In this document: piece after piece, positions 1 through 64,000 of the stretch | How positions within the stretch are numbered: position 1 is the first letter of the stretch | How the letters are laid out: every line of letters starts with the position of its first letter | Virus record (IMG/VR): IMGVR_UViG_3300042540_001399 | Coordinates: 226,888-290,887 of that record | From: a virus | DNA length: 64,000 nt | Reading direction: 5' to 3' (one strand) | Notes under the pieces: model-generated | The model's input: only the letters and a program-made list of their open reading frames with translations | Database searches by the model: none | What the model was told of the DNA's origin: nothing | Program-made: the position numbers and the translations under genes

Positions 1-1
1 A

Positions 2-127
2 TCAAGAAAAGTTAATTTTGTTCAGATTGAAAATAACAGTGATTTTTTAAGTTCTTTAAGAAAAAAAATAAAAAAAAGAATAAGTAATTTAAAAAAAACA
101 ATTAAATTTGTAAAAAAAAGAAGATGA
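2..127 (+). CDS. C-terminal end of an upstream protein (partial)
   Basis: An open frame enters from the left edge and stops at TGA 125-127. The visible 41 residues are strongly basic, with runs such as KKIKKRISNLKK. Too little is present to assign a family. The stop codon lies inside the 5' arm of a 9-bp inverted repeat (121-129 with 192-200), so the gene end overlaps a structured RNA element. Confidence 0.5.
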   Translation, partial: SRKVNFVQIENNSDFLSSLRKKIKKRISNLKKTIKFVKKRR

Positions 128-200
128 GTTTCCCTACATCCCGGATTAGTGAGAAACTTAAAGAGGGACAAAAGTGGTACACAAGTCCACGACTCATCTT
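121..200 (+). ncRNA. Structured element closed by a 9-bp stem
   Basis: AAGATGAGT (121-129) pairs perfectly with ACTCATCTT (192-200). Inside, GTGG (174-177) pairs with CCAC (187-190), and TCCC (131-134) can pair with GGGA (165-168). The size and closing stem recall a tRNA, but there is no TTCRA T-loop and no anticodon loop that I can draw. It sits six bases upstream of tRNA-Glu. It could be a processing signal, a small RNA or a decayed tRNA. Confidence 0.35.
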
Positions 201-205
201 AATTT

Positions 206-277
206 GGTCGGTTCATCTAGGGGTCAGGATACAAGGTTTTCATCCTTGTCACACGGGTTCGAATCCCGTACCGACTA
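206..277 (+). tRNA. tRNA-Glu (anticodon UUC)
   Basis: Acceptor GGTCGGT (206-212) pairs with ACCGACT (270-276), the first pair being G-U. The anticodon arm CAAGG-TTTTCAT-CCTTG gives anticodon TTC with T33 in place. The T arm has loop TTCGAAT. CCA is not encoded. Confidence 0.93.
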
Positions 278-281
278 CAAA

Positions 282-300
282 CCTGTCAAGGTAGTACAGG
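282..300 (+). other. Hairpin between tRNA-Glu and the tRNA-like element
   Basis: CCTGT (282-286) pairs with ACAGG (296-300) around a 9-nt loop. It begins five bases after tRNA-Glu and ends two bases before the next acceptor-like strand. It may be an RNA processing signal. Confidence 0.3.
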
Positions 301-302
301 AA

Positions 303-418
303 GGTCAGGAGTGTAATGAGGCACGGTGCCAAGTCCTAAAGACACCACGGTCCAAGAGCAATTTGGACGCGAGAAGTTATAAGGTTGCTCATTGTAGGTT
401 CGAATCCTACCCTGACTT
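303..418 (+). ncRNA. tRNA-like RNA with an expanded anticodon region
   Basis: GGTCAGG (303-309) pairs with CCTGACT (411-417). GTAGG-TTCGAAT-CCTAC (394-410) is a perfect T arm. GTGTAATGAGGCAC (311-324) resembles the D arm of Gln/Asn-type tRNAs. The 69 nt between D and T arms are about 45 nt too long, contain GGTG/CACC and GTCCAA/TTGGAC hairpins, and give no 7-nt loop with T33. It may be a tRNA with an insertion or intron, a decayed tRNA, or a tRNA mimic. No amino acid can be assigned. Confidence 0.5.
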
Positions 419-419
419 C

Positions 420-574
420 ACGGTTCGGATCATCACCGAATAGTATGCCCAATACGATGAGAAATGAGGTGATACCTCATATGGGACTTCTGATAGATAA
501 AGGATCTATTCGGTTTGACTAACCGCGGGAAATATCAAAGAGGGTTGAAGAACTACGTACCCTCGAGTCCAATT
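420..574 (+). ncRNA. Run of perfect hairpins before tRNA-Asp
   Basis: This 155-nt stretch has no credible reading frame but at least five strong hairpins: TTCGG/CCGAA (424-440), ATGAGGT/ACCTCAT (464-480), ATAGAT/ATCTAT (493-509), CGGTT/AACCG (511-525) and GAGGGT/ACCCTC (540-564). Such density in an AT-rich genome argues for a functional structured RNA, possibly continuous with the tRNA-like element before it. I do not recognise the family. Confidence 0.45.
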
Positions 575-649
575 GGTCCATTGGTGTAGTGGCTAACATT
601 CATCCCTGTCACGGATGAGCCGCGAGTTCGATTCTCGCATGGACCGCCA
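575..649 (+). tRNA. tRNA-Asp (anticodon GUC), CCA encoded
   Basis: GGTCCAT (575-581) pairs with ATGGACC (639-645), followed by discriminator G and genomic CCA (647-649). The anticodon arm CATCC-CTGTCAC-GGATG gives GTC. The T loop is TTCGATT. It is the only tRNA here with an encoded CCA. Confidence 0.95.
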
Positions 650-671
650 AACTTATTAAAAATTAACCATT

Positions 672-941
672 ATGAAAACTTTTCAAGACTTGGAATTTAT
701 AAAAATAAATGATGCACCGTTTATGGTTGGTAAAAAATCCCGTATGCATTTTGATAATGGGTTCGGTGTATCTGTTGTATCACACTCTTATTCATATGGG
801 GGTCGTGATGGTCTTTATGAAGTCGCGGTCCTTGACTCTGACGACAATCTTACCTACGATACTCCAATAACCAATGATGTAATGGGTTACTTAACTGAAC
901 AAGATGTTACTAATGTCATGAAACAAGTTCAAGAGCTATAA
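672..941 (+). CDS. Small unknown protein, 89 aa
   Basis: The frame opens at ATG 672 after an A-rich leader, between tRNA-Asp and the next tRNA pair. The product is acidic, without a membrane segment or signal peptide, and has a central Gly/Tyr/Ser-rich patch (SYSYGGRDG). I do not recognise it. The position among tRNAs suggests an early accessory gene, but nothing in the sequence proves this. Confidence 0.6.
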   Translation: MKTFQDLEFIKINDAPFMVGKKSRMHFDNGFGVSVVSHSYSYGGRDGLYEVAVLDSDDNLTYDTPITNDVMGYLTEQDVTNVMKQVQEL

Positions 942-944
942 AAG

Positions 945-1013
945 ATGACAGTTTTTTTATTCATAACATTTTTAACGACACTTTTTTTGTTGAGAAAAAA
1001 AAGAAAGTTTTAA
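945..1013 (+). CDS. Possible 22-aa membrane micropeptide
   Basis: ATG 945 starts three bases after the previous stop and encodes one hydrophobic stretch (VFLFITFLTTLFLL) followed by a basic tail (RKKRKF). That layout is typical of single-span membrane peptides. The frame is so short and T-rich that it could be chance. Confidence 0.3.
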   Translation: MTVFLFITFLTTLFLLRKKRKF

Positions 1014-1026
1014 GTAGATAAAAAAA

Positions 1027-1100
1027 GGTCTCTTAGCTCATTAGGTTAGAGCAACTGACTCATAATCAGTAGGTGGTTGGTTCGATCCCAACAGGGACCA
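1027..1100 (+). tRNA. tRNA with anticodon CAU (Met, or Ile2 if lysidine-modified)
   Basis: GGTCTCT (1027-1033) pairs with AGGGACC (1093-1099), discriminator A1100. The anticodon arm ACTGA-CTCATAA-TCAGT gives CAT. The D arm TAGCTC...GAGC is canonical. The acceptor resembles Ile2 tRNAs read after lysidine modification, so elongator Met and Ile2 both remain possible. Confidence 0.93.
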
Positions 1101-1133
1101 CAAAAGTATTGAATATTTTAAAACAGAAATTAT

Positions 1134-1140
1134 TATTTAT
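1134..1140 (+). promoter_or_regulatory. TATTTAT late-type element before tRNA-Arg
   Basis: The core ends 5 nt before the tRNA-Arg 5' end, so a start about 7 nt downstream would fall at or just inside the mature tRNA. This is the weakest-placed member of the set. Confidence 0.3.
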
Positions 1141-1145
1141 AATAT

Positions 1146-1219
1146 GCACCCGTAGCTCAGCTGGATAGAGCAACTGCCTTCTAAGCAGTAGGTCAATGGT
1201 TCGAATCCATTCGGGTGTA
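1146..1219 (+). tRNA. tRNA-Arg (anticodon UCU)
   Basis: GCACCCG (1146-1152) pairs with CGGGTGT (1212-1218), first pair G-U, discriminator A1219. The anticodon arm ACTGC-CTTCTAA-GCAGT gives TCT, the decoder of AGA, the commonest Arg codon in these AT-rich genes. CCA is not encoded. Confidence 0.95.
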
Positions 1220-1238
1220 CTTTTTTTTTATTTTTTTT

Positions 1239-1268
1239 TTGGAAATCAAAAAGTTTCCTGTATCTTTG
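1239..1268 (+). promoter_or_regulatory. Host-type (Bacteroidota) promoter
   Basis: TTG (1239-1241), 19 bp, then TATCTTTG (1261-1268) matches the TTG/TAnnTTTG consensus of the Bacteroidota primary sigma factor. Transcription would begin near 1273-1276, about 17 nt before the next ATG. Confidence 0.65.
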
Positions 1269-1291
1269 TTGAAATAAATAACGATAAAGAT

Positions 1292-2041
1292 ATGACAACA
1301 GACATCACAGCACAGGTAAAAAATTACAACGGTAAAAATTCATTCATTTTGAAAATGAAAGACGCAATTAGTAAATATGGATCACTTACTGTGAACCAAA
1401 AATCTGCAGTAGAAAAAATTTTTAAGAATGTTGATGAAGTAAAGTCAGTTGAAATGACTGAAGATCTTAAGAAAATTGCATCCTATGACGGGCCAAATTC
1501 TTTTGTTTTGGATATTAAAAATAAACTTACTCAATATGGTAAACTTTCTGAAAAACAAATTTCGGCTGGTTTGAAGCAAATCGACAAAGAACAAAACAAA
1601 ACTGTTGTTCGTAAAGTTAATGTACCAGCAATTGGTGATACTATCAAAGTTGGTAGAAAAATTGGTCAACAACTTAAAGAAAAATACGGTCTTAATTTTA
1701 ACCCAATTTTGTTGGACATCACAAAAGTTTTATCGTTTTCTGCTAAAGCTGTAAAATTTTCAGGTAAAATGACCGTAAAACGTGGTGACGTTTGTGTGTG
1801 TTGTGCAAAAACTCTTACCGATGAGTTTTCAATGTTAACTAAAATGGGTAAGACATGTGCGAAACACATGGGTGTTGAGTACATCACAGACGCAAGTGAG
1901 GCGGATAAATTCCGTGAAGAGTACCTACGTCGTGTTGAAGAAATTGGTGAAATGGAATTTTGGGTTCCAAATTCCCAAATTAAATCTTGGGAAGGAGACA
2001 CTAATGTTCTTCAAAAAATGTCACACCTTTGGTTCAAATAA
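1292..2041 (+). CDS. Unknown protein with duplicated motif and Cys cluster, 249 aa
   Basis: Start chosen at ATG 1292. A longer frame from 1196 would run through tRNA-Arg and the promoter. Two related units near residues 10-43 and 60-93 share the pattern NSF-L-K-K-YG-L---Q, a duplicated helical module. A C-x-C-C cluster near residue 168, followed by CAKH about 20 residues later, looks like a zinc site. It is monocistronic, with a host-type promoter and a terminator-like hairpin. That suggests early expression. A nucleic-acid-binding role would be a guess. Confidence 0.75.
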   Translation: MTTDITAQVKNYNGKNSFILKMKDAISKYGSLTVNQKSAVEKIFKNVDEVKSVEMTEDLKKIASYDGPNSFVLDIKNKLTQYGKLSEKQISAGLKQIDKEQNKTVVRKVNVPAIGDTIKVGRKIGQQLKEKYGLNFNPILLDITKVLSFSAKAVKFSGKMTVKRGDVCVCCAKTLTDEFSMLTKMGKTCAKHMGVEYITDASEADKFREEYLRRVEEIGEMEFWVPNSQIKSWEGDTNVLQKMSHLWFK

Positions 2042-2048
2042 AAAAAAA

Positions 2049-2098
2049 GTGGGGTTTGTTCATCAATAGAACGGCCCCACTCATTTTGTATTTTTTTG
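2049..2098 (+). terminator. Terminator-like hairpin
   Basis: GTGGGG (2049-2054) pairs with CCCCAC (2075-2080), with an inner GTTC/GAAC pairing, and a T-rich run follows (2088-2097). It lies just after the stop at 2041. Confidence 0.6.
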
Positions 2099-2112
2099 TT
2101 AAAATTTTTTAT

Positions 2113-2120
2113 TATTTATA
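2113..2120 (+). promoter_or_regulatory. TATTTATA late-type element
   Basis: The core ends 16 nt before the ATG of the 29-aa membrane peptide at 2137. Confidence 0.45.
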
Positions 2121-2136
2121 TTATAAACATCATCAC

Positions 2137-2226
2137 ATGGACAACTCAATCATAGCGGCAATATTAACACCAATAGTTCTATTTGGTATTTTTCTTTATT
2201 TCTACTTTACAGATAAAGAATACTAA
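2137..2226 (+). CDS. Single-span membrane peptide, 29 aa
   Basis: The peptide starts MDNSII, continues with one hydrophobic helix (residues 5-23, AAILTPIVLFGIFLYFYF) and ends TDKEY. A late-type promoter core stands 16 nt upstream. It faces the convergent L,D-transpeptidase-like gene, whose stop lies five bases further. Small late membrane peptides of this form can act in lysis (holin, antiholin or spanin-like), but there is no specific motif. Confidence 0.45.
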   Translation: MDNSIIAAILTPIVLFGIFLYFYFTDKEY

Positions 2227-2230
2227 AGTT

Positions 2231-2839
2231 TTATTTTATATCGGTAGACTCTAAAAGTGTGTAAGAAAATTTGTTACCATGGATTTTTGCCGCTTTTTTA
2301 CATATTGACATAAATTCATCAAAATCTTTAACTCTTTTAAATACCTGACATCCTTCGGACCAATTTTCAACCCAAGTCGAGTCCTGACCGGCTTTGTGTA
2401 TGTTAATACCAAACATTCCTGTGTCTGTTTTAGTTTCTTCAAAAATTAAATCTTTATTAGAATCTCTCCAAACTGTTACATTACCTAATCTTTGGCAAAG
2501 AGCGTCGTATTTCCCTTGATGTTTATCAATTTTCCAAACACCTCGATACTGGCCGGGTACTAATCTTGCAACGCCATTTTTGTTGTGAAATTCCATGACC
2601 CCTTTTTTACCAGGATCACATGTTGCCATCCAACAATGAAATTTCCAACTGCCTGTTTCGTCTTTATAAGTTATCGTTAGACAATCATCAAAAACATTTG
2701 TGACTTTGTCAGCAACACTTGGTTCATTATTTCTAACACCAACAATATTTACATCATAACCTTTGTTAGATGCGTCGTCAAACCATTTAAAATTTTTTGA
2801 TTTGACAGTAGTTTCTATTTGTTCTTTTGTATAACACAT
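2231..2839 (-). CDS. L,D-transpeptidase-like (YkuD-type) protein, 202 aa
   Basis: The C-terminal half carries the YkuD signature: H148 in GINIHKAG and S161-E-G-C164-Q, the expected His and nucleophilic Cys. The family forms or cleaves 3-3 peptidoglycan cross-links or D-amino-acid bonds. No signal peptide is visible, so a phage holin or lysis would be needed for access to the wall, or it rides in the virion. The N-terminal half is unassigned. A late-type element (minus strand, 2854-2861) lies 14 nt upstream. This could be a lysis factor or a wall-modifying enzyme. Confidence 0.75.
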   Translation of the reverse strand: MCYTKEQIETTVKSKNFKWFDDASNKGYDVNIVGVRNNEPSVADKVTNVFDDCLTITYKDETGSWKFHCWMATCDPGKKGVMEFHNKNGVARLVPGQYRGVWKIDKHQGKYDALCQRLGNVTVWRDSNKDLIFEETKTDTGMFGINIHKAGQDSTWVENWSEGCQVFKRVKDFDEFMSICKKAAKIHGNKFSYTLLESTDIK

Positions 2840-2853
2840 AATATATTTTTTTT

Positions 2854-2861
2854 TATAAATA
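2854..2861 (-). promoter_or_regulatory. TATTTATA late-type element, minus strand
   Basis: Reads TATTTATA on the minus strand, 14 nt upstream of the start of the L,D-transpeptidase-like gene at 2839. Confidence 0.5.
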
Positions 2862-2893
2862 TAAAGTTTTTCAAAAAGTAAATAGTTTGATAA

Positions 2894-2900
2894 TATTTAT
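2894..2900 (+). promoter_or_regulatory. TATTTAT late-type element abutting a start codon
   Basis: The core ends only 4 nt before ATG 2905. If it works like a T4 late promoter, the transcript would be nearly leaderless. Confidence 0.45.
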
Positions 2901-2904
2901 TAAT

Positions 2905-4662
2905 ATGTCAAAATTGTCTAAAGTATCTTTTTTTATTTCGATAGTGATTATGTCAATTTATTTTGTGACACAATCTTTACTTGTGACAGGAAACATAAGT
3001 TATAGTAAAAATATCGGTTATGCTGGATATATATGTTTTTTACTTTTTGTATCTTTTTTTGGGATTTACATTTATGAATATTTGAAAAAAAACAAAAAAA
3101 TAAAAAAAAGAAGTGATTACGTTAAAAAATTAAATGAAACATTAATATATCAATCATTAAATTCTTCTTTTTTCGAAGGTAACACGTCAGAAGGCGCTAA
3201 AGTTCTAACTAAAGAAGTCAGTAATTCAATCAATGCTGACAGATGCTCAGTTTGGTTGTACAATACAGACAGAACTTCAATTATTTGTCAACAATTGTAT
3301 TCCAAAAAAACTGACAGCTGGGAACAAAATTATGAATTATTAAAAGAAGATTATAAACCTTATTTTTTATCTCTTTTATTAAATCCTATCATAGTTGCAA
3401 ATGATGCAAGAAATCATAGTGCAACATCATGTTTTAAAGACACTTATCTTGACCCATTGGGTATTAAATCTATGCTTGATGTTCCCATTTCCTACAAGGG
3501 AGACACTATTGGGGTAATATGTATTGAAAATTTTGATTTTAGAATTTGGGACCAAGTTGAAATTGATTTTGCTCAAATGTTATCAGCATTATATTCATTT
3601 GCATATTCAATAAAAGAAAATAATAATGTTAATAAGACAATTGATGATATTGAAGGATTTATAGATCATTCGGTATTAGTAAGTAAAACGGATTCTAAGG
3701 GTAAGATAGTTTATGTGAATAAAAAGTTTGAAGATGTTTCTGGTTGGAAACTTAGTCAGGTAATAGGAAAAGATCATAACATTGTTAATTCAGGAAAACA
3801 TACCAAAAATTTTTGGAAAGACATGTATAAAACAACAGTAGAAAAAAGAAAGATTTGGAACCAAATAGTTACAAATAAAACAAAAAAAGGTGAACTTTAT
3901 TGGGTTGATTCTTATATAATGGCAGAATTTGACGAACAAGATTGTTTAAAAGGGTTTATGTCTATAAGGTATGATGTTACAGATTTGATAAAAAAAACTG
4001 AAGAAATAGCGAAGAAAAATGTTTATTTGGAACATGCCGCAAAAATATTAAGACATGATATGCATTCAGGAATTAATACTTACATACCAAGAGGGATAAG
4101 TTCGTTAGAAAGAAGATTGAGTGATAACCAAATTCAAGAATATAAATTGGAAGCCCCTTTGAAAATGTTGAAAGAAGGTCTCAAACACGCTCAGAAAGTT
4201 TATAAAGGTGTTTATGAATTTACTAATTTAGTAAAAAAAGATTCAGTGCTCAACAAAACTAAAGTAAACTTAAAAGAAATATTAGAAAGTTACCTATCAA
4301 CAACATCATATAAATCACAAGTTGTAATTGATACTTTAGAAGACCATGAAGTTAATGAACCTTTATTTTGTACCGCCATCGATAATTTAATTAGAAATGG
4401 CCTCAAATATAATGACAATGATAACAAATTTGTACATTTATATATGGAAGATTTTCAGTTGGTAATTCAGGATAATGGAAGGGGGCTGTCACAAGAAGAA
4501 TTTGACAATTTATCGAAACCATACGTAAGAAAAGAAAACCAAAAAGAAAGTGGTAGTGGTTTAGGTTTAAATATATGTTTAGCAATACTCAAAGAACACG
4601 GATTCAGCGTTTCTTGTGAAAAAAACCATATAGGCACTAAAATTAAAATTAAATTCAAATGA
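2905..4662 (+). CDS. Membrane sensor histidine kinase with GAF and PAS domains
   Basis: Start set at ATG 2905 after the late-type element; an ATG at 2887 is upstream of it. Order: two membrane spans (residues about 7-26 and 39-58), a GAF-like domain (about 80-235), a PAS domain (about 245-370), a linker with the phosphoacceptor box RHDMHSGIN (H384), and a HATPase with N box NLIRNGLKYN, DNGRG and GSGLGLNI. The last 200 or so residues closely match the kinase at 5263. It opens a tightly packed operon with a secreted protein, the second kinase and a receiver protein. The kinase residues look intact. Sensor kinases of this size are exceptional in phages. Confidence 0.9.
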   Translation: MSKLSKVSFFISIVIMSIYFVTQSLLVTGNISYSKNIGYAGYICFLLFVSFFGIYIYEYLKKNKKIKKRSDYVKKLNETLIYQSLNSSFFEGNTSEGAKVLTKEVSNSINADRCSVWLYNTDRTSIICQQLYSKKTDSWEQNYELLKEDYKPYFLSLLLNPIIVANDARNHSATSCFKDTYLDPLGIKSMLDVPISYKGDTIGVICIENFDFRIWDQVEIDFAQMLSALYSFAYSIKENNNVNKTIDDIEGFIDHSVLVSKTDSKGKIVYVNKKFEDVSGWKLSQVIGKDHNIVNSGKHTKNFWKDMYKTTVEKRKIWNQIVTNKTKKGELYWVDSYIMAEFDEQDCLKGFMSIRYDVTDLIKKTEEIAKKNVYLEHAAKILRHDMHSGINTYIPRGISSLERRLSDNQIQEYKLEAPLKMLKEGLKHAQKVYKGVYEFTNLVKKDSVLNKTKVNLKEILESYLSTTSYKSQVVIDTLEDHEVNEPLFCTAIDNLIRNGLKYNDNDNKFVHLYMEDFQLVIQDNGRGLSQEEFDNLSKPYVRKENQKESGSGLGLNICLAILKEHGFSVSCEKNHIGTKIKIKFK

Positions 4663-5261
4663 AAAAAATTTTTTTATTATTCAACTTTTTATTTATAACT
4701 TTTTTGTTACACGGACAAAATTCTTACCCAATCCAAACAATTTTAAAGGGTGATTCAGTTGTAATTTATACCACAGATCAATCAAATGATTTGAATTTGA
4801 CAATAGAAAATCAAAGATTCTTATCATCTACTTATAAAACTAAACTTGAAGACTATAGTAAAAAAATTGACAGTTTAGAAAAAAACATAAATAATAAACA
4901 GATGGTAATAGATAGTTTATATTTAACACATAAAAATCAAGACAGTTTACAACAAAGATTATACGTACTTGAAAATTGGTTAATAAAAGCATCAATTGAC
5001 AACTCTTACATTTATATGTCATGGCCAGATCATACTATTAAATTTGTGGATTTAACATTATATACAGTTCATTGTAGTATGCAAAATGGTACTTTAAGAA
5101 TGATTAGAAGAGGACCAAATGATGAATTTGAAATTTGGAAAGGATTAAATTATATTAGAAAAGAAAGTCCAGAAATTGGTTGGGAAATGAAATATACTGA
5201 AGACGAACGACCAATAGTAAAAAATCTACCAATAAACATAAAAATTAACGACTACAAATAA
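4659..5261 (+). CDS. Exported coiled-coil protein of the signalling operon, 200 aa
   Basis: The start overlaps the upstream kinase stop (ATGA), implying translational coupling. Residues 1-19 are a signal peptide (MKKIFLLFNFLFITFLLHGQ). A coiled-coil stretch follows (about 60-105, with repeated IDSLEKN-like heptads), then a C-terminal domain rich in Trp and Tyr. No family is recognised. Lying between two membrane kinases, it may be a periplasmic partner or ligand sensor (inference from order only). Confidence 0.8.
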   Translation: MKKIFLLFNFLFITFLLHGQNSYPIQTILKGDSVVIYTTDQSNDLNLTIENQRFLSSTYKTKLEDYSKKIDSLEKNINNKQMVIDSLYLTHKNQDSLQQRLYVLENWLIKASIDNSYIYMSWPDHTIKFVDLTLYTVHCSMQNGTLRMIRRGPNDEFEIWKGLNYIRKESPEIGWEMKYTEDERPIVKNLPINIKINDYK

Positions 5262-5262
5262 G

Positions 5263-6717
5263 ATGAAAAAAATAATTTTTATTCTTTTAATATTGTTTTC
5301 ATTCTACAATATAACAATCGCACAAGGACTTATCAAAAATAAAAAAGAAATTACCGAGTCTATGTGGGATCAAGGAGTGCCTGTCTTACCTGAAGATGAA
5401 TATATTTCATCTTTAATTGATAAAGTTGGATTCGATAACTTAAGACAAAGAAATAAAGCCGTTAACAAAGAAGAAGCTAAATTGTGTAGAGAAATTGGTA
5501 TTGCTTTTTACAATAGAGAAATGTATGAAGCTGCTGATTGGTATTTGGAAAGAGTACGAGGTTTTGTTGAAGTTGTTGAACTTGAACCTGAAATAGTTTT
5601 TGAAACTAAAAAAGAAGAAACCGAAGAACCTTCAGAAGATTTATCTGTGGAAGATTTGAAAAGTCTACAGTCAGACAAGGTTTTTTTACAAAACCTACCA
5701 AAAAGTTATGAAAATGTTTCACCTACAGATATGAAAAAATTGGCAGAAGAAATTGAAGGTCAAATAGAAAAACTTATTAAAGAAAAGGAAGAATTACTAA
5801 AAAGACACGCTCCTAAAGAAGTGATAGATGCTAAAGATGCGACTATAGGGTCATTAGGAAAAGAAAAAAAAATCATAGACCTATCAATAGATAAAGACAA
5901 ACTTAAAAATGAAACAAAAGTTTTGGGTATTGAAAAAAGAAATTTGAAATTTTATTTAAATTGGGCAATAGCTATAGGTTTGATATTAATATTAATAATA
6001 TTTGTTTTAATACAGAGAAAAACTATCAAAGGACAGGATAAAGAAATTGATAAACAACTAAATGACATAAATACTAAAAACACGTATTTAGAACATGCGG
6101 CAAGAATAATCAGACATGATATGCATTCTGGTATAAACACATATATTCCAAGGGGTATATCTTCTTTGGAAAAAAGGCTGACTGTCGACGACATGAAAAA
6201 TCTTAAGATCGAAGGTCCAATAAAGATGATTCGTGAAGGTTTAAATCACACCCAAAAAGTTTATAAAAATGTTTATGAATTTACAAATTTAGTTAAACAA
6301 AATGTTGTTTTAGAAAAAACCAAACAAAATATAAAAAATACTTTAGAACAGTTTTTTGTAAAAACATCATACTATAATCAAATCAAAATAAAGAATCTCC
6401 CGACTTTAGAAATTAATGAAGTTCTTTTTTGTGGGGCAATTGAAAACTTTGTGAAAAATGGTCTAAAATACAATAATAACGAAAATAAAGAAGTTTTAAT
6501 TTTTGAAGAAGATAATTATATAGTAGTACAAGATAATGGTATTGGTATGACATCAACTGAATTTGAAAAACAAATTAAAATAGTTTCTAAAGAAGATATT
6601 GGTGAAATCGGTTTAGGCTTAAATATTTCAATTGCCATTTTAAAAGAACACGGATTTAGTGTTGAATGTGAAAAAAATGAAATTGGAACTAAAATAAAAA
6701 TTAAATTTAAAAGTTAA
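5263..6717 (+). CDS. Second sensor histidine kinase, paralogue of the first
   Basis: A signal peptide (1-21) precedes a mostly acidic, helical extracytoplasmic region, a coiled coil (about 155-225), one membrane span (about 228-250, WAIAIGLILILIIFVLIQ) and a kinase core. The box RHDMHSGINTYIPRGISS (H285) is identical to that of the kinase at 2905. N box ENFVKNGLKYN, DNGIG and GLGLNI are present. It starts one base after the preceding stop. The differing sensor parts on a shared core suggest gene duplication followed by sensor exchange, so two inputs may converge on one receiver. Confidence 0.9.
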   Translation: MKKIIFILLILFSFYNITIAQGLIKNKKEITESMWDQGVPVLPEDEYISSLIDKVGFDNLRQRNKAVNKEEAKLCREIGIAFYNREMYEAADWYLERVRGFVEVVELEPEIVFETKKEETEEPSEDLSVEDLKSLQSDKVFLQNLPKSYENVSPTDMKKLAEEIEGQIEKLIKEKEELLKRHAPKEVIDAKDATIGSLGKEKKIIDLSIDKDKLKNETKVLGIEKRNLKFYLNWAIAIGLILILIIFVLIQRKTIKGQDKEIDKQLNDINTKNTYLEHAARIIRHDMHSGINTYIPRGISSLEKRLTVDDMKNLKIEGPIKMIREGLNHTQKVYKNVYEFTNLVKQNVVLEKTKQNIKNTLEQFFVKTSYYNQIKIKNLPTLEINEVLFCGAIENFVKNGLKYNNNENKEVLIFEEDNYIVVQDNGIGMTSTEFEKQIKIVSKEDIGEIGLGLNISIAILKEHGFSVECEKNEIGTKIKIKFKS

Positions 6718-6721
6718 AAAA

Positions 6722-7159
6722 ATGATTGATTCTATTTTATTAGTTGATGATGAGGATTTATTCCACTTGGTGTTTGAAGACGCTTGTTCTTTATTGGACA
6801 TAAGTTTATCTTTAAAATCTATAAATAGTGCAGATGAAGCGGCATCAATGTTTAAAAAATGGTTAGAAGAAAAAACACCAGAAAGTAGACCTGAATGTGT
6901 TTTTGTTGATCTTAATATAATTGGTAGTTCATTTGATGGTATTGAACTTATAAGAAAAATAAATTTCGAATACGGAAATCATGTTGTAATAGGAATTATT
7001 TCATCATCTAACGAACCAGAAGAACAAGCTAAAGCACTACAAGCAGGTGCACAATTTTGGATTATAAAATCTGATGAAATTGAACCTAGACTTGAAGAAT
7101 TCAAAAAAGATTATGATCAGTATAAAAACAGAACCGCACCATTTAAAGTATACAAATGA
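6722..7159 (+). CDS. Single-domain response regulator (receiver only), 145 aa
   Basis: This is a CheY-like receiver: acidic pocket LLVDDED, phosphoacceptor D63 in VFVDLNI, a Ser switch in IISSSNEP and K116 in WIIKSDE. No DNA-binding or enzymatic output domain follows, so it must act by protein contact or phosphotransfer. It begins four bases after the second kinase and its stop overlaps the start of the next gene. The two adjacent kinases are the obvious phosphodonors (inference). Confidence 0.92.
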   Translation: MIDSILLVDDEDLFHLVFEDACSLLDISLSLKSINSADEAASMFKKWLEEKTPESRPECVFVDLNIIGSSFDGIELIRKINFEYGNHVVIGIISSSNEPEEQAKALQAGAQFWIIKSDEIEPRLEEFKKDYDQYKNRTAPFKVYK

Positions 7160-7833
7160 TTAAAATAGATAGTAATACTAAAAAAACTTTAATTGATCTT
7201 TATAACAAAAAGGGTATAGGTCTTGAAGGTAATATTACTAAACTTATAGATGTTGAAAACGACGAAGAGTTCAAAACGTATTTAAAAGAATGTAAGGCTA
7301 AAGACGAAGAAAAAAGAAAAAAACGTCTTGACATGACAAAAAAAATACAAAAACAAAATGAAGATTTGGTTGTTGCAAACACAGAAAACAATAGAATTAT
7401 GGAGGAACTTCAACAAAGTTTACTTGAAGTTGAAGAATCCAAAACAATTTTTGAAAACCAAAACAAAGAACTCAACGATTGGAAAAAAGAAAATTTAGAA
7501 CTGACTGAAAAATTACAAATTGAAATGTCAAACGCTGAAATGGCTAAGTTAGAAGCCTTGAAGGCTAAGGAAATGGCGGAAAATGATTTAGACTTGTTAC
7601 AGAAAAAAAATCAAACAGAACTTATTTCTACTATAGTCAGAGTTGCTTTATGGGTAATTGTTGGTGTTGGTATAATTACTACTGGTGTTTATATGTTCAC
7701 TTTATTATTAGGTAAAGACACACAGGTTATTAGTGCTGCGTGGTCAAATATTTTTGGTATTTTACTTACCAATGCATTTTCAATAGTGGGTACTATTATG
7801 GGGATTAAATATGCAACTGAAAATAAACAATAA
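7156..7833 (+). CDS. Coiled-coil protein with two C-terminal membrane spans, 225 aa
   Basis: ATGA overlap with the response regulator. Residues 40-150 are Lys/Glu-rich and predicted coiled coil. Two hydrophobic spans follow (about 157-178, VALWVIVGVGIITTGVYMF, and about 193-215). No family is recognised. A long cytoplasmic coil tied to a membrane hairpin could be the regulator's output device, for example gating or scaffolding a lysis step, since the endolysin gene follows 10 bp downstream. Confidence 0.8.
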   Translation: MIKIDSNTKKTLIDLYNKKGIGLEGNITKLIDVENDEEFKTYLKECKAKDEEKRKKRLDMTKKIQKQNEDLVVANTENNRIMEELQQSLLEVEESKTIFENQNKELNDWKKENLELTEKLQIEMSNAEMAKLEALKAKEMAENDLDLLQKKNQTELISTIVRVALWVIVGVGIITTGVYMFTLLLGKDTQVISAAWSNIFGILLTNAFSIVGTIMGIKYATENKQ

Positions 7834-7843
7834 AAAATAGATT

Positions 7844-8680
7844 ATGTTACTTAAAGTAGGATCAGAAGGGGCTGATGTAAAAAAACTCCAAGAAAAATTA
7901 GGTGTTGAAACAATAGGAAAGTTTGGACCTAAAACCGAAGCTGCGGTAAAAGCATGGCAAAAAGCAAATGGATTAAAAGATGATGGTATTGTTGGTGATG
8001 CAACTTGGAGCAAAATGTTTGGGGAATCTACCCCAAAAACAAATGTTATTAAAGAAGATGTTGTTATACCAAGTGGTGGTCCTTTAAATATTGAAAAGTT
8101 AAAAGGACACATACCTGATTCTGTTTTGGCCCAAATTCCGGAAACCGCAAAAAAATTTAATATTACAAACAATTTAAGATTAGCACACTTTTTATCACAA
8201 TGTGGTCATGAATCTGGTGGATTCAAAGCTGTCAGTGAAAATTTAAATTATTCAGCCGATGGTTTAAAAAAGATTTTTGGAAAATACTTTCCGGGTAACC
8301 TGAATGAATCTTACGCTCGTAAACCCGAAAAAATTGCGTCCCGTGTTTATGGTAACAGGATGGGAAATGGTGATGAGGCGTCAGGCGAAGGATATAAATT
8401 CAGAGGTAGGGGTTACATCCAACTTACAGGAAAAAGTAACTATACAAATTTTTCTAAATTTATAGGTGAAGATTGTGTTTCAAATCCTGATTTAGTTGCA
8501 ACAAAATATCCTTTAGCGTCTGCGGCATTCTTTTTTGATTCAAATAAATTGTGGTCTATTTGTGACAAGGGAGCCGATGATGCCACTGTTACATCTGTAA
8601 CCAAAAGAGTTAATGGGGGAATTTTAGGTTTATCAGACAGAATTAAACACTTTAAAGAGTATTATAACCTTATTAAGTGA
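7844..8680 (+). CDS. Endolysin: PG-binding domain plus GH19 lysozyme/chitinase
   Basis: Residues 1-60 form a PG_binding_1 module (VGSEGADVKKLQEKLG ... DGIVGDATW). Residues 85-278 are a GH19 domain with the paired catalytic glutamates E123 (GHESGGF) and E132 (SENLNYS) and the conserved FRGRGYIQLTGKSNY and NPDLVA segments. It hydrolyses the glycan backbone of peptidoglycan. There is no signal peptide, so export needs a holin. It follows the signalling operon by 10 bp, and a holin candidate lies 36 bp downstream. Confidence 0.93.
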   Translation: MLLKVGSEGADVKKLQEKLGVETIGKFGPKTEAAVKAWQKANGLKDDGIVGDATWSKMFGESTPKTNVIKEDVVIPSGGPLNIEKLKGHIPDSVLAQIPETAKKFNITNNLRLAHFLSQCGHESGGFKAVSENLNYSADGLKKIFGKYFPGNLNESYARKPEKIASRVYGNRMGNGDEASGEGYKFRGRGYIQLTGKSNYTNFSKFIGEDCVSNPDLVATKYPLASAAFFFDSNKLWSICDKGADDATVTSVTKRVNGGILGLSDRIKHFKEYYNLIK

Positions 8681-8688
8681 TATTTATA
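8681..8688 (+). promoter_or_regulatory. TATTTATA late-type element before the holin candidate
   Basis: Starts directly after the endolysin stop and lies 28 nt upstream of ATG 8717. Confidence 0.5.
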
Positions 8689-8716
8689 ATAAAATAAACC
8701 ATAAAAAACAAATTTT

Positions 8717-8884
8717 ATGAAATTAACTAAAGAACAAATTATGGGAATTATCAGACACGGACTAACATTCGTAGGTGGTATTCTTATAATGAAAGGGCTT
8801 GTTACTGAGTCAGTCGTTGCAGACATAACTGGTGCACTTATGACTTTAACAGGTGCTATTTGGTCTATTGTTGATAAAAAATAA
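8717..8884 (+). CDS. Holin candidate, 55 aa
   Basis: A small protein (start MKLTKEQIMGIIRHG) with two short hydrophobic stretches (about 14-25, LTFVGGILIMKG, and 33-50, ADITGALMTLTGAIWSIV) and a charged C-terminus. Its size, two-helix layout and place beside the GH19 endolysin fit small phage holins. It has its own late-type element and a strong terminator, so it can be expressed alone. The alternative is an unrelated membrane peptide. Confidence 0.7.
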   Translation: MKLTKEQIMGIIRHGLTFVGGILIMKGLVTESVVADITGALMTLTGAIWSIVDKK

Positions 8885-8902
8885 ATTGTGTAAATAGACT
8901 TA

Positions 8903-8934
8903 AAAACCCTCGATAATTTCGGGGGTTTTTATTT
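8903..8934 (+). terminator. Intrinsic terminator after the lysis genes
   Basis: Stem AAAACCCTCGA/TCGGGGGTTTT (8903-8913 with 8919-8929, one G-U pair) with loop TAATT, running into a T-rich stretch. Confidence 0.85.
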
Positions 8935-8942
8935 TTGTAACA

Positions 8943-8949
8943 TATTTAT
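8943..8949 (+). promoter_or_regulatory. TATTTAT late-type element
   Basis: The core ends 18 nt before ATG 8968. Confidence 0.5.
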
Positions 8950-8967
8950 TATATAAAAATTAAATTT

Positions 8968-9624
8968 ATGAAAAAGTTGATAACTGAAAACGAAAAAAAT
9001 AGAATTAGAAAAATGAATTCTATTGATGAAAGTTTATTTTCAGATGTGTTGGCATCAATACAAAAATCAGAAACTTTTCAGGATCTTAAAAAGAAATTCA
9101 AGGAATTAACGGGTGTTGACTTTGAAGAAAAAGAAAAGTCGGGAGATGTAAGCAAAGATTTCAAAAATTATAAAATTACCGAACCTAATGATGATGACAT
9201 CAAGTTTTATAAAAAAATACTTGAAAAATTGGACGCACCTAATACTAAAGAAAATTTAGCGTTTCTTTACGCGTGGAGACAAGCGGAGGGTGCAAAATCC
9301 GCCTTTAACCCTTTTAATACCACACAAGAAATGGATAGTTCAACATTTATGAACTGTCTGAAGAAAAAAGATAATAAGTGTATTGGGGGAGTTAGAAATT
9401 ATAAATCTGAAAAAGATGGAATAGATGCTACAGTCAAAACTTTGAAAAATGGTAGATATGATTGTATTGTTAATGGTTTACAAAAAAATAAAGGGTCAAA
9501 AGATATCGCCAAATGTAGTTCTTTAGATACTTGGGGAACAAAAGACGGTATTTTAAGAGTTTTAGATGGTGGTAAAATAAATCCACCTGAAATATCAAGA
9601 TCCACAATAAAAAAAGTTGATTAA
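8968..9624 (+). CDS. Lysozyme-like domain protein with targeting-type N-terminus, 218 aa
   Basis: The first 20 residues (KKLITENEKNRIRKMNSIDE) are a short basic amphipathic peptide ending in I-D-E, like several other proteins here. From about residue 85 the pattern AWRQAEG...AFNPFNTTQ...GVRNYKSEKDGIDATVKTL matches phage lysozyme or transglycosylase-like domains, with the Glu of AEG as the candidate acid. Two Cys pairs may form disulphides. Likely a virion-borne muralytic protein used at entry. Confidence 0.65.
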   Translation: MKKLITENEKNRIRKMNSIDESLFSDVLASIQKSETFQDLKKKFKELTGVDFEEKEKSGDVSKDFKNYKITEPNDDDIKFYKKILEKLDAPNTKENLAFLYAWRQAEGAKSAFNPFNTTQEMDSSTFMNCLKKKDNKCIGGVRNYKSEKDGIDATVKTLKNGRYDCIVNGLQKNKGSKDIAKCSSLDTWGTKDGILRVLDGGKINPPEISRSTIKKVD

Positions 9625-9625
9625 T

Positions 9626-10234
9626 ATGGAAGAATACGTAGGGATTATTATTGCGTTTATAACAGGTGTGTTGGGACCAATATTACTTTTATACTTGAAA
9701 AACAAATTAGAAAAAAAAGAAAAGCCAGACATGGTCAAAGACACTCTGAGAGTTGCTGAGTTGGTAAATAATAAAATTGAACATATTCGTGAAGAATTTA
9801 ATGCCGATCGTGTTTGGGTTACACAATTTCATAATGGTGGTAATTTTTATCCTACAGGTAAATCAATGGCAAAATTTTCAATAATGTATGAAACAGTAAA
9901 TTCTGGCGTTTCTTCAGTTCAAACTAATTTTCATAATATACCTGTTAACCTTTTTTCTAAGTCTATAAATCAATTATTAAATAACGATACTATTGAAATT
10001 GCCGACTACAAAGATGAAACAATAGCAACTTACGGACTAAAATATATTGCTGAAGATACAGGTTGTAAATCAAGTTACTTATTTGCAATAAAAACAATTG
10101 ATGAAAAGTTTATTGGTACATTAGGTTTAGATTATACCAAAAGAAAAACTAAATTAGATATTGAATCTATAAATCATTTATTGGTTCACGCAACGTCTTT
10201 AGGTGGTGTTTTGATGACACACTTGTCTGAATAA
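9626..10234 (+). CDS. Membrane-anchored GAF-like protein, 202 aa
   Basis: ATG 9626 is used; the same frame could begin at TTG 9617, but a normal start follows directly after the upstream stop. Residues 3-24 form one membrane span (YVGIIIAFITGVLGPILLLYL). The rest resembles a GAF-fold sensor domain (ADRVWVTQFHNGG ... SSYLFAIKTIDEKFIGTLGLDY). No enzymatic output follows. It may bind a small ligand or sense the membrane state near the lysis genes. Confidence 0.65.
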   Translation: MEEYVGIIIAFITGVLGPILLLYLKNKLEKKEKPDMVKDTLRVAELVNNKIEHIREEFNADRVWVTQFHNGGNFYPTGKSMAKFSIMYETVNSGVSSVQTNFHNIPVNLFSKSINQLLNNDTIEIADYKDETIATYGLKYIAEDTGCKSSYLFAIKTIDEKFIGTLGLDYTKRKTKLDIESINHLLVHATSLGGVLMTHLSE

Positions 10235-10269
10235 TTTTTTATTACAAAAAAATTTATTATTTTTGTAGT

Positions 10270-10758
10270 ATGAATATTTTTTTTCTTGACTACGATACCC
10301 AAAAATGTGCACAATATCATTGCGATAAACATGTGGTCAAGATGGTATTAGAAACTGCACAACTTTTATGTGGGGTTCATCATACAACCCCCCAAGTTAC
10401 CCCCCAAGTTCCCTACAAGTTATCCCACAAAAATCACCCATGCGCAATATGGACTCGTGAAAGTTTATCAAACTACTTATATCTTTGTGATCTTGGTTTA
10501 GAATTATGTAATGAATATAGTTTTAGATATGGTAAAACACATAAGTCACAACAAGTAATCGAGTGGTGTCTTGATAATAAACCAAACATAGTTGATAAAG
10601 GTTTTACCACACCACCAAAAGCAATGCCCGATGAATATAAAGTTTTTGACGTTATTGAATCTTATAGAAACTACTATCGTGGGGCAAAAAAAAGTTTTGC
10701 TTCATGGAAAAATAGACAAATACCCGATTGGTTTCAAACTGATGAAGTATTTATATGA
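10270..10758 (+). CDS. Conserved phage protein, possibly a DNA-glycosylase-like fold, 162 aa
   Basis: MNIFFLD, KCAQYHCDKHVVKMVLETAQLL, the KNHPCAIWTRES segment and the C-terminal PPKAMPDEYKV and YRNYY...W form a pattern I know from conserved proteins of cyanophages and other T4-like phages. Some are annotated as pyrimidine-dimer glycosylase-like. Catalysis is not established and I would not assert it. The stop overlaps the next start (ATGA). A Pro-rich loop contains a repeated TTPQVTPQV segment. Confidence 0.7.
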   Translation: MNIFFLDYDTQKCAQYHCDKHVVKMVLETAQLLCGVHHTTPQVTPQVPYKLSHKNHPCAIWTRESLSNYLYLCDLGLELCNEYSFRYGKTHKSQQVIEWCLDNKPNIVDKGFTTPPKAMPDEYKVFDVIESYRNYYRGAKKSFASWKNRQIPDWFQTDEVFI

Positions 10759-12296
10759 TAAAATCATATATGAAAGGTTTATTAAATGAACATTTGACTA
10801 GAATAAGATCATTGATGTCTATCAATGAATCTTTAGTTGATGCATACCCAAAATTTTCGAAAAAAATATTTGATGAAGTAGACCCTACTTGGGGTGGTGG
10901 GCCAAATTCGCATTCATCAAGACACCCTGATGCATCCGGCAAAGATTGGTTTAGTAATAACGCATACGACATCATGGCACCTGAAGGGACACCAATATAT
11001 TCAATATCGGAAGGTTATGTTGATAAAATTACCGACAATCCACCAGGTTTAAGATCAGTTGGTGGTAAGAGAATTTATGGGGACAGTTTAACCATTAGAG
11101 GAACAGGGGGTGATCCCGATGTTTTCTACACACATGTAACAAAAATTGTTGTTGAAGAGGGACAATACGTTGATAGGGGTCAATTATTAGCATTCATAAT
11201 CAAAGGGGAGTTGGGTATACCTGAACACGTTCATGTTGCAGTAAAAGTTGGTGATGTGAAAGATTTCTTAGATGTTGATGGAAACATAAACAGAGTCAAT
11301 ATTGATTTAGTGGATAGACTAAAAATCTTACCAACAAACAAGGAACTTGAAGTGACAACCGACCCAAAAACAATAATGGGCGCTGCGGCCGGTCTTACCG
11401 CATCAGCTATAAGTTCTTTAAATATTAATAGACCTGAGTCTGACATCAGTGGCATTGCAACAAGATTCGGTATTAAAGATACTGATGTTAACATGGATTC
11501 GGTATCAGGTGTTTTGAATAAAATAATATTATCTTCTGAAGGTCTTGGTACTGATGAAACTGGAATTCATGATGCAATAAAGAAATTAAAAAGTTGTTAT
11601 GAACTTGATGAAATTAACAAAATTGTAGAAAGAAAAGAAATCGACGGAAAAAAATACAAAGACATTTATGATTATATAAATAGTGAAATGAATTATGGTG
11701 ATGAGCTGTTTGTAAAAAGTTTAGTAAAAACCATAAATAATATATGTCCTGATACCGTAACTGATAAAGGTACTCAAATAGTGAAAGTAACAAGATCATC
11801 ATCTTTAGGATCTGGAATCGATAGAGTCAGTCCTATAAAATTATTAAATGATCTAAAATCATATGGATTATCTGATAAGGCCGCCAAAGGTGTTGTTGCG
11901 AATGCTTTTGGTGAAAGTGGGTTTAACGTTAAGGCTAAAGGAGATTCTGGACCCAACGCCGAAAACAACACAAGATCAATAAATATAGATGGTAAAAAAT
12001 ACTGTTCGTTTGGATTGTGGCAATATAATGTCTGTGGTGGTATGGGGGTTTCTTATTTGAAGAACTATAATATAGATGTTGACAGATCAACAGACGCTGA
12101 AAAAATCAGGGTTCTATTTGATTATAATAAACAAATTGAATTTATGTCTAAAAGAATTAAAGAAGAACAATCCAAAAGCGAAAAAGATGTTAGAACATGG
12201 ATTGATTGGATTGTTGATAATGTAGAAAGACCATCAGATAGATACGGTGCAAAAATGAAAAGACAAGAATTTGCAAAACAACAAGGTTGGTCTTAA
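10755..12296 (+). CDS. M23-like and phage tail-lysozyme two-domain protein, 513 aa
   Basis: Residues 7-25 (KGLLNEHLTRIRSLMSINE) are the targeting-type peptide ending in I-N-E. Residues 50-165 are an M23/LytM-like fold with YDIMAPEGTPI, FYTHV and HVHVAV (H158, H160). The usual first zinc ligand (His of HxxxD) is N68 before D72, so this half may be inactive or rewired. The middle is unassigned. The C-terminal 140 residues resemble a tail lysozyme (GVVANAFGESGF, SFGLWQYN), with the Glu of GESGF as candidate catalytic residue. Probably a virion cell-wall-piercing protein. Confidence 0.75.
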   Translation: MIKSYMKGLLNEHLTRIRSLMSINESLVDAYPKFSKKIFDEVDPTWGGGPNSHSSRHPDASGKDWFSNNAYDIMAPEGTPIYSISEGYVDKITDNPPGLRSVGGKRIYGDSLTIRGTGGDPDVFYTHVTKIVVEEGQYVDRGQLLAFIIKGELGIPEHVHVAVKVGDVKDFLDVDGNINRVNIDLVDRLKILPTNKELEVTTDPKTIMGAAAGLTASAISSLNINRPESDISGIATRFGIKDTDVNMDSVSGVLNKIILSSEGLGTDETGIHDAIKKLKSCYELDEINKIVERKEIDGKKYKDIYDYINSEMNYGDELFVKSLVKTINNICPDTVTDKGTQIVKVTRSSSLGSGIDRVSPIKLLNDLKSYGLSDKAAKGVVANAFGESGFNVKAKGDSGPNAENNTRSINIDGKKYCSFGLWQYNVCGGMGVSYLKNYNIDVDRSTDAEKIRVLFDYNKQIEFMSKRIKEEQSKSEKDVRTWIDWIVDNVERPSDRYGAKMKRQEFAKQQGWS

Positions 12297-12330
12297 TTTT
12301 TTTTTAGTACCTATTGTTTTATAGTTTTAT

Positions 12331-12338
12331 TATTTATA
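12331..12338 (+). promoter_or_regulatory. TATTTATA late-type element
   Basis: The core ends 20 nt before ATG 12359. Confidence 0.45.
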
Positions 12339-12358
12339 TAATTAAAAAAAAAGAAAAA

Positions 12359-12502
12359 ATGGAAGATATCAATCAATTAGAAAATGAAATTTTTGCCTAC
12401 ATCAATGATAAAGGTCAAGAAGTTTTTACACCTAATTTTGAATTTGCGAACATCATGGCAAAAAAATATGGTACTTTAAAAGTTTTTGTACAAAAATTTT
12501 AA
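12359..12502 (+). CDS. Small unknown protein, 47 aa
   Basis: ATG 12359 follows an A-rich leader and a late-type core. The product is soluble, mixed charge, with no membrane span (start MEDINQLENEIF). A longer in-frame start at 12314 would begin before the promoter core. It ends 19 bases before the host-type promoter of the giant RNA. No family is recognised. Confidence 0.5.
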   Translation: MEDINQLENEIFAYINDKGQEVFTPNFEFANIMAKKYGTLKVFVQKF

Positions 12503-12521
12503 AAAAAAAATTACAAAGTAC

Positions 12522-12552
12522 TTGACAGATACAAATAAATGTAGTAACTTTG
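12522..12552 (+). promoter_or_regulatory. Host-type promoter of the giant RNA
   Basis: TTGAC (12522-12526) and TAACTTTG (12545-12552), with 20 bp between TTG and TAA, match the Bacteroidota TTG/TAnnTTTG consensus well. The predicted start is near 12557-12560, at the left edge of the long non-coding region. Confidence 0.8.
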
Positions 12553-12556
12553 TAAA

Positions 12557-13546
12557 ACAAATCAGGAAAAGACCTGAAACGTTCTTTGAAAAATAGATTA
12601 TCCGTTCAGGAAAAGTTTTGTCAGATTCTATGACAAGTAATTGGAATGAAATTTCCATCTTTGAATGATAAAGATATTGGGCCGTGTATAGTCCATAAAA
12701 TAAACTACGAAAGTAGGATAAAGTGAACCCTTAAGTGTGTTGGGTTTGCGGCTTCTTCGGGAGCTTGAGTACACAAGCGGGATACCATTTTGGCTTTAGT
12801 ATTGAGGGCAACGCTGTAAAGAATAAGGCAAAATGATTTGGCGATGTGGGTCGTCTGATTGAGGTGGGAACACCAATAGGAATAACCCGTAGGAATATTG
12901 CAAGACTCAAAGTCATCCAACTTTAATATTGCGTTTTCCAATATAATAGGTTACTTAAAACCAAGTGGAAGGACCACAAGGTAAGATGTAGAACGAGTGG
13001 TGTCGCTAACATCCTTCACTCAGGTTTACCAAAACCCGGTGATGAAGTAGTCTAAAAATATGGAGGTAGGGATATCTCACGGAGTAGTTGAGTATCGACT
13101 CGTTCAAAAGATGGGTTGGCTCGGTTGGCGGACCACTACTTCGACAATCCACGACACAAAACTTATGACTATTGAATTAAGTCCATTAATTAATACATTA
13201 AGGAAAAGTGTCCGTCAGGTTTGGATGAAAGGTGACTACATAGTAATGAGCCGTTCATTGCACACAGAGATCCCAAGTCGATGTGTAATTATCCGAAAAA
13301 CCTTTAGTCCCGCAAGGACGAGTTGGGAAGGCATTCTCGAAAAGAGTAGATTAGGATGAGAGTAATTCAAACCTTAAGGAGTGGTAAACCTAAAAGACCG
13401 TCACTGAGAAATACTTCTCAAAAGGAAGTGGATAAGAGTAGAAACAATAATGACTCTAAAGGTTCTCACACAAACGTGTAATCTCAGCGTTTTATTTTAA
13501 TGGAGCCACCGGTAAAGAACATTAGGGACTGATAGTCCCTTTTTTG
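12557..13546 (+). ncRNA. Giant structured non-coding RNA, about 990 nt (GOLLD/ROOL-class candidate)
   Basis: A 1,063-bp gap between coding genes, bounded by a host-type promoter and an intrinsic terminator. It is less A-rich than its neighbours and full of stems, with GC-rich closing pairs and stable tetraloops: GCTTC-TTCG-GGAGC near 12750, GGTG-GGAA-CACC near 12864, and GTCCC-GCAA-GGAC near 13308; TCAGG/CCTGA is the first hairpin (12563-12578). The only sizeable frame inside (13060-13359) has unlikely composition and no start context. Size, tetraloops, a phage genome and its tRNA content fit the large ornate RNAs GOLLD or ROOL, which are known from phages and fold into large multimeric assemblies. 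Family membership is inferred, not shown. Confidence 0.8.
13524..13545 (+). terminator. Intrinsic terminator of the giant RNA
   Basis: AGGGACT (13524-13530), loop GAT, AGTCCCT (13534-13540), then TTTTT. Confidence 0.9.
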
Positions 13547-13554
13547 TTTTATAA

Positions 13555-13562
13555 TATTTATA
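13555..13562 (+). promoter_or_regulatory. TATTTATA late-type element abutting a start codon
   Basis: The core ends 3 nt before ATG 13566, right after the giant-RNA terminator. Confidence 0.45.
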
Positions 13563-13565
13563 TAT

Positions 13566-13775
13566 ATGACAACAATTCACGAAGTCCAACAAGTTCTAAC
13601 AGTAAACACTCCTTTTGGCGAAGCTCAAGTTTTATTTATTATTGATTATGGAATCCATAGAAATTCAATATGGGTATGTTCATCATTTGATGATGGTAAA
13701 ATAAGACATTTTGATACCAATCAGATATCTGTTACAATAAATCATACATTAAATTTCAATATGAAAGATAAATAA
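13566..13775 (+). CDS. Small unknown protein, 69 aa
   Basis: A compact beta-rich product (VQQVLTVNTPFGEAQVLFII ... RNSIWVCSSFDDGKIRHF) without signal peptide or membrane span. The alternating hydrophobic pattern suggests a small barrel. No family is recognised. It is the first gene after the giant RNA and has its own late-type promoter, so it is probably not co-transcribed with the RNA. Confidence 0.6.
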   Translation: MTTIHEVQQVLTVNTPFGEAQVLFIIDYGIHRNSIWVCSSFDDGKIRHFDTNQISVTINHTLNFNMKDK

Positions 13776-13797
13776 TTGCTTTTTCTGATTTATCATA

Positions 13798-13804
13798 TAT
13801 TTAT
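13798..13804 (+). promoter_or_regulatory. TATTTAT late-type element
   Basis: The core ends 44 nt before ATG 13849, with an A-rich leader between. Confidence 0.45.
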
Positions 13805-13848
13805 TATTAAAAATATAATAAAATAATAAAAAAAACAAAATTAAAATT

Positions 13849-14310
13849 ATGAAAAGAATTGTTAGATTAACTGAGTCAGATCTTACTAGAATAGTAAGAA
13901 GAGTTATTAGCGAACAAACAAAACCATCGGCTAAGGATTATTTTGTCAACGAAAATCAAACTTCAATGCCAGGAGGGACAAACTTTTTTGCCGTAACTTC
14001 GGTTGGAGCTCCTACACCAATTAAAGATGGAAATTACAAAAGTTTCCAAGTAACTGTTTCAGGTGTCCAATATTATAAAAGTACTAGTGGTGAAGGATGG
14101 AAAAAAACAAGAAATTTTACAGAAAAACTACAACACAGATGTGGAGCTAAAGCTAACTTTTGGGCCGCAGAGTGGAATGGTGGTATTCCTGAAGTAGATA
14201 CGGGTTCTGCGGGATATGTATCAAAAATGGGAGGTGGATTAGAGTCGACTTCAAATACGTACTGTAATTCAAAAGGAGCTAAGAACCAATCAAGTATTGG
14301 ACTTATGTAA
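13849..14310 (+). CDS. Probable head-targeted protein, 153 aa
   Basis: Residues 1-22 (MKRIVRLTESDLTRIVRRVI, then SE) are the clearest copy of the amphipathic targeting peptide, ending I-S-E before Q, which fits an (I/L)-x-E prohead-protease site. The rest is a small Gly/Lys-rich domain with two Cys and conserved Trp, unassigned. A strong terminator follows. It is probably an internal virion protein injected with the DNA, by analogy with T4 internal proteins. Confidence 0.7.
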   Translation: MKRIVRLTESDLTRIVRRVISEQTKPSAKDYFVNENQTSMPGGTNFFAVTSVGAPTPIKDGNYKSFQVTVSGVQYYKSTSGEGWKKTRNFTEKLQHRCGAKANFWAAEWNGGIPEVDTGSAGYVSKMGGGLESTSNTYCNSKGAKNQSSIGLM

Positions 14311-14332
14311 TCAAAATACAAACAAATAAAAA

Positions 14333-14357
14333 AACCCTCAATTGAGGGTTTTTTTAT
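14333..14357 (+). terminator. Intrinsic terminator
   Basis: AACCCTCA/TGAGGGTT (14333-14350) followed by T7. The mirrored A-run upstream lets it also serve the convergent minus-strand gene ending at 14378. Confidence 0.88.
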
Positions 14358-14377
14358 TTTATTAATATAGTTCTTGA

Positions 14378-14929
14378 TTATTTGTCAAAAACATTTGTAT
14401 CACTATCGGTGAACATTTCATTAAAATCCCTAGTATCTACAGAATATACCCCTTTGTAGTCATCACCATCCTTCCAAATAATTTGTAACTTAGGGTAGTT
14501 AGGATTATCTTTCAAATTGATGATCATTAATTTTTCTGTAATATCATTGTAATACCCTGTTTTATCTGTTACTGAAAAAAATGCAAAATCGGCGTTAGAT
14601 TTAATCATTTTAATATCTAAAGTGTATGTTTTATCAACGATAGAGTCATTTTGGTCGTAATCATAAAAATGATGACTTAATACGTTTTTATCAAAATCAA
14701 AAGTATAAATTTGAAATCCTTCAGTGATAGAATCACTAATTTTATTTTTGAATGAACCTACAGACATTGGGAAATCGGTATAATCAATCTGTTTTGTTGA
14801 ATTAACAAAGATTTGTTTGGTCCCATCCAAAGGTTGTGATTTTGTCCCTGTGAATACTTCTTTAGTAACAAAAGATGAAAAAAGTACTATTGATAAAAGT
14901 ACGAAGATGGATTTGAAGATTGTTTTCAT
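14378..14929 (-). CDS. Exported unknown protein with its own host-type promoter, 183 aa
   Basis: A signal peptide (residues 1-22, KSIFVLLSIVLFSSFVTKE) precedes a beta-rich domain with repeated Asp-Tyr-Asp motifs (FYDYDQND). There is no lipobox Cys. The gene is transcribed against its neighbours from a TTG-N19-TATATTTG promoter and shares a bidirectional terminator. That layout is typical of a moron, a phage cargo gene expressed from a host promoter. It may act at the cell surface, for example in exclusion of other phages. Function unknown. Confidence 0.75.
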   Translation of the reverse strand: MKTIFKSIFVLLSIVLFSSFVTKEVFTGTKSQPLDGTKQIFVNSTKQIDYTDFPMSVGSFKNKISDSITEGFQIYTFDFDKNVLSHHFYDYDQNDSIVDKTYTLDIKMIKSNADFAFFSVTDKTGYYNDITEKLMIINLKDNPNYPKLQIIWKDGDDYKGVYSVDTRDFNEMFTDSDTNVFDK

Positions 14930-14966
14930 GGGTTTTTATTTTTTAGTTATTAAATTATTAATAATA

Positions 14967-14996
14967 CAAATATATGTGGTTTTTTTTAATTTACAA
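14967..14996 (-). promoter_or_regulatory. Host-type promoter, minus strand
   Basis: On the minus strand TTG (14996-14994), 19 bp, TATATTTG (14974-14967). It points at the exported protein whose start is at 14929. Confidence 0.7.
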
Positions 14997-15023
14997 ACAC
15001 AAAATTTGTTTTTTTTCTTTTTT

Positions 15024-15043
15024 CCCCATCAAATATGATGGGG
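15024..15043. other. GC-rich hairpin beyond the tmRNA 3' end
   Basis: CCCCATCA-AATA-TGATGGGG, an 8-bp stem 8 nt beyond the tmRNA CCA. On the minus strand it is followed by A's rather than T's, so it is not a standard terminator. It may act in 3'-end processing. Confidence 0.5.
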
Positions 15044-15051
15044 ATTTCAGA

Positions 15052-15442
15052 TGGTGGAGGCGGAGGGACTCGAACCCTCGTCCATAATATCCTGTCAGAT
15101 AAGGACTACATGTTTAGGTTGATATTTTCTAATATCCCAAAATAGTTGATTTGTTCTTCACCATCGTAAATCAACAACCAATGGTCCCGAATCGGATTTA
15201 GAGAGCCATCCGGTGTGCTCTATCAAACTACGACTTCTGTTGCTAGGTTATATGTCTGCCGACCCCCCGTTTCCGTAAACTTCTTAAGCTACAGTAACTT
15301 CAGAACCTCTTACTAATCCAAGAGTTTCCATTTTGTTTAGCACATTGCCAGTTGTTTTCTAAGTCAGTTTTTAAAGAGATTAACTCAGTCCCTACATGCC
15401 CTTATTCTTCAGCCAATACCTGTCAAATCCAAAAACGCCCCC
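15052..15442 (-). ncRNA. ssrA: tmRNA (transfer-messenger RNA)
   Basis: Read on the minus strand, the 5' end GGGGGCG (15442-15436) pairs with CGCCTCC near the 3' end. It is followed by the tmRNA hallmark TTTTTGGATTTGACAGG. The 3' end has a perfect T arm GAGGG-TTCGAGT-CCCTC, discriminator A and encoded CCA (15054-15052). The 391-nt length is typical. A tag frame can be read ending V-T-V-A-stop (stop 15286-15284). If the resume codon is GGC at 15349, the tag is 21 residues. It rescues stalled ribosomes and tags their products for proteases such as ClpXP. Both a host-type promoter and a late-type element lie upstream. Confidence 0.93.
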
Positions 15443-15463
15443 ATATTTTCAATGAACTTTTAA

Positions 15464-15471
15464 TATAAATA
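15464..15471 (-). promoter_or_regulatory. TATTTATA late-type element for the tmRNA, minus strand
   Basis: It lies 21 nt upstream of the mature tmRNA 5' end and downstream of the host-type promoter, so the tmRNA could be made in both early and late infection. Confidence 0.45.
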
Positions 15472-15480
15472 TTATAAGTA

Positions 15481-15511
15481 CAAATATAAGTACTATTTTA
15501 ATTATATCCAA
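15481..15511 (-). promoter_or_regulatory. Host-type promoter of the tmRNA, minus strand
   Basis: On the minus strand TTG (15511-15509), 20 bp, TATATTTG (15488-15481). Predicted start about 30 nt before the mature tmRNA 5' end. Confidence 0.7.
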
Positions 15512-15520
15512 ATTTGGGTA

Positions 15521-15527
15521 TATTTAT
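15521..15527 (+). promoter_or_regulatory. TATTTAT late-type element
   Basis: The core ends 7 nt before ATG 15535. Confidence 0.45.
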
Positions 15528-15534
15528 TTTTAAG

Positions 15535-16614
15535 ATGTCTGAACACAGTGAAATATACGATTTTTTGAAAAAAGTTTCCAAAGGTGACACATCATTTATG
15601 CCATATAGTAGATGGAATTTACCTTACCCAATTTATGATATAAAGTATAACAGCCAATCACCAGCGTCAAGTGTTATTTGGATTGAATTTGAAAATACCG
15701 AAAAATATTTAAATGCCTTAGGGATCGATGATGATGAAGATATATTTGTTTGGAATAGATTTATGGAAAATTACTATTATGACGATTATGATTACTACCG
15801 TTATGAAGAAGATTGGAAAGAAGGTTATATTATAAAAGATTTCAATCCTGAAAACATCCGATTAGTTGAAAATATACTTATGTTATCTAATCCTTCATTA
15901 AGTCTAGATATTAATAATGATGAAAGTTGTTCTAATGTTTCCTTGTATTTGTCAAGAAGATTTGATGATATTGATTACATTATTAGTGAATTTGGTAATC
16001 TAAATGAAGATTGTAAACGAAGAGCGGTAGTTGACGTTTTAGATAATGAAACTAAAAATCCATTTCGTAAATTTGGTATCACTGAAATTTATAAAAGACA
16101 CAGATTCAAAACTACTGTTAATGTGTTATTACATTGGTATAACGTAATTGACAATAAAGAATTAGACCTAATTGAATTATTACAAGAACTACTGAAAAAA
16201 TTTGATAATGAAAGTAGAGGTAATTGGTATGAGTTAGAATATAATGTTTGGTGTGATGATTTTGACAATGAATCGTTTCAAAAGGAAACAAAAAGAAACT
16301 TAGAAAAAATTATAGAAAATTTGGAAGAAAGTATTGAAGGAAAGGTTGATCTTGAAACAATAAATTCCTTATATAATAAAGTCATAAGTTTGGGTGGGTT
16401 TGGTAGATGGATTAATATTAAAGAAAAGAAAGCTGAAGTTAACTTTAGAGATTTGGATACTAAAAAAGGGATACTAAAATTTTACTATAGAAGCCCACAA
16501 ACCGGAAAGGCAACTGAAGAAAGGTCTGTCAAAAATTTGGAAGAACTCAACTTATCACTTTATCAACCTGAGCTTTTTGAGCATGTAAAAAAAATCAAGA
16601 AAATTATATTGTAA
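15535..16614 (+). CDS. Acidic unknown protein, 359 aa
   Basis: ATG 15535 chosen because it follows the late-type core; a TTG start at 15514 would lie before it. The product is very acidic and Tyr/Asp-rich (a YYYDDYDYYRYEEDW stretch near residue 80), soluble, with predicted helices in the second half. No catalytic motif or known family is seen. Strong negative charge recalls DNA-mimic or scaffold-like phage proteins, but this is only a composition argument. Confidence 0.65.
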   Translation: MSEHSEIYDFLKKVSKGDTSFMPYSRWNLPYPIYDIKYNSQSPASSVIWIEFENTEKYLNALGIDDDEDIFVWNRFMENYYYDDYDYYRYEEDWKEGYIIKDFNPENIRLVENILMLSNPSLSLDINNDESCSNVSLYLSRRFDDIDYIISEFGNLNEDCKRRAVVDVLDNETKNPFRKFGITEIYKRHRFKTTVNVLLHWYNVIDNKELDLIELLQELLKKFDNESRGNWYELEYNVWCDDFDNESFQKETKRNLEKIIENLEESIEGKVDLETINSLYNKVISLGGFGRWINIKEKKAEVNFRDLDTKKGILKFYYRSPQTGKATEERSVKNLEELNLSLYQPELFEHVKKIKKIIL

Positions 16615-16639
16615 TTGTTAATTAATTTTCATAAATTTG
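16609..16639 (+). promoter_or_regulatory. Host-type promoter overlapping the end of the upstream gene
   Basis: TTG (16609-16611), 20 bp, TAAATTTG (16632-16639). The predicted start is at or just inside ATG 16644, giving a nearly leaderless transcript. Confidence 0.6.
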
Positions 16640-16643
16640 TATA

Positions 16644-17429
16644 ATGGAAAGAAATTATAATTTACTCAAAGAAGTTTTGTCGGTGCCGTCTAAGACTTAT
16701 CAAGAAGATTTGTTAATACAATTTATTTGTGATTGGTTGGACCAAAACAATTTTGATTACTTTGTTGATGATTTATATAATATTTATGTAACTAAACAAA
16801 CTGATGAATCTGTTGAGTTTTTTCCTTGTGTAGTTGCACACACAGATACTGTACACAACATAGATAAAATAAATGTAAAAGAAGAAATGTTACCTGACGC
16901 CCAAGGTAATGTAAAACTTTCTTTAAAAGCTTATAATGACGAAGGTAATCCTACAGGTATTGGTGGTGATGATAAGTGTGGTGTTTATGCTTGTTTAGAA
17001 TTATTGAAAGAAATACCCAATTTAAAAGCTGCTTTTTTTGTGGCTGAAGAAACGGGATGTAAAGGGTCTTTCAATGCGGATCCAAATTTCTTTTCAAATG
17101 TTGGTTATGTAATTCAATTTGATGCTCCCGAAAACAACATGATTTCAGAATTCCTTATGAACAGACCAATGTTTGATAGAAATAGTGAATTTTTTAATGT
17201 TGGTGGTAAATTAATTACTGAACATTTTCCAAGTGACACAAAATATCACAAACATCCTTACACGGACATTTATCCTTTGAACCAAAAATTTGGTATGTCA
17301 TGTTTTAATGTTTCCATAGGTTACTACAATTACCACACAAAAAACGAATATGTTGTCGTAGATGACACCTATAATGGAATCAAGGTTGGTAAGTTAATGA
17401 TTGAAGAATTAGGTTGTACTAAACATTAA
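16644..17429 (+). CDS. M20/M42-type zinc aminopeptidase, 261 aa
   Basis: The metal-site motifs of co-catalytic zinc peptidases appear in order: VVAHTDTVH (first His and Asp), GGDDKCGVYACLELL (bridging Asp), VAEETGCKGS (the paired Glu of the EE motif) and QFDAPENN. A later HPYTDIYPL and NYHTKNEYV may supply the last His. It is shorter than cellular PepT-like enzymes (about 400 aa), apparently lacking the dimerisation insert. Likely role: peptide trimming in the cytoplasm, perhaps of Clp products. It has a host-type promoter and a bidirectional terminator. Confidence 0.8.
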   Translation: MERNYNLLKEVLSVPSKTYQEDLLIQFICDWLDQNNFDYFVDDLYNIYVTKQTDESVEFFPCVVAHTDTVHNIDKINVKEEMLPDAQGNVKLSLKAYNDEGNPTGIGGDDKCGVYACLELLKEIPNLKAAFFVAEETGCKGSFNADPNFFSNVGYVIQFDAPENNMISEFLMNRPMFDRNSEFFNVGGKLITEHFPSDTKYHKHPYTDIYPLNQKFGMSCFNVSIGYYNYHTKNEYVVVDDTYNGIKVGKLMIEELGCTKH

Positions 17430-17430
17430 A

Positions 17431-17457
17431 AAAGGAGGACTTTTAATCCTCCTTTTT
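17431..17457. terminator. Bidirectional terminator
   Basis: AAAGGAGGA (17431-17439), loop CTTTTAA, TCCTCCTTT (17447-17455). T-runs follow on both strands. The stop codon of the minus-strand ClpC-like gene (17445-17443) sits in the loop. Confidence 0.85.
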
Positions 17458-19503
17458 CTTTCTACCTTTTTTCTTGGGTTCAGGTTTAGATCTATCTTCT
17501 ATACTTATTGTTTGTGTTTCTCCTTCTCCCTCAACAAATAACATATAATCAGTTCCTTCGACAACTTCGTTTGTTAGAATTTTTTCAGAAATAAGATCTT
17601 CTATTTTATCTTGTATTGCTCTTTTTATTGGTCTTGCACCATATTGGTCATCAAACCCAACTTTTGATATGAAATCAATGACAGAATTTTCATATGAAAC
17701 TTTGTATTTCATAGATGATAATCTAGAAATGAGTTTATCAATTTCTAATTTAACAATTTTATCTATGTGATCTTTTTTAAGTGAATTAAAAATAATAACG
17801 TCATCAATTCTATTTAAAAATTCAGGTGCAAAAAACTTACTTAATTCTTTTTTAAGAATGTCTCTTTTATATTCTTCTTGGATTGCATCACTATTATTAT
17901 TTGTTTTAAAACCAACACCACTACCAAAATCCTGTAATTTCTTTACCCCAATATTTGATGTCATAATTATTAGGCAATTTTTGAAATTTATTTTTCTGCC
18001 TAATCCGTCAGTTAAATGGCCATCATCCAACAATTGAAGTAATGTGGAAAAAACATCTTTATTTGCCTTTTCAATTTCATCAAACAAAATTACAGAATAA
18101 GGTTTGTTCTTTACTTGCTCTGTTAATTGACCCCCTTCTTCATGACCAACGTATCCTGGTGGTGATCCTATCAAACGTGAAATGGTATGTTTTTCTTGAA
18201 ACTCACTCATATCTACCCTAATTAAACTATCTTCACTACCAAATATTTCTTTTGCCAATTGTTTTGCTAAAAAAGTTTTACCAACACCTGTTGATCCTAA
18301 AAATATAAAAGAACCAATTGGTCTATTTGGATCTTTTATACCTACCCTATTTCTTCTTATAGATTTAGAAATTTTACCTACAGCTTCTTCCTGTCCAATT
18401 ACATTTTTATTTAATGTTGTTTCAAGATTGACTAAAGAATTTTTTTCATCAATGTTTATTTTACTAACAGGAATTTTAGTCATGTTGGACACAACTTCGT
18501 AAATTAGTTCTTCAGGTATACCCCTTTTACTATTTTTAAGGTCTTCTTCAAATTTCTTTTTTTCTTCTTCAAGTTTTAAGAGAATACTTCTTTCACGATC
18601 CCTAAGTTCTGCCGCTTGTTCATAATTTTGTTTTTTTATGACATTAAGTTTTTCTTGTTTAATTTCTTGGGCTTCTATTTTCAATTTTTCAATTGACTCG
18701 GGTAGTTTAATATCTATTTGCATTCGTGACCCAACCTCATCTAAAATATCAAAAGCTTTATCTGGAAATTCCCGATCGGTAATATATCTATCCGCTAGCT
18801 CAACACATAACCAAAGTGAATCATCAGTGTAATTAACTTTGTGATGTTCTTCATACTTCGATTTACTTTGTTTCAGAATTTCAAAAGTTTCTTCTTTTGT
18901 TGATGGATCTACAATAATTTTTTGAAACCGTCTTTCTAAAGCCCCATCTTTTTCGAAATGTTTTCTATACTCATCTAAAGTGGTTGCTCCAATACACTGT
19001 ATTTCACCTCTTGAAAGTGCTGGTTTAAATATGTTTGATGCATCCAAAGAACCCGAGCTATTACCGGCACCAACCATAGTGTGAATTTCGTCGATAAAAA
19101 GAATAATGTTAGGCGTGTTTTGAAGTTCTTCTATTATAACTTTCATTCTTTCTTCAAACTGACCTCTATATTTTGTTCCAGCAACAATAGAATTTATATC
19201 TAAGGAAACTATCCTTTTATCTACTAAATTTTTTGGACAATCGCCACTATAAATCATCATTGCCAAACCTTCTGCAATTGCCGTTTTACCTGCACCTGGT
19301 TCTCCAATAATAATAGGATTATTTTTCTTTCTTCTTGAAAGAACTTGAGCAATCCTAAAAATTTCTTTTTCTCTACCAATTACTGGATCTAATTTACCTT
19401 GTTCGGCAAGTTTAATTAAATCTTTACTAAAATTGTCTAAAACAGGCGTTCCACCATCTGTCTTTTTTTTGTTTTTTTCATTATCATCTACAAAATCTAA
19501 CAT
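17443..19503 (-). CDS. clpC: ClpC-like AAA+ unfoldase lacking the N domain, 686 aa
   Basis: Two AAA+ modules: Walker A GEPGAGKT (67-74) with Walker B ILFIDEIH, and Walker A GSTGVGKT (about 400) with Walker B VILFDEIEKA. Between them, near residue 290, is a UVR-type motif (YEQAAELRDRER), diagnostic of ClpC over ClpA or ClpB. A V-G-F tripeptide near residue 527 fits the loop that docks on ClpP. The protein starts almost directly at the first AAA module, so the roughly 150-residue adaptor-binding N domain is missing. It probably redirects host ClpP. The UVR protein starting at 19663 on the other strand is a likely partner. Confidence 0.92.
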   Translation of the reverse strand: MLDFVDDNEKNKKKTDGGTPVLDNFSKDLIKLAEQGKLDPVIGREKEIFRIAQVLSRRKKNNPIIIGEPGAGKTAIAEGLAMMIYSGDCPKNLVDKRIVSLDINSIVAGTKYRGQFEERMKVIIEELQNTPNIILFIDEIHTMVGAGNSSGSLDASNIFKPALSRGEIQCIGATTLDEYRKHFEKDGALERRFQKIIVDPSTKEETFEILKQSKSKYEEHHKVNYTDDSLWLCVELADRYITDREFPDKAFDILDEVGSRMQIDIKLPESIEKLKIEAQEIKQEKLNVIKKQNYEQAAELRDRERSILLKLEEEKKKFEEDLKNSKRGIPEELIYEVVSNMTKIPVSKINIDEKNSLVNLETTLNKNVIGQEEAVGKISKSIRRNRVGIKDPNRPIGSFIFLGSTGVGKTFLAKQLAKEIFGSEDSLIRVDMSEFQEKHTISRLIGSPPGYVGHEEGGQLTEQVKNKPYSVILFDEIEKANKDVFSTLLQLLDDGHLTDGLGRKINFKNCLIIMTSNIGVKKLQDFGSGVGFKTNNNSDAIQEEYKRDILKKELSKFFAPEFLNRIDDVIIFNSLKKDHIDKIVKLEIDKLISRLSSMKYKVSYENSVIDFISKVGFDDQYGARPIKRAIQDKIEDLISEKILTNEVVEGTDYMLFVEGEGETQTISIEDRSKPEPKKKGRKKKED

Positions 19504-19662
19504 ATATAAAATTTTATTTTAAAAGTAATTATAAGAAAAGTACTAGTCAATACTTGTCTTTTTGTCAGGTTCTTTTAGTATTATATGACAAAATGTCATA
19601 GTTTAAACTTTGGCATATTTTTAATGTTAAAAAAATAAAATAAACTTATAAAAAATAAAAAA

Positions 19663-20040
19663 ATGTTTAATTGGAATAAATTTGACAAACTTTTTAATGA
19701 AATGTTTAATTCTTCTTTTGATGGGTTTTCTTTTGATGAAAATAAATGGCAAAAAAGAACCTATAAATCACCAGATGGAAGTATTTCTATGACTTACTTC
19801 ACTCATTCACCTAAAGTAAGTAATCAATCTAATGAAATAGAATTACTTAAACAAAAACTTGATTTGGCGGTTGAAGAACAAAACTTTGAAGATGCCGTAA
19901 AATTACGTGATGAAATTAAAAATTTGGAAATTAATCAAGAAAAAATTTCAGAACTAAAAAATAAATTAGATGAATGTGTAAAAAATCAAGATTTTGAAAG
20001 TGCTATAGAATATAGGGATCAAATAAAAAGCTTGAAATAA
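19663..20040 (+). CDS. UVR-repeat protein, McsA-like adaptor candidate, 125 aa
   Basis: Residues 1-50 are Phe/Asn/Ser-rich and unassigned. Residues 58-90 and 96-125 are two UVR motifs with the pattern L---V---NFEDAV-LRDEI. UVR motifs occur in UvrB/UvrC and in the ClpC adaptor-type protein McsA. The gene is divergent from the ClpC-like gene across 159 bp, which itself contains a matching motif. There are no zinc Cys pairs as in McsA. A ClpC adaptor or stabiliser is the best inference. Confidence 0.75.
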   Translation: MFNWNKFDKLFNEMFNSSFDGFSFDENKWQKRTYKSPDGSISMTYFTHSPKVSNQSNEIELLKQKLDLAVEEQNFEDAVKLRDEIKNLEINQEKISELKNKLDECVKNQDFESAIEYRDQIKSLK

Positions 20041-20043
20041 ATT

Positions 20044-20066
20044 ATCCACCGAAAGGTGGATTTTTT
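20044..20066 (+). terminator. Intrinsic terminator
   Basis: ATCCACC-GAAA-GGTGGAT (20044-20061) followed by T-rich sequence. Confidence 0.9.
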
Positions 20067-20073
20067 ATTTATA
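20066..20073 (+). promoter_or_regulatory. TATTTATA late-type element overlapping a terminator tail
   Basis: Begins in the T-tract of the preceding terminator and lies 25 nt before ATG 20099. Confidence 0.45.
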
Positions 20074-20098
20074 TCAATTATTTTAATTAAAAAAAATT

Positions 20099-20341
20099 AT
20101 GGCAATACTAAAAGAAGAAATAATAGGAACAAAAATCATAAATGAAATCCAATCATCAAATTTAGTTAAAACAGAGTATGATGTTGAGACTAAAAAATTA
20201 ATTGCTGAATTCAAAAACGGTATTAAGTATGTTTATGAAGATGTACCACATCAAAAATATACAGAATTCAGAATGGCGCCATCCCAAGGAACTTACTTTA
20301 ACAAAAACATTTCAAAGGTTTTCAAATATTCAAAAGTGTAA
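20099..20341 (+). CDS. KTSC-domain protein, 80 aa
   Basis: The C-terminal 60 residues match the KTSC pattern (a small domain first noted at the C-terminus of some lysyl-tRNA synthetases): IAEFKNGIKYVYEDVPHQKY, then MAPSQGTYFNKNI and VFKYSK. Stand-alone KTSC proteins are frequent in phages; the biochemical role is unknown, with RNA binding proposed. It lies directly before the nucleotidyltransferase-like gene. Confidence 0.8.
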   Translation: MAILKEEIIGTKIINEIQSSNLVKTEYDVETKKLIAEFKNGIKYVYEDVPHQKYTEFRMAPSQGTYFNKNISKVFKYSKV

Positions 20342-20349
20342 GTTCAAAG

Positions 20350-20356
20350 TATTTAT
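20350..20356 (+). promoter_or_regulatory. TATTTAT late-type element abutting a start codon
   Basis: The core ends 4 nt before ATG 20361. Confidence 0.45.
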
Positions 20357-20360
20357 TAGT

Positions 20361-21098
20361 ATGGATACTCAAGATATTATTAAAAGTTTTGATGCACAGG
20401 AAGAGCTTAATCCAAAAATTTGGGAAAAAAAAGGTAATGACTATACCATGAATCCTGAAGTTAGAACTAAACTTTTAGAAATCGCAGAACTTTTCATTGA
20501 TTTTTTAGGGATTGATGTTTTAATAACTGACATTATAATGATCGGTTCATTGGTTAATTATAATTGGTCTAAATATTCAGATGTTGATCTTCACATTGTT
20601 GTAAATTATGGCCAGTTCCCTGACAATACAAAAGAACTCTACGTAGAATTTTTTGATTTAAAAAAGGTAGTTTTTAATGATAGACACGATATAAAAATAT
20701 TTGGTTATGATGTCGAATGTTTTGTACAAGATGAAGTAGAAACAACTTTTAGTAGTGGTATATATTCATTATACTATGATATGTGGGTTAATGAACCAAA
20801 AAAAATAAGTACTAAAAATGTAGATTTAGATTTAGTAAAAGAAAAATCGGAACAATGGATGCGAGTAATTGATGGTGTTGTTGATAATTTAAAAGATGAA
20901 ACACCTGATACTATAAAATCATTAGTAAAAAAATACAAACAAAAACTAAAAAAATTTAGGAATTGTGGGTTAGAAAAAGGTGGAGAATTATCTGTAGAAA
21001 ATTTAGTGTTTAAACTTTTAAGAAGAAATGGATATATTAGTAAACTTTACGATATACCAACCGAAGTTGTTGATAAAAAATTATCCATGAATCAATAA
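20361..21098 (+). CDS. Nucleotidyltransferase-superfamily protein, 245 aa
   Basis: ATG 20361 is used; a frame opening at 20202 overlaps the KTSC gene. The signature of the pol-beta-type nucleotidyltransferase fold is clear: G62-S63 in MIGSLVNYNWS, then S-D74-V-D76-L-H, the two metal-binding Asp. The third acidic residue is probably in GYDVECFV. The C-terminal part is helical. It could transfer AMP/UMP to protein, RNA or an antibiotic-like small molecule, or be an antitoxin-type MNT enzyme. The target is not visible. Confidence 0.75.
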   Translation: MDTQDIIKSFDAQEELNPKIWEKKGNDYTMNPEVRTKLLEIAELFIDFLGIDVLITDIIMIGSLVNYNWSKYSDVDLHIVVNYGQFPDNTKELYVEFFDLKKVVFNDRHDIKIFGYDVECFVQDEVETTFSSGIYSLYYDMWVNEPKKISTKNVDLDLVKEKSEQWMRVIDGVVDNLKDETPDTIKSLVKKYKQKLKKFRNCGLEKGGELSVENLVFKLLRRNGYISKLYDIPTEVVDKKLSMNQ

Positions 21099-21133
21099 AT
21101 ATTATTAAAACAAAACAATATCAAATATCGATA

Positions 21134-21140
21134 TATTTAT
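21134..21140 (+). promoter_or_regulatory. TATTTAT late-type element
   Basis: The core ends 34 nt before ATG 21175, with an A/T-rich leader. Confidence 0.45.
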
Positions 21141-21174
21141 TTAATAAAAATAATTTAATCAAAAAAAGTATACT

Positions 21175-22491
21175 ATGGGAGGACTAAAACCTATTGGAAG
21201 CGAAAAATTAGGTGGTATGGATAAAATCCGCAGAATTATGGAAATTGCTAACTACAATCATCAACTACCTAATAATAATGTTGAATTGAAATCTACTGAA
21301 TATAGACTAGGTTTAGCTGATGGTAATTCTTATGAAATTGTAAAAGAAAGACAAGGATATATCATTAAAAGAAATATTACTGAATCATATTCTGATTATA
21401 TGGAACCTATGAAAAATAGAAGATATTATAGGTCATATTCTGAAGCTCTTAAGAAATTAAATTTGATGGCCAAGGAATTTAATGCTATTTATGAAAATGA
21501 AGAAGGTACGAACTTATTTAGTGAACAAAAAAAGTTCAAATTAAAAGTTCCAAAACCTAAGTCAGATGTTGCTCCTGAAGCAGCACCAACATTACCTGAA
21601 CCAGCGCCGGCAGAACCTGCTCCAGCAACACCCGCAACACCATCGGAACCGACAACTCCAAGTGCAGAAAGTCCTGAAGGTTCAACAGATGCGTCAATGG
21701 GACCTGAATCAGGTGGCGAATTAGATGATTTATTAGGTTCCACAGGTGATGAAGAGCCAACAGGTGATGAAGAACCAACAGGTGATGAAGAACCAACAGG
21801 TGATGAAAAAGAATCTGGTGTATCTTTCAAATTAATTCAAAAACTTACAGGTAAACTATCACAAAAGATAAGAAAATATCTCAATAATGAAGAAATGGAT
21901 TCTGATGATGTAAAATATGTTTTGAATTCAATTTTGTCCGCTTTAGATTTGTCTGTTTTAAATGATGAAGATGTTGAAGAAATAATTGATAGATTAGAAG
22001 GTGACGATGAAGAAGAAGGTGATGAAGATATGGGTGATGAAGATATGGGTGATGAAGGTGACGAGTCAACTGAACCTCCTGTTGAAAGTCCTGAACCACC
22101 TACAGGCGAAGAAGGTGAAGTGACAGAATATGGATATAGAAACAGAAATAGGATTAAAGTAGGACCTTTGGGTGTAAGAACAGAAAATATGTTTTCAGAA
22201 TCCAAAGTGGATAGAATAATTGGAAATTATTTCAATGTTAGCGAAGAAGAAGAAAAAGAGTTAAAAATAAAAAAATCAATAAACGAAGAACTTATTAGAG
22301 AAAATGTTATGGTAAACGAAATGGAAATCAAAAGACTTTCATCAAGTATAGAACAACAAAGATCGGCTTTGAGGTTTTTGGAAAAAAACCCAAACGCAAC
22401 TTTAATAGGGTCAACTAACAAGAAAAATTTACTTTTCAAAGTAGGGTTAAAAGAACATAAGATTTCGGTTCACGGTAAAAGAATTTTATGA
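21175..22491 (+). CDS. Virion-type protein with Pro/Ala and acidic repeat linker, 438 aa
   Basis: The N-terminus (about 1-110) is a folded, basic region (MDKIRRIMEIANYN). A low-complexity linker (about 120-310) has Ala-Pro repeats, then four copies of G-D-E-E-P-T and D-M-G-D-E repeats. The C-terminus is again helical (EEEEKELKIKKSINEELIRE). It begins the head gene block two genes before the terminase neighbours. Several (L/I)-x-E sites are present. Likely structural; exact role unknown. Confidence 0.7.
   Translation: MGGLKPIGSEKLGGMDKIRRIMEIANYNHQLPNNNVELKSTEYRLGLADGNSYEIVKERQGYIIKRNITESYSDYMEPMKNRRYYRSYSEALKKLNLMAKEFNAIYENEEGTNLFSEQKKFKLKVPKPKSDVAPEAAPTLPEPAPAEPAPATPATPSEPTTPSAESPEGSTDASMGPESGGELDDLLGSTGDEEPTGDEEPTGDEEPTGDEKESGVSFKLIQKLTGKLSQKIRKYLNNEEMDSDDVKYVLNSILSALDLSVLNDEDVEEIIDRLEGDDEEEGDEDMGDEDMGDEGDESTEPPVESPEPPTGEEGEVTEYGYRNRNRIKVGPLGVRTENMFSESKVDRIIGNYFNVSEEEEKELKIKKSINEELIRENVMVNEMEIKRLSSSIEQQRSALRFLEKNPNATLIGSTNKKNLLFKVGLKEHKISVHGKRIL
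21745..21806 (+). repeat. 18-bp tandem repeat in coding sequence
   Basis: About 3.5 copies of GGTGATGAAGARCCAACA, nearly identical at DNA level. They encode G-D-E-E-P-T units in the linker of the 438-aa protein. Confidence 0.85.
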
Positions 22492-22895
22492 ATTATTTAA
22501 TTTACATAAATGGAATGGGGCCAAACTACAAAGGTGACAACATTTATGAATTTATTTTTTCTGACACCATAGAAGTATGGGGTGAAAATTGGGAATCAAA
22601 ACCTGCAAATGGTTATCCTTCTCCCCCTGATTTTGAATATGTTAAAAAAGTTGGTACTCTCACCAATGGAGAAATTATATTAGAATTGGTTCAAGATTCT
22701 GATGTTTTTTCAATGATAGACACGATGGACGGAGTTATATCGTTAGGTTGGGAAAAAGAAACTGAAGAAATTGATTTTTCTTTAATAAAAAGATTAGTTT
22801 TCAAATTTGGGGAAACTGAACAAGAAGTAAAAGATAAACTATATGAACGTGACATCGTTCTTGAATTTGATAAAAAAGTAGTCTATGAGAACTAA
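22488..22895 (+). CDS. Unknown protein of the head gene block, 135 aa
   Basis: ATGA overlap with the preceding gene; its own end overlaps the next by 11 bp. The sequence (YINGMGPNYKGDNIYEFIF ... EVWGENWES) is a compact, acidic alpha/beta domain without membrane span. Tight coupling to head genes suggests a virion or assembly role. No family is recognised. Confidence 0.7.
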   Translation: MNYLIYINGMGPNYKGDNIYEFIFSDTIEVWGENWESKPANGYPSPPDFEYVKKVGTLTNGEIILELVQDSDVFSMIDTMDGVISLGWEKETEEIDFSLIKRLVFKFGETEQEVKDKLYERDIVLEFDKKVVYEN

Positions 22896-23928
22896 AAATC
22901 ACATTTTAACGTTACTTGAAAGTGGGTTATCATTTAGTACTATCAGTACTATGAACGATAAACAAATCAAAGTTTTATCTGAAAAATTTTCCAAAAAAAA
23001 TGAAACCAAAGAAGCTCAAGACATACAAACTAAAATTAGAAGATTTAGTGCTTCCGAAGTTTCCAACGCAAAAACTAAAGGTGAATCATTACCTGGAGGT
23101 AGAGCATTCAAATTGAATGCCGATGGAAGTGTAGATGTTACATTAGAAGGTGAAATGACCGAAGACGAAACAATAAATGTTGTAAACGATCCGGATGCTT
23201 CTGCAGATGGTATGGGAATGTTTGAATCAGAAATATCTGAAAAGTTTGAATCCAAAGCTCAACAAGGTTTGTTTTGGTCTAAATGTAATAACAGTAAAGG
23301 TAAAACAAAAGAAAAATGGTGTAAGATGGCTAAAGAATTTTCCGATAGTACATCAAAGAAACAATACAAAAATATGCCAGAAAAAAAACATCCTGAAAAA
23401 ACAGTAAAAAGGACAAATGAAAATTTTGAAAAATATTTGGAAGATAAAATTGTTAATATGTTGGACGAATATGTAAACCCAACAATTACTAAAGGTCAGA
23501 TGTTAAAAACTATTTCTGAAAAATCAAATAAGGTCAATTCAATAATTTTGAAAAATCCTAAAAAAATGACTATGTTTTCAGATGAATCAGGAATTGAAAT
23601 GAAAAGACCAATAGGAAAAATTTCTTCTTTGGGTGAAGACACAAAGGAAAAAGAAAGAACAAAGGAAAGGGAAAAGACTAAAACTCCTACAAGAAGAAAG
23701 GGTAATCCATTTAAGGATCCTAATCCTGATGTTGAAGAAAAACCAAAAGCACATACAAAAGAAAAAGAAAGAACTAAGGAAAAAGATAGAACTAAGGAAA
23801 AAGATAGAAGAAAAGGTAACCCTTTGAAAGACCCCAATCCTGATGTTGAAGAAAAACCAAAAGCAAAAATGGAAAAACAACAAAGTGATTTCATAGAAAA
23901 AATAATGGACGTATTAAATTTTAACTAA
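22885..23928 (+). CDS. Unknown virion-type protein with charged repeats, 347 aa
   Basis: Residues 1-35 are a basic amphipathic start (LTLLESGLSFSTIS). A central segment around residues 130-175 (GLFWSKCNN, KWCKMAKEFSDS, YKNMPEKKH) is a small Cys-containing module seen in related phage proteins. The last third is a duplicated K-E-K-E-R-T and GNPFKDPNPDVEEKPKA repeat. The start lies within the preceding gene. It is probably a head or assembly protein, with a flexible basic tail that could contact DNA. Confidence 0.7.
   Translation: MRTKNHILTLLESGLSFSTISTMNDKQIKVLSEKFSKKNETKEAQDIQTKIRRFSASEVSNAKTKGESLPGGRAFKLNADGSVDVTLEGEMTEDETINVVNDPDASADGMGMFESEISEKFESKAQQGLFWSKCNNSKGKTKEKWCKMAKEFSDSTSKKQYKNMPEKKHPEKTVKRTNENFEKYLEDKIVNMLDEYVNPTITKGQMLKTISEKSNKVNSIILKNPKKMTMFSDESGIEMKRPIGKISSLGEDTKEKERTKEREKTKTPTRRKGNPFKDPNPDVEEKPKAHTKEKERTKEKDRTKEKDRRKGNPLKDPNPDVEEKPKAKMEKQQSDFIEKIMDVLNFN
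23640..23868 (+). repeat. Duplicated charged segment in coding sequence
   Basis: Two copies of a block encoding Lys/Glu/Arg-rich KEKERTKE followed by GNPFKDPNPDVEEKPKA. The DNA copies have diverged slightly. Confidence 0.75.
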
Positions 23929-25274
23929 TGGGACATAAAGAACTTGAAAAATTAATTAGAAGGATTGTTAAAGAAGCACCTGTTGATTACGGAGATTATC
24001 CAGAAAGAATGGATCCAAGAATACAACAAAAGATAGAAGATCCCGAAAATATTTATGCTAAAAATAGGGCGTTTAGAGGTGGCGTTTCAGATGTTGAAAA
24101 ACTAACGGGAACAAGATTTAAAGAAATTGTAGATTATGTCAAAAGATATTTTTCTACAGATAGAAATTTAACACAACCGGCAGTAATGCAGGCCATACAA
24201 ATGGAACAAATGATGGCAGTAAGAGATGTCATGTCAATTGAACCTCGACATAGGGAAAAACTCAGAGATTTGGCAATGGAAATATCCGCAAAAGAAGCGG
24301 GGTGGATGCCTTACAATTTAACGATGGAACAAGCTTTAAGAGATGGTATAATATCCAAAAGAAAATCTCAAACAGGTGGGACACTTTACGAGTTTCAACT
24401 TATCAACATGATAACTTTTTTAGGTGAAAAACGAATAGACCCATCAATTTTTCAAATGAAAGCTAAAGAAAATGAAAAACTACCTATACCAGCAAATTTT
24501 TCTTTTGACATCGATGAATTAACGCCTGAAGAACAAAAACAATTAGAAATAGAAAAAAGAAACGTAATTAACGCTTACGTAATGGGTAAGGCTAAAAGAG
24601 GACAATACAGTTATCAAGCTTTTAAAGAAAGATTAGATGAAATTGATCCATCACTTTATCCACTCTATAATAAAATAATGGGGGCTAATGATCTAATGTA
24701 TTTTACAAACCAACAGTTAATTGAAATGTTGGGGGGTAATGCCGCTGGTTCGGCAAAAAAAGGGCAACCTGAACCTGATGATGACGATGATGATGATGAA
24801 TCTGATAGTGGACCTGAAAAAGATACTTGGGAAGCAAATGGATTGATATTTCCAATTTTAATTCACGAATTGGACAAAGCCTTCAGTATGGTAACTGCCA
24901 GGTCACAATGGAAGGGTATGGACCCTGAAATGGCAAGACAAGTCATATCACAAACTGATACCATGGAAAACGAACCGATGAATTTTAGAGTTGGTGCTGA
25001 GTTGGCAAGAAAGATCAGAACTATGTTACCTGATGAATTAGTTTTAGATCCTGAAGGTCGTGAATATATGCCTTTCTTTGAAAAAAACTTATATGAAGTT
25101 CCGGCCGAAAGATTCTTAAAAGACATAATTGCAAACGTTATATCTGACAATAAACAAGATAATGACAGGGCTAGAAAAGAATTTAAAGAAATTTTTCAAA
25201 AGGCTAAAAGGGAGTATGATAGGTTCAAAGATGATGAAGATGATGATGAAGACGATGACGATTATGCTTACTAA
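23928..25274 (+). CDS. Virion-type protein before the terminase, 448 aa
   Basis: TAATG overlap with the preceding stop. The N-terminus HKELEKLIRRIVKEAPVDYG is the targeting-type peptide ending V-K-E. The body is helical and Met/Arg-rich; an acidic linker (DDDDDDDESDSG) lies near residue 290 and the C-terminus is a run of Asp/Glu. No enzymatic motif is seen. Acidic stretches and possible protease sites fit a head-interior protein. Confidence 0.7.
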   Translation: MGHKELEKLIRRIVKEAPVDYGDYPERMDPRIQQKIEDPENIYAKNRAFRGGVSDVEKLTGTRFKEIVDYVKRYFSTDRNLTQPAVMQAIQMEQMMAVRDVMSIEPRHREKLRDLAMEISAKEAGWMPYNLTMEQALRDGIISKRKSQTGGTLYEFQLINMITFLGEKRIDPSIFQMKAKENEKLPIPANFSFDIDELTPEEQKQLEIEKRNVINAYVMGKAKRGQYSYQAFKERLDEIDPSLYPLYNKIMGANDLMYFTNQQLIEMLGGNAAGSAKKGQPEPDDDDDDDESDSGPEKDTWEANGLIFPILIHELDKAFSMVTARSQWKGMDPEMARQVISQTDTMENEPMNFRVGAELARKIRTMLPDELVLDPEGREYMPFFEKNLYEVPAERFLKDIIANVISDNKQDNDRARKEFKEIFQKAKREYDRFKDDEDDDEDDDDYAY

Positions 25275-25281
25275 AGATATA

Positions 25282-25308
25282 ACCTACCAAATCGGTAGGT
25301 TTTTTTTT
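25282..25308 (+). terminator. Intrinsic terminator
   Basis: ACCTACC (25282-25288), loop AAATC, GGTAGGT (25294-25300), then a run of T. Confidence 0.9.
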
Positions 25309-25326
25309 AAATAAAAATTTGTTAGC

Positions 25327-25334
25327 TATTTATA
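25327..25334 (+). promoter_or_regulatory. TATTTATA late-type element of the terminase gene
   Basis: The core ends 12 nt before ATG 25347. Confidence 0.55.
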
Positions 25335-25346
25335 AATAAAAACATT

Positions 25347-27119
25347 ATGAGTCTAACAAAAGAACAAGTCATGTTAGAATATGTTAGGTGTATGAAAGAT
25401 ACTGAATATGCACTCAAAACATATTTACAAACATACGATAATACTGTTTCTAAGTACGTACCCTTACAACTTTTTCCCGATCAAGTATCATTATTAAAAG
25501 ACTATGAAGATTATGAAGAAAATATAGCCCTGAAATATAGACAGGCTGGGGTATCAACAGTTACTGCCGCTTGGGTGTCAAAACGACTAGTTTTTGCAAA
25601 AAAAAATCAACCCGAAAAAATATTGATCATTGCGAACAAATTAGACACCTCAATGGAAATGGCAAACAAAATAAGGGCATTTGTTGATCAGTGGCCATCT
25701 TGGGTAGGGGCCGGATTTTCGGTAGACAAAAACTCTCAAAAACATTACAAACTTATTAATGGTAGTGAAGTAAAGGCTGTTGCGACTTCTAAAGATGCTT
25801 TGAGGGGTTTTACACCAACAATACTTGTGTTTGATGAGGCGGCATTTATTGAAGCCGATAGTGACTTTTGGGCTGCTTGTATGGCTTCATTATCAACAGG
25901 TGGTAAAGTTATAGTAGTTTCGACCCCTAACGGATACGACCCAATTTATTATGATGTTTATAACCAAGCAGTTAAAGGAATCAACAACTTTAAAATTTCT
26001 GAAATGTATTGGTGGAGAGATCCGAGATACGCCAAAGATTTATATCTTGTACCTACAGATGACTTAGTTCATTATCTATTGAATAAAGATCAACAGGATG
26101 AATCTAAACATATATCCTTTGCCCATGTAGATCCTTATGAAAGAAACTACGATGAAATATCCAATTATTTCAAAGATGGGTACAAACCATGTTCAACTTG
26201 GTATGAACGTATGGTGAAAAAATTAAAGTATGACAAAAGAAAAATTAACCAAGAGTTAAATTGTGAATTTTTGGGATCAGGTGACAACGTTTTTGACAAT
26301 AAACAATTAGAAGATATAAAAAATAACACCTTATGTGATCCTTCAGGAAAAATGATGGGGAATTCACTTTGGGTTTGGAAAGATCCTATTTTGGGACATA
26401 GATACATAATGGGTGTTGACGTATCAAGAGGTGATAGTGAAGACTTCAGTTCGATACAAATCATAGATTTTGATTCAAGGGAACAGGTCTTTGAATACGT
26501 AGGAAAAATACCTCCCGATGCTTTGGCAGAAATAGCCTACAAATGGGGTATTATGTATAATGCATTTATTGTTGTCGATATAACAGGAGGTATGGGAATA
26601 ACAACTGTTAGAAAACTTCAAGAATTAGGGTATAAAAGTTTGTATGTTGATGGTGTAGACACAACAAGTATATGGTCAAACACAACCAAAATGGCAGATA
26701 AAATTCCAGGAATTAATTTCAATAATAAACGAGTACAAATTATTGCGGCTTTCGAAGAAGCGGTAAGACATAAGTTTAAAATAAAAAGTGTTCGTCTATA
26801 CAACGAAATGAACACTTTTGTTTATATAAATGGTCGACCTGATCATCAAAAGGGACAACATGACGACCTTATTATGGGAATATCTATGGCAATTTATGTC
26901 GGTGAATCTTCGTTCACAAAATTAGAAAAAGTCGCACAACAAGCTAAAGTTATGTTGGAATCTTGGACTGTAGCTTCAAATGACGCAGTATCTAAGGAAG
27001 TATACTTCAATCCAGTATTACCAAATTTAAATGTTAAAAGAGATCACTTTGGTAGGGAAATAAATTCAGCAACAAGAGAAGACTATGAAAAGTATGGTTG
27101 GTTATTTGGGGGTAGGTAA
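25347..27119 (+). CDS. terL: Terminase large subunit (gp17-like)
   Basis: 590 aa, close to T4 gp17 length. The ATPase half carries the adenine/Walker A region YRQAGVSTVTA (about 70), Walker B ILVFDEAAF (about 160) and the coupling motif VVSTPNG. The nuclease half carries GVDVSRGD (about 355) and HDDLIMG (about 505), the acidic metal residues. It pumps and cuts concatemeric DNA at the portal. No small subunit gene is recognisable nearby. Confidence 0.95.
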   Translation: MSLTKEQVMLEYVRCMKDTEYALKTYLQTYDNTVSKYVPLQLFPDQVSLLKDYEDYEENIALKYRQAGVSTVTAAWVSKRLVFAKKNQPEKILIIANKLDTSMEMANKIRAFVDQWPSWVGAGFSVDKNSQKHYKLINGSEVKAVATSKDALRGFTPTILVFDEAAFIEADSDFWAACMASLSTGGKVIVVSTPNGYDPIYYDVYNQAVKGINNFKISEMYWWRDPRYAKDLYLVPTDDLVHYLLNKDQQDESKHISFAHVDPYERNYDEISNYFKDGYKPCSTWYERMVKKLKYDKRKINQELNCEFLGSGDNVFDNKQLEDIKNNTLCDPSGKMMGNSLWVWKDPILGHRYIMGVDVSRGDSEDFSSIQIIDFDSREQVFEYVGKIPPDALAEIAYKWGIMYNAFIVVDITGGMGITTVRKLQELGYKSLYVDGVDTTSIWSNTTKMADKIPGINFNNKRVQIIAAFEEAVRHKFKIKSVRLYNEMNTFVYINGRPDHQKGQHDDLIMGISMAIYVGESSFTKLEKVAQQAKVMLESWTVASNDAVSKEVYFNPVLPNLNVKRDHFGREINSATREDYEKYGWLFGGR

Positions 27120-27127
27120 TATTTATA
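27120..27127 (+). promoter_or_regulatory. TATTTATA late-type element abutting a start codon
   Basis: Overlaps the terminase stop region and ends 3 nt before ATG 27131. Confidence 0.45.
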
Positions 27128-27130
27128 AAC

Positions 27131-27304
27131 ATGGGTAGTATAAGAAGAAAAAAAAGTGGTAAAATATTTGCCGGGTCAAACTTAGTTATAACCGGTGAAG
27201 GAATTTATAGTGTTAAAATTATAGAACCCACTTTTAGAAAAAAAAGTCAATACGACATTGATTCTAACACTACAACAACAACCACCACAAAAAGTGGTGG
27301 ATAG
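27131..27304 (+). CDS. Small basic protein with poly-Thr tail, 57 aa
   Basis: The frame from ATG 27131 encodes a basic start (MGSIRRKKSGKIF), a short beta-like core and a tail of seven Thr followed by K-S-G-G. It lies between terminase and portal with its own late-type element 3 nt upstream. No family is recognised. Basic plus Thr-rich composition would suit a small virion or DNA-contacting protein. Confidence 0.5.
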   Translation: MGSIRRKKSGKIFAGSNLVITGEGIYSVKIIEPTFRKKSQYDIDSNTTTTTTTKSGG

Positions 27305-27361
27305 TTATATTATAACTAACAATAAACTTTATATTAAAAAAATATAAGTTAAATTTTGAAT

Positions 27362-29182
27362 ATGGAACAAAAAGAAAAAAATTTAACAGTCTGGCAAAGA
27401 TTGTCCAAAACGTTTGGACCTAATTCAACGTTAGGTATGGACGACCCTGTTTATAAGTTTGATAAAAAAGAAATATTAAAAACTACAGATAAGTCACAAT
27501 TTGAAAGAGATAAATTAGAAATACAACAAACTTTATTTCTTAATGACAATTGGAAAAAAATCGAAAACAATTTATATAGTCAAGCGGTTTATTATGAACC
27601 AAATAGAATTTCAGCTTTCTACGATTATGAATCTATGGAATATACTCCTGAAATATCAACAGCTTTGGACATATATGCCGAAGAATCTACAACATCTAAT
27701 CAAGACGGATATATTCTTCAAGTTTATTCAGAATCAAAAAGAATCAAAAGTATATTAGTCGATTTATTTAATAACAACTTAGACATAAATACAAACCTAC
27801 AGATGTGGGTCAGAAACATGTGTAAGTATGGTGATAACTTTGTTTATTTAAAACTAGACCCTGAAAAGGGTGTTGTAAGTTGCATGCAACTTCCAAACAT
27901 TGAAATTGAAAGACTTGAACGTGGTATGGAAACAAGGTCAACAAACACCACACCATCTATGAAAGAAAAAAATCTAAGGTTTGTTTGGAAAAATAAAGAC
28001 ATGGAATTCAACACATGGGAAATAGCACATTTTAGATTATTGGGTGATGATAGAAAATTACCTTATGGTACTTCTATGTTAGAAAAGGCCAGGCGTATTT
28101 GGAAACAATTAGTTTTGGCTGAAGATGCGATGTTAATTTATAGAACATCAAGAGCACCTGAAAGACGTGTATTTAAAGTTTATGTTGGTAATATGGATGA
28201 TAAGGATGTTGAAGCCTACGTACAAAGGGTTGCAAATAAATTCAAAAGAGATCAGATTGTTGATTCTAAAACAGGTAATGTAGACTTAAGATTTAATCAG
28301 ATGGCGGTTGATCAAGATTATTTTATTCCTGTTAGGGACGCTCAACAAACAATGCCTATTGAAACATTGGCAGGAGCCGCTAACTTGTCTGAAATTGCCG
28401 ATATTGAATACATCCAAAAAAAGTTACTTACTGCTTTGAGAATTCCAAAAGCTTATTTAGGGTTCGAAGAACCTGTTGGTGATGGTAAAAATCTTTCATT
28501 ATTAGATATTAGATTTGCAAGAACAATTCATAAAATACAAAAAAGTGTTATCGCAGAATTAAATAAAATTGCTATAATACACTTATTCCTGTTAGGGTTT
28601 GAAGATGAATTACAAAACTTTACATTAGGGTTGACTAATCCATCTAAACAAGCCGATCTTTTAATGGTTGAAGTTTGGAAAGAAAAAGTTTTATTATACA
28701 AAGACATGGTTACTGAAATTCCTAACTCATTACAACCGACATCAGCAACATGGGCTAAAAAACATATTTTTGGTTTTTCTGATGAAGAAATTAAACTTGA
28801 ATTACAACAAATTAGATTAGAAAGAGCCGTTGCAGCAGAATTAGCAAATACTGCAACAATAATAACCCATACAGGATTCTTTGATACGGTAGATAAACTT
28901 TATAAAACACAAACAGGATCCACCCAAACTGCAGGAGCCGCACCTGGAGCTGAAGGTGGGGCAGGAGCGCCACCACCTCCACCAGGAGGAGGAGCACCTC
29001 CTTCACCACCAGCAGGAGGTCCGTCTTCAGGACCACCAATTCCTGAATCATTTAAAAAAGATAATTTAAATTTATTACTTGAAAGTGACGATTTACTTGG
29101 GGATGAATTTTTAGATCTGTCTAAGGCATCAAATTCTTTGGGTGACATAGAACATGAATTAGATAAATTACTAAATAGTTAA
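27362..29182 (+). CDS. gp20: Portal protein (gp20-like)
   Basis: ATG 27362 preferred over TTG 27356 in the same frame. Portal features: EISTALDIYAEEST, WVRNMCKYGDNFVYL, the ARRIWKQLVLAEDAMLIYR stem region and RIPKAYLGFEE. The dodecamer forms the DNA gate and terminase dock. The C-terminus adds a Gly/Pro/Ala-rich linker (about 520-565) and an acidic tail (LLLESDDLLGDEF), beyond the T4 protein. Order terminase-portal-protease-scaffold-capsid matches T4 17-20-21-22-23. Confidence 0.94.
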   Translation: MEQKEKNLTVWQRLSKTFGPNSTLGMDDPVYKFDKKEILKTTDKSQFERDKLEIQQTLFLNDNWKKIENNLYSQAVYYEPNRISAFYDYESMEYTPEISTALDIYAEESTTSNQDGYILQVYSESKRIKSILVDLFNNNLDINTNLQMWVRNMCKYGDNFVYLKLDPEKGVVSCMQLPNIEIERLERGMETRSTNTTPSMKEKNLRFVWKNKDMEFNTWEIAHFRLLGDDRKLPYGTSMLEKARRIWKQLVLAEDAMLIYRTSRAPERRVFKVYVGNMDDKDVEAYVQRVANKFKRDQIVDSKTGNVDLRFNQMAVDQDYFIPVRDAQQTMPIETLAGAANLSEIADIEYIQKKLLTALRIPKAYLGFEEPVGDGKNLSLLDIRFARTIHKIQKSVIAELNKIAIIHLFLLGFEDELQNFTLGLTNPSKQADLLMVEVWKEKVLLYKDMVTEIPNSLQPTSATWAKKHIFGFSDEEIKLELQQIRLERAVAAELANTATIITHTGFFDTVDKLYKTQTGSTQTAGAAPGAEGGAGAPPPPPGGGAPPSPPAGGPSSGPPIPESFKKDNLNLLLESDDLLGDEFLDLSKASNSLGDIEHELDKLLNS

Positions 29183-29190
29183 TATTTATA
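29183..29190 (+). promoter_or_regulatory. TATTTATA late-type element
   Basis: The core ends 13 nt before ATG 29204. Confidence 0.5.
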
Positions 29191-29203
29191 AATAAAAAAA
29201 ATT

Positions 29204-29926
29204 ATGAAATTTGGTGTATTAAAATCTAAAATAGAAAAGTGTTTAATTGAATCTTACAATAAAAATACTTTTAAAGATAATATTTTTATTTTCAATGAAT
29301 TAGTAAGAAAAAATAAAAATATCAGTAAGTTATATTACTTATATGATGAATTATCATCAAAAAAAGGATTGTCAGAATCTTTGGCTAACGATTTTGTAAA
29401 CGAATCCATAAATTTATACGAAAATACAATAAACAAAATCAATAAAAAACATATTGACGAAATTAATATTTGGGTCAACAATGTAGAAACAAAAAACGAA
29501 TATTCTATAATTGATGACTTATTTTCTAACAATGTGGTAACATTAGAAAATAAAATTAAAAGTAGAAAACAAATTGTAGAATCACTAAAATCTGTAGAAG
29601 TAATTTCTGAAAGTGGTAAGATAGTTCATATACCCTTGGATGATATGATAGAAGTGGCAAATAAAACAGTGAATGAATATATTTCTAAAATTAACGAATC
29701 TGAAAAAAAAGAAATTTTGAGTATAATCAACGAAGACGAAAACAAACTAAAAATAAAATTTGATTTCATCAAAGAAAATACTATCAAAAGATTAGAAAAT
29801 ATTTTAGAAACTGAATCAGATGAAGAAACCAAAAAAACTATTCAAGAAACAATTCAAAAAGTAACTAAAGAAAAATTTGATAAAATTAGTTTTGTAAAAC
29901 TTAAAAGTTTAAATGAAAGTCTTTAA
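29204..29926 (+). CDS. Helical unknown protein between portal and protease, 240 aa
   Basis: A Lys/Glu/Asn-rich helical protein. The N-terminus MKFGVLKSKIEKCLIESYNK has the amphipathic look and an L-I-E site. Several further (I/V)-x-E sites follow, with coiled-coil potential near residues 60-90 and 155-215. Position and composition fit a prohead core component. No family is recognised. Confidence 0.65.
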   Translation: MKFGVLKSKIEKCLIESYNKNTFKDNIFIFNELVRKNKNISKLYYLYDELSSKKGLSESLANDFVNESINLYENTINKINKKHIDEINIWVNNVETKNEYSIIDDLFSNNVVTLENKIKSRKQIVESLKSVEVISESGKIVHIPLDDMIEVANKTVNEYISKINESEKKEILSIINEDENKLKIKFDFIKENTIKRLENILETESDEETKKTIQETIQKVTKEKFDKISFVKLKSLNESL

Positions 29927-30108
29927 TCGTTTTTAAATTTTTTTTGAATATACCTTGCTTTATTTAAAATCTGTCTTTTTAAGACAGATTTTTTTGTGAA
30001 TTCTTTTCTGTTATTTAATTGACTATTTTGTCTGGTTTTAATTACCTTACTTTTAAGTTCTTTGATTGATCTTTCTATATCCCCTTTTTTTACTTTTACT
30101 ATTAGCAT
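29923..30108 (-). CDS. rpsU: Ribosomal protein bS21 homologue, 61 aa
   Basis: Length and pattern match bS21: MLIVKVKKGDIERSIKELK at the start, a central K-N-R-K-E-F, then KKSVLKRQILNKARYIQKKF. The last resembles the Bacteroidota-style K-A-x-Y-I-Q end. It is encoded against the head operon, overlapping the 3' end of the upstream gene by 4 bp. bS21 sits near the anti-Shine-Dalgarno end of 16S rRNA; a phage copy could replace the host protein and bias initiation toward phage mRNA. No clear promoter is visible on its strand. Confidence 0.88.
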   Translation of the reverse strand: MLIVKVKKGDIERSIKELKSKVIKTRQNSQLNNRKEFTKKSVLKRQILNKARYIQKKFKND

Positions 30109-30197
30109 ATGTGTTTAATAATTTTATTTATATTGATATATATTACAAATTTAAGTAAACTTATCCAAAATAAACTATTTTACTATGGAAAAAAAAT

Positions 30198-30665
30198 ATG
30201 AAAAAAGGAAAAACTTCCAAAATCAATGGATTTAAATCTGCCAAAATTTCCTATGGAACTGTAGATTCCAAAGAATTCAAATCCCTTTATCTAAACCTAC
30301 AAACTTGGGTAGAACCAAAAAAAGAAAGTGAAAGTTGGAACAGAGTAGTACTGAATATGAATAGATCTATAAAACATTCGATTTACCAAAATATAGATAA
30401 AAAAATTTTTGACGAAAAATTTATTGTTGATATGGACTTAAGAACTAGTGGACTACAGTTGAAAAAAAAATCATTTATGAATTTAGAAATAAACTTATAT
30501 CTTGTTGAAGAAATTGATTTCAAGTCATTAAAATTAAAAAAATCTTTAAAAAATTTAATAAAAAACATTTACGACGAAGTACTATTCAAAAATGAATATT
30601 TTAAGTTTTATCTCACTAAAACTGGAAATTCAAAGTTAGTTAAGGTAAAAACCGAAAAAGTTTAA
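30198..30665 (+). CDS. Unknown basic protein before the prohead protease, 155 aa
   Basis: Rich in Lys and Phe, with Ser/Thr in the first half (SAKISYGTVDSKEFKSLYLN) and helical Lys/Leu repeats in the second (KSLKLKKSLKNLI). An overlapping ATG at 30185 is in another frame. It is tucked between portal and protease genes in head-gene order, so a head assembly role is plausible. No motif is recognised. Confidence 0.65.
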   Translation: MKKGKTSKINGFKSAKISYGTVDSKEFKSLYLNLQTWVEPKKESESWNRVVLNMNRSIKHSIYQNIDKKIFDEKFIVDMDLRTSGLQLKKKSFMNLEINLYLVEEIDFKSLKLKKSLKNLIKNIYDEVLFKNEYFKFYLTKTGNSKLVKVKTEKV

Positions 30666-30672
30666 TATTTAT
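30666..30672 (+). promoter_or_regulatory. TATTTAT late-type element of the protease gene
   Basis: Begins at the preceding stop region and ends 14 nt before ATG 30687. Confidence 0.5.
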
Positions 30673-30686
30673 TATAAAACTTTGAA

Positions 30687-31403
30687 ATGAAAATATTAGG
30701 ACCTAATGAAATTGGAAAAGGTATTCTTATTGAATACGATGCGGGTTATGTAAATCCCAGATCATCAAACAACCAATATATAATGGAATCTAAAAACTTT
30801 TTAGACTATTCTAAACCCTTTGAGTTTTACGCTGTATTACAAAAATATAACACACCAAATAGGAACGGTAGAATTTATCCTGAAAAGGTTTTAAAAAGAG
30901 AAGCTGAAAATTACAAAAAAATGATTGAGAAAGGTACTTCACTTTCTGAACTTAATCACCCTGAATCGTCACTGATAGATTTAGACAGAGTTTCCCACAT
31001 AATAACTGAAATATGGTGGGATGGACCAACTTTACTTGGTAAGTTAAAATTATTAACAAGTCCTGGTTTTCATGAACGTGGCGTAGTATCGACAAAGGGC
31101 GATTTAGCGGCTAATTATCTTCGTCAAGGTGTTACTTTGGGTATATCATCTCGTGGTGTTGGATCTTTAAAAAAAGTTGGTGAACAAAACGAAGTCCAAG
31201 ATGACTTTGAATTAATTTGTTTTGACTTAGTTTCATCACCTTCTACACCGGGAGCTTATTTATTTTTAGATAAAAATGATAGACAAAAATTTGATGAAAA
31301 TTTAGAAGAAGATAAAAGGATGGCTTTGGAAAGAAATGTTGGGGAAAGTGGTAACAAATCTCTTGACTTAATGAAAAGGTTGTCCGATTATTTAGGAAAA
31401 TAA
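30687..31403 (+). CDS. gp21: Prohead protease (gp21-like serine protease)
   Basis: 238 aa, with NGRIYPEKVL, SELNHPESS (H91) and LGISSRGVGS (S154), the His/Ser pair of the T4 gp21/herpes-protease type fold, and a C-terminal self-cleavage-like region. T4 gp21 cuts after Glu in (I/L)-x-E sites inside the prohead, which fits the capsid site described under the major capsid protein. It is immediately upstream of the scaffold and capsid genes. Confidence 0.92.
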   Translation: MKILGPNEIGKGILIEYDAGYVNPRSSNNQYIMESKNFLDYSKPFEFYAVLQKYNTPNRNGRIYPEKVLKREAENYKKMIEKGTSLSELNHPESSLIDLDRVSHIITEIWWDGPTLLGKLKLLTSPGFHERGVVSTKGDLAANYLRQGVTLGISSRGVGSLKKVGEQNEVQDDFELICFDLVSSPSTPGAYLFLDKNDRQKFDENLEEDKRMALERNVGESGNKSLDLMKRLSDYLGK

Positions 31404-31409
31404 TTAAAA

Positions 31410-31628
31410 ATGGAACAAGGAGAAAAATATTTTGTAGCAAGAATCACCACAGACATGCTTGATGAAAACAGTGGTAAAGTAAAAAAAATGAAAGAAGAAA
31501 AATTGGTACGAGCTTATTCACCAACCGATGTTGAAGCTAAAGTTACGAAAATTTACGAAAATTACACAATGGACTGGAGAATTACCGCAATTGTTGAAAG
31601 TAAAATTGACGAAGTGATCGAAGGTTAA
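31410..31628 (+). CDS. Small unknown protein, 72 aa
   Basis: Acidic alpha/beta product (GEKYFVARITTDMLDEN ... DWRITAIVESKID) starting six bases after the protease stop. The pattern is reminiscent of short conserved phage proteins that accompany gp21. A strong terminator follows, ending the portal-protease transcription unit. Confidence 0.65.
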   Translation: MEQGEKYFVARITTDMLDENSGKVKKMKEEKLVRAYSPTDVEAKVTKIYENYTMDWRITAIVESKIDEVIEG

Positions 31629-31654
31629 AAATAAAAATCAAGAATTTTTAAAAA

Positions 31655-31684
31655 AGGGAATATGAATAATATTCCCTTTTTTTA
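31655..31684 (+). terminator. Intrinsic terminator
   Basis: AGGGAATAT (31655-31663) pairs with ATATTCCCT (31669-31677), then TTTTTTT. Confidence 0.9.
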
Positions 31685-31725
31685 TTACTATAACTAAAAA
31701 AAATGAATTTTTTATAAGTTACTAA

Positions 31726-31732
31726 TATTTAT
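31726..31732 (+). promoter_or_regulatory. TATTTAT late-type element of the scaffold gene
   Basis: The core ends 19 nt before ATG 31752. Confidence 0.5.
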
Positions 31733-31751
31733 TTGTTAAACAAACTTATAA

Positions 31752-33509
31752 ATGAGTAAAAAAACAGTTGTAGAAGAAGCGGTAATTCAAATGAAAAATT
31801 TGGAAGAAGCTCTTAAAGAAAATGCAAAAGGAATACTTGCCTCAACAATGAGACAAGAAATCAATTCTTTGGTAAAAGAATCTCTGACAGAACAGGATGA
31901 GGTTGGAACAAGCGATGAAGAAGAGGTGGATGTAAAAACACCTGAAGGAGAAGAAGACGTTGATGATGAAACTTTCAGCGTAGATGATGAAGATGATTTG
32001 GCTGATGACGATGACTTCGCGGATGACGACGATGATTTGGCTGATGACGATGACTTCGCAGATGACGATGATGATTTAATGGCTAACTTAGGTACTGATG
32101 ACGATGAAGAAGAAGTTACAGTAGACATGAGAGGTGCTAGCGATGATGAAGTTGCCACTGTATTTGCAAAAATGGATAAAAATGATAAAGTTTCAATTGA
32201 AAAAGTCGGTGACTTCTATGAATTAAGAGACACTGAAAATGATACTGAATATATCATTAAATTAAATGAATCAGACGAATTTTATGAAAACGCTTTTGAT
32301 AGTCAAGATAGATTTATGAAAAGACATATGGCTGGTGATGATTCTTGGCAAGATGAAGACCTACATAGTTATAGAAATTATGACTCTGAAGGTGATCTTG
32401 GTGATATCATGGCAGACGATGGTTATGGTAGAAAAAGACACAGACATCATGATGAAGATGAAATGGACCATTCAACAATTTATGAATTGGAGCTTGAAGA
32501 AGAAGGCGATTATGGTTTAGGTGAAGAAATGTATGAAGATTCAATGACCTATGAGGGTATGGGTGGAATGCATTCTGACGAACTTGATGAAGAAATGTAT
32601 GAAGATTCAATGACCTATGAGGGTATGGGTGGAATGCATTCTGACGAACTTGATGAAGAAATGTATGAAGACATGACTTACGATGAGCTTGATGAAATGT
32701 ACACAGATGAACTTGATGAAGAAATGTATGAAGACATGACTTATGAAGATCTTGACGAAGATATGTACGGTGAATCATGGTCAAGCATGGCTAATGAAAC
32801 AGACAAGTTTAAAGTTCACGAATCTAAACAAAAAACAGGAAGTGCGTCGAAATTCAAATATAGTAAAAAACCTAACCAAGAAGGTGGGTTTAACACAAAA
32901 ATGAAAGAAGGATCAAAACGTTTTGGAAAGTCAGGTAAAGCATCTTTCGATTACGATAATGAAGATCCTAATTCAGAAATTGTTATGAAGATCGTAAACA
33001 AAATTAAAGGTGGTAAAAAATCCGAAACTAAAGAAGCTTCAAGAACTTTAGGTGTTGGAAGAGCCTTTGGTAAAAAAGGATTAGATAAAAAAATAACTGC
33101 ACCAAGACACTTGAAAGAAGAAGTTGAAATTTTAAGAGAAAAGAATGAAGAATACAAAAAGGCTTTAGACTTATTTAGAACTAAACTTAATGAAGTCGCG
33201 GTTTTCAATTCTAATTTAGCATACGCTACTAGATTGTTTACGGAACACTCAACAACAAAACAAGAAAAAATAAATATTTTGAGAAGATTTGATAACGTTG
33301 AATCTTTGAAAGAATCCAAAAATCTTTATCAGACTCTAAAAAGTGAATTGTCTAATAACAATTTGACGGATAATAGTATTAATGAATCAATCAATAGAAC
33401 TGTTATGAAGGCACCTTCTACGGGTTCTGCGGTAAATTTGATTGAATCAAAAACTTACGAAAATCCACAATTTATGAGAATGAAAGACTTAATGGGTAAA
33501 ATAAAATAA
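31752..33509 (+). CDS. Acidic prohead core/scaffold protein (gp22-like role), 585 aa
   Basis: The N-terminal 50 residues are helical (VVEEAVIQMKNLEEALKEN). Residues 75-115 are almost only Asp, Ala, Leu and Phe. Residues 255-335 contain tandem 22-residue repeats of Glu, Met, Tyr and Asp. The C-terminal 250 residues are basic and coiled-coil-like. There are many potential (L/I)-x-E cleavage sites. Position between protease and capsid genes is that of T4 gp22. Extreme acidity suits a scaffold that is digested and expelled before DNA packaging. Assignment is by position and composition. Confidence 0.75.
   Translation: MSKKTVVEEAVIQMKNLEEALKENAKGILASTMRQEINSLVKESLTEQDEVGTSDEEEVDVKTPEGEEDVDDETFSVDDEDDLADDDDFADDDDDLADDDDFADDDDDLMANLGTDDDEEEVTVDMRGASDDEVATVFAKMDKNDKVSIEKVGDFYELRDTENDTEYIIKLNESDEFYENAFDSQDRFMKRHMAGDDSWQDEDLHSYRNYDSEGDLGDIMADDGYGRKRHRHHDEDEMDHSTIYELELEEEGDYGLGEEMYEDSMTYEGMGGMHSDELDEEMYEDSMTYEGMGGMHSDELDEEMYEDMTYDELDEMYTDELDEEMYEDMTYEDLDEDMYGESWSSMANETDKFKVHESKQKTGSASKFKYSKKPNQEGGFNTKMKEGSKRFGKSGKASFDYDNEDPNSEIVMKIVNKIKGGKKSETKEASRTLGVGRAFGKKGLDKKITAPRHLKEEVEILREKNEEYKKALDLFRTKLNEVAVFNSNLAYATRLFTEHSTTKQEKINILRRFDNVESLKESKNLYQTLKSELSNNNLTDNSINESINRTVMKAPSTGSAVNLIESKTYENPQFMRMKDLMGKIK
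32523..32720 (+). repeat. 66-bp tandem repeat in the scaffold gene
   Basis: Units begin at 32523, 32589 and 32655. The first two are identical over 66 bp, and the third is truncated and drifting. Each encodes 22 residues (EEMYEDSMTYEGMGGMHSDE, then LD). Identity at silent positions points to recent duplication. Confidence 0.88.
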
Positions 33510-33528
33510 ACTTTTTAACAAAACCGTA

Positions 33529-33536
33529 TATTTATA
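33529..33536 (+). promoter_or_regulatory. TATTTATA late-type element of the major capsid gene
   Basis: Sits in TATATTTATAATATA and ends 40 nt before ATG 33577, giving the capsid mRNA one of the longest leaders in the set. Confidence 0.55.
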
Positions 33537-33576
33537 ATATACATAAATAAAAAAATAAAGCTAAAAACAAATAAAA

Positions 33577-35466
33577 ATGGGAGCATTATTAGAATCAGGT
33601 CTTGTTGGTAACATCGGGTTAAAACACCTAAAAGTTATCAAAGAAGATACAATTAACAAATGGGACAGATTAGGGTTCCTTGAAGGTCTTAAAGGCCACC
33701 TAAAAGAAAACGTAGCACAGTTATATGAAAACCAAGCTTCTTTCTTGATTAACGAAGCAACTTCAGAAACTTCTAACGGAGCTTTTGAAACAGTTGTATT
33801 CCCTATCGTAAGAAGAGTTTTTTCTAAATTGTTAGCAAACGATATCGTATCAGTACAAGCAATGAACTTACCTATTGGTAAATTGTTCTACTTCGTACCT
33901 CGTATCCAAGGATACAATCCTAACGCGGCAAATCCTGATGGGACACACTATTCACCAATAGGATCACCTCAAGCAATTGCAGATGGTTACAACTCACTTG
34001 GTCAAGGTTACCCTAACGCTAATTTACCTGCTGGTCAGACTAACGCACCATATACAAAAAATCTTTATGATTTATTTTATGAAGGTAATGAGGCAGGTTT
34101 AGATCCTCCAGGATTGTTTGACTATTCTAAAGGTCAATGGACTGCAGTTACTCAACCGGCTATCGCTATGGTATGGTCAGGTTCTGATTTAACTCCAGCG
34201 ACAAATCAATTTGACGGTGAAGTTACAAGAAAAATTATCGTTAAACTTTGTGGATTTAATAACGGAGGTGTTGGTAAATTAATCGGACCTGATGGTAATG
34301 AGATAGATACAGAAACTTTCTTATCTGATCTTAAAATTGTTGCTGACTTAAACGTATTAACAGGATCTACAGGATGTCCTAATTTAGATGAGATTGGAAA
34401 CACAAACTTGTCAGCACCATTATTGTTTAGAGTTGTAACTCAAATTTATGGTAAAGGAATTGTACAACCAACATCTAATACTCAAGGAACAACTTTCCCT
34501 ACAACAGGAAATGGTGGGTCTTACAACAATATCTGTTCACAGGATGGTTGTATCTATTTAGAAGTTGATCTTTCTTGTCCAGCATGTGCTGATTGTGGAG
34601 CTACTACATTAGATGGTTACACAGGAACTACAATTGGTGAAATAACAGAAAATAATGATACATTAGGACAATCTCCATTCCAAGCAATTTATAGAAGATA
34701 TAAAAACTTAGAATTCGAAGATCAAATTGGTGAGGTTTCTTTTGATCTTGAGTCAGTGACTGTTTCTGTAACAGAAAGAAAATTAAGAGCACAATGGTCA
34801 CCTGAATTAGCTCAGGACGTTGCAGCATTCCATAACATCGATGCAGAAGCTGAATTGACAGCGTTGTTGTCAGAACAAGTAGCTGCTGAAATCGATCGTG
34901 AAATTTTACGTGACTTGAGAAAAGGAGCGGCATGGAATTTACGTTGGGACTACAACGGATGGAGAAGACTTCAATTGACTACATCTTATACACAAAAAGA
35001 TTGGAACCAAACTTTGATCACAGCGATCAATCAATTGTCAGCACAAATCCACAAATCTACTTTGAGAGGTGGTGCTAACTGGATCGTTGTTTCTTCTGAA
35101 GTTTCTGCAATCTTTGATGATCTTGAATACTTCCACGTATCAAATGCTTCACCAGAGCAAGATCAATACAACATGGGTATCGAAAGAGTAGGTACGTTGT
35201 CAGGACGTTACCAAGTTTACCGTGATCCTTACTTCCCGCCTAACCAAGTGTTAATCGGTCACAAAGGAACATCATTGTTAGACACAGGTTACATTTACGC
35301 ACCGTATGTACCTCTACAATTGACACCTACAATGTATAACCCATTCAACTTCACACCTATCAAAGGTATTATGACAAGATACGCTAAGAAAATGGTTAAC
35401 AACCGTTTCTACGGACGTATCACAGTTGATGGTGTTAGAACGTTTGACTTAAGAGAATTGAGATAA
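33577..35466 (+). CDS. gp23: Major capsid protein (gp23-like)
   Basis: 629 aa against 521 in T4. The head of the protein follows gp23 order: an N-terminal propeptide with INKWDRLGFLEGL, then L-I-N-E60 before A61 as the likely cut site, then PIVRRVFSKLLANDIVSVQ and MNLPIGKLFYF. The C-terminal half has AQDVAAFHNIDAEAELTALL and SGRYQVYRDPYFP, also gp23-like. An inserted region near residues 315-350 is Cys-rich (CSQDGC, CPACADC) and may be a surface-exposed, disulphide or metal-stabilised domain. Codon use is visibly richer in C-ending codons than the neighbours, as expected for a highly expressed gene. Confidence 0.95.
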   Translation: MGALLESGLVGNIGLKHLKVIKEDTINKWDRLGFLEGLKGHLKENVAQLYENQASFLINEATSETSNGAFETVVFPIVRRVFSKLLANDIVSVQAMNLPIGKLFYFVPRIQGYNPNAANPDGTHYSPIGSPQAIADGYNSLGQGYPNANLPAGQTNAPYTKNLYDLFYEGNEAGLDPPGLFDYSKGQWTAVTQPAIAMVWSGSDLTPATNQFDGEVTRKIIVKLCGFNNGGVGKLIGPDGNEIDTETFLSDLKIVADLNVLTGSTGCPNLDEIGNTNLSAPLLFRVVTQIYGKGIVQPTSNTQGTTFPTTGNGGSYNNICSQDGCIYLEVDLSCPACADCGATTLDGYTGTTIGEITENNDTLGQSPFQAIYRRYKNLEFEDQIGEVSFDLESVTVSVTERKLRAQWSPELAQDVAAFHNIDAEAELTALLSEQVAAEIDREILRDLRKGAAWNLRWDYNGWRRLQLTTSYTQKDWNQTLITAINQLSAQIHKSTLRGGANWIVVSSEVSAIFDDLEYFHVSNASPEQDQYNMGIERVGTLSGRYQVYRDPYFPPNQVLIGHKGTSLLDTGYIYAPYVPLQLTPTMYNPFNFTPIKGIMTRYAKKMVNNRFYGRITVDGVRTFDLRELR

Positions 35467-35490
35467 TCAATTAACGGTTAATAAGAAAAA

Positions 35491-35518
35491 GGTCAGAGAA
35501 ATCTGACCTTTTTTTTTG
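35491..35518 (+). terminator. Intrinsic terminator after the capsid gene
   Basis: GGTCAGA-GAAA-TCTGACC (35491-35508) extended by A-T pairs and followed by a long T-run. Confidence 0.93.
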
Positions 35519-35561
35519 TTAAACAATTACCGTAGAATGTTAAGTCATATTATAAAATAAA

Positions 35562-35783
35562 TTATTCTTTTACATCATTCACTAACATTCTTATAGACTT
35601 AGAAATTATTTCAGTTTCACCAATAGAAAAAGCGCCCCTTTGGTGTGCACACTTAACGGCTTCAACTAAATAATAAATTGAATGTTCTTTGTCCATAGTT
35701 GATAATATTACTTCTAAATGTTCTTCAGATAGTAAATTGATACTGCCGAAAAGATTACCAAAAATTTCATTTTTTTCTTCCAT
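35562..35783 (-). CDS. Small unknown protein, 73 aa
   Basis: Minus-strand frame between the capsid terminator and a plus-strand gene. The product is helical and acidic (INLLSEEHLEVILSTMDKE). The phrase GAFSIGETEIISKSIRMLV resembles a short helical hairpin. No family is recognised. A plus-strand frame also crosses this stretch, but its real start is downstream at 35812. Confidence 0.55.
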   Translation of the reverse strand: MEEKNEIFGNLFGSINLLSEEHLEVILSTMDKEHSIYYLVEAVKCAHQRGAFSIGETEIISKSIRMLVNDVKE

Positions 35784-35798
35784 AATAATTATTTGTGA

Positions 35799-35806
35799 TA
35801 TTTATA
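35799..35806 (+). promoter_or_regulatory. TATTTATA late-type element
   Basis: The core ends 5 nt before ATG 35812 and overlaps the divergent region before the 73-aa gene. Confidence 0.45.
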
Positions 35807-35811
35807 AGATA

Positions 35812-36765
35812 ATGAATATTCAAGATATTGTAAACAAAATAATACTAGAAGCAACTACTGAACTCGGGAGTAGGGGATCCTATGTACCCCCTTTACAACC
35901 TGGGTTCAGATTTTTTAAAAAAGAACAATTAGGACCTTTTACAATATCAACTTCTAATTATGATGATGCGATGTTGGCTTATGATAGTTATGATGGTGTT
36001 ATGGATACACCAAAAAAAGAAATAAAAAAACGAGAAAAAATTGCTAAAAAATCTACAAACAAAATAAAAAAAAACCCTTATCTAACATTCAGTGATGATG
36101 ATGGAGGTATATTAAATCAAACACCTGGTGGTAGAAAAAAAATTGTTCCGATACAAAGACAAAAAAAAATTAATGAAGCAAATACTTCAATAACCGCAGG
36201 TCCTTACAATGCCCCGTTAGAAATAGGGTTTTACGATTGGGAAGATCATCATATTGGTCCTTTTACTGAATTTGTGGAAACAAATAATAACAAACTACAG
36301 ATAAAAAAGAAAATGCGTAATAATATAAAAAGGACTGTTGGTGTTTGGGAAAAAGATCATCGAGGATCTTATGATAGAAATATAGACGAACCACATCATT
36401 TAAAAGAAGATTTGGCGGTTTGGTTTGGTACTAAAAAAAAACCAAAAGGTTCAAAACAACCAAAAGGTCCATGGGTTAACATTTGTCGTAAAGTTGATGG
36501 TAAACATCCGCCTTGCGGGCGACACGACACATCCAAAGGGGCGTACCCTAAATGTCGTGCCGCTGGTGTTGCGGGTAAAATGTCCGATTCTGCTAAAAGA
36601 TCCGCTTGTCAACAAAAAAGATCTGCCGAAAAAAAAGATACGCAAACAGGAAAAGGACAAAAACCGATTATGACATCATATAAACCAAGAAAATCCACAA
36701 ATGAAGTAAGAATTACAGAATCACATTTAGTCTTGCTTATCAAAAATATTTTGAAAGAACTTTAG
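35812..36765 (+). CDS. Virion-type protein with two targeting-like ends and a Cys/Arg module, 317 aa
   Basis: ATG 35812 chosen after the late-type core. The N-terminus MNIQDIVNKIILEATTELG has an I-L-E site. Two internal copies of a P-x-E/Q-x-G-F segment (PPLQPGFRFF and APLEIGFYDW) each end in GPFT. Near the C-terminus is a basic Cys-containing module (WVNICRKVDGKHPPCGR, YPKCRAAG) widespread in phages of this kind. The last residues VRITESHLVLLIKNILKEL repeat the targeting-type peptide at the C-terminus. Likely a head-interior protein; the function of the Cys/Arg module is unknown. Confidence 0.75.
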   Translation: MNIQDIVNKIILEATTELGSRGSYVPPLQPGFRFFKKEQLGPFTISTSNYDDAMLAYDSYDGVMDTPKKEIKKREKIAKKSTNKIKKNPYLTFSDDDGGILNQTPGGRKKIVPIQRQKKINEANTSITAGPYNAPLEIGFYDWEDHHIGPFTEFVETNNNKLQIKKKMRNNIKRTVGVWEKDHRGSYDRNIDEPHHLKEDLAVWFGTKKKPKGSKQPKGPWVNICRKVDGKHPPCGRHDTSKGAYPKCRAAGVAGKMSDSAKRSACQQKRSAEKKDTQTGKGQKPIMTSYKPRKSTNEVRITESHLVLLIKNILKEL

Positions 36766-36766
36766 A

Positions 36767-37201
36767 TTATTGTTCGCTAATTTTCATTTCATCTACTATT
36801 GCATTGTAAACTTTATCTAAAGTATTCTTGATATTTTTTTTGACTGTTCTTTCTGTATCCGTTCGTCTTTTTTCCGTTTCTGTATCATAAAGATATGTTA
36901 TTCTTTCATAATCCCTTGTGGATAATTTTACATCATAATGAAAAACATGATTTGTAATTTCCACCCTACCATAGTCTATTATAATAAAAAGATTCAATGA
37001 ATCATTAATTATGAATCTTTTGTTTGACATTGGGGCAATCATAAAATCGGAATCTTTATGCGAAATAAGTTTTACACATATCTTGAAGGCAGTTTTTTCA
37101 TGTAGCTCAACTTCTTCATAAGTCTTTAGGGCGGAAGATCTACCTACTTTACTTAGTCTTACTTTGAATCTTTTGTAGATTCTCCTTAAAATTTTTTTCA
37201 T
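36767..37201 (-). CDS. Unknown basic protein, 144 aa
   Basis: Convergent with the preceding gene, with one base between stops. Lys/Arg-rich N-terminus (KKILRRIYKRFKVRLSKVG), a beta-rich middle (FIINDSLNLFIIIDYGRVEI) and a helical Thr/Glu/Arg end. Upstream on its strand TATATTTG is present, but no TTG at the right distance, so promoter class is unclear. No family is recognised. Confidence 0.65.
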   Translation of the reverse strand: MKKILRRIYKRFKVRLSKVGRSSALKTYEEVELHEKTAFKICVKLISHKDSDFMIAPMSNKRFIINDSLNLFIIIDYGRVEITNHVFHYDVKLSTRDYERITYLYDTETEKRRTDTERTVKKNIKNTLDKVYNAIVDEMKISEQ

Positions 37202-37267
37202 TTTGTTGTATTTTATAATACTACAAATATATATAAAAAAAACTTAAATAAAAAAAAATAAATTATT

Positions 37268-37756
37268 TTAACAATAAACTCCTGAACATCTTTTTTTACC
37301 GTCTAAACCAGGTTGTTTACCTTTACAAACTTGAACTGCGTATCCATTCGCGTATGCCGAAGGGTAAACATCAAACTTGGATTTTGCCGCCGCTTTTCCT
37401 CTAGCACAAAGTTTAGTTCCTGTTTTTTTACGGCCCTCAGACATGACCATATCTTCATCATCAATATTCATTGACATTTGCATTCCATGTTTTTTTGTTT
37501 CATTCATCAAAAAATCAAAAACTTGATCCATATTGTTCTTTGCTTCTGCAATATGATCTTGTGCCCAATCGTGACCATGTTCTAAAATTTCTTCGATCAT
37601 TTGTTGATCAAGATCTAATAAAAGATCACATTGTCTTCTCATTTGTTGTAAATTAGAAAAAAACATATATCGTGAGCTTTCTTTATGGGATTCATTTACC
37701 ACTTTTCTAATTAACGAAGTAAGTTGTGATTCTGTTATTTTTATTTCTCTATTCAT
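37268..37756 (-). CDS. Virion-type protein with targeting peptide and Cys module, 162 aa
   Basis: Residues 3-22 (REIKITESQLTSLIRKVVNE) are a textbook copy of the targeting-type peptide, ending V-N-E before S. The C-terminus (KLCARGKAAAKSKFDVYPSA, CKGKQPG, KKRCSGVYC) is a small basic Cys module that I know from other phage and giant-virus proteins. The middle is helical with several Met and His. A packaged internal protein is the best guess. Confidence 0.75.
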   Translation of the reverse strand: MNREIKITESQLTSLIRKVVNESHKESSRYMFFSNLQQMRRQCDLLLDLDQQMIEEILEHGHDWAQDHIAEAKNNMDQVFDFLMNETKKHGMQMSMNIDDEDMVMSEGRKKTGTKLCARGKAAAKSKFDVYPSAYANGYAVQVCKGKQPGLDGKKRCSGVYC

Positions 37757-37761
37757 AATAA

Positions 37762-38142
37762 TTAGTTGTTTAAACCATTCTGACCACCCAAAGTGATCGC
37801 GTTCATCTGATATACAGTAGTACCTTGATTATTTGTCCATGCCGGATGTGGTGTCACAACACTAACAACAGTGTTTCCGCTTGGTGTACAAACTTCTAAA
37901 CAGATATTTTGTTCTGTGTTCGCACTTAATGAACAACTACAATCTAAAAAAGGTCCAACTAATGAAAAAATTCCATCGACTTCGGGATTGTTTGTTATTG
38001 AATCTATTGTGAAACATCCTTCAGATGTTGAACCAGTAAATCCTAAATAATATGTATTTCCGGTTGTGTAGGCAGTAAAGCCATTATCGTTAACCACTAA
38101 AGGTGAATCACCATTACAAGGTATTATTAAAATATTTGCCAT
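37762..38142 (-). CDS. Structural-type beta-rich protein, 126 aa
   Basis: Ser/Thr/Asn/Gly-rich with short beta strands and several Cys (FLDCSCSLSAN ... NICLEVCTP). No signal peptide. The composition resembles small head-decoration or fibre-associated proteins. It begins a block of minus-strand virion genes and lies 4 bp downstream of the 487-aa structural gene. Confidence 0.65.
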   Translation of the reverse strand: MANILIIPCNGDSPLVVNDNGFTAYTTGNTYYLGFTGSTSEGCFTIDSITNNPEVDGIFSLVGPFLDCSCSLSANTEQNICLEVCTPSGNTVVSVVTPHPAWTNNQGTTVYQMNAITLGGQNGLNN

Positions 38143-38146
38143 TTTT

Positions 38147-39610
38147 TTATTTTTTATTAATTATTTGAAATTTTATCTGTTTCTTATAAGTATTTATTTC
38201 ACCTGATGAAATCACTTTCAGATCAATAAAATATTCATTAGGTATTTTATCTCTAGTGTCAAAAATAAAATAATACTCATTTGGGGTTCTGTTTATTTTT
38301 GTCCAATCTTGTACTTGAACTTCTGTTGTACCTTCTTTTACATAAACCCTATAAAAAGCATCTACATTCGGAAGTTGTTTATTTGTTGTATATGCTTGTT
38401 TTATTATTACACCAACTTTTCTTACGTCAGTATTTAAAATCATTTCATCTTGTTTTATACCATAATAATCAAATCCATAAACTGATGGTGTATTTGTTGA
38501 AGTTCCAATCTGAATAGACTTTTGTATTGGGTAAACTGTAAAATCATTATAAATGTTTGGTAAATTGAATCCATTCATTACAATATTGGACCAAACATCG
38601 TTAAAAATACAAGGTGTTTTATATCCTATCAGTGGAGGAATTTGTATTTCATAAACACCTTTAGTTTTTCGACAAGATTGTAAATTTATAAGACCTGGTA
38701 TAGGATCACCAGCAGAATCTTCAATTGTCACAAATGGGTTTAAATCTAAGTTTTTGAAGTCCCCATCTTCATAGATATACAAATAAAGTTTATTAGGTTT
38801 ACCTAAAGTAAAATTATTTCTATCATCTTCAATTAAATCATCATATGATGTTTCTAAAAAAGGTTCGTAAAATGTTTGGGTATGTCTTGAAAAAAACCCA
38901 ACCGAATAAGTTCCAGTTGTTCCGGTCAAGTTTTCTACTTGAGGTAGAAAAGCAATACCCCACCCAACAGGATTGACGAAATTACCTTGTAAGATATAAT
39001 TAATTTCATTTGTCATATCAAATTCGATATTTTCATCACCAAATTCGAAGTGTTGTGTTGCGACAATAGTAAGCGCCGAAAACGGAGTGGATCCACTATT
39101 CAAATTACTATAAATCCCTGGTTGTTGCCAAAAATCTATTGTGGTTGTTTGATACCAATTTGATGGCCTGTCAGAATAGTTTTTATCATTTGGAACTGAA
39201 GACATAAGATCTGCATAATCATACCCAACACCTTCATCCCATCTTTGTGGTTGACTAGGATCTAAATCTACATACGGTATTCTGAACAAAATTAAGTCAA
39301 ATGAAGTTGCTCTCAATCTACCCTGTGAAGTTTTTTCATTAAGAAAGTCCTTATTGAAAAAACTTGTATTTGTCATACGTAATGTATGTTTGATATTGTT
39401 ACCATTACATAAAGGATTAATTGTCCCGTCATTATATTTTTCTTTTAATAATGTTAAATCTAAATCAAAAATAAATCTACTAAACCCGTTTGGGTTTATT
39501 AAATTACCATTACCATAGAATAACTCAATTACAGGATTTCTACCTGTATTAGTTAAACTATTCGAAATGATTGTATTATTCCTACTAAAATATGAATTGT
39601 TAATTGACAT
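38147..39610 (-). CDS. Virion structural protein, 487 aa
   Basis: Beta-rich protein starting MSINNSYFSRNNTIISNSLT, with many Asn/Thr/Tyr. Segments such as GFSRFIFDLDLTLLKEKYND and WGIAFLPQVENLTGT resemble jelly-roll appendage proteins of large marine phages. A late-type core lies 14 nt upstream. It directly follows the baseplate-spike-like gene on the same strand, suggesting a tail or baseplate appendage. Confidence 0.7.
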   Translation of the reverse strand: MSINNSYFSRNNTIISNSLTNTGRNPVIELFYGNGNLINPNGFSRFIFDLDLTLLKEKYNDGTINPLCNGNNIKHTLRMTNTSFFNKDFLNEKTSQGRLRATSFDLILFRIPYVDLDPSQPQRWDEGVGYDYADLMSSVPNDKNYSDRPSNWYQTTTIDFWQQPGIYSNLNSGSTPFSALTIVATQHFEFGDENIEFDMTNEINYILQGNFVNPVGWGIAFLPQVENLTGTTGTYSVGFFSRHTQTFYEPFLETSYDDLIEDDRNNFTLGKPNKLYLYIYEDGDFKNLDLNPFVTIEDSAGDPIPGLINLQSCRKTKGVYEIQIPPLIGYKTPCIFNDVWSNIVMNGFNLPNIYNDFTVYPIQKSIQIGTSTNTPSVYGFDYYGIKQDEMILNTDVRKVGVIIKQAYTTNKQLPNVDAFYRVYVKEGTTEVQVQDWTKINRTPNEYYFIFDTRDKIPNEYFIDLKVISSGEINTYKKQIKFQIINKK

Positions 39611-39624
39611 TTATCTTTTTATAA

Positions 39625-39631
39625 TAAATAT
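39625..39631 (-). promoter_or_regulatory. TATTTAT late-type element, minus strand
   Basis: Reads TATTTATTA on the minus strand, 14 nt upstream of the start at 39610. Confidence 0.45.
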
Positions 39632-41157
39632 CAATTAATTCTAATATTTTGATTTAATATTGTATTTGGTGCGTCTAATAGTTGTTGGAGAATTTCTGAC
39701 GTTCTAGTTCCATCTCTACCAACAGTTGATGGTGAAAGCCCGTGGAATGGATGAACGTGTGAGATCAAGAACTTTACAATTAAATTTAATAGCTTCATAA
39801 GTTCATCACCTCTGACCATTGGATCAGTCTTTGGTACTATTTCTTTAGTGTATTTATCTTCTTTTATACCATATAATGTAGAACTTAGATCTATTTTTCC
39901 TTTTGATGGTATTTGAGTACCGTGGGATAATAAAAATATTTTTTCAGCACCCATCGTTGAATATGTTATAGGTGCCGTCGAGTACAAAATTGGTATATAA
40001 GTGCTTGTATTAATTTTAACAGGACTTGATGTTTTATTGTAATCCCAAACTAAATTATAACCTGTTTTTGTGTCATTTGTATTAAGTTTAACTTTGTTAC
40101 TTATTTTAGTAACATTATCTATTTCAATAGGAGTTGAGCCAGTTAAGTTTATTAATTTATCATAGGTGTTTAACGTAGGTCTGAAATAAAAAGGAAATTG
40201 ATCATAAACGTTATGAATAGTGTAACCACTTATATTTATTGTGCCTTCATTAACTCCCTTTATGAAATCATTTATTAACGTATAAGTTTCTTTTAATGTT
40301 TTACCAATAAATTGAATGTAATATTCAGGAGCCCCAACTATTTGTGACACGTTAGATGCAACACTAAAGTCTTTTGATTCCAATGAAACATTTGCGTTTG
40401 TTACATTATATGGGACATTATACAGATAAATAGTTCCAGTAAAGGCGTCCATAGTGTTATCCGGATTTATTATATCCCAATCAACAACCTTTCTTATTGG
40501 TTTACTATCTATAAAAATTGTTTGTTCTTCTCTTTCTTCACCATTTTCAGATTTAGTTGGGTAATTACTTAAGTGAAGAAACGCTCGTTTTTCATTCTCT
40601 ATTGGAAATTTGTTAACATCAAATACGCTATTAGTTTTTCCGGCACGTAAAAGAACTTCTTCTTTTTTAACAATAATATCTGCGGTTCCTCGACCAAGGA
40701 GTGAATTATCACCGGGTTCAGGAAAAATACCAAAACTTTTTATATTTCTATATTCCCCCTGTTGATTTTTTAATGATAAGGATTGTTTAATTTTTGAACC
40801 TGCCGCGGTAAACTTTTTCGCTGATTCAAAATACTCAAAGTTTGTAGTTTGTGGTGATGAAAAAGGTCCTTGTATATAATATTGATTAAGATTGTCAAAA
40901 GTTTTGTCTTGATATATTATGTTTACAAGTTCATTTTTTTCAGGGATTTGATTGATGTAAAAAGGGAGTAGTGGATTAAACACAAAAGGATCTCTTTGCG
41001 TCCAAGCGTCAGTTTCTTCATTCCAATTAGGTATTGAACTTACAACCCCTAAATAATCTTTAACTTCTGGTCTGACTCTTAGTCGACCTAACACCATTGG
41101 GTCTTTGTTATCTAAAACAACACCAGGAAATATTATTTGATTTTCGTTACCCCCCAT
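39631..41157 (-). CDS. Baseplate hub/spike protein with gp5-like OB domain, 508 aa
   Basis: The N-terminal motif IIFPGVVLDNKDPMVLGRLR matches the OB-fold start of gp5/VgrG-type spikes. Repeating beta strands follow, and the C-terminus has HVHPFHGLSPSTVG, a pattern common near the end of such spikes. Unlike T4 gp5 there is no lysozyme insert. Likely function: central spike that punctures the outer membrane. It overlaps the next upstream small gene by 11 bp. Confidence 0.78.
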   Translation of the reverse strand: MGGNENQIIFPGVVLDNKDPMVLGRLRVRPEVKDYLGVVSSIPNWNEETDAWTQRDPFVFNPLLPFYINQIPEKNELVNIIYQDKTFDNLNQYYIQGPFSSPQTTNFEYFESAKKFTAAGSKIKQSLSLKNQQGEYRNIKSFGIFPEPGDNSLLGRGTADIIVKKEEVLLRAGKTNSVFDVNKFPIENEKRAFLHLSNYPTKSENGEEREEQTIFIDSKPIRKVVDWDIINPDNTMDAFTGTIYLYNVPYNVTNANVSLESKDFSVASNVSQIVGAPEYYIQFIGKTLKETYTLINDFIKGVNEGTINISGYTIHNVYDQFPFYFRPTLNTYDKLINLTGSTPIEIDNVTKISNKVKLNTNDTKTGYNLVWDYNKTSSPVKINTSTYIPILYSTAPITYSTMGAEKIFLLSHGTQIPSKGKIDLSSTLYGIKEDKYTKEIVPKTDPMVRGDELMKLLNLIVKFLISHVHPFHGLSPSTVGRDGTRTSEILQQLLDAPNTILNQNIRIN

Positions 41158-41356
41158 TTCTCTTGTTATGTTCTTTTAATAATGTATTATAGGTGGTTTC
41201 AATTTTATCTAAATAATTTGATAACATAAGTAACTTTTCTTTAGTTACATTAAATTCATTATTCATAAAATCCAAAGCCTTAGTCAAATCTTTGTTTGAC
41301 TTATTTTTATAATCTTTAACAATTTCTTCAATTTTTTTTGCTTCTTCCAAATTCAT
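41147..41356 (-). CDS. Small coiled-coil protein, 69 aa
   Basis: Almost wholly helical and Lys/Glu/Leu-rich (KIEEIVKDYKNKSNKDLTKA). It ends 11 bp into the spike gene and starts one base after the 633-aa gene. Coupled translation with baseplate genes suggests a chaperone or linker in baseplate assembly. No family is recognised. Confidence 0.65.
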   Translation of the reverse strand: MNLEEAKKIEEIVKDYKNKSNKDLTKALDFMNNEFNVTKEKLLMLSNYLDKIETTYNTLLKEHNKRNGG

Positions 41357-41357
41357 C

Positions 41358-43259
41358 TTATAATTTTTTTCCGCTTATGTTCATCGGCATAACCACACCA
41401 CCAGGTAACCATGTCCCATAACCTGACAATCCTTCTACTTTACTATTTTCATCTTCTTCTTTTTTGTTGGCCTTGAGTTGTGAAAACAAAGCCGCTAATC
41501 CTAAATTTGGTGTACCATCAGGCATTGGTCCTGTAGGCAATCCAATTTTTTGATATTCTTCGATAGAATTAACAAATGCTCTTGATGCTGAATACCCGCT
41601 TAGTAATTTTGTTGCGACTAGTAATGGTTTAGGAATCGTATCCCCAAAACCACTTATGGCGATTTTAAGTAGTTGTAATATTTCATCAACAACCCCTTTA
41701 CATTCTCTCCAATCTTTTATTAATCTGGCAACTGTAAGAATAATTTCTATTAGTCTTAAAATAATTCTAAGTCTTGTTTGTGACGTTTCTTTAGTAACAT
41801 CTAAGATTATTGCCTGTATTAAATTTTGTATATCTTTTTTAATAATTGTAAAAAGTTCTTGGATAAATATTGCCCCTATTTGAGACATTATTTCCATAAC
41901 AAGTCTAAAAAACTTTTTTACAAAATCCATTAATGATTTAACCAAGTCACCGATAGATGATCCTAAAGATTTCAACATGATCATTATTGGTAGTAGTACT
42001 TTGGGTGAAAACAATGCGTATAATATTGCTTTGGGTATACTTTTCAATAAACTCAAATCAAAACTAATTTTAATGCCAAAACCATTATCATTTGATCCAT
42101 TAACAACGGCTGAACTTGCATTTTCTATTGCAGTATCAATAGTTTGACCTGAAATAAAAATAAGGTCGATTATTGATTGTGTAATCAATTCTGAATTCAC
42201 AGGCACTTCTACGTTATCACAGTCCTCAAAAACAATTACACCTTGATAAATATTATTTATCCTTTCTTCTATTTGGAATAGATCAACACTTGTAAATTCA
42301 AAAAATGATTCGTCTACTTCATCTAATTCAGATGTCTTCGATGTTCCAGCAACATTTATTTCTTTGTTTGAATCAAAACATAAACCTAAAATTCTTTGTA
42401 GAATAATTTCAAACTTTGAAAAATCACCAATTTTTAAATTTCCTGTACCAGACTGTATTGATAGAAATCCCGTGAGAATTTCGAATAACATCGCAATCAC
42501 GTTATTGAAATCCAAAATATCTAAACTTGCATAATAATCTTTCAGGGCTTCTGATATTTTATTAATACCCGTGAACCTTGGTTGTAAAGTTACTTTAAAA
42601 AATTGACCAGGATTGTTGTTACCATCTTGTAATACATATTCAATATCGAAAAGATCTTGTCCAGATGCTCCTTTATAGTATTGACCGTATTCGTTGAAAT
42701 ATGACGTACCCAAAGATTGAATTCTATGGTACAGTTCCTTGTTCATTGCAAAGGGCACTGTACCAATATTTATTCCTTGTTTTTCATATAAAATGGCAAA
42801 CTTTTCATCTGCAGGATCTTTTTTCAATAAAGACAACAAATCAATAGATCTTACTGGAATATATATTGGTTGGTTAGGATTATATTCTTGGTCCAAACTA
42901 CAACCGATAGTATTGATAGCTTCTTTGATTAAAATTTCTGTAATCTTTGGTTTACAGTTTGCCAAAGCTCTAACAAAAACTTTTTTAAGATATTCAATTG
43001 TGTTTGCACCTTTTCTATTAGTCAAACTTGCAATTTCAACTAATTCATCAAGTTGGGTTTTTTGTTTTTTTTGGGATCTTTTTTTTTCTTTTTTTGCTTC
43101 AGACTTTGATCTTCTATTTTGTTTTGAATTAACTTCTTCGTTGTCACCTTTTTTTTTTGACAATTCTGCAACATCTTGTCTTACCTGATTGTAGGTTTTC
43201 GCAGCATTAATTTTACTTTTTACTTCACCGTAGCTAAAATTTAAATCTTGTGAAGGCAT
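41358..43259 (-). CDS. Large baseplate or tail protein, 633 aa
   Basis: The N-terminus is a Lys/Gln/Ser-rich coil (about 30-75), then a mixed alpha/beta body. A striking helical, membrane-like zone of Ile/Leu/Phe repeats spans about residues 415-555 (SIPKAILYALFSPKVLLPIM; LVKSLMDFVKKFFRLVMEIM). The C-terminus is Gly/Pro-rich (GYGTWLPGGVVMPMNISG). A hydrophobic helical stretch in a baseplate-neighbour gene recalls tape-measure-like or hub proteins. Family not recognised. Confidence 0.7.
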   Translation of the reverse strand: MPSQDLNFSYGEVKSKINAAKTYNQVRQDVAELSKKKGDNEEVNSKQNRRSKSEAKKEKKRSQKKQKTQLDELVEIASLTNRKGANTIEYLKKVFVRALANCKPKITEILIKEAINTIGCSLDQEYNPNQPIYIPVRSIDLLSLLKKDPADEKFAILYEKQGINIGTVPFAMNKELYHRIQSLGTSYFNEYGQYYKGASGQDLFDIEYVLQDGNNNPGQFFKVTLQPRFTGINKISEALKDYYASLDILDFNNVIAMLFEILTGFLSIQSGTGNLKIGDFSKFEIILQRILGLCFDSNKEINVAGTSKTSELDEVDESFFEFTSVDLFQIEERINNIYQGVIVFEDCDNVEVPVNSELITQSIIDLIFISGQTIDTAIENASSAVVNGSNDNGFGIKISFDLSLLKSIPKAILYALFSPKVLLPIMIMLKSLGSSIGDLVKSLMDFVKKFFRLVMEIMSQIGAIFIQELFTIIKKDIQNLIQAIILDVTKETSQTRLRIILRLIEIILTVARLIKDWRECKGVVDEILQLLKIAISGFGDTIPKPLLVATKLLSGYSASRAFVNSIEEYQKIGLPTGPMPDGTPNLGLAALFSQLKANKKEEDENSKVEGLSGYGTWLPGGVVMPMNISGKKL

Positions 43260-43627
43260 TATTTATTGAGTTTGTAACTTTTATCGTCAGTGTCTTTATC
43301 AATCAAAGATTGTAGGATATCATCATTCATGTCTAAATCAGACAAAGTAAAATTATCTTGTTTTTCTTGTGACTTCTGCCATATCTGAGCTTGAAGCTTT
43401 GATAAGGACAACTTTTTTTCTACACAATCGTTAATGATCTTTTGTTGCTTTTCAATTACAGGACCAATGAGAGTCATGTCTTCAGGTTCCTTCATCATAG
43501 TCAACATTTTATTTTGTATCCTTATGGCGGTACTTCTTTGTTCTACAATTTCATTGTAAATTTCTTGCATCAAAGAAAGTAAGGAATCTTTGGTTAGGTT
43601 AATTTCTTTTTTTGTTGGTCTTGGCAT
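43259..43627 (-). CDS. Helical coiled-coil protein, 122 aa
   Basis: TAATG-type overlap with the 633-aa gene. The N-terminus (KKEINLTKDSLLSLMQEIYN) is amphipathic; the remainder is coiled coil (MLTMMKEPEDMTLIGPVIEK, then KQQKIINDCVEKKL). Probably a small baseplate or tail assembly protein, by linkage. A late-type core abuts the start. Confidence 0.65.
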   Translation of the reverse strand: MPRPTKKEINLTKDSLLSLMQEIYNEIVEQRSTAIRIQNKMLTMMKEPEDMTLIGPVIEKQQKIINDCVEKKLSLSKLQAQIWQKSQEKQDNFTLSDLDMNDDILQSLIDKDTDDKSYKLNK

Positions 43628-43630
43628 AAC

Positions 43631-43638
43631 TATAAATA
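43631..43638 (-). promoter_or_regulatory. TATTTATA late-type element abutting a start, minus strand
   Basis: Reads AATATTTATAG on the minus strand, ending 3 nt before the ATG of the 122-aa gene at 43627, and probably opens the baseplate operon. Confidence 0.5.
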
Positions 43639-43647
43639 TTTTTATTT

Positions 43648-44397
43648 CTATTTTAACATATCATTAATTATTTCTTGATAAATTTTCTTGTATCTCTTCA
43701 AAGAATTTCTAATTTCTTTTGTAGAAAGATTAGTCATTTCTCGTATTTCAAACAAAACAACATTTTTATTAAACTTGTTGTTGTTCGAATTATCAACAAA
43801 TATATTATTATAGTTACGGAATATTTCCATAAGAGCTTGACCTAGCTTCATTTCTTGTTCACTAATTGATTTATCGTCCATAGAATCTGTAAGTTTAATA
43901 ATAAATTTATTTATTATTTCTTCAGTAGATATACTATCATCGTCTATATGATAAATCATATCAGGGGCATTATGTAAATCCGCAGAAATATCTTCATATG
44001 AAACTTTACGATTCATATCTTTTTGATCTTTCAGTATTTGGCCCATTAAATAATTTTTACATATAGTACCAAAATATGAATATGCCTTTTTTTCTTTTGA
44101 TGGTTTAAATTTATCAATTTTTGTCATCAAAAAAGAATGAGTGTCAACATGGATTTCATTAAAATCCATATCTTTTCTGTATAATTTATATCGTCTTATA
44201 ATTGACGATATCATTTTATCCAAGGGAAATCTTAAATATTCATTATAAATTTTATTCTTTTCATCCATAGTGTTCGCAGTTAAAAACATCCTAACTGCGT
44301 TTTCTTCTGGTTCATCAAAATAATTATTTAACTTAGGTTTCCTTCCCTTCTTTTTCTTTTCATTCTGGGTTTCGTTTAAATCTAATTTTAATTCCAT
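43648..44397 (-). CDS. gp55: Late-transcription sigma factor (gp55-like), 249 aa
   Basis: The central region YNEYLRFPLDKMISSIIRRY ... HSFLMTKIDKFKPSKEKKAY ... YFGTICKNYLMGQILKD has the sigma-70 region 2 layout, as in T4 gp55. The C-terminus (TNLSTKEIRNSLKRYKKIY) is a helix-turn-helix-like segment. The factor directs host RNA polymerase to phage late promoters; T4 gp55 reads TATAAATA, and an A/T-only TATTTAT(A) element precedes many genes here. Upstream N-terminal basic stretch (KKKKGRKPKLNN) is AT-hook-like. It is followed by the virion genes and preceded by the glycan cluster. Confidence 0.82.
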   Translation of the reverse strand: MELKLDLNETQNEKKKKGRKPKLNNYFDEPEENAVRMFLTANTMDEKNKIYNEYLRFPLDKMISSIIRRYKLYRKDMDFNEIHVDTHSFLMTKIDKFKPSKEKKAYSYFGTICKNYLMGQILKDQKDMNRKVSYEDISADLHNAPDMIYHIDDDSISTEEIINKFIIKLTDSMDDKSISEQEMKLGQALMEIFRNYNNIFVDNSNNNKFNKNVVLFEIREMTNLSTKEIRNSLKRYKKIYQEIINDMLK

Positions 44398-45203
44398 TAA
44401 ACCTCTTGGGGTTCATATTTTATATCTCTTTGTTTAATATAGAAATATTCTTTCTTTGCTGAATCTATCCAAAACTTAACTTCATCTTCACTAAGTCTAT
44501 CATCAGAATTTTTATAATTCCAAAAAATTGAACCTTCTCTCAAATTCATATGTTTATAACCAATTTTTGGAATTGTCATAATCTTAACTGAATTTTGTGT
44601 TAGTCTTAAAAAGAACTCATATCCAAATGTCAATTTGATATTATTTTTAATCATACCATTGTTAATATAATCATCTTTTTTTATTATCAGTCCTGATATT
44701 TGAAAGTTTTGATAGTTCAAAAGAGTTTCATTTGTTAACAACCCTAAGTCTTGTGATATGTTTGCGGCAAACGTTGCTTCATTTGTAAAACCAACAAAGA
44801 CACCTTGTTCATTTACGTCGACAACAATCGGTAAAAATACACCAACATCTTCATATAAATTCATATATTTGGTTGCGTTTTTAAACCAAATGCTCGAATA
44901 CTCGTCATCGAATTCCAACAAAGAAATCCATTTTGAATTTGATGATGTTGCACCATAATTAATTTGGTCCGCAAAATTGGGTTCTTTATCCCAAACTAAC
45001 TTAGTTACATTTAGTTCTTCAAAATCATAGTTTTCAATATGTTCTGACAAGAATTTTTCATCACAGTAAACTATGATTAGTTCATTTATGTAATCTTTTT
45101 GATTTTTTACTGATGTAATACATCTATTGAAGTACTCTTCAAAATTTCTTGCTTTACCTGATTTTATAGGTAATATAACCGATATTGTATTATTATTTTC
45201 CAT
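44397..45203 (-). CDS. Glycosyltransferase family 2-like protein, 268 aa
   Basis: GT-A start ISVILPIKSGKARNFEEYFN, RCITSVKNQ, and an acidic sugar-nucleotide motif LLEFDDEY in place of the usual DxD. A conserved late segment (FGYEFFLRLT) resembles the acceptor-side motif. It starts one base from the sigma factor gene. It is one of at least six glycosyltransferases in this cluster; the donor and acceptor are unknown. Confidence 0.78.
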   Translation of the reverse strand: MENNNTISVILPIKSGKARNFEEYFNRCITSVKNQKDYINELIIVYCDEKFLSEHIENYDFEELNVTKLVWDKEPNFADQINYGATSSNSKWISLLEFDDEYSSIWFKNATKYMNLYEDVGVFLPIVVDVNEQGVFVGFTNEATFAANISQDLGLLTNETLLNYQNFQISGLIIKKDDYINNGMIKNNIKLTFGYEFFLRLTQNSVKIMTIPKIGYKHMNLREGSIFWNYKNSDDRLSEDEVKFWIDSAKKEYFYIKQRDIKYEPQEV

Positions 45204-45206
45204 ATA

Positions 45207-46265
45207 TTAAATTGTTTCTGTTTTAGTTAATTGTGATTCAAAACTTTCTAATCTTGTAGCGAGTACATCATTAAAAAATGTGATTACATCATTTTTGAAC
45301 TTTTCGTCAGATGATAAACTTTCCGATGTTTTATCCATATTTACGTAAAGTTCAGGATTAATATTATCTTCTAACCAATTTTGTATAAAATCCGCAACTA
45401 CATCTGGTAACATGTTTTTGTTATTTATCCAAATTCCATTATCTTCATTCATCCAATTTGGTACTAAGTTTGGTACTAATCCAATGACAGGAATTCCCAT
45501 TTTAATAGATTCCAATGGAAAAGTTCCCCATCCACTATTTTCATCTACCCAAATTGATACAAAACTATCATTCATTGCTTGTGCAAACTCTGTTTCTGAA
45601 AGACCTCTAAGATCTCTAAATGTGATCCATCTATATTGTGGGAACTTAGCATAAAAAGTTTTAATCAAATTTGTTGTGTCTCTGTGATCTCTTGTGTGAA
45701 TCGAAACTATTGTTTTTGGTGGTAACTCTTGTTTCTTAAAACAAGAAGAAATTTTGGGTTCGACCACGTCAACTGTAATATTTCTAACTACATTTTTTAT
45801 ATATTCTTTTTGATTTTCGGAAGTTGTTAAACATTTCAAAAACCCTAATAACGGCCAAGTTTGACCAGGTTGAAGGGTTTCAAAAATATAATCATAAGAT
45901 TGACATAGTACAATTTTTCCACAAGGTAACTTAGTGATTTGATCCATTACAAATCCATATATTTCAGGAACAATTATTAAATCTTCAGGAGAAACATCTA
46001 AATTTGTCCCTTCTATTGCCTTATGTGGTAATTCATTCATATATTCTTCACCCAACCAATCAGTAACACCAAAATAATCTGGTTTTTCATGTAGAATTAT
46101 AGGATTGAATCCTTCATGTTTTAAGTCCATAGCCATTTGATAGATGTATCTAACTGATGCCTTGGCATTACCTTTGGTGTCTTGTACCAAAAAATAAATT
46201 CTTGATTTTTTGTCTTTCATGTTCTGAATAGACTTTTCTAACTTAGATATTTGTTCTGTATTCAT
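45207..46265 (-). CDS. GT-B-fold glycosyltransferase, 352 aa
   Basis: A helical lead of 20 residues is followed by a Rossmann-like N domain (RIYFLVQDTKGNAKASVRYI) and a C domain with PPKTIVSIHTRDHRDT and the donor-binding end SGWGTFPLESIKMGIPVIGL. The latter is the usual E-x7-E-like segment of GT4-type enzymes. It contributes to phage or host glycan modification. Adjacent genes overlap or nearly touch, so it is likely part of one transcript. Confidence 0.8.
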   Translation of the reverse strand: MNTEQISKLEKSIQNMKDKKSRIYFLVQDTKGNAKASVRYIYQMAMDLKHEGFNPIILHEKPDYFGVTDWLGEEYMNELPHKAIEGTNLDVSPEDLIIVPEIYGFVMDQITKLPCGKIVLCQSYDYIFETLQPGQTWPLLGFLKCLTTSENQKEYIKNVVRNITVDVVEPKISSCFKKQELPPKTIVSIHTRDHRDTTNLIKTFYAKFPQYRWITFRDLRGLSETEFAQAMNDSFVSIWVDENSGWGTFPLESIKMGIPVIGLVPNLVPNWMNEDNGIWINNKNMLPDVVADFIQNWLEDNINPELYVNMDKTSESLSSDEKFKNDVITFFNDVLATRLESFESQLTKTETI

Positions 46266-46269
46266 ATTT

Positions 46270-46524
46270 TTATAATTTGTTTATTATTTTTTTCATCAAA
46301 AGTGTATTGAATGCTATTTTGAAAGGAATTGATAATTCGTGACTTTTAAGTCCTAAATTTTCATCAACTTCATTAGACTCAGTAAGTACCGTTTCTAGCA
46401 TAGATTTTATAGTTTCGTACTTTACCAAATGTATTTGTGGTTCCCCACTTGTACTTGTCATGTTTACGTGGTCTTCTAAAGCGTCAAGATCAACGTAGTA
46501 ATTTTCATTGAGTATTTTGAACAT
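46270..46524 (-). CDS. Small unknown protein, 84 aa
   Basis: TAATG overlap with the gene upstream on the same strand. Mixed alpha/beta, acidic, with a potential L-T-E site and a hydrophobic C-terminal helix (IPFKIAFNTLLMKKIINKL). No family is recognised. Confidence 0.6.
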   Translation of the reverse strand: MFKILNENYYVDLDALEDHVNMTSTSGEPQIHLVKYETIKSMLETVLTESNEVDENLGLKSHELSIPFKIAFNTLLMKKIINKL

Positions 46525-47201
46525 TATGTATTTATTTTATTTATTACATCTTCAAATTCAGAAAGTGATCTTATAGTGAAGTTGCAATCTATATGTTTAT
46601 TATATTCAGTTTCAAACTTAACTAAAGTTTTATCTTCATACTTAGTCAATAATAATGCAGGGTTTGATGTAAGTAAAACATCTATTTCATCAAACATTTT
46701 ATTTTTTGTGACTTCACTATAAAACAAAACCTTTTCGATAAGACAACCAAATTTTGATAAGAAAAAAAGTGATGATGGTTTTGATTTACCAATTTCATCA
46801 GAAACAATAATCAAATCGTGATTTTCTCTAATTTTATAATATAAATCATTTAAAATATTGAAGGTGTTAATTTCTGTTGATGGCGCATGTCCAAAAAGTT
46901 CCATAGTGTAGTCTTCATACATAAAAGAATAAAGTTCATCTTTTGATCTGAAAGCAAAATGATTCATTAAATTTAATGATGTTACTTCATTTTTTATTTC
47001 ATAATTAAAAAATGTTTTATCTTCGATGATTGACAATTCTGTAGATCCAGAATTTTCAGGATCAAATTCCAAATCAAAAGATTGTAGTGTTTCATCATGA
47101 TCAACATCTACTAAATGTTTTTCATAAAGTTGTTTGAACTTACCTATTGTGTCCCTTAGAACACCATTAATTTCAATCCCTATTCTCTTTGTCATATTCA
47201 T
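46524..47201 (-). CDS. HAD-like protein with altered nucleophile motif, 225 aa
   Basis: Start RIGIEINGVLRDTIGKF has the position of HAD motif I, but with E-I-N instead of D-x-D. The later IIVSDEIGKSKPSSLFFLSK fits motifs II/III and FDEIDVLLTSNPALL fits the fourth acidic motif. If HAD-related, it probably lacks phosphatase activity. The gene overlaps phoH by 29 bp; a second start two codons in (47195) would not remove the overlap. Confidence 0.6.
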   Translation of the reverse strand: MNMTKRIGIEINGVLRDTIGKFKQLYEKHLVDVDHDETLQSFDLEFDPENSGSTELSIIEDKTFFNYEIKNEVTSLNLMNHFAFRSKDELYSFMYEDYTMELFGHAPSTEINTFNILNDLYYKIRENHDLIIVSDEIGKSKPSSLFFLSKFGCLIEKVLFYSEVTKNKMFDEIDVLLTSNPALLLTKYEDKTLVKFETEYNKHIDCNFTIRSLSEFEDVINKINT

Positions 47202-47910
47202 TTAGTATTTTACCAATTAATGGGTTTCTAACATTTTTAGCATTTCTAAAATCATATACACCAATATCATCCACATTTTGAAATCTTTGAAGTGCGTCAT
47301 AAAGTCCTGATTGTTTTTTATCTTTGTATCTATCTGTTTGTTCTAAGTCACCTGATATAAAAAATTTACTATTGAAACCAATTCTAGTTAACAATAATTT
47401 CATTTGATTTGGTGTTGAATTTTGAGCTTCCTCAAAAATTAATATAGAATTGTCAATATTCATACCTCTCATGTATGCCAAGGCAAATACTTCGATAATT
47501 TCAGATTCTTTAAGTTTTTCTCTTGCTTCTTTACCAATTATTTTATTTAAAAGATAGTATGATGGAAAAATATACGGATCTAGTTTTTCTTCTAAATTAC
47601 CTGGTAATGAACCAAGTTTTTCTTCAGCTTCGACGGCAGGTCTCACAATAATTATTTTTTCGTAGGCGTTGTTTGGGTCCATAAGAAGATCGACAGCCGC
47701 CTTCATAGATATATAACTTTTACCTACGCCCGCCGGTCCTGAACAAATTGTGATTTGATTTTCTTTTAGTATGTTATAATATTCTTCCTGATTTGGTGAT
47801 AAAAATTTATTTTTTTGTTTTTTCTTAATAACTGTATTAATAAATTCTTTTTTTGAAAATGATTTGATTTCTGTTTCCTCGTTTTGATTTACCTTTTTTC
47901 TATTCGTCAT
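47173..47910 (-). CDS. phoH: PhoH-like ATPase, 245 aa
   Basis: Walker A GPAGVGKS (about residue 60), the PhoH signature RPAVEAEEKLGSLPG, Walker B SILIFEEAQN and a C-terminal FFISGDLEQTD. PhoH-like proteins are widespread in marine phages and are predicted RNA- or NTP-related ATPases. The role in infection is not settled. The start overlaps the stop of the downstream-coded glycosyltransferase by 4 bp. Confidence 0.92.
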   Translation of the reverse strand: MTNRKKVNQNEETEIKSFSKKEFINTVIKKKQKNKFLSPNQEEYYNILKENQITICSGPAGVGKSYISMKAAVDLLMDPNNAYEKIIIVRPAVEAEEKLGSLPGNLEEKLDPYIFPSYYLLNKIIGKEAREKLKESEIIEVFALAYMRGMNIDNSILIFEEAQNSTPNQMKLLLTRIGFNSKFFISGDLEQTDRYKDKKQSGLYDALQRFQNVDDIGVYDFRNAKNVRNPLIGKILNEYDKENRD

Positions 47911-48494
47911 TTCAACGTAGTTGATAGTTTATTGTAGTAGCTTATTGGTTGATTCCAAATGGCGCATTTCATACCGTAATAATTATATACAGATTCCCAA
48001 AAAAGAAAATCCTTAGAATTTACACCTTCTTTGTGTTCAGATGGCCACTTACAACTTTCTAAACATTTGAAGTTACAAAGAACATTACCCGTGTCAATTC
48101 TACCAAAGGCTGGTTTACTTGATATCAATCTCAAATTATTGTCAAATGATAATTGTTGTCCAACTAACATACCTCTAAAATTATGTTCTATACACTCTAA
48201 ATATTTAAAATACATATTTTCATGAAAAATAGTGTCGTCATCTAAAAAACAAAAATACCCATTTTTTATATTTTGAAAAACCGCATTTCTTTTTTTATAT
48301 ATTTCACTATCTTCACAATCTACACTATAAACTTTTACATTATTACTTTTTAAAAATTCTAAATCGGGTAATGGTCTTTTTTTTGTGTGTGATATGTGCC
48401 AAATAATATCTTCATTGGCCAAAATAGAGTTATATATGTTTGTTAAGTTTTCATATCTAAATAAAGGAGTTATAATGTGTAAGTTATTTTTCAT
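47907..48494 (-). CDS. Glycosyltransferase-like protein, 195 aa
   Basis: Start at 48494 (MKNNLHIITPLFRYEN) is preferred; an earlier ATG at 48536 would overlap the NeuD-like gene by 53 bp. GT-A features: HIITPLFRYENL near the N-terminus and GYFCFLDDDTIFHENM with a DDD metal motif. The C-terminal half is short, so this is a minimal GT-A enzyme. Conserved Cys near GNVLCNFKCLESCKW may be structural. Confidence 0.75.
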   Translation of the reverse strand: MKNNLHIITPLFRYENLTNIYNSILANEDIIWHISHTKKRPLPDLEFLKSNNVKVYSVDCEDSEIYKKRNAVFQNIKNGYFCFLDDDTIFHENMYFKYLECIEHNFRGMLVGQQLSFDNNLRLISSKPAFGRIDTGNVLCNFKCLESCKWPSEHKEGVNSKDFLFWESVYNYYGMKCAIWNQPISYYNKLSTTLK

Positions 48495-49122
48495 TTTTTC
48501 TAACAATTTTACATGGGTTACCATAAGCAACAACATCGTCAGGAATATCTTTAGTTACTAAAGATCCGGCACCTATTATTACGTTTTTACCTATTTTTAC
48601 GTTATCAATTATATTTGATCCCATACCTACTGTTGTTTTTTCACCAATTTCTACAAATCCAGCTATATTTACGCCAGGATTTATAGTAACAAAATTATTT
48701 ATTATTGTGTGATGACCAATAGAAGAATTTCTATTAATTGAAACAAAATCACCGATGGTTGTGTGTCCGGCAACTGAAACAGATGAGTTTATTAAACATC
48801 CAAAACCTAATGTTGATGTTTTGGATATTTGCGCTGACTTATGAATTATTTTTATAAATTTATTTTTATCAAGATTAAATAAATTGAAAACTGAAAATTT
48901 ATTTTCTGATTTGTTGACACCTAAAAAGAAATAATCTGAATCCTGAAAATTTTCCGTGAAATCGATCAAAAAATTTTCATTTTCAATTGGGTGGACTATT
49001 GGTAATTTTAGATTATTATATATTTCAATTTTTGGGAAAATTTCATTTGATTCCAAATTGTCTGTGATCATTGTAATCACAGGGTCACTTTTACCTATAA
49101 CTATTAATTTTTTTATTTCCAA
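48484..49122 (-). CDS. NeuD-like hexapeptide-repeat acetyltransferase, 212 aa
   Basis: N-terminal Rossmann-like domain (KKLIVIGKSDPVITMITD) and C-terminal left-handed beta-helix hexapeptide repeats (SVSVAGHTTIGDFVSINRN, VNIAGFVEIGEKTTVGMG), ending GNPCKIV. This matches sugar O/N-acetyltransferases of the NeuD/PglD type. His of AGHTTIG and of IGHHTI are the catalytic candidates. Probably acetylates the sugar made by the local cluster. Confidence 0.88.
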   Translation of the reverse strand: MEIKKLIVIGKSDPVITMITDNLESNEIFPKIEIYNNLKLPIVHPIENENFLIDFTENFQDSDYFFLGVNKSENKFSVFNLFNLDKNKFIKIIHKSAQISKTSTLGFGCLINSSVSVAGHTTIGDFVSINRNSSIGHHTIINNFVTINPGVNIAGFVEIGEKTTVGMGSNIIDNVKIGKNVIIGAGSLVTKDIPDDVVAYGNPCKIVRKNEK

Positions 49123-49921
49123 AACCCAAGTTTTTAAATTCGATCGGGGACATGATGTCCATTCCCATATTTTCTATAATACTATGTGTTCTTTTTAATA
49201 AATCAATATTTTTTGCTTTTTGTTTGTCTTTAAGATATAAATTATCTTCTAACCCAACTCTCAGACCATCGGCATAAATTAAACCTAAAATATTTGAGTT
49301 AAGTTGGTGTTTACCTATACCACCGAAACAAACTTTGGAATTTTCTGGTAAATTATTCACTATTGACGATACCGTTGATATGTCTAGCTGAGCATTAAAG
49401 ATATTGCTAAAAATAACATTTATGTAATTTGGTCCTGTTAATATTTTTTTTCCCATAAGATATTTGGTATAATTTAACATGCCGGAATCAAAGCATTCAA
49501 TTTCTGGTACTACACCAAAATCATTCATTTTTTCAATTAGTTTCAAAATCATTTCAGGTTCGTTGACTGAAGATCCTTGAGGAAAATTCAATGATGACAT
49601 TGTTAGTGATCCCATGTCGGGCATTAATTCCAATACTTCAGATCTTTTTTCAAACTCGGGATATAATCTGCCGGTTAACGAAACACAAATTGTTAAATCA
49701 GAACAATTTTTTCTAATTCCATCAATTATCTGTCCATAAATTTCTGACTTATATGTGTTAGAAAAATTTTTAGGATCTCTAGCATGAATGTGCACCATAG
49801 TTATACCCAAGTCATATGCTTCGTGAACCTCTTCTATAATTTCATTTGGGTGTAAAGGAGCTAAAGAATTTTCTCTTGTTGTCTGTGTTCCTGTAGGCGT
49901 AAAATTTATTATTTTTTTCAT
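49091..49921 (-). CDS. BKACE-family (beta-keto acid cleavage, DUF849-type) enzyme, 276 aa
   Basis: The family signature is clear: INFTPTGTQTTRENS near the start, HPNEIIEEVHEAYDLGITMV, then HIHARDP with the metal-binding H-x-H. FGGIGKHQL and YADGLRVGLEDN near the end are the usual substrate-pocket segments. BKACE enzymes condense beta-keto acids with acetyl-CoA, the classic case being 3-keto-5-aminohexanoate in lysine fermentation. It overlaps the NeuD-like gene by 32 bp and the DegT-like gene by 4 bp, so it is integral to the sugar cluster. Possible supply of an acyl group for a modified sugar (inference). Confidence 0.85.
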   Translation of the reverse strand: MKKIINFTPTGTQTTRENSLAPLHPNEIIEEVHEAYDLGITMVHIHARDPKNFSNTYKSEIYGQIIDGIRKNCSDLTICVSLTGRLYPEFEKRSEVLELMPDMGSLTMSSLNFPQGSSVNEPEMILKLIEKMNDFGVVPEIECFDSGMLNYTKYLMGKKILTGPNYINVIFSNIFNAQLDISTVSSIVNNLPENSKVCFGGIGKHQLNSNILGLIYADGLRVGLEDNLYLKDKQKAKNIDLLKRTHSIIENMGMDIMSPIEFKNLGFGNKKINSYR

Positions 49922-50559
49922 TCTATTATTTTACAATTTTTAAAAACAGAAAATTCTGTAAGATCTCTGTAACCATTATTTTCTCCTAAATCTGAAACGT
50001 GTAGTGGATAATTTTGCATGAGGGATAATCCGTGTGATGCTTGTTGGGGAGTCATATACATATTCCATCCCAACATATCGATATCATCTTCATGATATAA
50101 TTTTTCACTCCTACCTTCATATCTTGCCTTTTTAAACCATTTAACCGCATCTAAATTGTCCGTAAGTATCATCCCACCCTTACTTATTTTTAGATGTTTT
50201 TTAATGTGAAATGATAAACACATAAAGGAACCTGATATATACATGTTTGAAGTGAATCTTTTTGCAGAATCGTAAATTGGGTATGGCTTAAGTTGATAGA
50301 TTCCTTTCCAATTGTTTGTTTCATTTCTTTTATCAAAAATGACTTCACCGCCGGCATGTATGATTGATTGGGGTACGGAAAGATAAGTTTTTGATGGAAT
50401 GGTTACTTGGTTAACTTTTAAATACTTACACACTAAAAACAATGCATTTGTACAATTGTCTACGGAAACCGCATACGGCGCACCGGTATAATCAGCAACT
50501 TCATCTTCGAAAAGTTGTACCACTTTGAATGGGTTATTTTTAGGTCTTCTGTATTCCAT
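49918..50559 (-). CDS. Short DegT/DnrJ/EryC1-type aminotransferase, 213 aa
   Basis: PLP-fold motifs: APYAVSVDNCTNALFLVCKY, VTIPSKTYLSVPQSI, then LSFHIKKHLKISKGGMI with the PLP-lysine candidate in S-F-H-x-x-K. It lacks the roughly 150-residue C-terminal domain of full enzymes (about 370 aa). Either a minimal sugar aminotransferase, a truncated relic, or one that pairs with another subunit. The Lys is intact. It overlaps the GNAT gene by 20 bp. Confidence 0.78.
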   Translation of the reverse strand: MEYRRPKNNPFKVVQLFEDEVADYTGAPYAVSVDNCTNALFLVCKYLKVNQVTIPSKTYLSVPQSIIHAGGEVIFDKRNETNNWKGIYQLKPYPIYDSAKRFTSNMYISGSFMCLSFHIKKHLKISKGGMILTDNLDAVKWFKKARYEGRSEKLYHEDDIDMLGWNMYMTPQQASHGLSLMQNYPLHVSDLGENNGYRDLTEFSVFKNCKIIE

Positions 50560-50953
50560 ATTCTAAATAAAATAAATTATTATCATTACTAACAACATTG
50601 AACCCTGTTTTAATAAACAGGTTCAAACTAGCTGTATTTGTTTTTAAAATTTTTGCCTTTGCGTCTGGAAAAATTTTAACAACCTCACTGAGCATAAATT
50701 TACCAACACCAAGTTTTTTAAAACTATTGTCGACACATATTCTTATGTCATTTTCTACCACACCGATGTAACCGCAAGGTATTTCATCCTTAAGACAAAC
50801 ATAGTAACAATCACCATATTTATCCATATATAATTTCTGATCATTTTCACTTATATTAACTTTATCCAAAAAACCTTTTTGATTTGTTGGGTCATTCCTT
50901 AAAATTCTTATAAAGTTGTAGTATTTTTCTTCGTTTTTTCTTAGTTCTAACAT
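50540..50953 (-). CDS. GNAT acetyltransferase, 137 aa
   Basis: GNAT core: ISENDQKLYMDKYGD, DEIPCGYIGVVE (beta 4) and the acetyl-CoA loop FKKLGVGKFMLSEV (Q/R-x-x-G-x-G/A type), then NTASLNLFIKTGF. With the aminotransferase it could N-acetylate an aminosugar, as in dTDP-aminosugar pathways. Confidence 0.85.
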   Translation of the reverse strand: MLELRKNEEKYYNFIRILRNDPTNQKGFLDKVNISENDQKLYMDKYGDCYYVCLKDEIPCGYIGVVENDIRICVDNSFKKLGVGKFMLSEVVKIFPDAKAKILKTNTASLNLFIKTGFNVVSNDNNLFYLEYGIQKT

Positions 50954-50957
50954 ATAT

Positions 50958-51740
50958 CTATTTGGCCCAAAATTTTAAATTTAACCATTCATTACCTGTA
51001 AATATTTTTTTTGTCTTGTCAGAAATGTCAGTCATAATTTTCCCAATATTATTTTTTTCTATTTCTATTTTGTTAATGATATCATTTATATTTTTGTAAC
51101 TAACAAAATTAGGCAGACCTTCATGACCGATTCCTATGGTTTTACGACCCATATGACCTAACTCAAACATAGTTGTACAACCACCTTTTTCGTTTGTTTT
51201 TAAATAAACAAAACTTTTTTCATAGAAATTTTCTTTCAAAAAATCTATAGTTTTATATTTTGAATAAATTACATTTTCTTCACCAAAATGTTTTATGATA
51301 GGTTTAATTATTGTGTCCCAATTAAAATAATCAGGTTTGTTTCCATGTATTCCATAGTACACATATATTTTTTCACCAAGAGGTGTTGGTTTAAACATAG
51401 AATAATCTTTGAAAGGAATATATATTTGTTTGTGTTTTAAATTATGTTTTGTTAAAATGTTCGAAAAATATCCTGGGTAGGCGTAAGTAAAAGTTCTACC
51501 ATCATTTATTAATTTAGCAACCAAATTCAGGTGACTAGACACCATATCTGCACCACCCCAAATTACAATTCTATAAGATTTATGATTTACAAATTTTTTT
51601 ATATCTTCACCATTGTAAAGCCCAACAAAAACACAAGGTAAATTTTCATCATAAGAATTTTTTAAATTCCATTTTTTTCTAAAACCATCGCCAAAATATT
51701 TTTCTAAAACTGACGAAACGTGTACTTGATTAAAATCCAT
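50958..51740 (-). CDS. GT-B-type glycosyltransferase-like protein, 260 aa
   Basis: No strict catalytic motif, but the Rossmann-like alternation (CVFVGLYNGEDIKKF, YRIVIWGGADMVS, KSFVYLKTNEKGGCTTMFEL) fits a compact GT-B enzyme. The Cys/Thr/Glu segment GGCTTMFELGHMGRKTIGIG lies at the donor-site position. It sits between GNAT and two GT-A enzymes in a contiguous minus-strand run. Confidence 0.7.
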   Translation of the reverse strand: MDFNQVHVSSVLEKYFGDGFRKKWNLKNSYDENLPCVFVGLYNGEDIKKFVNHKSYRIVIWGGADMVSSHLNLVAKLINDGRTFTYAYPGYFSNILTKHNLKHKQIYIPFKDYSMFKPTPLGEKIYVYYGIHGNKPDYFNWDTIIKPIIKHFGEENVIYSKYKTIDFLKENFYEKSFVYLKTNEKGGCTTMFELGHMGRKTIGIGHEGLPNFVSYKNINDIINKIEIEKNNIGKIMTDISDKTKKIFTGNEWLNLKFWAK

Positions 51741-51756
51741 ATATAATAATTAATGG

Positions 51757-52401
51757 TTATATATCTTTTTTCAAACCAAAACCTGCCGATGGTACAAATA
51801 TAATTGGTTCTGCGCTAAAAATATTTTTTGGTATTTGTTTATATAATCTATCAATGACTCTAAAATCACTACATTTCCAACTATCCCATGTTGCAATATT
51901 AATATATTTAGAATGAAATGTAAAACAGGAACCACCTATACCTCCTATTCTTGGTGGTCTCGACGGAGATACATCTAAAGGCAAAAATGATCCGTTTGAA
52001 TAAATCATTCTCCAAATTATCAAAGTATCTTCATCATTATTATTAATTAACTTAACAACATTTTCTAAAGAAAATGAATCCACAAATCTATCATCGTCAT
52101 CAAGGTATATGACCCAACCATCTTTAATGTATTTATGAACTTCATTGAAATAAAGGTTATGTGGTGAATACGGCCCTGTATTTGGGTTTGGATTTTTGTC
52201 ATTACTAATTAAATTTTCTTTGTTCAAAAATAAAAAAGACTTAATTCCCGAATTAATTACATAATCCATACTTTCAACATCGTCAGTACATACTATGTGG
52301 TTTATGTTTTTGTATGTTTGTTGACGAATAGAACTCAAGGTTTTTTGAAAATTGTTGGGCCTGTTTGATGTTCTTGTAATTATATTTATTAATGGTTCCA
52401 T
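51757..52401 (-). CDS. GT2-family glycosyltransferase, 214 aa
   Basis: Start MEPLINIITRTSNRPNNFQK, then SSIRQQTYKNINHIVCTDD, and the metal-binding motif YLDDDDRF. This is the GT-A nucleotide-sugar domain. A Gly-rich loop (RPPRIGGIGGSCFTFHSK) is in the acceptor region. The gene ends 3 bp before the 503-aa enzyme. Confidence 0.85.
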   Translation of the reverse strand: MEPLINIITRTSNRPNNFQKTLSSIRQQTYKNINHIVCTDDVESMDYVINSGIKSFLFLNKENLISNDKNPNPNTGPYSPHNLYFNEVHKYIKDGWVIYLDDDDRFVDSFSLENVVKLINNNDEDTLIIWRMIYSNGSFLPLDVSPSRPPRIGGIGGSCFTFHSKYINIATWDSWKCSDFRVIDRLYKQIPKNIFSAEPIIFVPSAGFGLKKDI

Positions 52402-52404
52402 AAA

Positions 52405-53916
52405 CTATATAACTTTAATATGATTTTTTAATTTGCTTATATTTGTTTGTATAAATGGTAACAAATTTTGTAAATAATCGTACTTGTACTTTTCATTTTT
52501 TTCTTTTTCATCATTTCTTGTTTGAGATTCATAATGATACCCAACACAAGAAGAATCGGTATAATTTTTTAATCCTGACAATAAACATTTTATATTTAGT
52601 TCTACATCTTCAAGACAGGAAATATAGTTTTCATTAAAGAGTCCTAATTTGATAAATGTTGATTTTCTTATCATCATAAATCCGCCAGTGTTGCCGAATG
52701 TTTCGTTCAACCCAATTTTATAATTAAAATAATTCCTAAAATTTAAGTGACCAACGTCAATAGATTGTGTATTACTCCTGAAAACTACCGCAACACCATC
52801 ATGTTGAATAGTATTATCCCTGAAGTGTAACCTGATCCCAACAGTACCTGCGTTATTTTTTTTAGAAAAAACTTCTAACATACCACTAACTGCATCGTTT
52901 AACAATTTTATATCGTTGTTACAAAAAAGTAAAAATTCATATTTTTCACTTATGTGATTTTTTACTACATCATTATTGATTTTAGAAAAATTATAATAGT
53001 CATATTCTATTAGTGTAACGTTACCAAGAGAAAGTATATTTTTTTTTATAAAATTTTTTTCATTATCTGATGATCCTGTATCTGCAATAAAAACATCGAA
53101 AACACTATTATCACATTTTTCATATAAAGATTTTACACAATCAAACAACAGTTCAGTTTTACCTTTGGTTGGTATTATAACCGCGACTTTTTTTAGTTTT
53201 TTATTTTTTTTAAAGTTTAATTCATTAATAAAAACATTTTGGGGTTTTATATCCAAAGGCAAAACTTTTTTCCATTTATTTAAGAATTTTTCTTTGCTTT
53301 CCCAAAATTCTTGGTTTGGTTGACCTACCGATTCGTGCGTTATTTCAAACGATGATGTTACCCCGATTTTAACCCCATCAACATAATTGGGAACAGAAAA
53401 ACCATGATCATAAAAGTGAAATTTACCAAATGATTCGTCAAACTTATGTTTAATTTTATTTTTATCAAATGAAATAAATAAACCATCTATTGTGACTACA
53501 GGTATTAATTGAGGTAATTTTGGTGAATATTTACTCAAAAACTTTTTTTGACCAGGTGGAAAATGATACACTTGTCCTACCATTGTTTGATGTAGTTTTT
53601 CCCAATACACACCTGATTCGGGAAAATAACAAGAACCTGCTTTACCTATTATACCAAATTCTGGATTTTTAAAAAAATCATCTAAAAGTTTTTTTCCCCA
53701 ATTTTTTTCTAATTTTATATCATTGTGACAACAAACTACAATATCGTATTTAGATTCGGTAATACCACTATTGTAAACTTGTGACAAAGAAAATTTATTA
53801 TGGTTAATATATTCCAATATTTGAATATCTTCAACACCACAAGTGTTTTTTAAGTGATTTTTAAATTTATTGTTATATTCCACATCTTTATGTGTGGAGT
53901 AAATTACTGTGATCAT
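52405..53916 (-). CDS. Two-domain glycosyltransferase, 503 aa
   Basis: The N-terminal GT-A-like module (about 1-215) has YDIVVCCHNDIKLEKNW and a Gly/His-rich end (FHFYDHGFSVPNY). A second, canonical GT2 module (about 235-503) has VAVIIPTKGKTELLFDCVKS, YEFLLFCNNDIKLLND and FNENYISCLEDVELNIK. Two catalytic modules in one chain resemble polymerising or dual-linkage enzymes such as chondroitin-type synthases. The first module may be a decayed copy. Start follows directly on the dUTPase gene. Confidence 0.85.
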   Translation of the reverse strand: MITVIYSTHKDVEYNNKFKNHLKNTCGVEDIQILEYINHNKFSLSQVYNSGITESKYDIVVCCHNDIKLEKNWGKKLLDDFFKNPEFGIIGKAGSCYFPESGVYWEKLHQTMVGQVYHFPPGQKKFLSKYSPKLPQLIPVVTIDGLFISFDKNKIKHKFDESFGKFHFYDHGFSVPNYVDGVKIGVTSSFEITHESVGQPNQEFWESKEKFLNKWKKVLPLDIKPQNVFINELNFKKNKKLKKVAVIIPTKGKTELLFDCVKSLYEKCDNSVFDVFIADTGSSDNEKNFIKKNILSLGNVTLIEYDYYNFSKINNDVVKNHISEKYEFLLFCNNDIKLLNDAVSGMLEVFSKKNNAGTVGIRLHFRDNTIQHDGVAVVFRSNTQSIDVGHLNFRNYFNYKIGLNETFGNTGGFMMIRKSTFIKLGLFNENYISCLEDVELNIKCLLSGLKNYTDSSCVGYHYESQTRNDEKEKNEKYKYDYLQNLLPFIQTNISKLKNHIKVI

Positions 53917-53922
53917 TTTATA

Positions 53923-54528
53923 TCAGATTAATCCTGTGCTACCAAACCCGTTATTTTTCCTATCTTTGTTTTCAACATCAGAAACTTTTACAATATCAAT
54001 CCACTTACCACAAACAACTGGACATAACACGGCTTGTGCCACCTTCATCCCTTTTGTAATCCTGAATTCTTCGTTATTGGTGTTAAATAAAATAACTTTG
54101 ATTTCACCTGTATACCCTTGATCAACAGTTCCTGGTGAATTAAGTACAAACAAACCTTGATTGATTGCTAATCCACTTTTAGATCTTATTTGAATTTCAT
54201 GATTTTCGGGAACGTCAATAATAATACCTGTGGATATCAAAGATCTTCCCAAAGGTGGTATTGTATATTCATCTACGGAATACAAATCAAACCCTGAATC
54301 TGTATTATATGCAAACTTAGGTAACACCGCACTTTCATGTGATAGTTTGATTTTCATTTGGACTTTCGGAATGTCGTCAGTAAATACTTTTTCCAATTCA
54401 TTAAGATCTATACCATATTCATTCATAAGATTGTTTAATTCAACATCTTCATTAATTTCATTATCACCAAAAAGTCTTTCTAAATCTTTTGTTTGTGATA
54501 GTATTTTATTCAAATCTCCTTTATTCAT
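53923..54528 (-). CDS. dut: dUTPase, 201 aa
   Basis: All five trimeric dUTPase motifs are present: DSGFDLYS, IRSKSGLA, GTVDQGYTGEI, the KGMKVAQAVLCP strand and FGSTG. It hydrolyses dUTP to dUMP, protecting phage DNA from uracil. About 55 residues precede the usual start, rich in Asp/Glu/Asn/Leu; the function of this lead is unknown. It overlaps the exonuclease gene by one base. Confidence 0.95.
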   Translation of the reverse strand: MNKGDLNKILSQTKDLERLFGDNEINEDVELNNLMNEYGIDLNELEKVFTDDIPKVQMKIKLSHESAVLPKFAYNTDSGFDLYSVDEYTIPPLGRSLISTGIIIDVPENHEIQIRSKSGLAINQGLFVLNSPGTVDQGYTGEIKVILFNTNNEEFRITKGMKVAQAVLCPVVCGKWIDIVKVSDVENKDRKNNGFGSTGLI

Positions 54529-55259
54529 TATTTTAAAATTTTTAATTTCATTATTGCTTCGACTAATACATCAACATCTTTTTCACAATAATCTGATATT
54601 TCTTTTAGTTTTTGTTCTTCCCAATAAGCGTTGTGTACTTTATCACCCGTAACTTCACCATCTTTAGGTGTTGGTATGTCTAAACAAGAACACAACAAAT
54701 CTAATGATCCTATTGAACTGTAAGCCCCGTACTGCCAAATTTCTTTAGTATCAATAGCCTTAATTTCCCAAGGTTTAGTATCATATGAAGGTAAGATTTT
54801 AGATGGCATTATACCATTTATAATCATTCTTTTTGCTAACATCGGTATGTCAAAGTTTTTAAGATTGTGCCCACAAAGATAAAAATCTAACTTATGACAA
54901 CGATCTAAAAGATTTCTAACTTCTAACAAAAGTTTTTGTTCGTCGTCACCAGAAAAGGTTTGTTTTTTTGTTTCACCATTTTCTAAAACAAACGCCATAG
55001 AAACACAAACTACTTTAGCAAACTCAGGAACTAAAGCGGCTCTTTTTTTGAATACAAAATTCATTTTTTCTTCACGTTCTTTTTTTGTCTTTGGGACTTC
55101 GATGTGATCTTCGGGAAATCTTTTTTGAAACCAATCGTAGTATTTAACAAATTGATCCGCAATCTTTGGACTAAATTTTTGACAAGAATCAAAGTCTGGA
55201 CACCCACCGACAGTTTCTATATCTAAAAATAATATTTTTGTAATTGGTATATTAATCAT
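54528..55259 (-). CDS. DnaQ-like 3'-5' exonuclease, 243 aa
   Basis: DEDDy exonuclease motifs: FLDIET, CGHNLKNFDIP and SDYCEKDV (Y-x3-D). The insertion between motifs resembles the PolB-associated exonuclease group. It is a stand-alone protein, so it may proofread in trans or process DNA/RNA ends. It lies beside dUTPase, a small DNA-metabolism pair inside the glycan cluster. Confidence 0.9.
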   Translation of the reverse strand: MINIPITKILFLDIETVGGCPDFDSCQKFSPKIADQFVKYYDWFQKRFPEDHIEVPKTKKEREEKMNFVFKKRAALVPEFAKVVCVSMAFVLENGETKKQTFSGDDEQKLLLEVRNLLDRCHKLDFYLCGHNLKNFDIPMLAKRMIINGIMPSKILPSYDTKPWEIKAIDTKEIWQYGAYSSIGSLDLLCSCLDIPTPKDGEVTGDKVHNAYWEEQKLKEISDYCEKDVDVLVEAIMKLKILK

Positions 55260-55266
55260 ATGTAAT

Positions 55267-56481
55267 TTATTTAATTAAAGATTTGTAAAATTCTGATCTT
55301 GTTTTTGTTACGTTATTTAAATCATATTTATCCTTGACTGTTTCATATAATCTTTCACCTAAGTCTATAATCATATTTGGGTTATCCACTAATTTTTTTA
55401 TGTATTTTGCCCAATCACTGTGATTCTTATGTTCATCAACCAATAAAGCATTTCCATCAACAAATTCACCTTTGTTTAATGCATGTTTTAAGTCAATTGT
55501 GTAGGGACCAACATTTGAAGCTATTATCGCTTTTTTATAAAAACCCGCCTCAATAACTTTCAATTGGGATTTCATTCTATTGAAGACGTGATTTTTTATT
55601 GGAGCTAAAGAAATGTCAAACTTAGAATAGTTTTTTGCATAAGATGTGACAGGTCTAGTCCATACTCTTACGTAGTTTTCTTTTTCCAAACCAAAAAATT
55701 CTTGATCATCAAACTTGTTCAAAAATTCTTTGTACTTAGGTGACACAATTTTATAATTGTTAGTGAAAATTTCTTCATATCTTACCCAAACTGTTTCTTC
55801 TGGTTTTATTGGTCTTTGTACTTTTTCGCCAGTTTGTTTATTAATTTCTGTTACGACACCTCTTGTATCAAAACCACAAAGATGATATTGAATTTTTTCT
55901 TGTATTGGTGATAATTTACTTACCATACCATCAAGTAGTTTAATATCGTGTAAATGTGATGATCCCCCTAACCACCCTACTCGAACTTTATCTGAAGGTA
56001 AAGTTTTTTCATTATATTGTGGATCTTGTGGATCAATTGCGTTTGGAAGTACTATTACGTTTTTATTAAACTTTTTAATTTCATTTGCAAATATTTCAGT
56101 AGTTGTTGTAACAAAAGAACACGCCTTTAAGTTTTTAAGAATTCTTTCATTTATTTTGTTTGTAACAATTAAATGATAAATAGGATGTTCTTTTGTTGGT
56201 AACCAATAATCATCTATGTCACCAATAACAACAACACCTTGTTGTTTCAAAGTGTTAATTAACTCAACAGACTTTTCATAATCTTGCCCAATACATCTAT
56301 GAAAATGTACAATTTGATATTTTTTAAAATAGTTTAAATCATTCACATTTGGTTGATAATCAATATCAACATGAAATTCATCGGGATACATGTTTTGTAA
56401 TTTAACATGCGGATCTACCGATCTATACTTACCCACACCTGACTGATCCGAAGGTAACACTAATACATTAATTTTTTCCAT
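55267..56481 (-). CDS. GT4-type glycosyltransferase, 404 aa
   Basis: The N domain has INVLVLPSDQSGVGKYRS and VVIGDIDDYWLP; the linker and C domain have VRVGWLGGSSHLHDI, then APIKNHVFNRMKSQLKVIEA and the end segment ALLVDEHKNHSDW. These fit GT-B retaining enzymes. It is the first gene of the glycan block on this strand, preceded by a terminator and a divergent A-rich spacer. Confidence 0.88.
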   Translation of the reverse strand: MEKINVLVLPSDQSGVGKYRSVDPHVKLQNMYPDEFHVDIDYQPNVNDLNYFKKYQIVHFHRCIGQDYEKSVELINTLKQQGVVVIGDIDDYWLPTKEHPIYHLIVTNKINERILKNLKACSFVTTTTEIFANEIKKFNKNVIVLPNAIDPQDPQYNEKTLPSDKVRVGWLGGSSHLHDIKLLDGMVSKLSPIQEKIQYHLCGFDTRGVVTEINKQTGEKVQRPIKPEETVWVRYEEIFTNNYKIVSPKYKEFLNKFDDQEFFGLEKENYVRVWTRPVTSYAKNYSKFDISLAPIKNHVFNRMKSQLKVIEAGFYKKAIIASNVGPYTIDLKHALNKGEFVDGNALLVDEHKNHSDWAKYIKKLVDNPNMIIDLGERLYETVKDKYDLNNVTKTRSEFYKSLIK

Positions 56482-56526
56482 AATAAAAATATACCCAAAG
56501 TATGTGGAAATATCAACTCAAAAAAT

Positions 56527-56557
56527 AAAAAACCCCAACCTAAAAAGATCGGGGTTA
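56527..56557 (-). terminator. Terminator, minus strand
   Basis: AACCCC (minus strand, 56557-56552) pairs with GGGGTT (56537-56532) around a 14-nt loop, then a T-run. It ends the transcript of the 200-aa gene upstream and insulates the glycan cluster. Confidence 0.75.
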
Positions 56558-56576
56558 ATTTATAAAGAATATGATT

Positions 56577-57179
56577 TTACTTGGCTATTTTTTTTACTTT
56601 TAAAAGTTTCCCTTCAAATATATGTTGACCAACTCTAAACTTAAAAATGTCATTAGTTTTTGATTCAGATTCTGTTAAAAGTCCATTTTCTCTTAAAACA
56701 TCTTGAACAGTTTCTCTAACAATATTTCTAATTGTGTTTTCGTTTAAACTTTTATTTTGTATATTACTTTCTAAAAGTTGTGTTTGCATTCTTTGTGGAC
56801 TTGTAGGATCCCCTTTTGCATTTACATTCATAAGTCTTGATGCTTTTTCCACAAGGTCATCAGATAGTACTGAACTATTCATTGGGTTAGATGGTTGTTG
56901 GATAGGATGCTCAATCATTAATTTTTTTATTTCATCGGGAAGTCTAGAATTTAAAATTTTATCTTCAGTATTTTCGTATTGTACCTGTTGTTTCCTTACA
57001 GCTTCTTCTGACAAATATTCTTGTGGAATATTATAACTTGCATTCATTGGTTGATAAGATTCTACATCTACGGTATTCGCCGAAGATTCTTTTACAGTGT
57101 TACGACCTATATCATCGTGTCTTTGCATTATTTTTTTTGATATTGCCAGTTTTTGTAATAGTGCTTGTTCTGTGTTCAT
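56577..57179 (-). CDS. Virion-type helical protein with targeting-like segment, 200 aa
   Basis: A Gln/Ser/Asn-rich protein with a coiled-coil start. Around residues 145-170, the run NENTIRNIVRETVQDVLREN followed by GLLTES resembles an internal copy of the targeting-type peptide, with sites ending in (L/V)-R-E and L-T-E. The C-terminal 30 residues form a small beta domain (FKFRVGQHIFEGKLLKVKK). Role unknown; likely structural. Confidence 0.65.
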   Translation of the reverse strand: MNTEQALLQKLAISKKIMQRHDDIGRNTVKESSANTVDVESYQPMNASYNIPQEYLSEEAVRKQQVQYENTEDKILNSRLPDEIKKLMIEHPIQQPSNPMNSSVLSDDLVEKASRLMNVNAKGDPTSPQRMQTQLLESNIQNKSLNENTIRNIVRETVQDVLRENGLLTESESKTNDIFKFRVGQHIFEGKLLKVKKIAK

Positions 57180-57190
57180 AATATTTTTTT

Positions 57191-57574
57191 TTAATCAAAA
57201 ATTGCGTTAATTATAACTCTTGACATACTTTTATCACCATTTGGGTTGTAGTTTGGTCTTGGTTCGTTAAATTTTTCCATTGTTGGTTTAAGTGCTATTA
57301 TTTTATCAACTCTAAACAAACGCCAACTTGGAAGTGGTTTTTTTCCCTTATAAGATCTATGAGAAGCACCTTCCATGTCCCAAGCCCTTAAAACGGGATT
57401 ATTTGCCTTACTATAACCAAAACAAACCGGCTCTATAATTCTTAAACCTTTACCGCCTGGTTCATCACCATCGTAATAAACTATCACTCGACGTTTTTTT
57501 TTAATTGCATCGACGATAGTTGATATTGATGCTACCTCAACGATAATATCTTTAAAAGAATTGTAAAGTTTCAT
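57191..57574 (-). CDS. WYL-domain protein with targeting-type start, 127 aa
   Basis: Residues 1-17 (MKLYNSFKDIIVEVASI) fit the targeting-type peptide, ending in I-V-E. The rest matches the WYL pattern: KKKRRVIVYYDGDEPGGKG, IEPVCFGYSKANNPVLRAWD and SWRLFRVDKI. WYL domains bind nucleic acid or signalling ligands in host regulators. A WYL protein behind a head-targeting peptide suggests an injected effector (inference). Confidence 0.75.
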   Translation of the reverse strand: MKLYNSFKDIIVEVASISTIVDAIKKKRRVIVYYDGDEPGGKGLRIIEPVCFGYSKANNPVLRAWDMEGASHRSYKGKKPLPSWRLFRVDKIIALKPTMEKFNEPRPNYNPNGDKSMSRVIINAIFD

Positions 57575-57864
57575 TATTGTAAAGATGCGTAAGGATATGG
57601 GTTATCTGCTTTATATTTATTAATCACAATTTCCGACTTCCTTTCCAATACGTCAGTTTTGGTACCACCGTTTGCGGTATCTAAAAAGACACCAGTACCT
57701 CTACCTTTTTCGTCACCATCACTTAGAGCATCTTTATTAGTTGACGAATATTGGTTTTCGGTTTTATAATCATTTTTTGGGATCAATTTTTTTCTTTCTT
57801 GATCTGCGTATTTTGTCAACAAATTATTAGGTTGACTATAATCCATAGGTTCTAATGTTGGCAT
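57574..57864 (-). CDS. Small virion-type protein, 96 aa
   Basis: Hydrophilic, Asp/Lys/Asn-rich, disordered-looking product (PMDYSQPNNLLTKYADQERK). A Gly/Asp-rich loop (DGDEKGRGTGVFLDTANGGT) lies in the middle. It shares start/stop overlap with the WYL gene. Probably a minor structural or assembly protein by linkage. Confidence 0.6.
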   Translation of the reverse strand: MPTLEPMDYSQPNNLLTKYADQERKKLIPKNDYKTENQYSSTNKDALSDGDEKGRGTGVFLDTANGGTKTDVLERKSEIVINKYKADNPYPYASLQ

Positions 57865-57865
57865 T

Positions 57866-58327
57866 TTAAAGTGTTTTTTTAATTAAATCGTTTATCCTTA
57901 TTAGGTTTTCTTTTATTTTTAAATTATCAGTTTCATCACCAGGATCAAACTCACTCGCTAAAGGTCCTAAGTCTTTTAAAAAGTTTTTATCAACCGGTTC
58001 TTCAGGCATATATTCATTTTCTATTTTTTTTGTGAAGTCATCACCATCTCTTAAATTTTTTATTGTGTTCGTAACCCAATTTCTCATTGTGTCACCTCCA
58101 TTTAAAACATAAGGGGCGTCTTCTTTGTTACCATTATAATATCTAAACCAATTGTCAATTCTTTCGAGTTGTTGAAATGTTGCTTGTTTAGAAGATCTTA
58201 AATCTTCATTTCTTTTGTGACCTTCTATCGAAGAATCTGAATTAGGCACTCTTTCGAAACAAATAGTCAAATGATCCAAAATTTCTTTTGGTATATAAAT
58301 AATTTTATTATATAAATTTTTATTCAC
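57866..58327 (-). CDS. Unknown protein, 153 aa
   Basis: Helical, with an internal Trp/Tyr/Arg-rich segment (ATFQQLERIDNWFRYYNG) that looks like a surface or DNA-contact helix. It overlaps the LETM1-like gene by 8 bp. No family is recognised. Confidence 0.6.
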   Translation of the reverse strand: MNKNLYNKIIYIPKEILDHLTICFERVPNSDSSIEGHKRNEDLRSSKQATFQQLERIDNWFRYYNGNKEDAPYVLNGGDTMRNWVTNTIKNLRDGDDFTKKIENEYMPEEPVDKNFLKDLGPLASEFDPGDETDNLKIKENLIRINDLIKKTL

Positions 58328-59315
58328 CTTTTTTTAGAATTTGTACTAATTTGTTTATATTAATAGATTCTTTTTCAGCAATTTTTTTAATTGATTGTAA
58401 ATTCCTTTTTATAATTTTAAAAACAATATTTTCTGAATTAGTATCTTCTTTTTCTTTTTTTACAATATCATCATTATTTGTTTTTTTATTCAATAGAATT
58501 TCATCAATTATAGTATCAATTTTTTCTTTTTCTAATTCAGATAATCTCCTTTTTGTAAAACAGTTTTTACATTTACCTTGTCTTTTTTCTTGTTTTAACT
58601 GTCTATCTAACTTTTTATCAAACCCCAATCTCTTCAATCTTATATCCCGATCTATTGGGTCTTCTACATCCAATTTATTTTTTAATATTTTATTTGCCTG
58701 ATTGTAAGTTTTTGCATTTTTAGTTTCTTGAAAACCAAAAGATTCCGATTGATCCACTTCATCGATAGTTGGTTTGTCTTCTTCAGACTCACCGTAATAA
58801 ACCCTAATAAATGGAAATTGACTTACCCTTGACATTCTTGCGGTTTGGTCCATAGTTTTTCTTGGATGATGACTCAATTTAAGTAACGGTACATTCGATC
58901 CTATAGGGGACCCATCATCTGTTACTAATTCATCTATTTCAGTTTTGGATTGTTTTTCGGTTTCTTTTTTATATTTTTCAGGAATTTTACTATTCAATTT
59001 AATTCCGAGTTTTTCACTTAATTTCAAAATAAATGGAGTTGCGATACTTGAACCTGGAACTAATTGGAATACAATCAAAGGAATTAATTTTAAAATATCA
59101 GAAGACTGATCTTTGATAAATTTTTTTTCATCATCCTTCAAATCAAAATCTTTTTTCTTTAGATAGTCCTTAGTTGCGGATATTAATATTTTCACAAGTA
59201 ATCTTGTTTCTTTCATTTCACTGATTGCGGAATCTTTGTATTTTTTGAGCGTACTAATAACTGAACCCGTGTTTTTTGGTTTGTCTTCATTTAGTAAATT
59301 ATTTGAATATGACAT
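58320..59315 (-). CDS. LETM1-like domain protein, 331 aa
   Basis: Residues 20-120 follow the LETM1 ribosome-binding-like domain: LKKYKDSAISEMKETRLLVK, KDYLKKKDFDLKDDEKKFIK, and SDILKLIPLIVFQLVPGSSI, then LKLSEKLGIKL. The remainder is disordered and then helical, with a C-x-x-C near residue 250 (KCKNCFTKRR) and a Lys-rich C-terminus. Cellular LETM1 is a mitochondrial inner-membrane protein that also contacts ribosomes. Phage relatives are of unknown role. Opened by a late-type promoter. Confidence 0.7.
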   Translation of the reverse strand: MSYSNNLLNEDKPKNTGSVISTLKKYKDSAISEMKETRLLVKILISATKDYLKKKDFDLKDDEKKFIKDQSSDILKLIPLIVFQLVPGSSIATPFILKLSEKLGIKLNSKIPEKYKKETEKQSKTEIDELVTDDGSPIGSNVPLLKLSHHPRKTMDQTARMSRVSQFPFIRVYYGESEEDKPTIDEVDQSESFGFQETKNAKTYNQANKILKNKLDVEDPIDRDIRLKRLGFDKKLDRQLKQEKRQGKCKNCFTKRRLSELEKEKIDTIIDEILLNKKTNNDDIVKKEKEDTNSENIVFKIIKRNLQSIKKIAEKESININKLVQILKKGE

Positions 59316-59328
59316 AAACAGTTTTTTA

Positions 59329-59336
59329 TATAAATA
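59329..59336 (-). promoter_or_regulatory. TATTTATA late-type element, minus strand
   Basis: Lies 13 nt upstream of the LETM1-like start at 59315 and 13 nt from the plus-strand element at 59350, forming a divergent pair. Confidence 0.5.
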
Positions 59337-59349
59337 CTTTGATCTGTTG

Positions 59350-59356
59350 TATTTAT
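59350..59356 (+). promoter_or_regulatory. TATTTAT late-type element
   Basis: The core ends 12 nt before ATG 59369. Confidence 0.5.
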
Positions 59357-59368
59357 TAAATAAAAAGA

Positions 59369-62245
59369 ATGGCAGAGCAAAATATTAATCAATATGTGTT
59401 TCAAAAGTACAAAATCAATACTGTTTATGATTCTATGGACATGTCATTGGCTTCAGATGAAAGAAACTATAATGAAGAAGTAATATTTTCACCATACCTA
59501 ATTGCTGAAACTTATGGTAATAAATTACCAATAAACATAGATATCAATAACCCTTTAACATCTCAATGGCTCACATTAACTTATAAAAATTTTAATCCTA
59601 ACAACGTTTTTGTTTCACAAAACTATTACAATCCAGAAAATAAAGATTTAGGGTGTTTTTCATCAAGCACATTGTGTGATGTGGGTCTTACAGGTATTGA
59701 TAATGGTCTTGTTAATAAAATGACAGGTGAAACCTTAAATTATACGGAAGGCTTATATGACGACTATTTAAAATTTAATAGGTTGTATTTCGATAGAAGA
59801 ATGAAAATGTTTCAAGTAACAGGATACACAGAATCATATAATCGATTTTCAGGCATACCAAAAAATACACTCTATGAGATTGTAAGCAAAGAAAACATAC
59901 AATATGGTAAATATCACGAATTGTATGGTGGATTTTATCAAGGATTTTATAAGTTATTTGGATTTGATTATGAAGTTTTACCCGAAAGAATGTCTAAAGG
60001 TTGGTCGGTTGAAATGTTATTGAAACCTAGATTTGTTAATGAATATAACCCACTACCCTCAGAAACAACTTTAAATCAAATTTACCCACAAAATAAAAAC
60101 ACATTTTTTTATTTTGGTACAAGGGCTGAAAACAAGTTTTATCACCACGCGGATGGACACCCAAGTTGTTTGACTGGTTATACAAGAGTTACAGAAAAAC
60201 TTAGTGGTTGTCCATCGACATGTTCTTGTTGTGATAAAACAATAACAAACAGTCGATGTATATATGTTTATCCACCAAGGTCTTTGAATGATAAGCACGA
60301 CCCACATATAAATTACGGTTGTGACAAATGTAAAGGTGACAGAAAAATATCCGTAAGTTGTGGTTGTGGTTGTGAAGAAAAACCGTGTCAAATATGTGGT
60401 TGGGAATGTCAAACACACAAATGTGAAACAGTAATTTTACCAACACCAACTCCGACACCAACCCCAACACCTACTCCTGTATGTGAAATACCAACACCAA
60501 TATGTACACCAAGTTGTACAAAATGTGATAGTTGTGATGAATGTACAACATGTGAAACAACGGGTTTTACATCTATTGAGTACACTTGTGAAACAGATCC
60601 ACTTTTTGATGTTATGTCAAATAACATAGCTTTCAAATTGTGTGGCGATGTAAAAAACCCACAGATAGGGGTAAAAGTTTTAAGATTTACGGGTGGTTGT
60701 GAAACAACAGGAACATGTGTTACAGGTCAAACTTATATGACTGGTTATACAATAGAAGAATTTTGTACGCCACCTATATACCCATATTGTGAAATTGTAA
60801 ATCCTGATTTTCTTAATTATGAGCATTGGTTTTTAGTAAATGTAGTATGGGAAAGATATTCTTGGTATGACTTTTGCGATCTCAAATTTTTTGGTGGTTT
60901 AGGGGATATTACAAAATTTGAATATTTGGAATCTTTGGCTAATAATGCGGTTGAACTTATTCGTCCGCCATTGACTCATAATGATAAAAATGGTGACACT
61001 ATAGAATTAGTTAATTTGAACAAGACTTGGTTGGATGATAAAAAATATAGACTTGGTAGACTAAAAATTTATGTTAACGGAAAAAAAATATATACAAAAG
61101 AAAACTTTGAAGAAGTAATACCAAGAGGATTATTTACGGACAAAGAAAAACAAATAGGAGTTCCATTCAACATTTCATGGGGTGGTGGTACTCAGGGATT
61201 ACATGAAAACTTAACGTTTTCATCTTGTTCGGCACTTACTTCAAATTATATTCAGGATCCGGAGTGTCTTCCTAATAATATTTTGAGTGGTACATCATTA
61301 TCATCTTTAACCACTAACATTCTATTGGAACAAAACTTTGGTGGGACATTTGAAGGTGCCATATCACAATTTAGAATGTATATTGAACCATTGACTTCAG
61401 ATGAAGTAAAACACAATTTTAATTTACTAAAGTATAAATTTAATCTTTTTGATCCGAATTGCCCTGATTGTGATACAACAAAATGTTTACCTAATGACTT
61501 AACTTATAACATAAATGACAACATACTTACCACTACAACAACTTTTATTCCTAACCCAACGACAATACCTTTTAAGCTAGGTAGGTATTACAAAATGGAT
61601 GGTCGTGACTTGAACTTTTTAATTAAAAATAATTTATCAAAAATAACATCTTTGATTGGGATTAAAACAAATCAAAATTTAAATAGCAAATATTGGGACG
61701 ACAATGGTTGGTGGGGGAATCAAGGGAACACACCTCAATGTGTTGGTTACTCTTGGGCTCATTGGTTAGAAGATGGACCTGTAAGTCAGTCAGGAATACC
61801 ACCAATTATAAAACCAAATGATATTTATATTAACGCACAAAAATTGGATCAATGGGTTGGTGAAAACTATGATGGTACATCAGTTAGGGGTGGGGTAAAA
61901 TATTTAAAAAAAATTGGTAAAGTACAATCTTATTTTTGGGCGTTTGACCTAAACACTTTGATTGACACAGTTTTTAAATATGGACCTGTTGTCGTAGGTA
62001 CTAATTGGTATTCTAACATGTTTTACCCAACTAAAACTGGTATGATTAAAGTTGGTGGTAAACTAGTTGGTGGTCATGCTTACGTTGTTAATGGTGTTGA
62101 TAAAAAAAATAAAACTTTTAGGATAAAAAATAGTTGGGGTAAGTCTTGGGGTAAAAATGGTAGTGCAACAATATCATTTGCCGATATGTCAAGACTAATA
62201 AAAGAAAACGGAGAAATTTGTTTGGCTATAGAAATAGGTAGTTAA
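59369..62245 (+). CDS. Large adhesin-like protein with C-terminal papain-like protease, 958 aa
   Basis: No signal peptide, so probably virion-borne. Residues about 1-260 are an Asn/Tyr-rich beta domain. Residues about 265-410 are Cys-rich (over 25 Cys in CxxC-like pairs) split by a Pro-Thr linker. Residues about 480-690 contain a LamG/concanavalin-like module (GGTFEGAISQFRMYIEPLTS). The last 170 residues are a C1 papain-like domain: C near 791 (PQCVGYSWAHWL), H near 903 (GGHAYVVNGVD) and N near 920 (IKNSWGKSWG). It may bind and degrade host surface proteins during adsorption. Confidence 0.85.
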   Translation: MAEQNINQYVFQKYKINTVYDSMDMSLASDERNYNEEVIFSPYLIAETYGNKLPINIDINNPLTSQWLTLTYKNFNPNNVFVSQNYYNPENKDLGCFSSSTLCDVGLTGIDNGLVNKMTGETLNYTEGLYDDYLKFNRLYFDRRMKMFQVTGYTESYNRFSGIPKNTLYEIVSKENIQYGKYHELYGGFYQGFYKLFGFDYEVLPERMSKGWSVEMLLKPRFVNEYNPLPSETTLNQIYPQNKNTFFYFGTRAENKFYHHADGHPSCLTGYTRVTEKLSGCPSTCSCCDKTITNSRCIYVYPPRSLNDKHDPHINYGCDKCKGDRKISVSCGCGCEEKPCQICGWECQTHKCETVILPTPTPTPTPTPTPVCEIPTPICTPSCTKCDSCDECTTCETTGFTSIEYTCETDPLFDVMSNNIAFKLCGDVKNPQIGVKVLRFTGGCETTGTCVTGQTYMTGYTIEEFCTPPIYPYCEIVNPDFLNYEHWFLVNVVWERYSWYDFCDLKFFGGLGDITKFEYLESLANNAVELIRPPLTHNDKNGDTIELVNLNKTWLDDKKYRLGRLKIYVNGKKIYTKENFEEVIPRGLFTDKEKQIGVPFNISWGGGTQGLHENLTFSSCSALTSNYIQDPECLPNNILSGTSLSSLTTNILLEQNFGGTFEGAISQFRMYIEPLTSDEVKHNFNLLKYKFNLFDPNCPDCDTTKCLPNDLTYNINDNILTTTTTFIPNPTTIPFKLGRYYKMDGRDLNFLIKNNLSKITSLIGIKTNQNLNSKYWDDNGWWGNQGNTPQCVGYSWAHWLEDGPVSQSGIPPIIKPNDIYINAQKLDQWVGENYDGTSVRGGVKYLKKIGKVQSYFWAFDLNTLIDTVFKYGPVVVGTNWYSNMFYPTKTGMIKVGGKLVGGHAYVVNGVDKKNKTFRIKNSWGKSWGKNGSATISFADMSRLIKENGEICLAIEIGS
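60441..60480 (+). repeat. Pro-Thr linker repeat
   Basis: (CCAACACC)-type repeat encoding T-P-T-P units within the 958-aa protein, joining two Cys-rich parts. Confidence 0.8.
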
Positions 62246-62246
62246 T

Positions 62247-63035
62247 ATGAGTTTGAGTATTACAATACAAAGTATTAATTTCAGTGGTGAAAACGCAAGT
62301 GTCTTGTTCCAACCTGACAACTTTAATGGTACAATAAATTTAGGTAACGTAGTTTTACCTTTTGAGTTTTATCCAAACCTTTTAGTACCACCAAGAGAAA
62401 TTTATGGAACATATACAATTTTAACACAAAATGGTACTTGTCCTAACATTTTGAATGTTCCAAGACCAACTCAGACACCGACACCTACAATAACACCAAC
62501 AAGAACGCCTACGCCTACACCGACGGCAACGCCTACTCCTACACCAACAAACGATCCATGTCCTACTAAAACACCAACACCTACACCAACTAAGAGCCCT
62601 AATCCTACCGTTACACCAACTAAAACACCTACACCAACACCAACATCTAGTCCTTGTAAAACTCCAACTCCTACACCGACACCGACTAAAACACCGATGC
62701 CGGCACTTCCAGGAATTTATTATGGTAAATTTACAGGTACTACTATCACAAGCGGAGACATAGGTTCGTTAACGTTTGTACAAACAAATAATCCTACAAA
62801 TACATATGTAAGTTTCGGTCTTGGTACTGCTTATGGATACATTTTAATACCGACCACATTATCTCAACCTTCAGAGTTTAGAGATAGTAATAGTGGTTGT
62901 ACAGGTAATAATATTCCAATGAATAATATAGGTACCGTGATAATTATAGATATAAATGGTTTTGCAATAAATTACAACATATATAGAACATTCTTCAGCT
63001 TCTTTGGAAATGCCGACTGTTGGATGTGTTCTTAA
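62247..63035 (+). CDS. Virion protein with long Pro-Thr stalk, 262 aa
   Basis: One base after the 958-aa gene. An N-terminal beta domain (residues 1-70, SITIQSINFSGENASVLFQP) is joined to a C-terminal domain (about 155-262) by an 80-residue Pro/Thr stalk, interrupted by N-D-P-C-P and S-S-P-C-K links with single Cys. The C domain is Gly/Thr-rich with three Cys (TFFSFFGNADCWMCS). This head-stalk-tip plan suits a tail fibre or surface spike. Confidence 0.75.
   Translation: MSLSITIQSINFSGENASVLFQPDNFNGTINLGNVVLPFEFYPNLLVPPREIYGTYTILTQNGTCPNILNVPRPTQTPTPTITPTRTPTPTPTATPTPTPTNDPCPTKTPTPTPTKSPNPTVTPTKTPTPTPTSSPCKTPTPTPTPTKTPMPALPGIYYGKFTGTTITSGDIGSLTFVQTNNPTNTYVSFGLGTAYGYILIPTTLSQPSEFRDSNSGCTGNNIPMNNIGTVIIIDINGFAINYNIYRTFFSFFGNADCWMCS
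62460..62705 (+). repeat. Pro-Thr stalk repeat
   Basis: Irregular 6-bp repeats of ACACCN coding for T-P-T-P, with variable silent positions, spanning about 80 codons. Confidence 0.85.
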
Positions 63036-63050
63036 AATTTTTTATAAAAA

Positions 63051-64000
63051 ATGATGAGTTTTAAACTTTCTGGTGGCGTTGAAGTTCTTGGGTTTATATC
63101 TCCAACAGAACCCTCTGATGAATATCCAGTTATAGATCCTTTATATGGGATTGATGGATTTAGAAACGTAAACAATTTGTCAGATCTTGACACTATTCCT
63201 TTTTTAAGAAGAAGGGCAGGTATGGTCGCGGGTGTAAGTGGGGGAACTCAATACTATAAATTAAATCTTCCTCCTTGGAATTTTACTATATCAGATTGGA
63301 GCCCATTTTCAATTACAGGTGGAACCGGTACTTCTGGCACATCGGGATCAAGCGGGTCAAGTGGAACATCTGGAGCTCAAGGAACAAGTGGATCTGCCGG
63401 TACTAATGGAACTTCGGGTTCTGACGGATCTAGTGGCACCAACGGAACATCAGGAACTGATGGAACTAGTGGTTCTAACGGTACCGATGGAACTAGTGGT
63501 ACAAACGGAACAAACGGAACAAACGGTACAAGTGGAATATCGGGCGTAAACGGTACAAGTGGTACATCAGGAACTAATGGAACTAGTGGAACAAATGGTA
63601 CATCAGGAACTAATGGAACTAGTGGAACAAATGGTACATCAGGAACTAATGGAACAGATGGGACTTCAGGTAGTAACGGAACAAATGGTACATCAGGAAC
63701 TAATGGAACAAATGGAACATCAGGAACTAACGGTACTGATGGAACTTCAGGTACTAATGGAACTTCAGGTACTAATGGAACTTCAGGTACTAATGGAACA
63801 GATGGTACTAGCGGAACAAACGGAACAGATGGTACAAGCGGTACGAATGGAACTGACGGCACTAGCGGTACTAATGGTACTAATGGAACTTCAGGTACTA
63901 ATGGAACTTCAGGTACTAATGGAACAGATGGTACTAGCGGAACAAACGGAACAGATGGTACAAGCGGTACGAATGGAACTTCAGGAACAAATGGTACAGA
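63051..64000 (+). CDS. Gly-Thr-Ser repeat (collagen-like) fibre protein, 5' part
   Basis: Opens at ATG 63051 (a second ATG follows at 63054) and runs out of the window without a stop. Residues 1-90 are a folded N-terminal domain (SFKLSGGVEVLGFISPTEPS; YYKLNLPPWNFTISDW) likely for attachment to the particle. From about residue 92 the protein is a long run of G-T-S-G-T-N-G and G-T-D units. Gly every third residue suggests a collagen-like or beta-helical shaft of a tail fibre. The repeated part probably carries on past the edge. Confidence 0.85.
   Translation, partial: MMSFKLSGGVEVLGFISPTEPSDEYPVIDPLYGIDGFRNVNNLSDLDTIPFLRRRAGMVAGVSGGTQYYKLNLPPWNFTISDWSPFSITGGTGTSGTSGSSGSSGTSGAQGTSGSAGTNGTSGSDGSSGTNGTSGTDGTSGSNGTDGTSGTNGTNGTNGTSGISGVNGTSGTSGTNGTSGTNGTSGTNGTSGTNGTSGTNGTDGTSGSNGTNGTSGTNGTNGTSGTNGTDGTSGTNGTSGTNGTSGTNGTDGTSGTNGTDGTSGTNGTDGTSGTNGTNGTSGTNGTSGTNGTDGTSGTNGTDGTSGTNGTSGTNGT
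63325..64000 (+). repeat. 9-bp-based repeat encoding a fibre shaft
   Basis: Tandem units of GGNACNAGYGGNACNAAYGG type. Longer blocks recur almost exactly, e.g. a block with AATGGAACTTCAGGTACT near 63750 returns near 63880. The run extends past the window edge. Confidence 0.9.

Follow-up and report, generated by a model that had tools for sequence, protein, structure and literature searches.

A predicted bacterial-type sensor circuit, often located beside lysis genes, in a large family of uncultured giant phages

Canonical bacterial two-component systems combine kinases with a DHp and HATPase_c fold (N, G1 and G2 boxes) and receivers with an acidic pair, Asp, Ser and Lys. The Pfam HisKA signature is not obligatory for two-component kinases, further DHp families being in existence, and stand-alone receivers such as DivK (DivL/CckA) and CheY act through protein binding (cf. 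PMC9430884). In jumbo phages, the cREC domain was described as never found with histidine kinases (PMC7824862). Among phage lysis regulators, T4 lysis inhibition involves the holin T and the antiholin RI, and gp62 of phage N4 has two membrane spans and both ends in the cytoplasm (PMC12642591). The open-access papers searched did not describe any histidine kinase circuit encoded by a phage.

The module described here has all the kinase and receiver features of the canonical systems listed above; it differs from them in being encoded by a phage, in a DHp region too divergent for Pfam HisKA, and in a receiver (REC) that is coupled to a two-span membrane protein (CC2) in place of a DNA-binding output. 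Like DivK and CheY, REC has no output domain, and CC2 has a bacterial relative, sharing its N-terminal domain, that is a kinase in its own right; however, the putative phage partner is a membrane-hairpin protein, neither a kinase nor a motor. Both REC and cREC are receiver-like proteins of jumbo phages but REC, unlike cREC, always lies downstream of a histidine kinase. The likeness to T4 lysis inhibition and N4 gp62 (itself two-span) would be that the phage senses conditions and a membrane regulator, putatively CC2, adjusts lysis; the difference is that a kinase-receiver pair would carry the signal, and that T4 holin T (PF11031) had no match in the 290-kb record.

The window analysed (64,000 nucleotides) is the last 64 kb of a virus record of 290,887 bases belonging to a T4-like jumbo phage, whose head and portal genes, present in the same window, are of T4 type; the nearest named relatives of these head and portal proteins, Flavobacterium phages among them, are about 41–46% identical. 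Five tightly packed open reading frames occupy positions 2887–7833 of the plus strand: a kinase, HK1 (2887 with a TTG start or 2905 with an ATG start, to 4662); an exported coiled-coil protein, EXP (4659–5261); a second kinase, HK2 (5263–6717); REC (6722–7159); and CC2 (7156–7833). They are followed by an endolysin gene (7844–8680, PG_binding_1 and GH19 domains by Pfam) and by a 55-amino acid holin of the Phage_holin_10 (Pam3 gp28) family (8717–8884, 1.1e-15), each the sole member of its kind found in the 290-kb record. All five frames of the operon claimed by the original prediction were recovered, and Pfam confirms the kinase and receiver domains; the dense packing and the endolysin start 10 bp after CC2 are likewise borne out by the coordinates (from HK1 to the endolysin, a 4-bp overlap, a 1-bp gap, a 4-bp gap, a 4-bp overlap and a 10-bp gap).

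Several other genes surround the operon. Four tRNA genes (Glu, Asp, Met, Arg; 206–1220) lie just upstream, and a 202-amino acid protein is encoded divergently from HK1 (2231–2839, minus strand); it is weakly similar to the endolysin profile, belongs to no Pfam family and stands beside the module in about 22 loci. Beyond the holin, a membrane-anchored 205-amino acid protein with a TTG start (9617–10234) matches phrog_38864 (function unknown), is conserved at about 88% in some 16 loci close to the module, and has a GAF-like look with no match to any GAF model. The product of 10270–10758 barely passes the Pfam threshold of the pyrimidine dimer DNA glycosylase family. A second enzyme acting on the cell wall, encoded at 10755–12296 and 2 kb past the holin, combines an M23 peptidase domain with a phage tail lysozyme domain. 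A 686-amino acid protein (17443–19503, minus strand) is a very strong match to phrog_4871, an ATP-dependent protease.

HK1 has two N-terminal membrane spans followed by GAF, PAS, DHp and HATPase_c domains, and HK2 has a signal peptide, an exported helical domain, a coiled coil, one span (227–257), a DHp with H285 and HATPase_c. The HATPase_c domains were detected by Pfam in both (HK1 1.1e-13, HK2 1.1e-8), as were the GAF and PAS domains of HK1. Pfam HisKA gave no match in HK1 (P0001) or HK2 (P0003), and the DHp was seen only through longer histidine kinase profiles and the fold: the AlphaFold model of HK2 (pLDDT 82) has histidine kinases as its best solved matches, including the HK853-RR468 complex (E about 1e-7). 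The predicted phosphoacceptor of HK1 is H390 counted from the TTG at 2887, that is, H384 from the ATG at 2905. Among relatives, RHDMHSG is conserved together with the N, DNG.G and GLGLN boxes (N, G1 and G2), and the DHp stretch RHDMHSGINTY(I/M)PRG is identical in 176 of 193 kinase frames, a count that includes copies from overlapping loci. HATPase_c was detected in 42 of the 43 kinases of module loci; the sensor parts of these 43 vary (PAS in 28, GAF in 14). The kinase ends, predicted to be near-identical, turned out to be merely similar (identity 69% in the DHp helices and 59% in the catalytic domain), and the same gradient holds for same-operon kinase pairs in general, with median identities of 72% and 53%, respectively, as would be expected if both kinases had to fit the same receiver.

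At least 10 changes in kinase number are seen along the REC+CC2 tree, and the second kinase is gained and lost together with EXP, which is present in 16 of 20 two-kinase units and in none of the 37 one-kinase units. EXP, which has a signal peptide followed by the conserved motif YPIQT.xKGDSVVILT and belongs to no family in the databases, is a probable periplasmic partner of HK2. A role as lipoprotein spanin was considered for EXP and not adopted, a lipobox cysteine not being visible in its alignment.

REC is a stand-alone receiver of 145 amino acids (Response_reg by Pfam, 1.2e-9). As had been predicted for Asp63 and Lys116, its catalytic residues are intact: D9, D10, D63, S94/S95 and K116 are invariant across 25 aligned phage relatives. 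REC is under strong purifying selection (median dN/dS about 0.07; the corresponding medians are 0.13 in the endolysin, 0.15 in the kinase core and 0.17 in CC2), and in the large records it is at least as conserved as the T4-type head protein (76–84% for the latter). A role as transcriptional response regulator was ruled out, REC being a receiver domain alone, with no DNA-binding output, and the sole receiver in the record. Since the 290-kb record holds this one receiver and two HATPase_c domains, the circuit would be self-contained and would not include a regulator that binds DNA. The predicted two-component operon on a phage is borne out by its domain content, by catalytic residues that do not vary, by the selection acting on it and by its retention in hundreds of related contigs; the recurrence under purifying selection also rules out a chance find. 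We consider it very probable, judging from sequence, that the module is a functioning two-component system.

CC2 consists of an N-terminal domain (about 1–60, here called LEGN), a long coiled coil and two membrane spans (154–186 and 199–217), modelled by AlphaFold as the N-terminal domain, a single 148-residue helix and a hairpin (pLDDT 85, pTM 0.33). Polar residues of the second span are invariant (TN..SI.GT..G.KY), as would fit a packed or pore-forming hairpin. Searches against solved structures matched nothing useful, and the one good match among viral structures was a 52% relative. No PHROG match was found for CC2 (P0005), and matches through the coiled coil among PDB and PHROGs were discarded as compositional. 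Pfam did not identify CC2 as a known holin or antiholin, even when its membrane end was searched with E values up to 1 allowed, and the searches did not support its being a known defence protein or a solved fold. Its holin-like features are the two spans and its position in the lysis cassette of this window, an adjacency that is not universal.

The clearest pointer to the role of CC2 comes from a Bacteroidota contig (L089) in which a kinase and a REC relative (70% identical) are accompanied by a CC2-like protein. This protein shares the N-terminal domain of CC2 (36% identity over 120 residues, E 2e-15; profile E 1.6e-23), and its C-terminal part is HisKA plus HATPase_c, where phage CC2 has its two membrane spans. 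The fusion suggests that the CC2-type N-terminal domain is a swappable input unit associated with this receiver and, taken with the lack of an effector domain in REC, that the CC2 membrane hairpin is probably the output in the phage. That CC2 is the output of the circuit, phosphorylated receiver acting on a membrane effector rather than on DNA, is accordingly our favoured reading, which we hold to be somewhat more probable than its negation. By analogy, CC2 could work like N4 gp62 or fill the role of RI in T4 lysis inhibition. A second bacterial locus (L090, 7032–10432), on a chromosome, has tandem PAS kinases that look recently duplicated, and a REC without CC2.

Relatives of REC occur in at least 587 contigs of IMG/VR (82–92% identity among the best 80) and relatives of CC2 in at least 527, so that the module recurs in related phages, a conservation whose absence had been named as refuting the prediction. 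Neither protein has relatives in 50,697 named phage records; tblastn of HK2, REC, CC2 and EXP against INPHARED gave no match, and HK1 gave generic weak kinase or PAS matches alone, one of them in a bacterial-looking contig. Contrary to the prediction, histidine kinases are not exceptional within the present phage group; they are so in named isolates. Three REC loci were found in the 84,980 species genomes scanned, and in samples of 395, 291 and 198 Bacteroidota genomes the REC/CC2 family was present solely in the source genome (1/395); this near-absence indicates that phages are the main home of the family. The host phylum is probably Bacteroidota. Kinase, REC and CC2 follow one another in every phage locus whose contig extends far enough, with one or two kinases directly upstream of REC, and in the fetched loci REC adjoins CC2, almost always with an overlap of a few bases (90 distinct units, dereplicated solely by identical REC and kinase ends). 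Two near-complete records, G674 (296 kb) and G675 (272 kb), close to this phage by their head protein, have the endolysin family and no REC or module, indicating that the module is accessory and not needed for lysis.

From these features we propose the following mechanism. HK1, with HK2 and EXP where present, would respond to a signal by autophosphorylation of the His in RHDMHSG; the phosphoryl group would pass from the kinases to Asp63 of REC, as the intact residues suggest; binding of REC to the LEGN domain at the N terminus of CC2 would then alter the coiled coil and two spans of the latter; and CC2 would change the state of the membrane and help to time lysis by holin and endolysin, in the manner of the T4 antiholins. 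The last step is the least certain. Taken whole, this reading, in which the phage has a two-component system complete in itself that ends in a membrane effector and has a proposed part in lysis timing, stands for us at an even chance.

The link to lysis derives from gene neighbourhood. Among 28 fully flanked distinct loci, which are related to one another so that the counts are not independent, a GH19 endolysin lies near the module in 17, making it the commonest family after the kinase, REC and CC2 (a higher count, 29/43, was set aside in favour of 17/28 as it includes weak matches to the 202-amino acid protein). It is found directly after CC2, 1 kb or 2 kb after it, or upstream on the opposite strand, and stays near even though the arrangement changes 17 times or more along the REC+CC2 tree. 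In 14 different large module-bearing records, a GH19 relative lies within 3 kb of REC in 8; in the remaining ones it is distant, weakly similar or was not found. The predicted timing of lysis has the position beside the endolysin in its favour, and against it those loci in which no close GH19 endolysin lies anywhere near the module (L047, L056, L065 and others). Phages carrying the module may sense conditions before choosing the time of lysis, and lysis timing is our best single guess at its purpose, although we rate it a little short of even.

Nearly as credible is that module and lysis genes merely share residence in a variable region by tRNA genes, with no functional link between them. The four tRNA genes upstream of the operon fit this explanation, tRNA and other variable-region genes also recur near module loci, unrelated families are frequent neighbours too (phosphoesterase, the next commonest, in 10/28 loci and DnaK in 9/28), and in 11/28 loci no GH19 relative is near. 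Against it, the endolysin is clearly the top extra neighbour, in at least four placements and on both strands.

A role in superinfection exclusion or as an abortive effector appears unlikely. Here a second phage or envelope damage would be the signal for the kinases, REC would make CC2 depolarise or close the membrane, and normal lysis timing would not be involved; the two-span membrane end of CC2 with its invariant polar residues would suit such an effector, the module shares with such genes an accessory and mobile character, and many of its copies lie away from lysis genes. However, REC, CC2 and EXP gave chance-level matches alone against defence libraries (PADLOC models), and the commonest extra neighbour is an endolysin.

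Less probable still is that REC and the kinases act chiefly on host signalling, draining or feeding host phosphorelays while CC2 just anchors REC at the membrane. Stand-alone receivers often bind other kinases, as DivK does, and REC lies beside a kinase with the CC2 domain in L089; yet the near invariance of DHp and REC across many phages is more in keeping with a closed circuit than with adjustment to a range of hosts, and Bacteroidota genomes lack the family almost completely. Finally, the rarity of histidine kinases in named phages might suggest host DNA or an assembly artefact on a viral contig, which we reject with near certainty given the T4-type head and portal genes in the same window and the recurrence of the arrangement in three independent assemblies and in hundreds of other contigs.

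The preferred reading, a phage-borne circuit with CC2 as its membrane output, would mean that a large family of uncultured giant phages carries a bacterial-type sensor circuit, often beside lysis genes, and that a receiver has been paired with a dedicated family of membrane proteins, the bacterial relative suggesting how the output was swapped. More tentatively, and below an even chance in our judgement, T4-like jumbo phages might time lysis by a private phosphorelay with exchangeable kinases, one invariant receiver and a dedicated two-span effector, the last made by swapping the kinase half of a bacterial relay protein for a membrane hairpin. The module's REC, HK2 and CC2 matched no named phage record, and yet it is present in hundreds of environmental phage contigs and raises a directly testable question: whether virulent phages read signals via phosphorelays during infection and so set the time of lysis.

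What the first reader, a model, noticed from the sequence alone, without database searches (positions are those of the whole stretch)
12522..13546. About 990-nt structured non-coding RNA with its own host-type promoter and terminator
Seen: a 1,063-bp gene-free interval, a TTG-N20-TAACTTTG promoter at its left edge, a perfect intrinsic terminator at its right edge, and UUCG, GGAA and GCAA tetraloops on GC-rich stems inside. Known: only a few bacterial or phage RNAs reach this size (GOLLD, ROOL, OLE, HEARO); GOLLD and ROOL occur in phages and often near tRNAs, and form large multimers. Inference: this is a new member or a distinct class, expressed by host polymerase. It is the leading candidate for the exciting system.
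Basis: partly seen in the sequence, partly recalled or inferred. Interest (0 to 1): 0.95.

Follow-up and report, generated by a model that had tools for sequence, protein, structure and literature searches.

The report
GOLLD RNA with rRNA-style antitermination leader
This stretch of a giant bacteriophage genome makes GOLLD, an already known large RNA that assembles into hollow cages; what looks new is that in this phage group its gene starts like a ribosomal-RNA gene and usually lies beside a phage tmRNA gene, which gives a handle on GOLLD's unknown function.

Summary
In detail: 12522-13546 is one long structured RNA gene with a Bacteroidota-type promoter and an intrinsic terminator. The 'new class' reading is wrong. 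The 3' half (13080-13490) is GOLLD: Rfam RF02032, full model, 320 bits, E = 8e-91. ROOL, OLE and HEARO give no match. The 5' half, outside the Rfam model, is the usual GOLLD 5' domain: 36 homologues show 112 base pairs, 80 with compensatory changes, and a model of part of it matches many other phage GOLLDs. The published inter-subunit contact between L20 and the linker probably covaries here too, so I expect a cage.

Two things seem unreported. (1) Between promoter and RNA body lies GTTCTTTGA, usually behind a small hairpin. It is in 44 of 49 non-redundant relatives (0.3 expected), although the leader around it is variable. It is the boxA-like motif I found in Bacteroidota 16S rRNA leaders, so GOLLD is probably transcribed with the host NusB/NusE antitermination complex. 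(2) GOLLD phages of this group carry a tmRNA (11 of 12 records), within 4 kb of GOLLD in 9 of 11; these tmRNAs also have boxA (9 of 11), whereas host tmRNAs rarely do (1-2 of 20). GOLLD's function remains inferred.

The parts
12522..12552 (+). Bacteroidota-type promoter, -33 TTG (12522-12524), N20, -7 TAACTTTG (12545-12552); expected transcription start about 12558-12560
   Evidence: promoter columns conserved in the 51-homologue alignment
12562..12577 (+). small leader hairpin TCAGG-AAAAGA-CCTGA, boxB-like position just 5' of boxA; stem sequence changes with pairing kept in relatives
12581..12589 (+). boxA-like element GTTCTTTGA (proposed NusB/NusE antitermination site)
   Evidence: 44 of 49 non-redundant GOLLDs of this type versus 0.33 expected; same motif in Bacteroidota 16S leaders, 68 of 112 for GTTC[AT]TTGA versus 0.7 expected
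12590..12667 (+). variable leader between boxA and the conserved RNA body
   Evidence: low conservation, length changes
12668..13079 (+). GOLLD 5' domain (the cap in the published cage), not covered by the Rfam model
   Evidence: 36 homologues, 112 pairs, 80 with compensatory change, 97.2% of cells paired versus 85.7% shuffled and 35-41% slid; sub-model 12773-12893 matches other GOLLDs
13080..13490 (+). GOLLD 3' domain (RF02032, model 1-416)
   Evidence: 320 bits, E 7.8e-91; alignment
13202..13203 (+). linker dinucleotide GG that pairs with L20; probable inter-subunit bridge B7
   Evidence: GG/CC in 42 and GC/GC in 9 homologues, always complementary
13273..13274 (+). loop L20 dinucleotide CC, partner of 13202-13203
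13232..13236 (+). 5' side of a long-range (pseudoknot) helix with 13400-13404
   Evidence: compensatory changes in several pairs
13309..13317 (+). loop L21a region CCCGCAAGG with palindromic GC, probable self-kissing bridge B8
   Evidence: GC in all 47 homologues with the loop
13400..13404 (+). 3' side of the long-range helix with 13232-13236
13524..13546 (+). intrinsic terminator (7-bp stem, T6)
15052..15442 (-). neighbouring phage tmRNA gene, convergent with GOLLD; boxA-like GTTCATTGAA starts 15 nt before its 5' end (about 15449-15457) and a TTG-N20-TATATTTG promoter begins at 15511
   Evidence: RF00023, 114 bits

Best explanation
The interval is a monocistronic GOLLD RNA gene of a 291-kb-class phage of Bacteroidota. 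Host RNA polymerase starts at a housekeeping-type promoter. The nascent leader presents a hairpin and a boxA, on which host NusB/NusE (S10) assembles the rRNA-type antitermination complex. This lets polymerase cross about 900 nt of untranslated, highly structured RNA without Rho termination and may help it fold. Transcription ends at the intrinsic terminator. The RNA folds into a 5' and a 3' domain and, as shown for another GOLLD, probably assembles into a 14-subunit hollow cage. Because the same phages put boxA on a tmRNA next to GOLLD and inside their tRNA array, GOLLD most likely belongs to a phage set of stable RNAs that acts on translation late in infection; my best guess is that the cage holds or captures translation components (tRNA, tmRNA or ribosome parts). 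Shown: identity as GOLLD, promoter, terminator, covarying structure, boxA motif and its conservation, tmRNA linkage. Inferred: Nus factor binding, cage formation of this member, role in translation.
For: Rfam hit. 5' domain covariation and detection in other GOLLDs. Long-range and L20/linker covariation. Internal ORFs not conserved. Promoter. boxA in 44 of 49 against 0.33 expected, and the commonest 9-mer even within divergent leaders. Same motif in Bacteroidota 16S leaders. In the own record the motif is not enriched overall (14 matches, 11 for the reversed control), yet 5 of the 14 sit directly before structured RNAs: two in the tRNA array, one before an RNA upstream of tRNA-Met, GOLLD and tmRNA. 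tmRNA in 11 of 12 GOLLD records, within 0.13-3.8 kb in 9 of 11. boxA in 9 of 11 phage tmRNA leaders versus 1-2 of 20 host ones. No RNA polymerase beta, NusB or NusG found in the record, so host factors must serve. Cage, ribosome pull-down and rise at lysis for other GOLLDs: PMC12286853.
Against: No transcript, Nus binding or particle has been measured here. The host phylum is inferred from promoter, boxA and a distant terminase match to Flavobacterium phages among others (27% identity). boxA is absent from the Acinetobacter and Lactobacillales-type GOLLDs examined, so it is a clade feature, not a GOLLD-defining one. Neither hairpin nor terminator is universal: some leaders have only 16-18 nt between the -7 box and boxA, and a terminator was found in 34 of 50. 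The homologues are related, so the counts are not independent events.
Confidence: 0.8

Rival explanations
1. It is GOLLD, but GTTCTTTGA is not an antitermination site; it is a processing or other signal that rRNA leaders and phage RNAs happen to share.
For: In phage tmRNAs the motif lies only 14-31 nt before the mature 5' end, where a processing signal would also lie. NusB/NusE binding in Bacteroidota was not tested.
Against: The motif closely matches boxA as defined in gammaproteobacteria (GYTCTTTAANA, PMC5725501), differing by G for A at one position. It lies between promoter and RNA body in rRNA leaders and GOLLD, at very variable distance from the body, which fits a co-transcriptional signal better than a cleavage site.
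Confidence: 0.2
2. It is a distinct, new class of large RNA, or a ROOL, OLE or HEARO RNA.
For: Only the 3' half is covered by the Rfam GOLLD model.
Against: GOLLD at 320 bits and none of the other families at gathering threshold. The 5' half is shared with other GOLLDs, including an Acinetobacter phage and the 634-kb phage LR745206.
Confidence: 0.01
3. The interval is really a coding region or several unrelated short transcripts.
For: A 99-aa ORF and antisense ORFs exist.
Against: Not kept open or in frame in homologues; long-range pairs span the whole body.
Confidence: 0.01
4. The cage is not linked to translation: tRNA, tmRNA and GOLLD are neighbours only because stable RNA genes collect in one neutral region of phage genomes.
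For: The record has a 22-tRNA array about 11 kb upstream; in 2 of 11 records tmRNA and GOLLD lie about 77 kb or more apart.
Against: Shared boxA leaders, and tmRNA specifically within 4 kb in 9 of 11; published ribosome pull-down of GOLLD (PMC12286853).
Confidence: 0.4

Closest known systems
GOLLD RNA (Rfam RF02032; cryo-EM 14-mer of GOLLD env-38, PMC12286853)
   Same: Full 3' model match at 320 bits; two-domain layout, conserved 3' and more variable 5'; phage location near tRNAs; linker-L20 complementarity and palindromic GC in the L21a position.
   Different: Bacteroidota promoter plus rRNA-type boxA leader; tmRNA neighbour; no tRNA inside the linker of this member.
Bacterial rRNA operon leader (promoter, boxB/boxA, NusB-NusE antitermination)
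   Same: Order promoter, hairpin, boxA, structured RNA, terminator; same GTTCTTTGA motif as Bacteroidota 16S leaders; tandem promoters in some relatives (L062, L101, L060).
   Different: Drives a single phage ncRNA; Nus binding unproven; no boxC examined.
ROOL RNA (octameric phage RNA cage)
   Same: Works alike in outline: phage RNA-only cage near tRNAs (PMC12286853).
   Different: Unrelated sequence and structure; no ROOL match in the window.

Membership tests
GOLLD (RF02032) | Conserved 3' domain above the curated gathering score (150 bits) | tested here: met
   320 bits over model positions 1-416
GOLLD (RF02032) | Less conserved 5' domain upstream of the 3' domain | tested here: met
   112-pair covarying 5' structure; sub-model matches many other phage GOLLDs but not the Lactobacillales-prophage type
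GOLLD (RF02032) | Complementarity between L20 and the linker (inter-subunit bridge B7) | tested here: met
   13202-13203 with 13273-13274: GG/CC in 42, GC/GC in 9; assignment to B7 is by position, not by structure
GOLLD (RF02032) | Palindromic dinucleotide in self-kissing loop L21a (bridge B8) | tested here: met
   GC in 47 of 47 homologues with the loop; conserved, so no covariation test was possible
GOLLD (RF02032) | Homo-oligomeric cage (14-mer) | not testable with these tools
   needs cryo-EM or mass photometry
GOLLD (RF02032) | Phage or prophage location, often near tRNAs | tested here: met
   virus record of 290,887 bp; 22 tRNAs in an array ending about 11 kb upstream
boxA antitermination leader | boxA sequence between promoter and structured RNA, as in host rRNA leaders | tested here: met
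boxA antitermination leader | NusB/NusE binding and Rho resistance | not testable with these tools
   needs binding and transcription assays
ROOL, OLE, HEARO | Match to the family covariance model | tested here: not met
   no match at gathering threshold in the window, nor up to E = 1 in 11400-15600

The most novel reading that the evidence does not exclude
Large Bacteroidota phages run a stable-RNA regulon: GOLLD, a phage tmRNA and tRNA arrays are all fitted with the host's rRNA boxA, so that host Nus complexes transcribe them like ribosomal RNA. GOLLD cages and the unusual phage tmRNA work together on ribosomes late in infection.
Probability: 0.35. Interest if true: 0.8.

Novelty: new member of a known kind. 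Interest (0 to 1): 0.55.

Why it matters
GOLLD forms one of the largest known RNA-only cages and has no known function. An rRNA-type boxA shared by GOLLD, tmRNA and tRNA genes of the same phages suggests how a phage gets a 1-kb untranslated RNA made in quantity, ties GOLLD to translation, and gives simple experiments: mutate boxA, delete GOLLD or the tmRNA, look for cargo. It also gives a sequence signature for finding more phage structured RNAs, and about fifty diverse full-length GOLLDs for structural covariation.

Tried and rejected
Distinct RNA class or ROOL/OLE/HEARO: rejected. Coding potential: rejected. A universal GOLLD boxA: rejected, none in Acinetobacter or Lactobacillales-type loci. 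Close named relatives in annotated phages: only 66-75% identity over parts of the 3' domain, in Acinetobacter phages and LR745206. Phage-encoded RNA polymerase beta, NusB, NusG, ClpP and SmpB: not found in the record. Single-sequence folding is weakly informative (z = -2.3). First attempt to locate host tmRNA starts by motif failed and was replaced by model coordinates. In the leader clustering my end anchor cut off the motif in L073 and L109, which do carry it. Papers holding both GOLLD and boxA: none in the library; this covers open-access text only.

Full report
What is there. The interval 12503-13565 has no conserved gene. It holds a Bacteroidota -33/-7 promoter at 12522-12552, a variable leader, a conserved RNA body from about 12668 to 13493, and an intrinsic terminator at 13524-13546. 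The window is positions 226888-290887 of a 290,887-bp virus record.

Identity. Rfam places 13080-13490 in GOLLD (RF02032) at 320 bits over the full model. There is one GOLLD in the record. A pattern from the conserved 3' end found 115 stretches in IMG/VR, and a protein search with the downstream ORF found 17 loci. From these I took 51 distinct full-length sequences (the window and 50 homologues, 60-84% identical to it). The 5' half, which Rfam does not model, aligns in 36 non-redundant sequences. RNAalifold gives 112 pairs, 80 with changes on both sides that keep the pair. 97.2% of cells are paired, against 85.7% in shuffles and 35-41% when partners are slid by 1-3 columns. A covariance model of 12773-12893 matches at or next to the expected place in distant GOLLDs, including LR745206 (E 7e-33) and an Acinetobacter phage (E 8e-5), but not in the Lactobacillales-prophage type. 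So the 5' half is a standard phage GOLLD 5' domain.

Long-range contacts. An unbiased mutual-information scan recovers the Rfam helices and adds three contacts: 13129-13132 with 13211-13214, 13232-13236 with 13400-13404, and 13203 with 13273. The last joins the linker and loop L20. Its dinucleotides are GG/CC in 42 and GC/GC in 9 sequences, always complementary. By position this corresponds to the L20 kissing contact that the cryo-EM structure showed to be inter-subunit bridge B7 (PMC12286853); the assignment is mine, since the env-38 sequence was not at hand. The L21a position keeps its palindromic GC in all 47 sequences that have the loop.

The leader. In the homologues the leader varies in length and sequence, but GTTCTTTGA recurs 16-60 nt behind the -7 box in most and further in L063, usually after a small hairpin whose stem changes with pairing kept. 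It is in 44 of 49 non-redundant loci of this type against 0.33 expected from a first-order model. It is the commonest 9-mer among leaders that are under 65% alike once the motif is removed. The same motif is the second commonest 9-mer in 112 Bacteroidota 16S leaders; GTTC[AT]TTGA is in 68 of them against 0.7 expected. It closely resembles boxA, known in gammaproteobacteria as GYTCTTTAANA and bound by NusB/NusE (PMC5725501). More distant GOLLDs with boxA also carry TAnnTTTG elements; Acinetobacter and Lactobacillales-type GOLLDs do not have boxA.

The genome. GTTCWTTGA occurs 14 times in the record, about as often as its reversed control (11). Five of the 14 lie directly before structured RNAs: between tRNA-Thr and tRNA-Gln, before tRNA-Leu, in a promoter-hairpin-boxA unit upstream of tRNA-Met, before GOLLD, and before tmRNA. 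The record has no detectable RNA polymerase beta, NusB or NusG, so host factors are the likely users.

The tmRNA. Of 12 GOLLD-bearing phage records examined, 11 encode a tmRNA. In 9 of these it lies 0.13-3.8 kb from GOLLD; in two it is about 77 kb or more away. GTTC[AT]TT[GAT]A lies 14-31 nt before the tmRNA in 9 of 11 phage genes but within 15 nt in only one of 20 host Bacteroidota genes, and within 120 nt in two. Relatedness among these phages means the counts are not independent events.

Function. Cage formation, ribosome pull-down and a rise at lysis are published for other GOLLDs. Here the company GOLLD keeps (tRNAs, tmRNA, shared boxA) favours a role in translation, but this is inference. 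I put GOLLD identity at about 0.98, boxA as an antitermination site at about 0.75, cage formation of this member at about 0.8, and a translation-related role at about 0.5.

Novelty. The RNA is a new member of a known family. To my knowledge, and within the open-access library searched (the five papers holding both GOLLD and tmRNA were listed, not read in full), the boxA leader and the tmRNA linkage have not been reported.

Noticed in passing
window 15052-15442 (-); L264-L274: Phage tmRNAs (the window's is missed by ARAGORN) appear to encode conserved tags of about 20 residues ending in VTVA, AVA, VAA or YAA (for example GNVLNKMETLGLVRGSEVTVA in the window), apparently longer than usual tags; no phage SmpB or ClpP was found in the record.
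   Followed up: partly
window 17443-19503 (-): ClpA/ClpC-like double-AAA unfoldase (phrog_4871, Pfam AAA_2 and ClpB_D2-small) 2 kb beyond the tmRNA; possibly linked with the unusual tag.
   Followed up: partly
L256:10890-11110 (record about 225889-226109): Promoter, long hairpin and boxA before an unannotated RNA, followed by tRNA-like sequences and tRNA-Met; looks like a second stable-RNA unit of the tRNA array.
   Followed up: partly
L256:7735-8290 and 11110-12460: Several tRNA-like sequences with odd arms or long inserts between the recognised tRNAs, not called by ARAGORN or Rfam.
   Followed up: no
L127-L136: Relatives that carry the downstream ORF (homologue of 13566-13775) but no GOLLD beside it; G005 (L132) has its GOLLD elsewhere, next to its tmRNA, so the GOLLD gene appears to move.
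   Followed up: partly
L062, L101, L060, L072, L077: Tandem copies of the promoter, in some with the leader, upstream of GOLLD, reminiscent of rRNA P1/P2 promoters.
   Followed up: no
window 2887-4662 and 5263-6717 (+): Two phage proteins with histidine-kinase-type ATPase domains (GAF/PAS/HATPase_c in the first), unusual cargo for a phage.
   Followed up: no
window 59369-62245 (+): 958-aa protein with a C-terminal papain-like cysteine protease region (41% identity to Xanthomonas phage XacN1).
   Followed up: no
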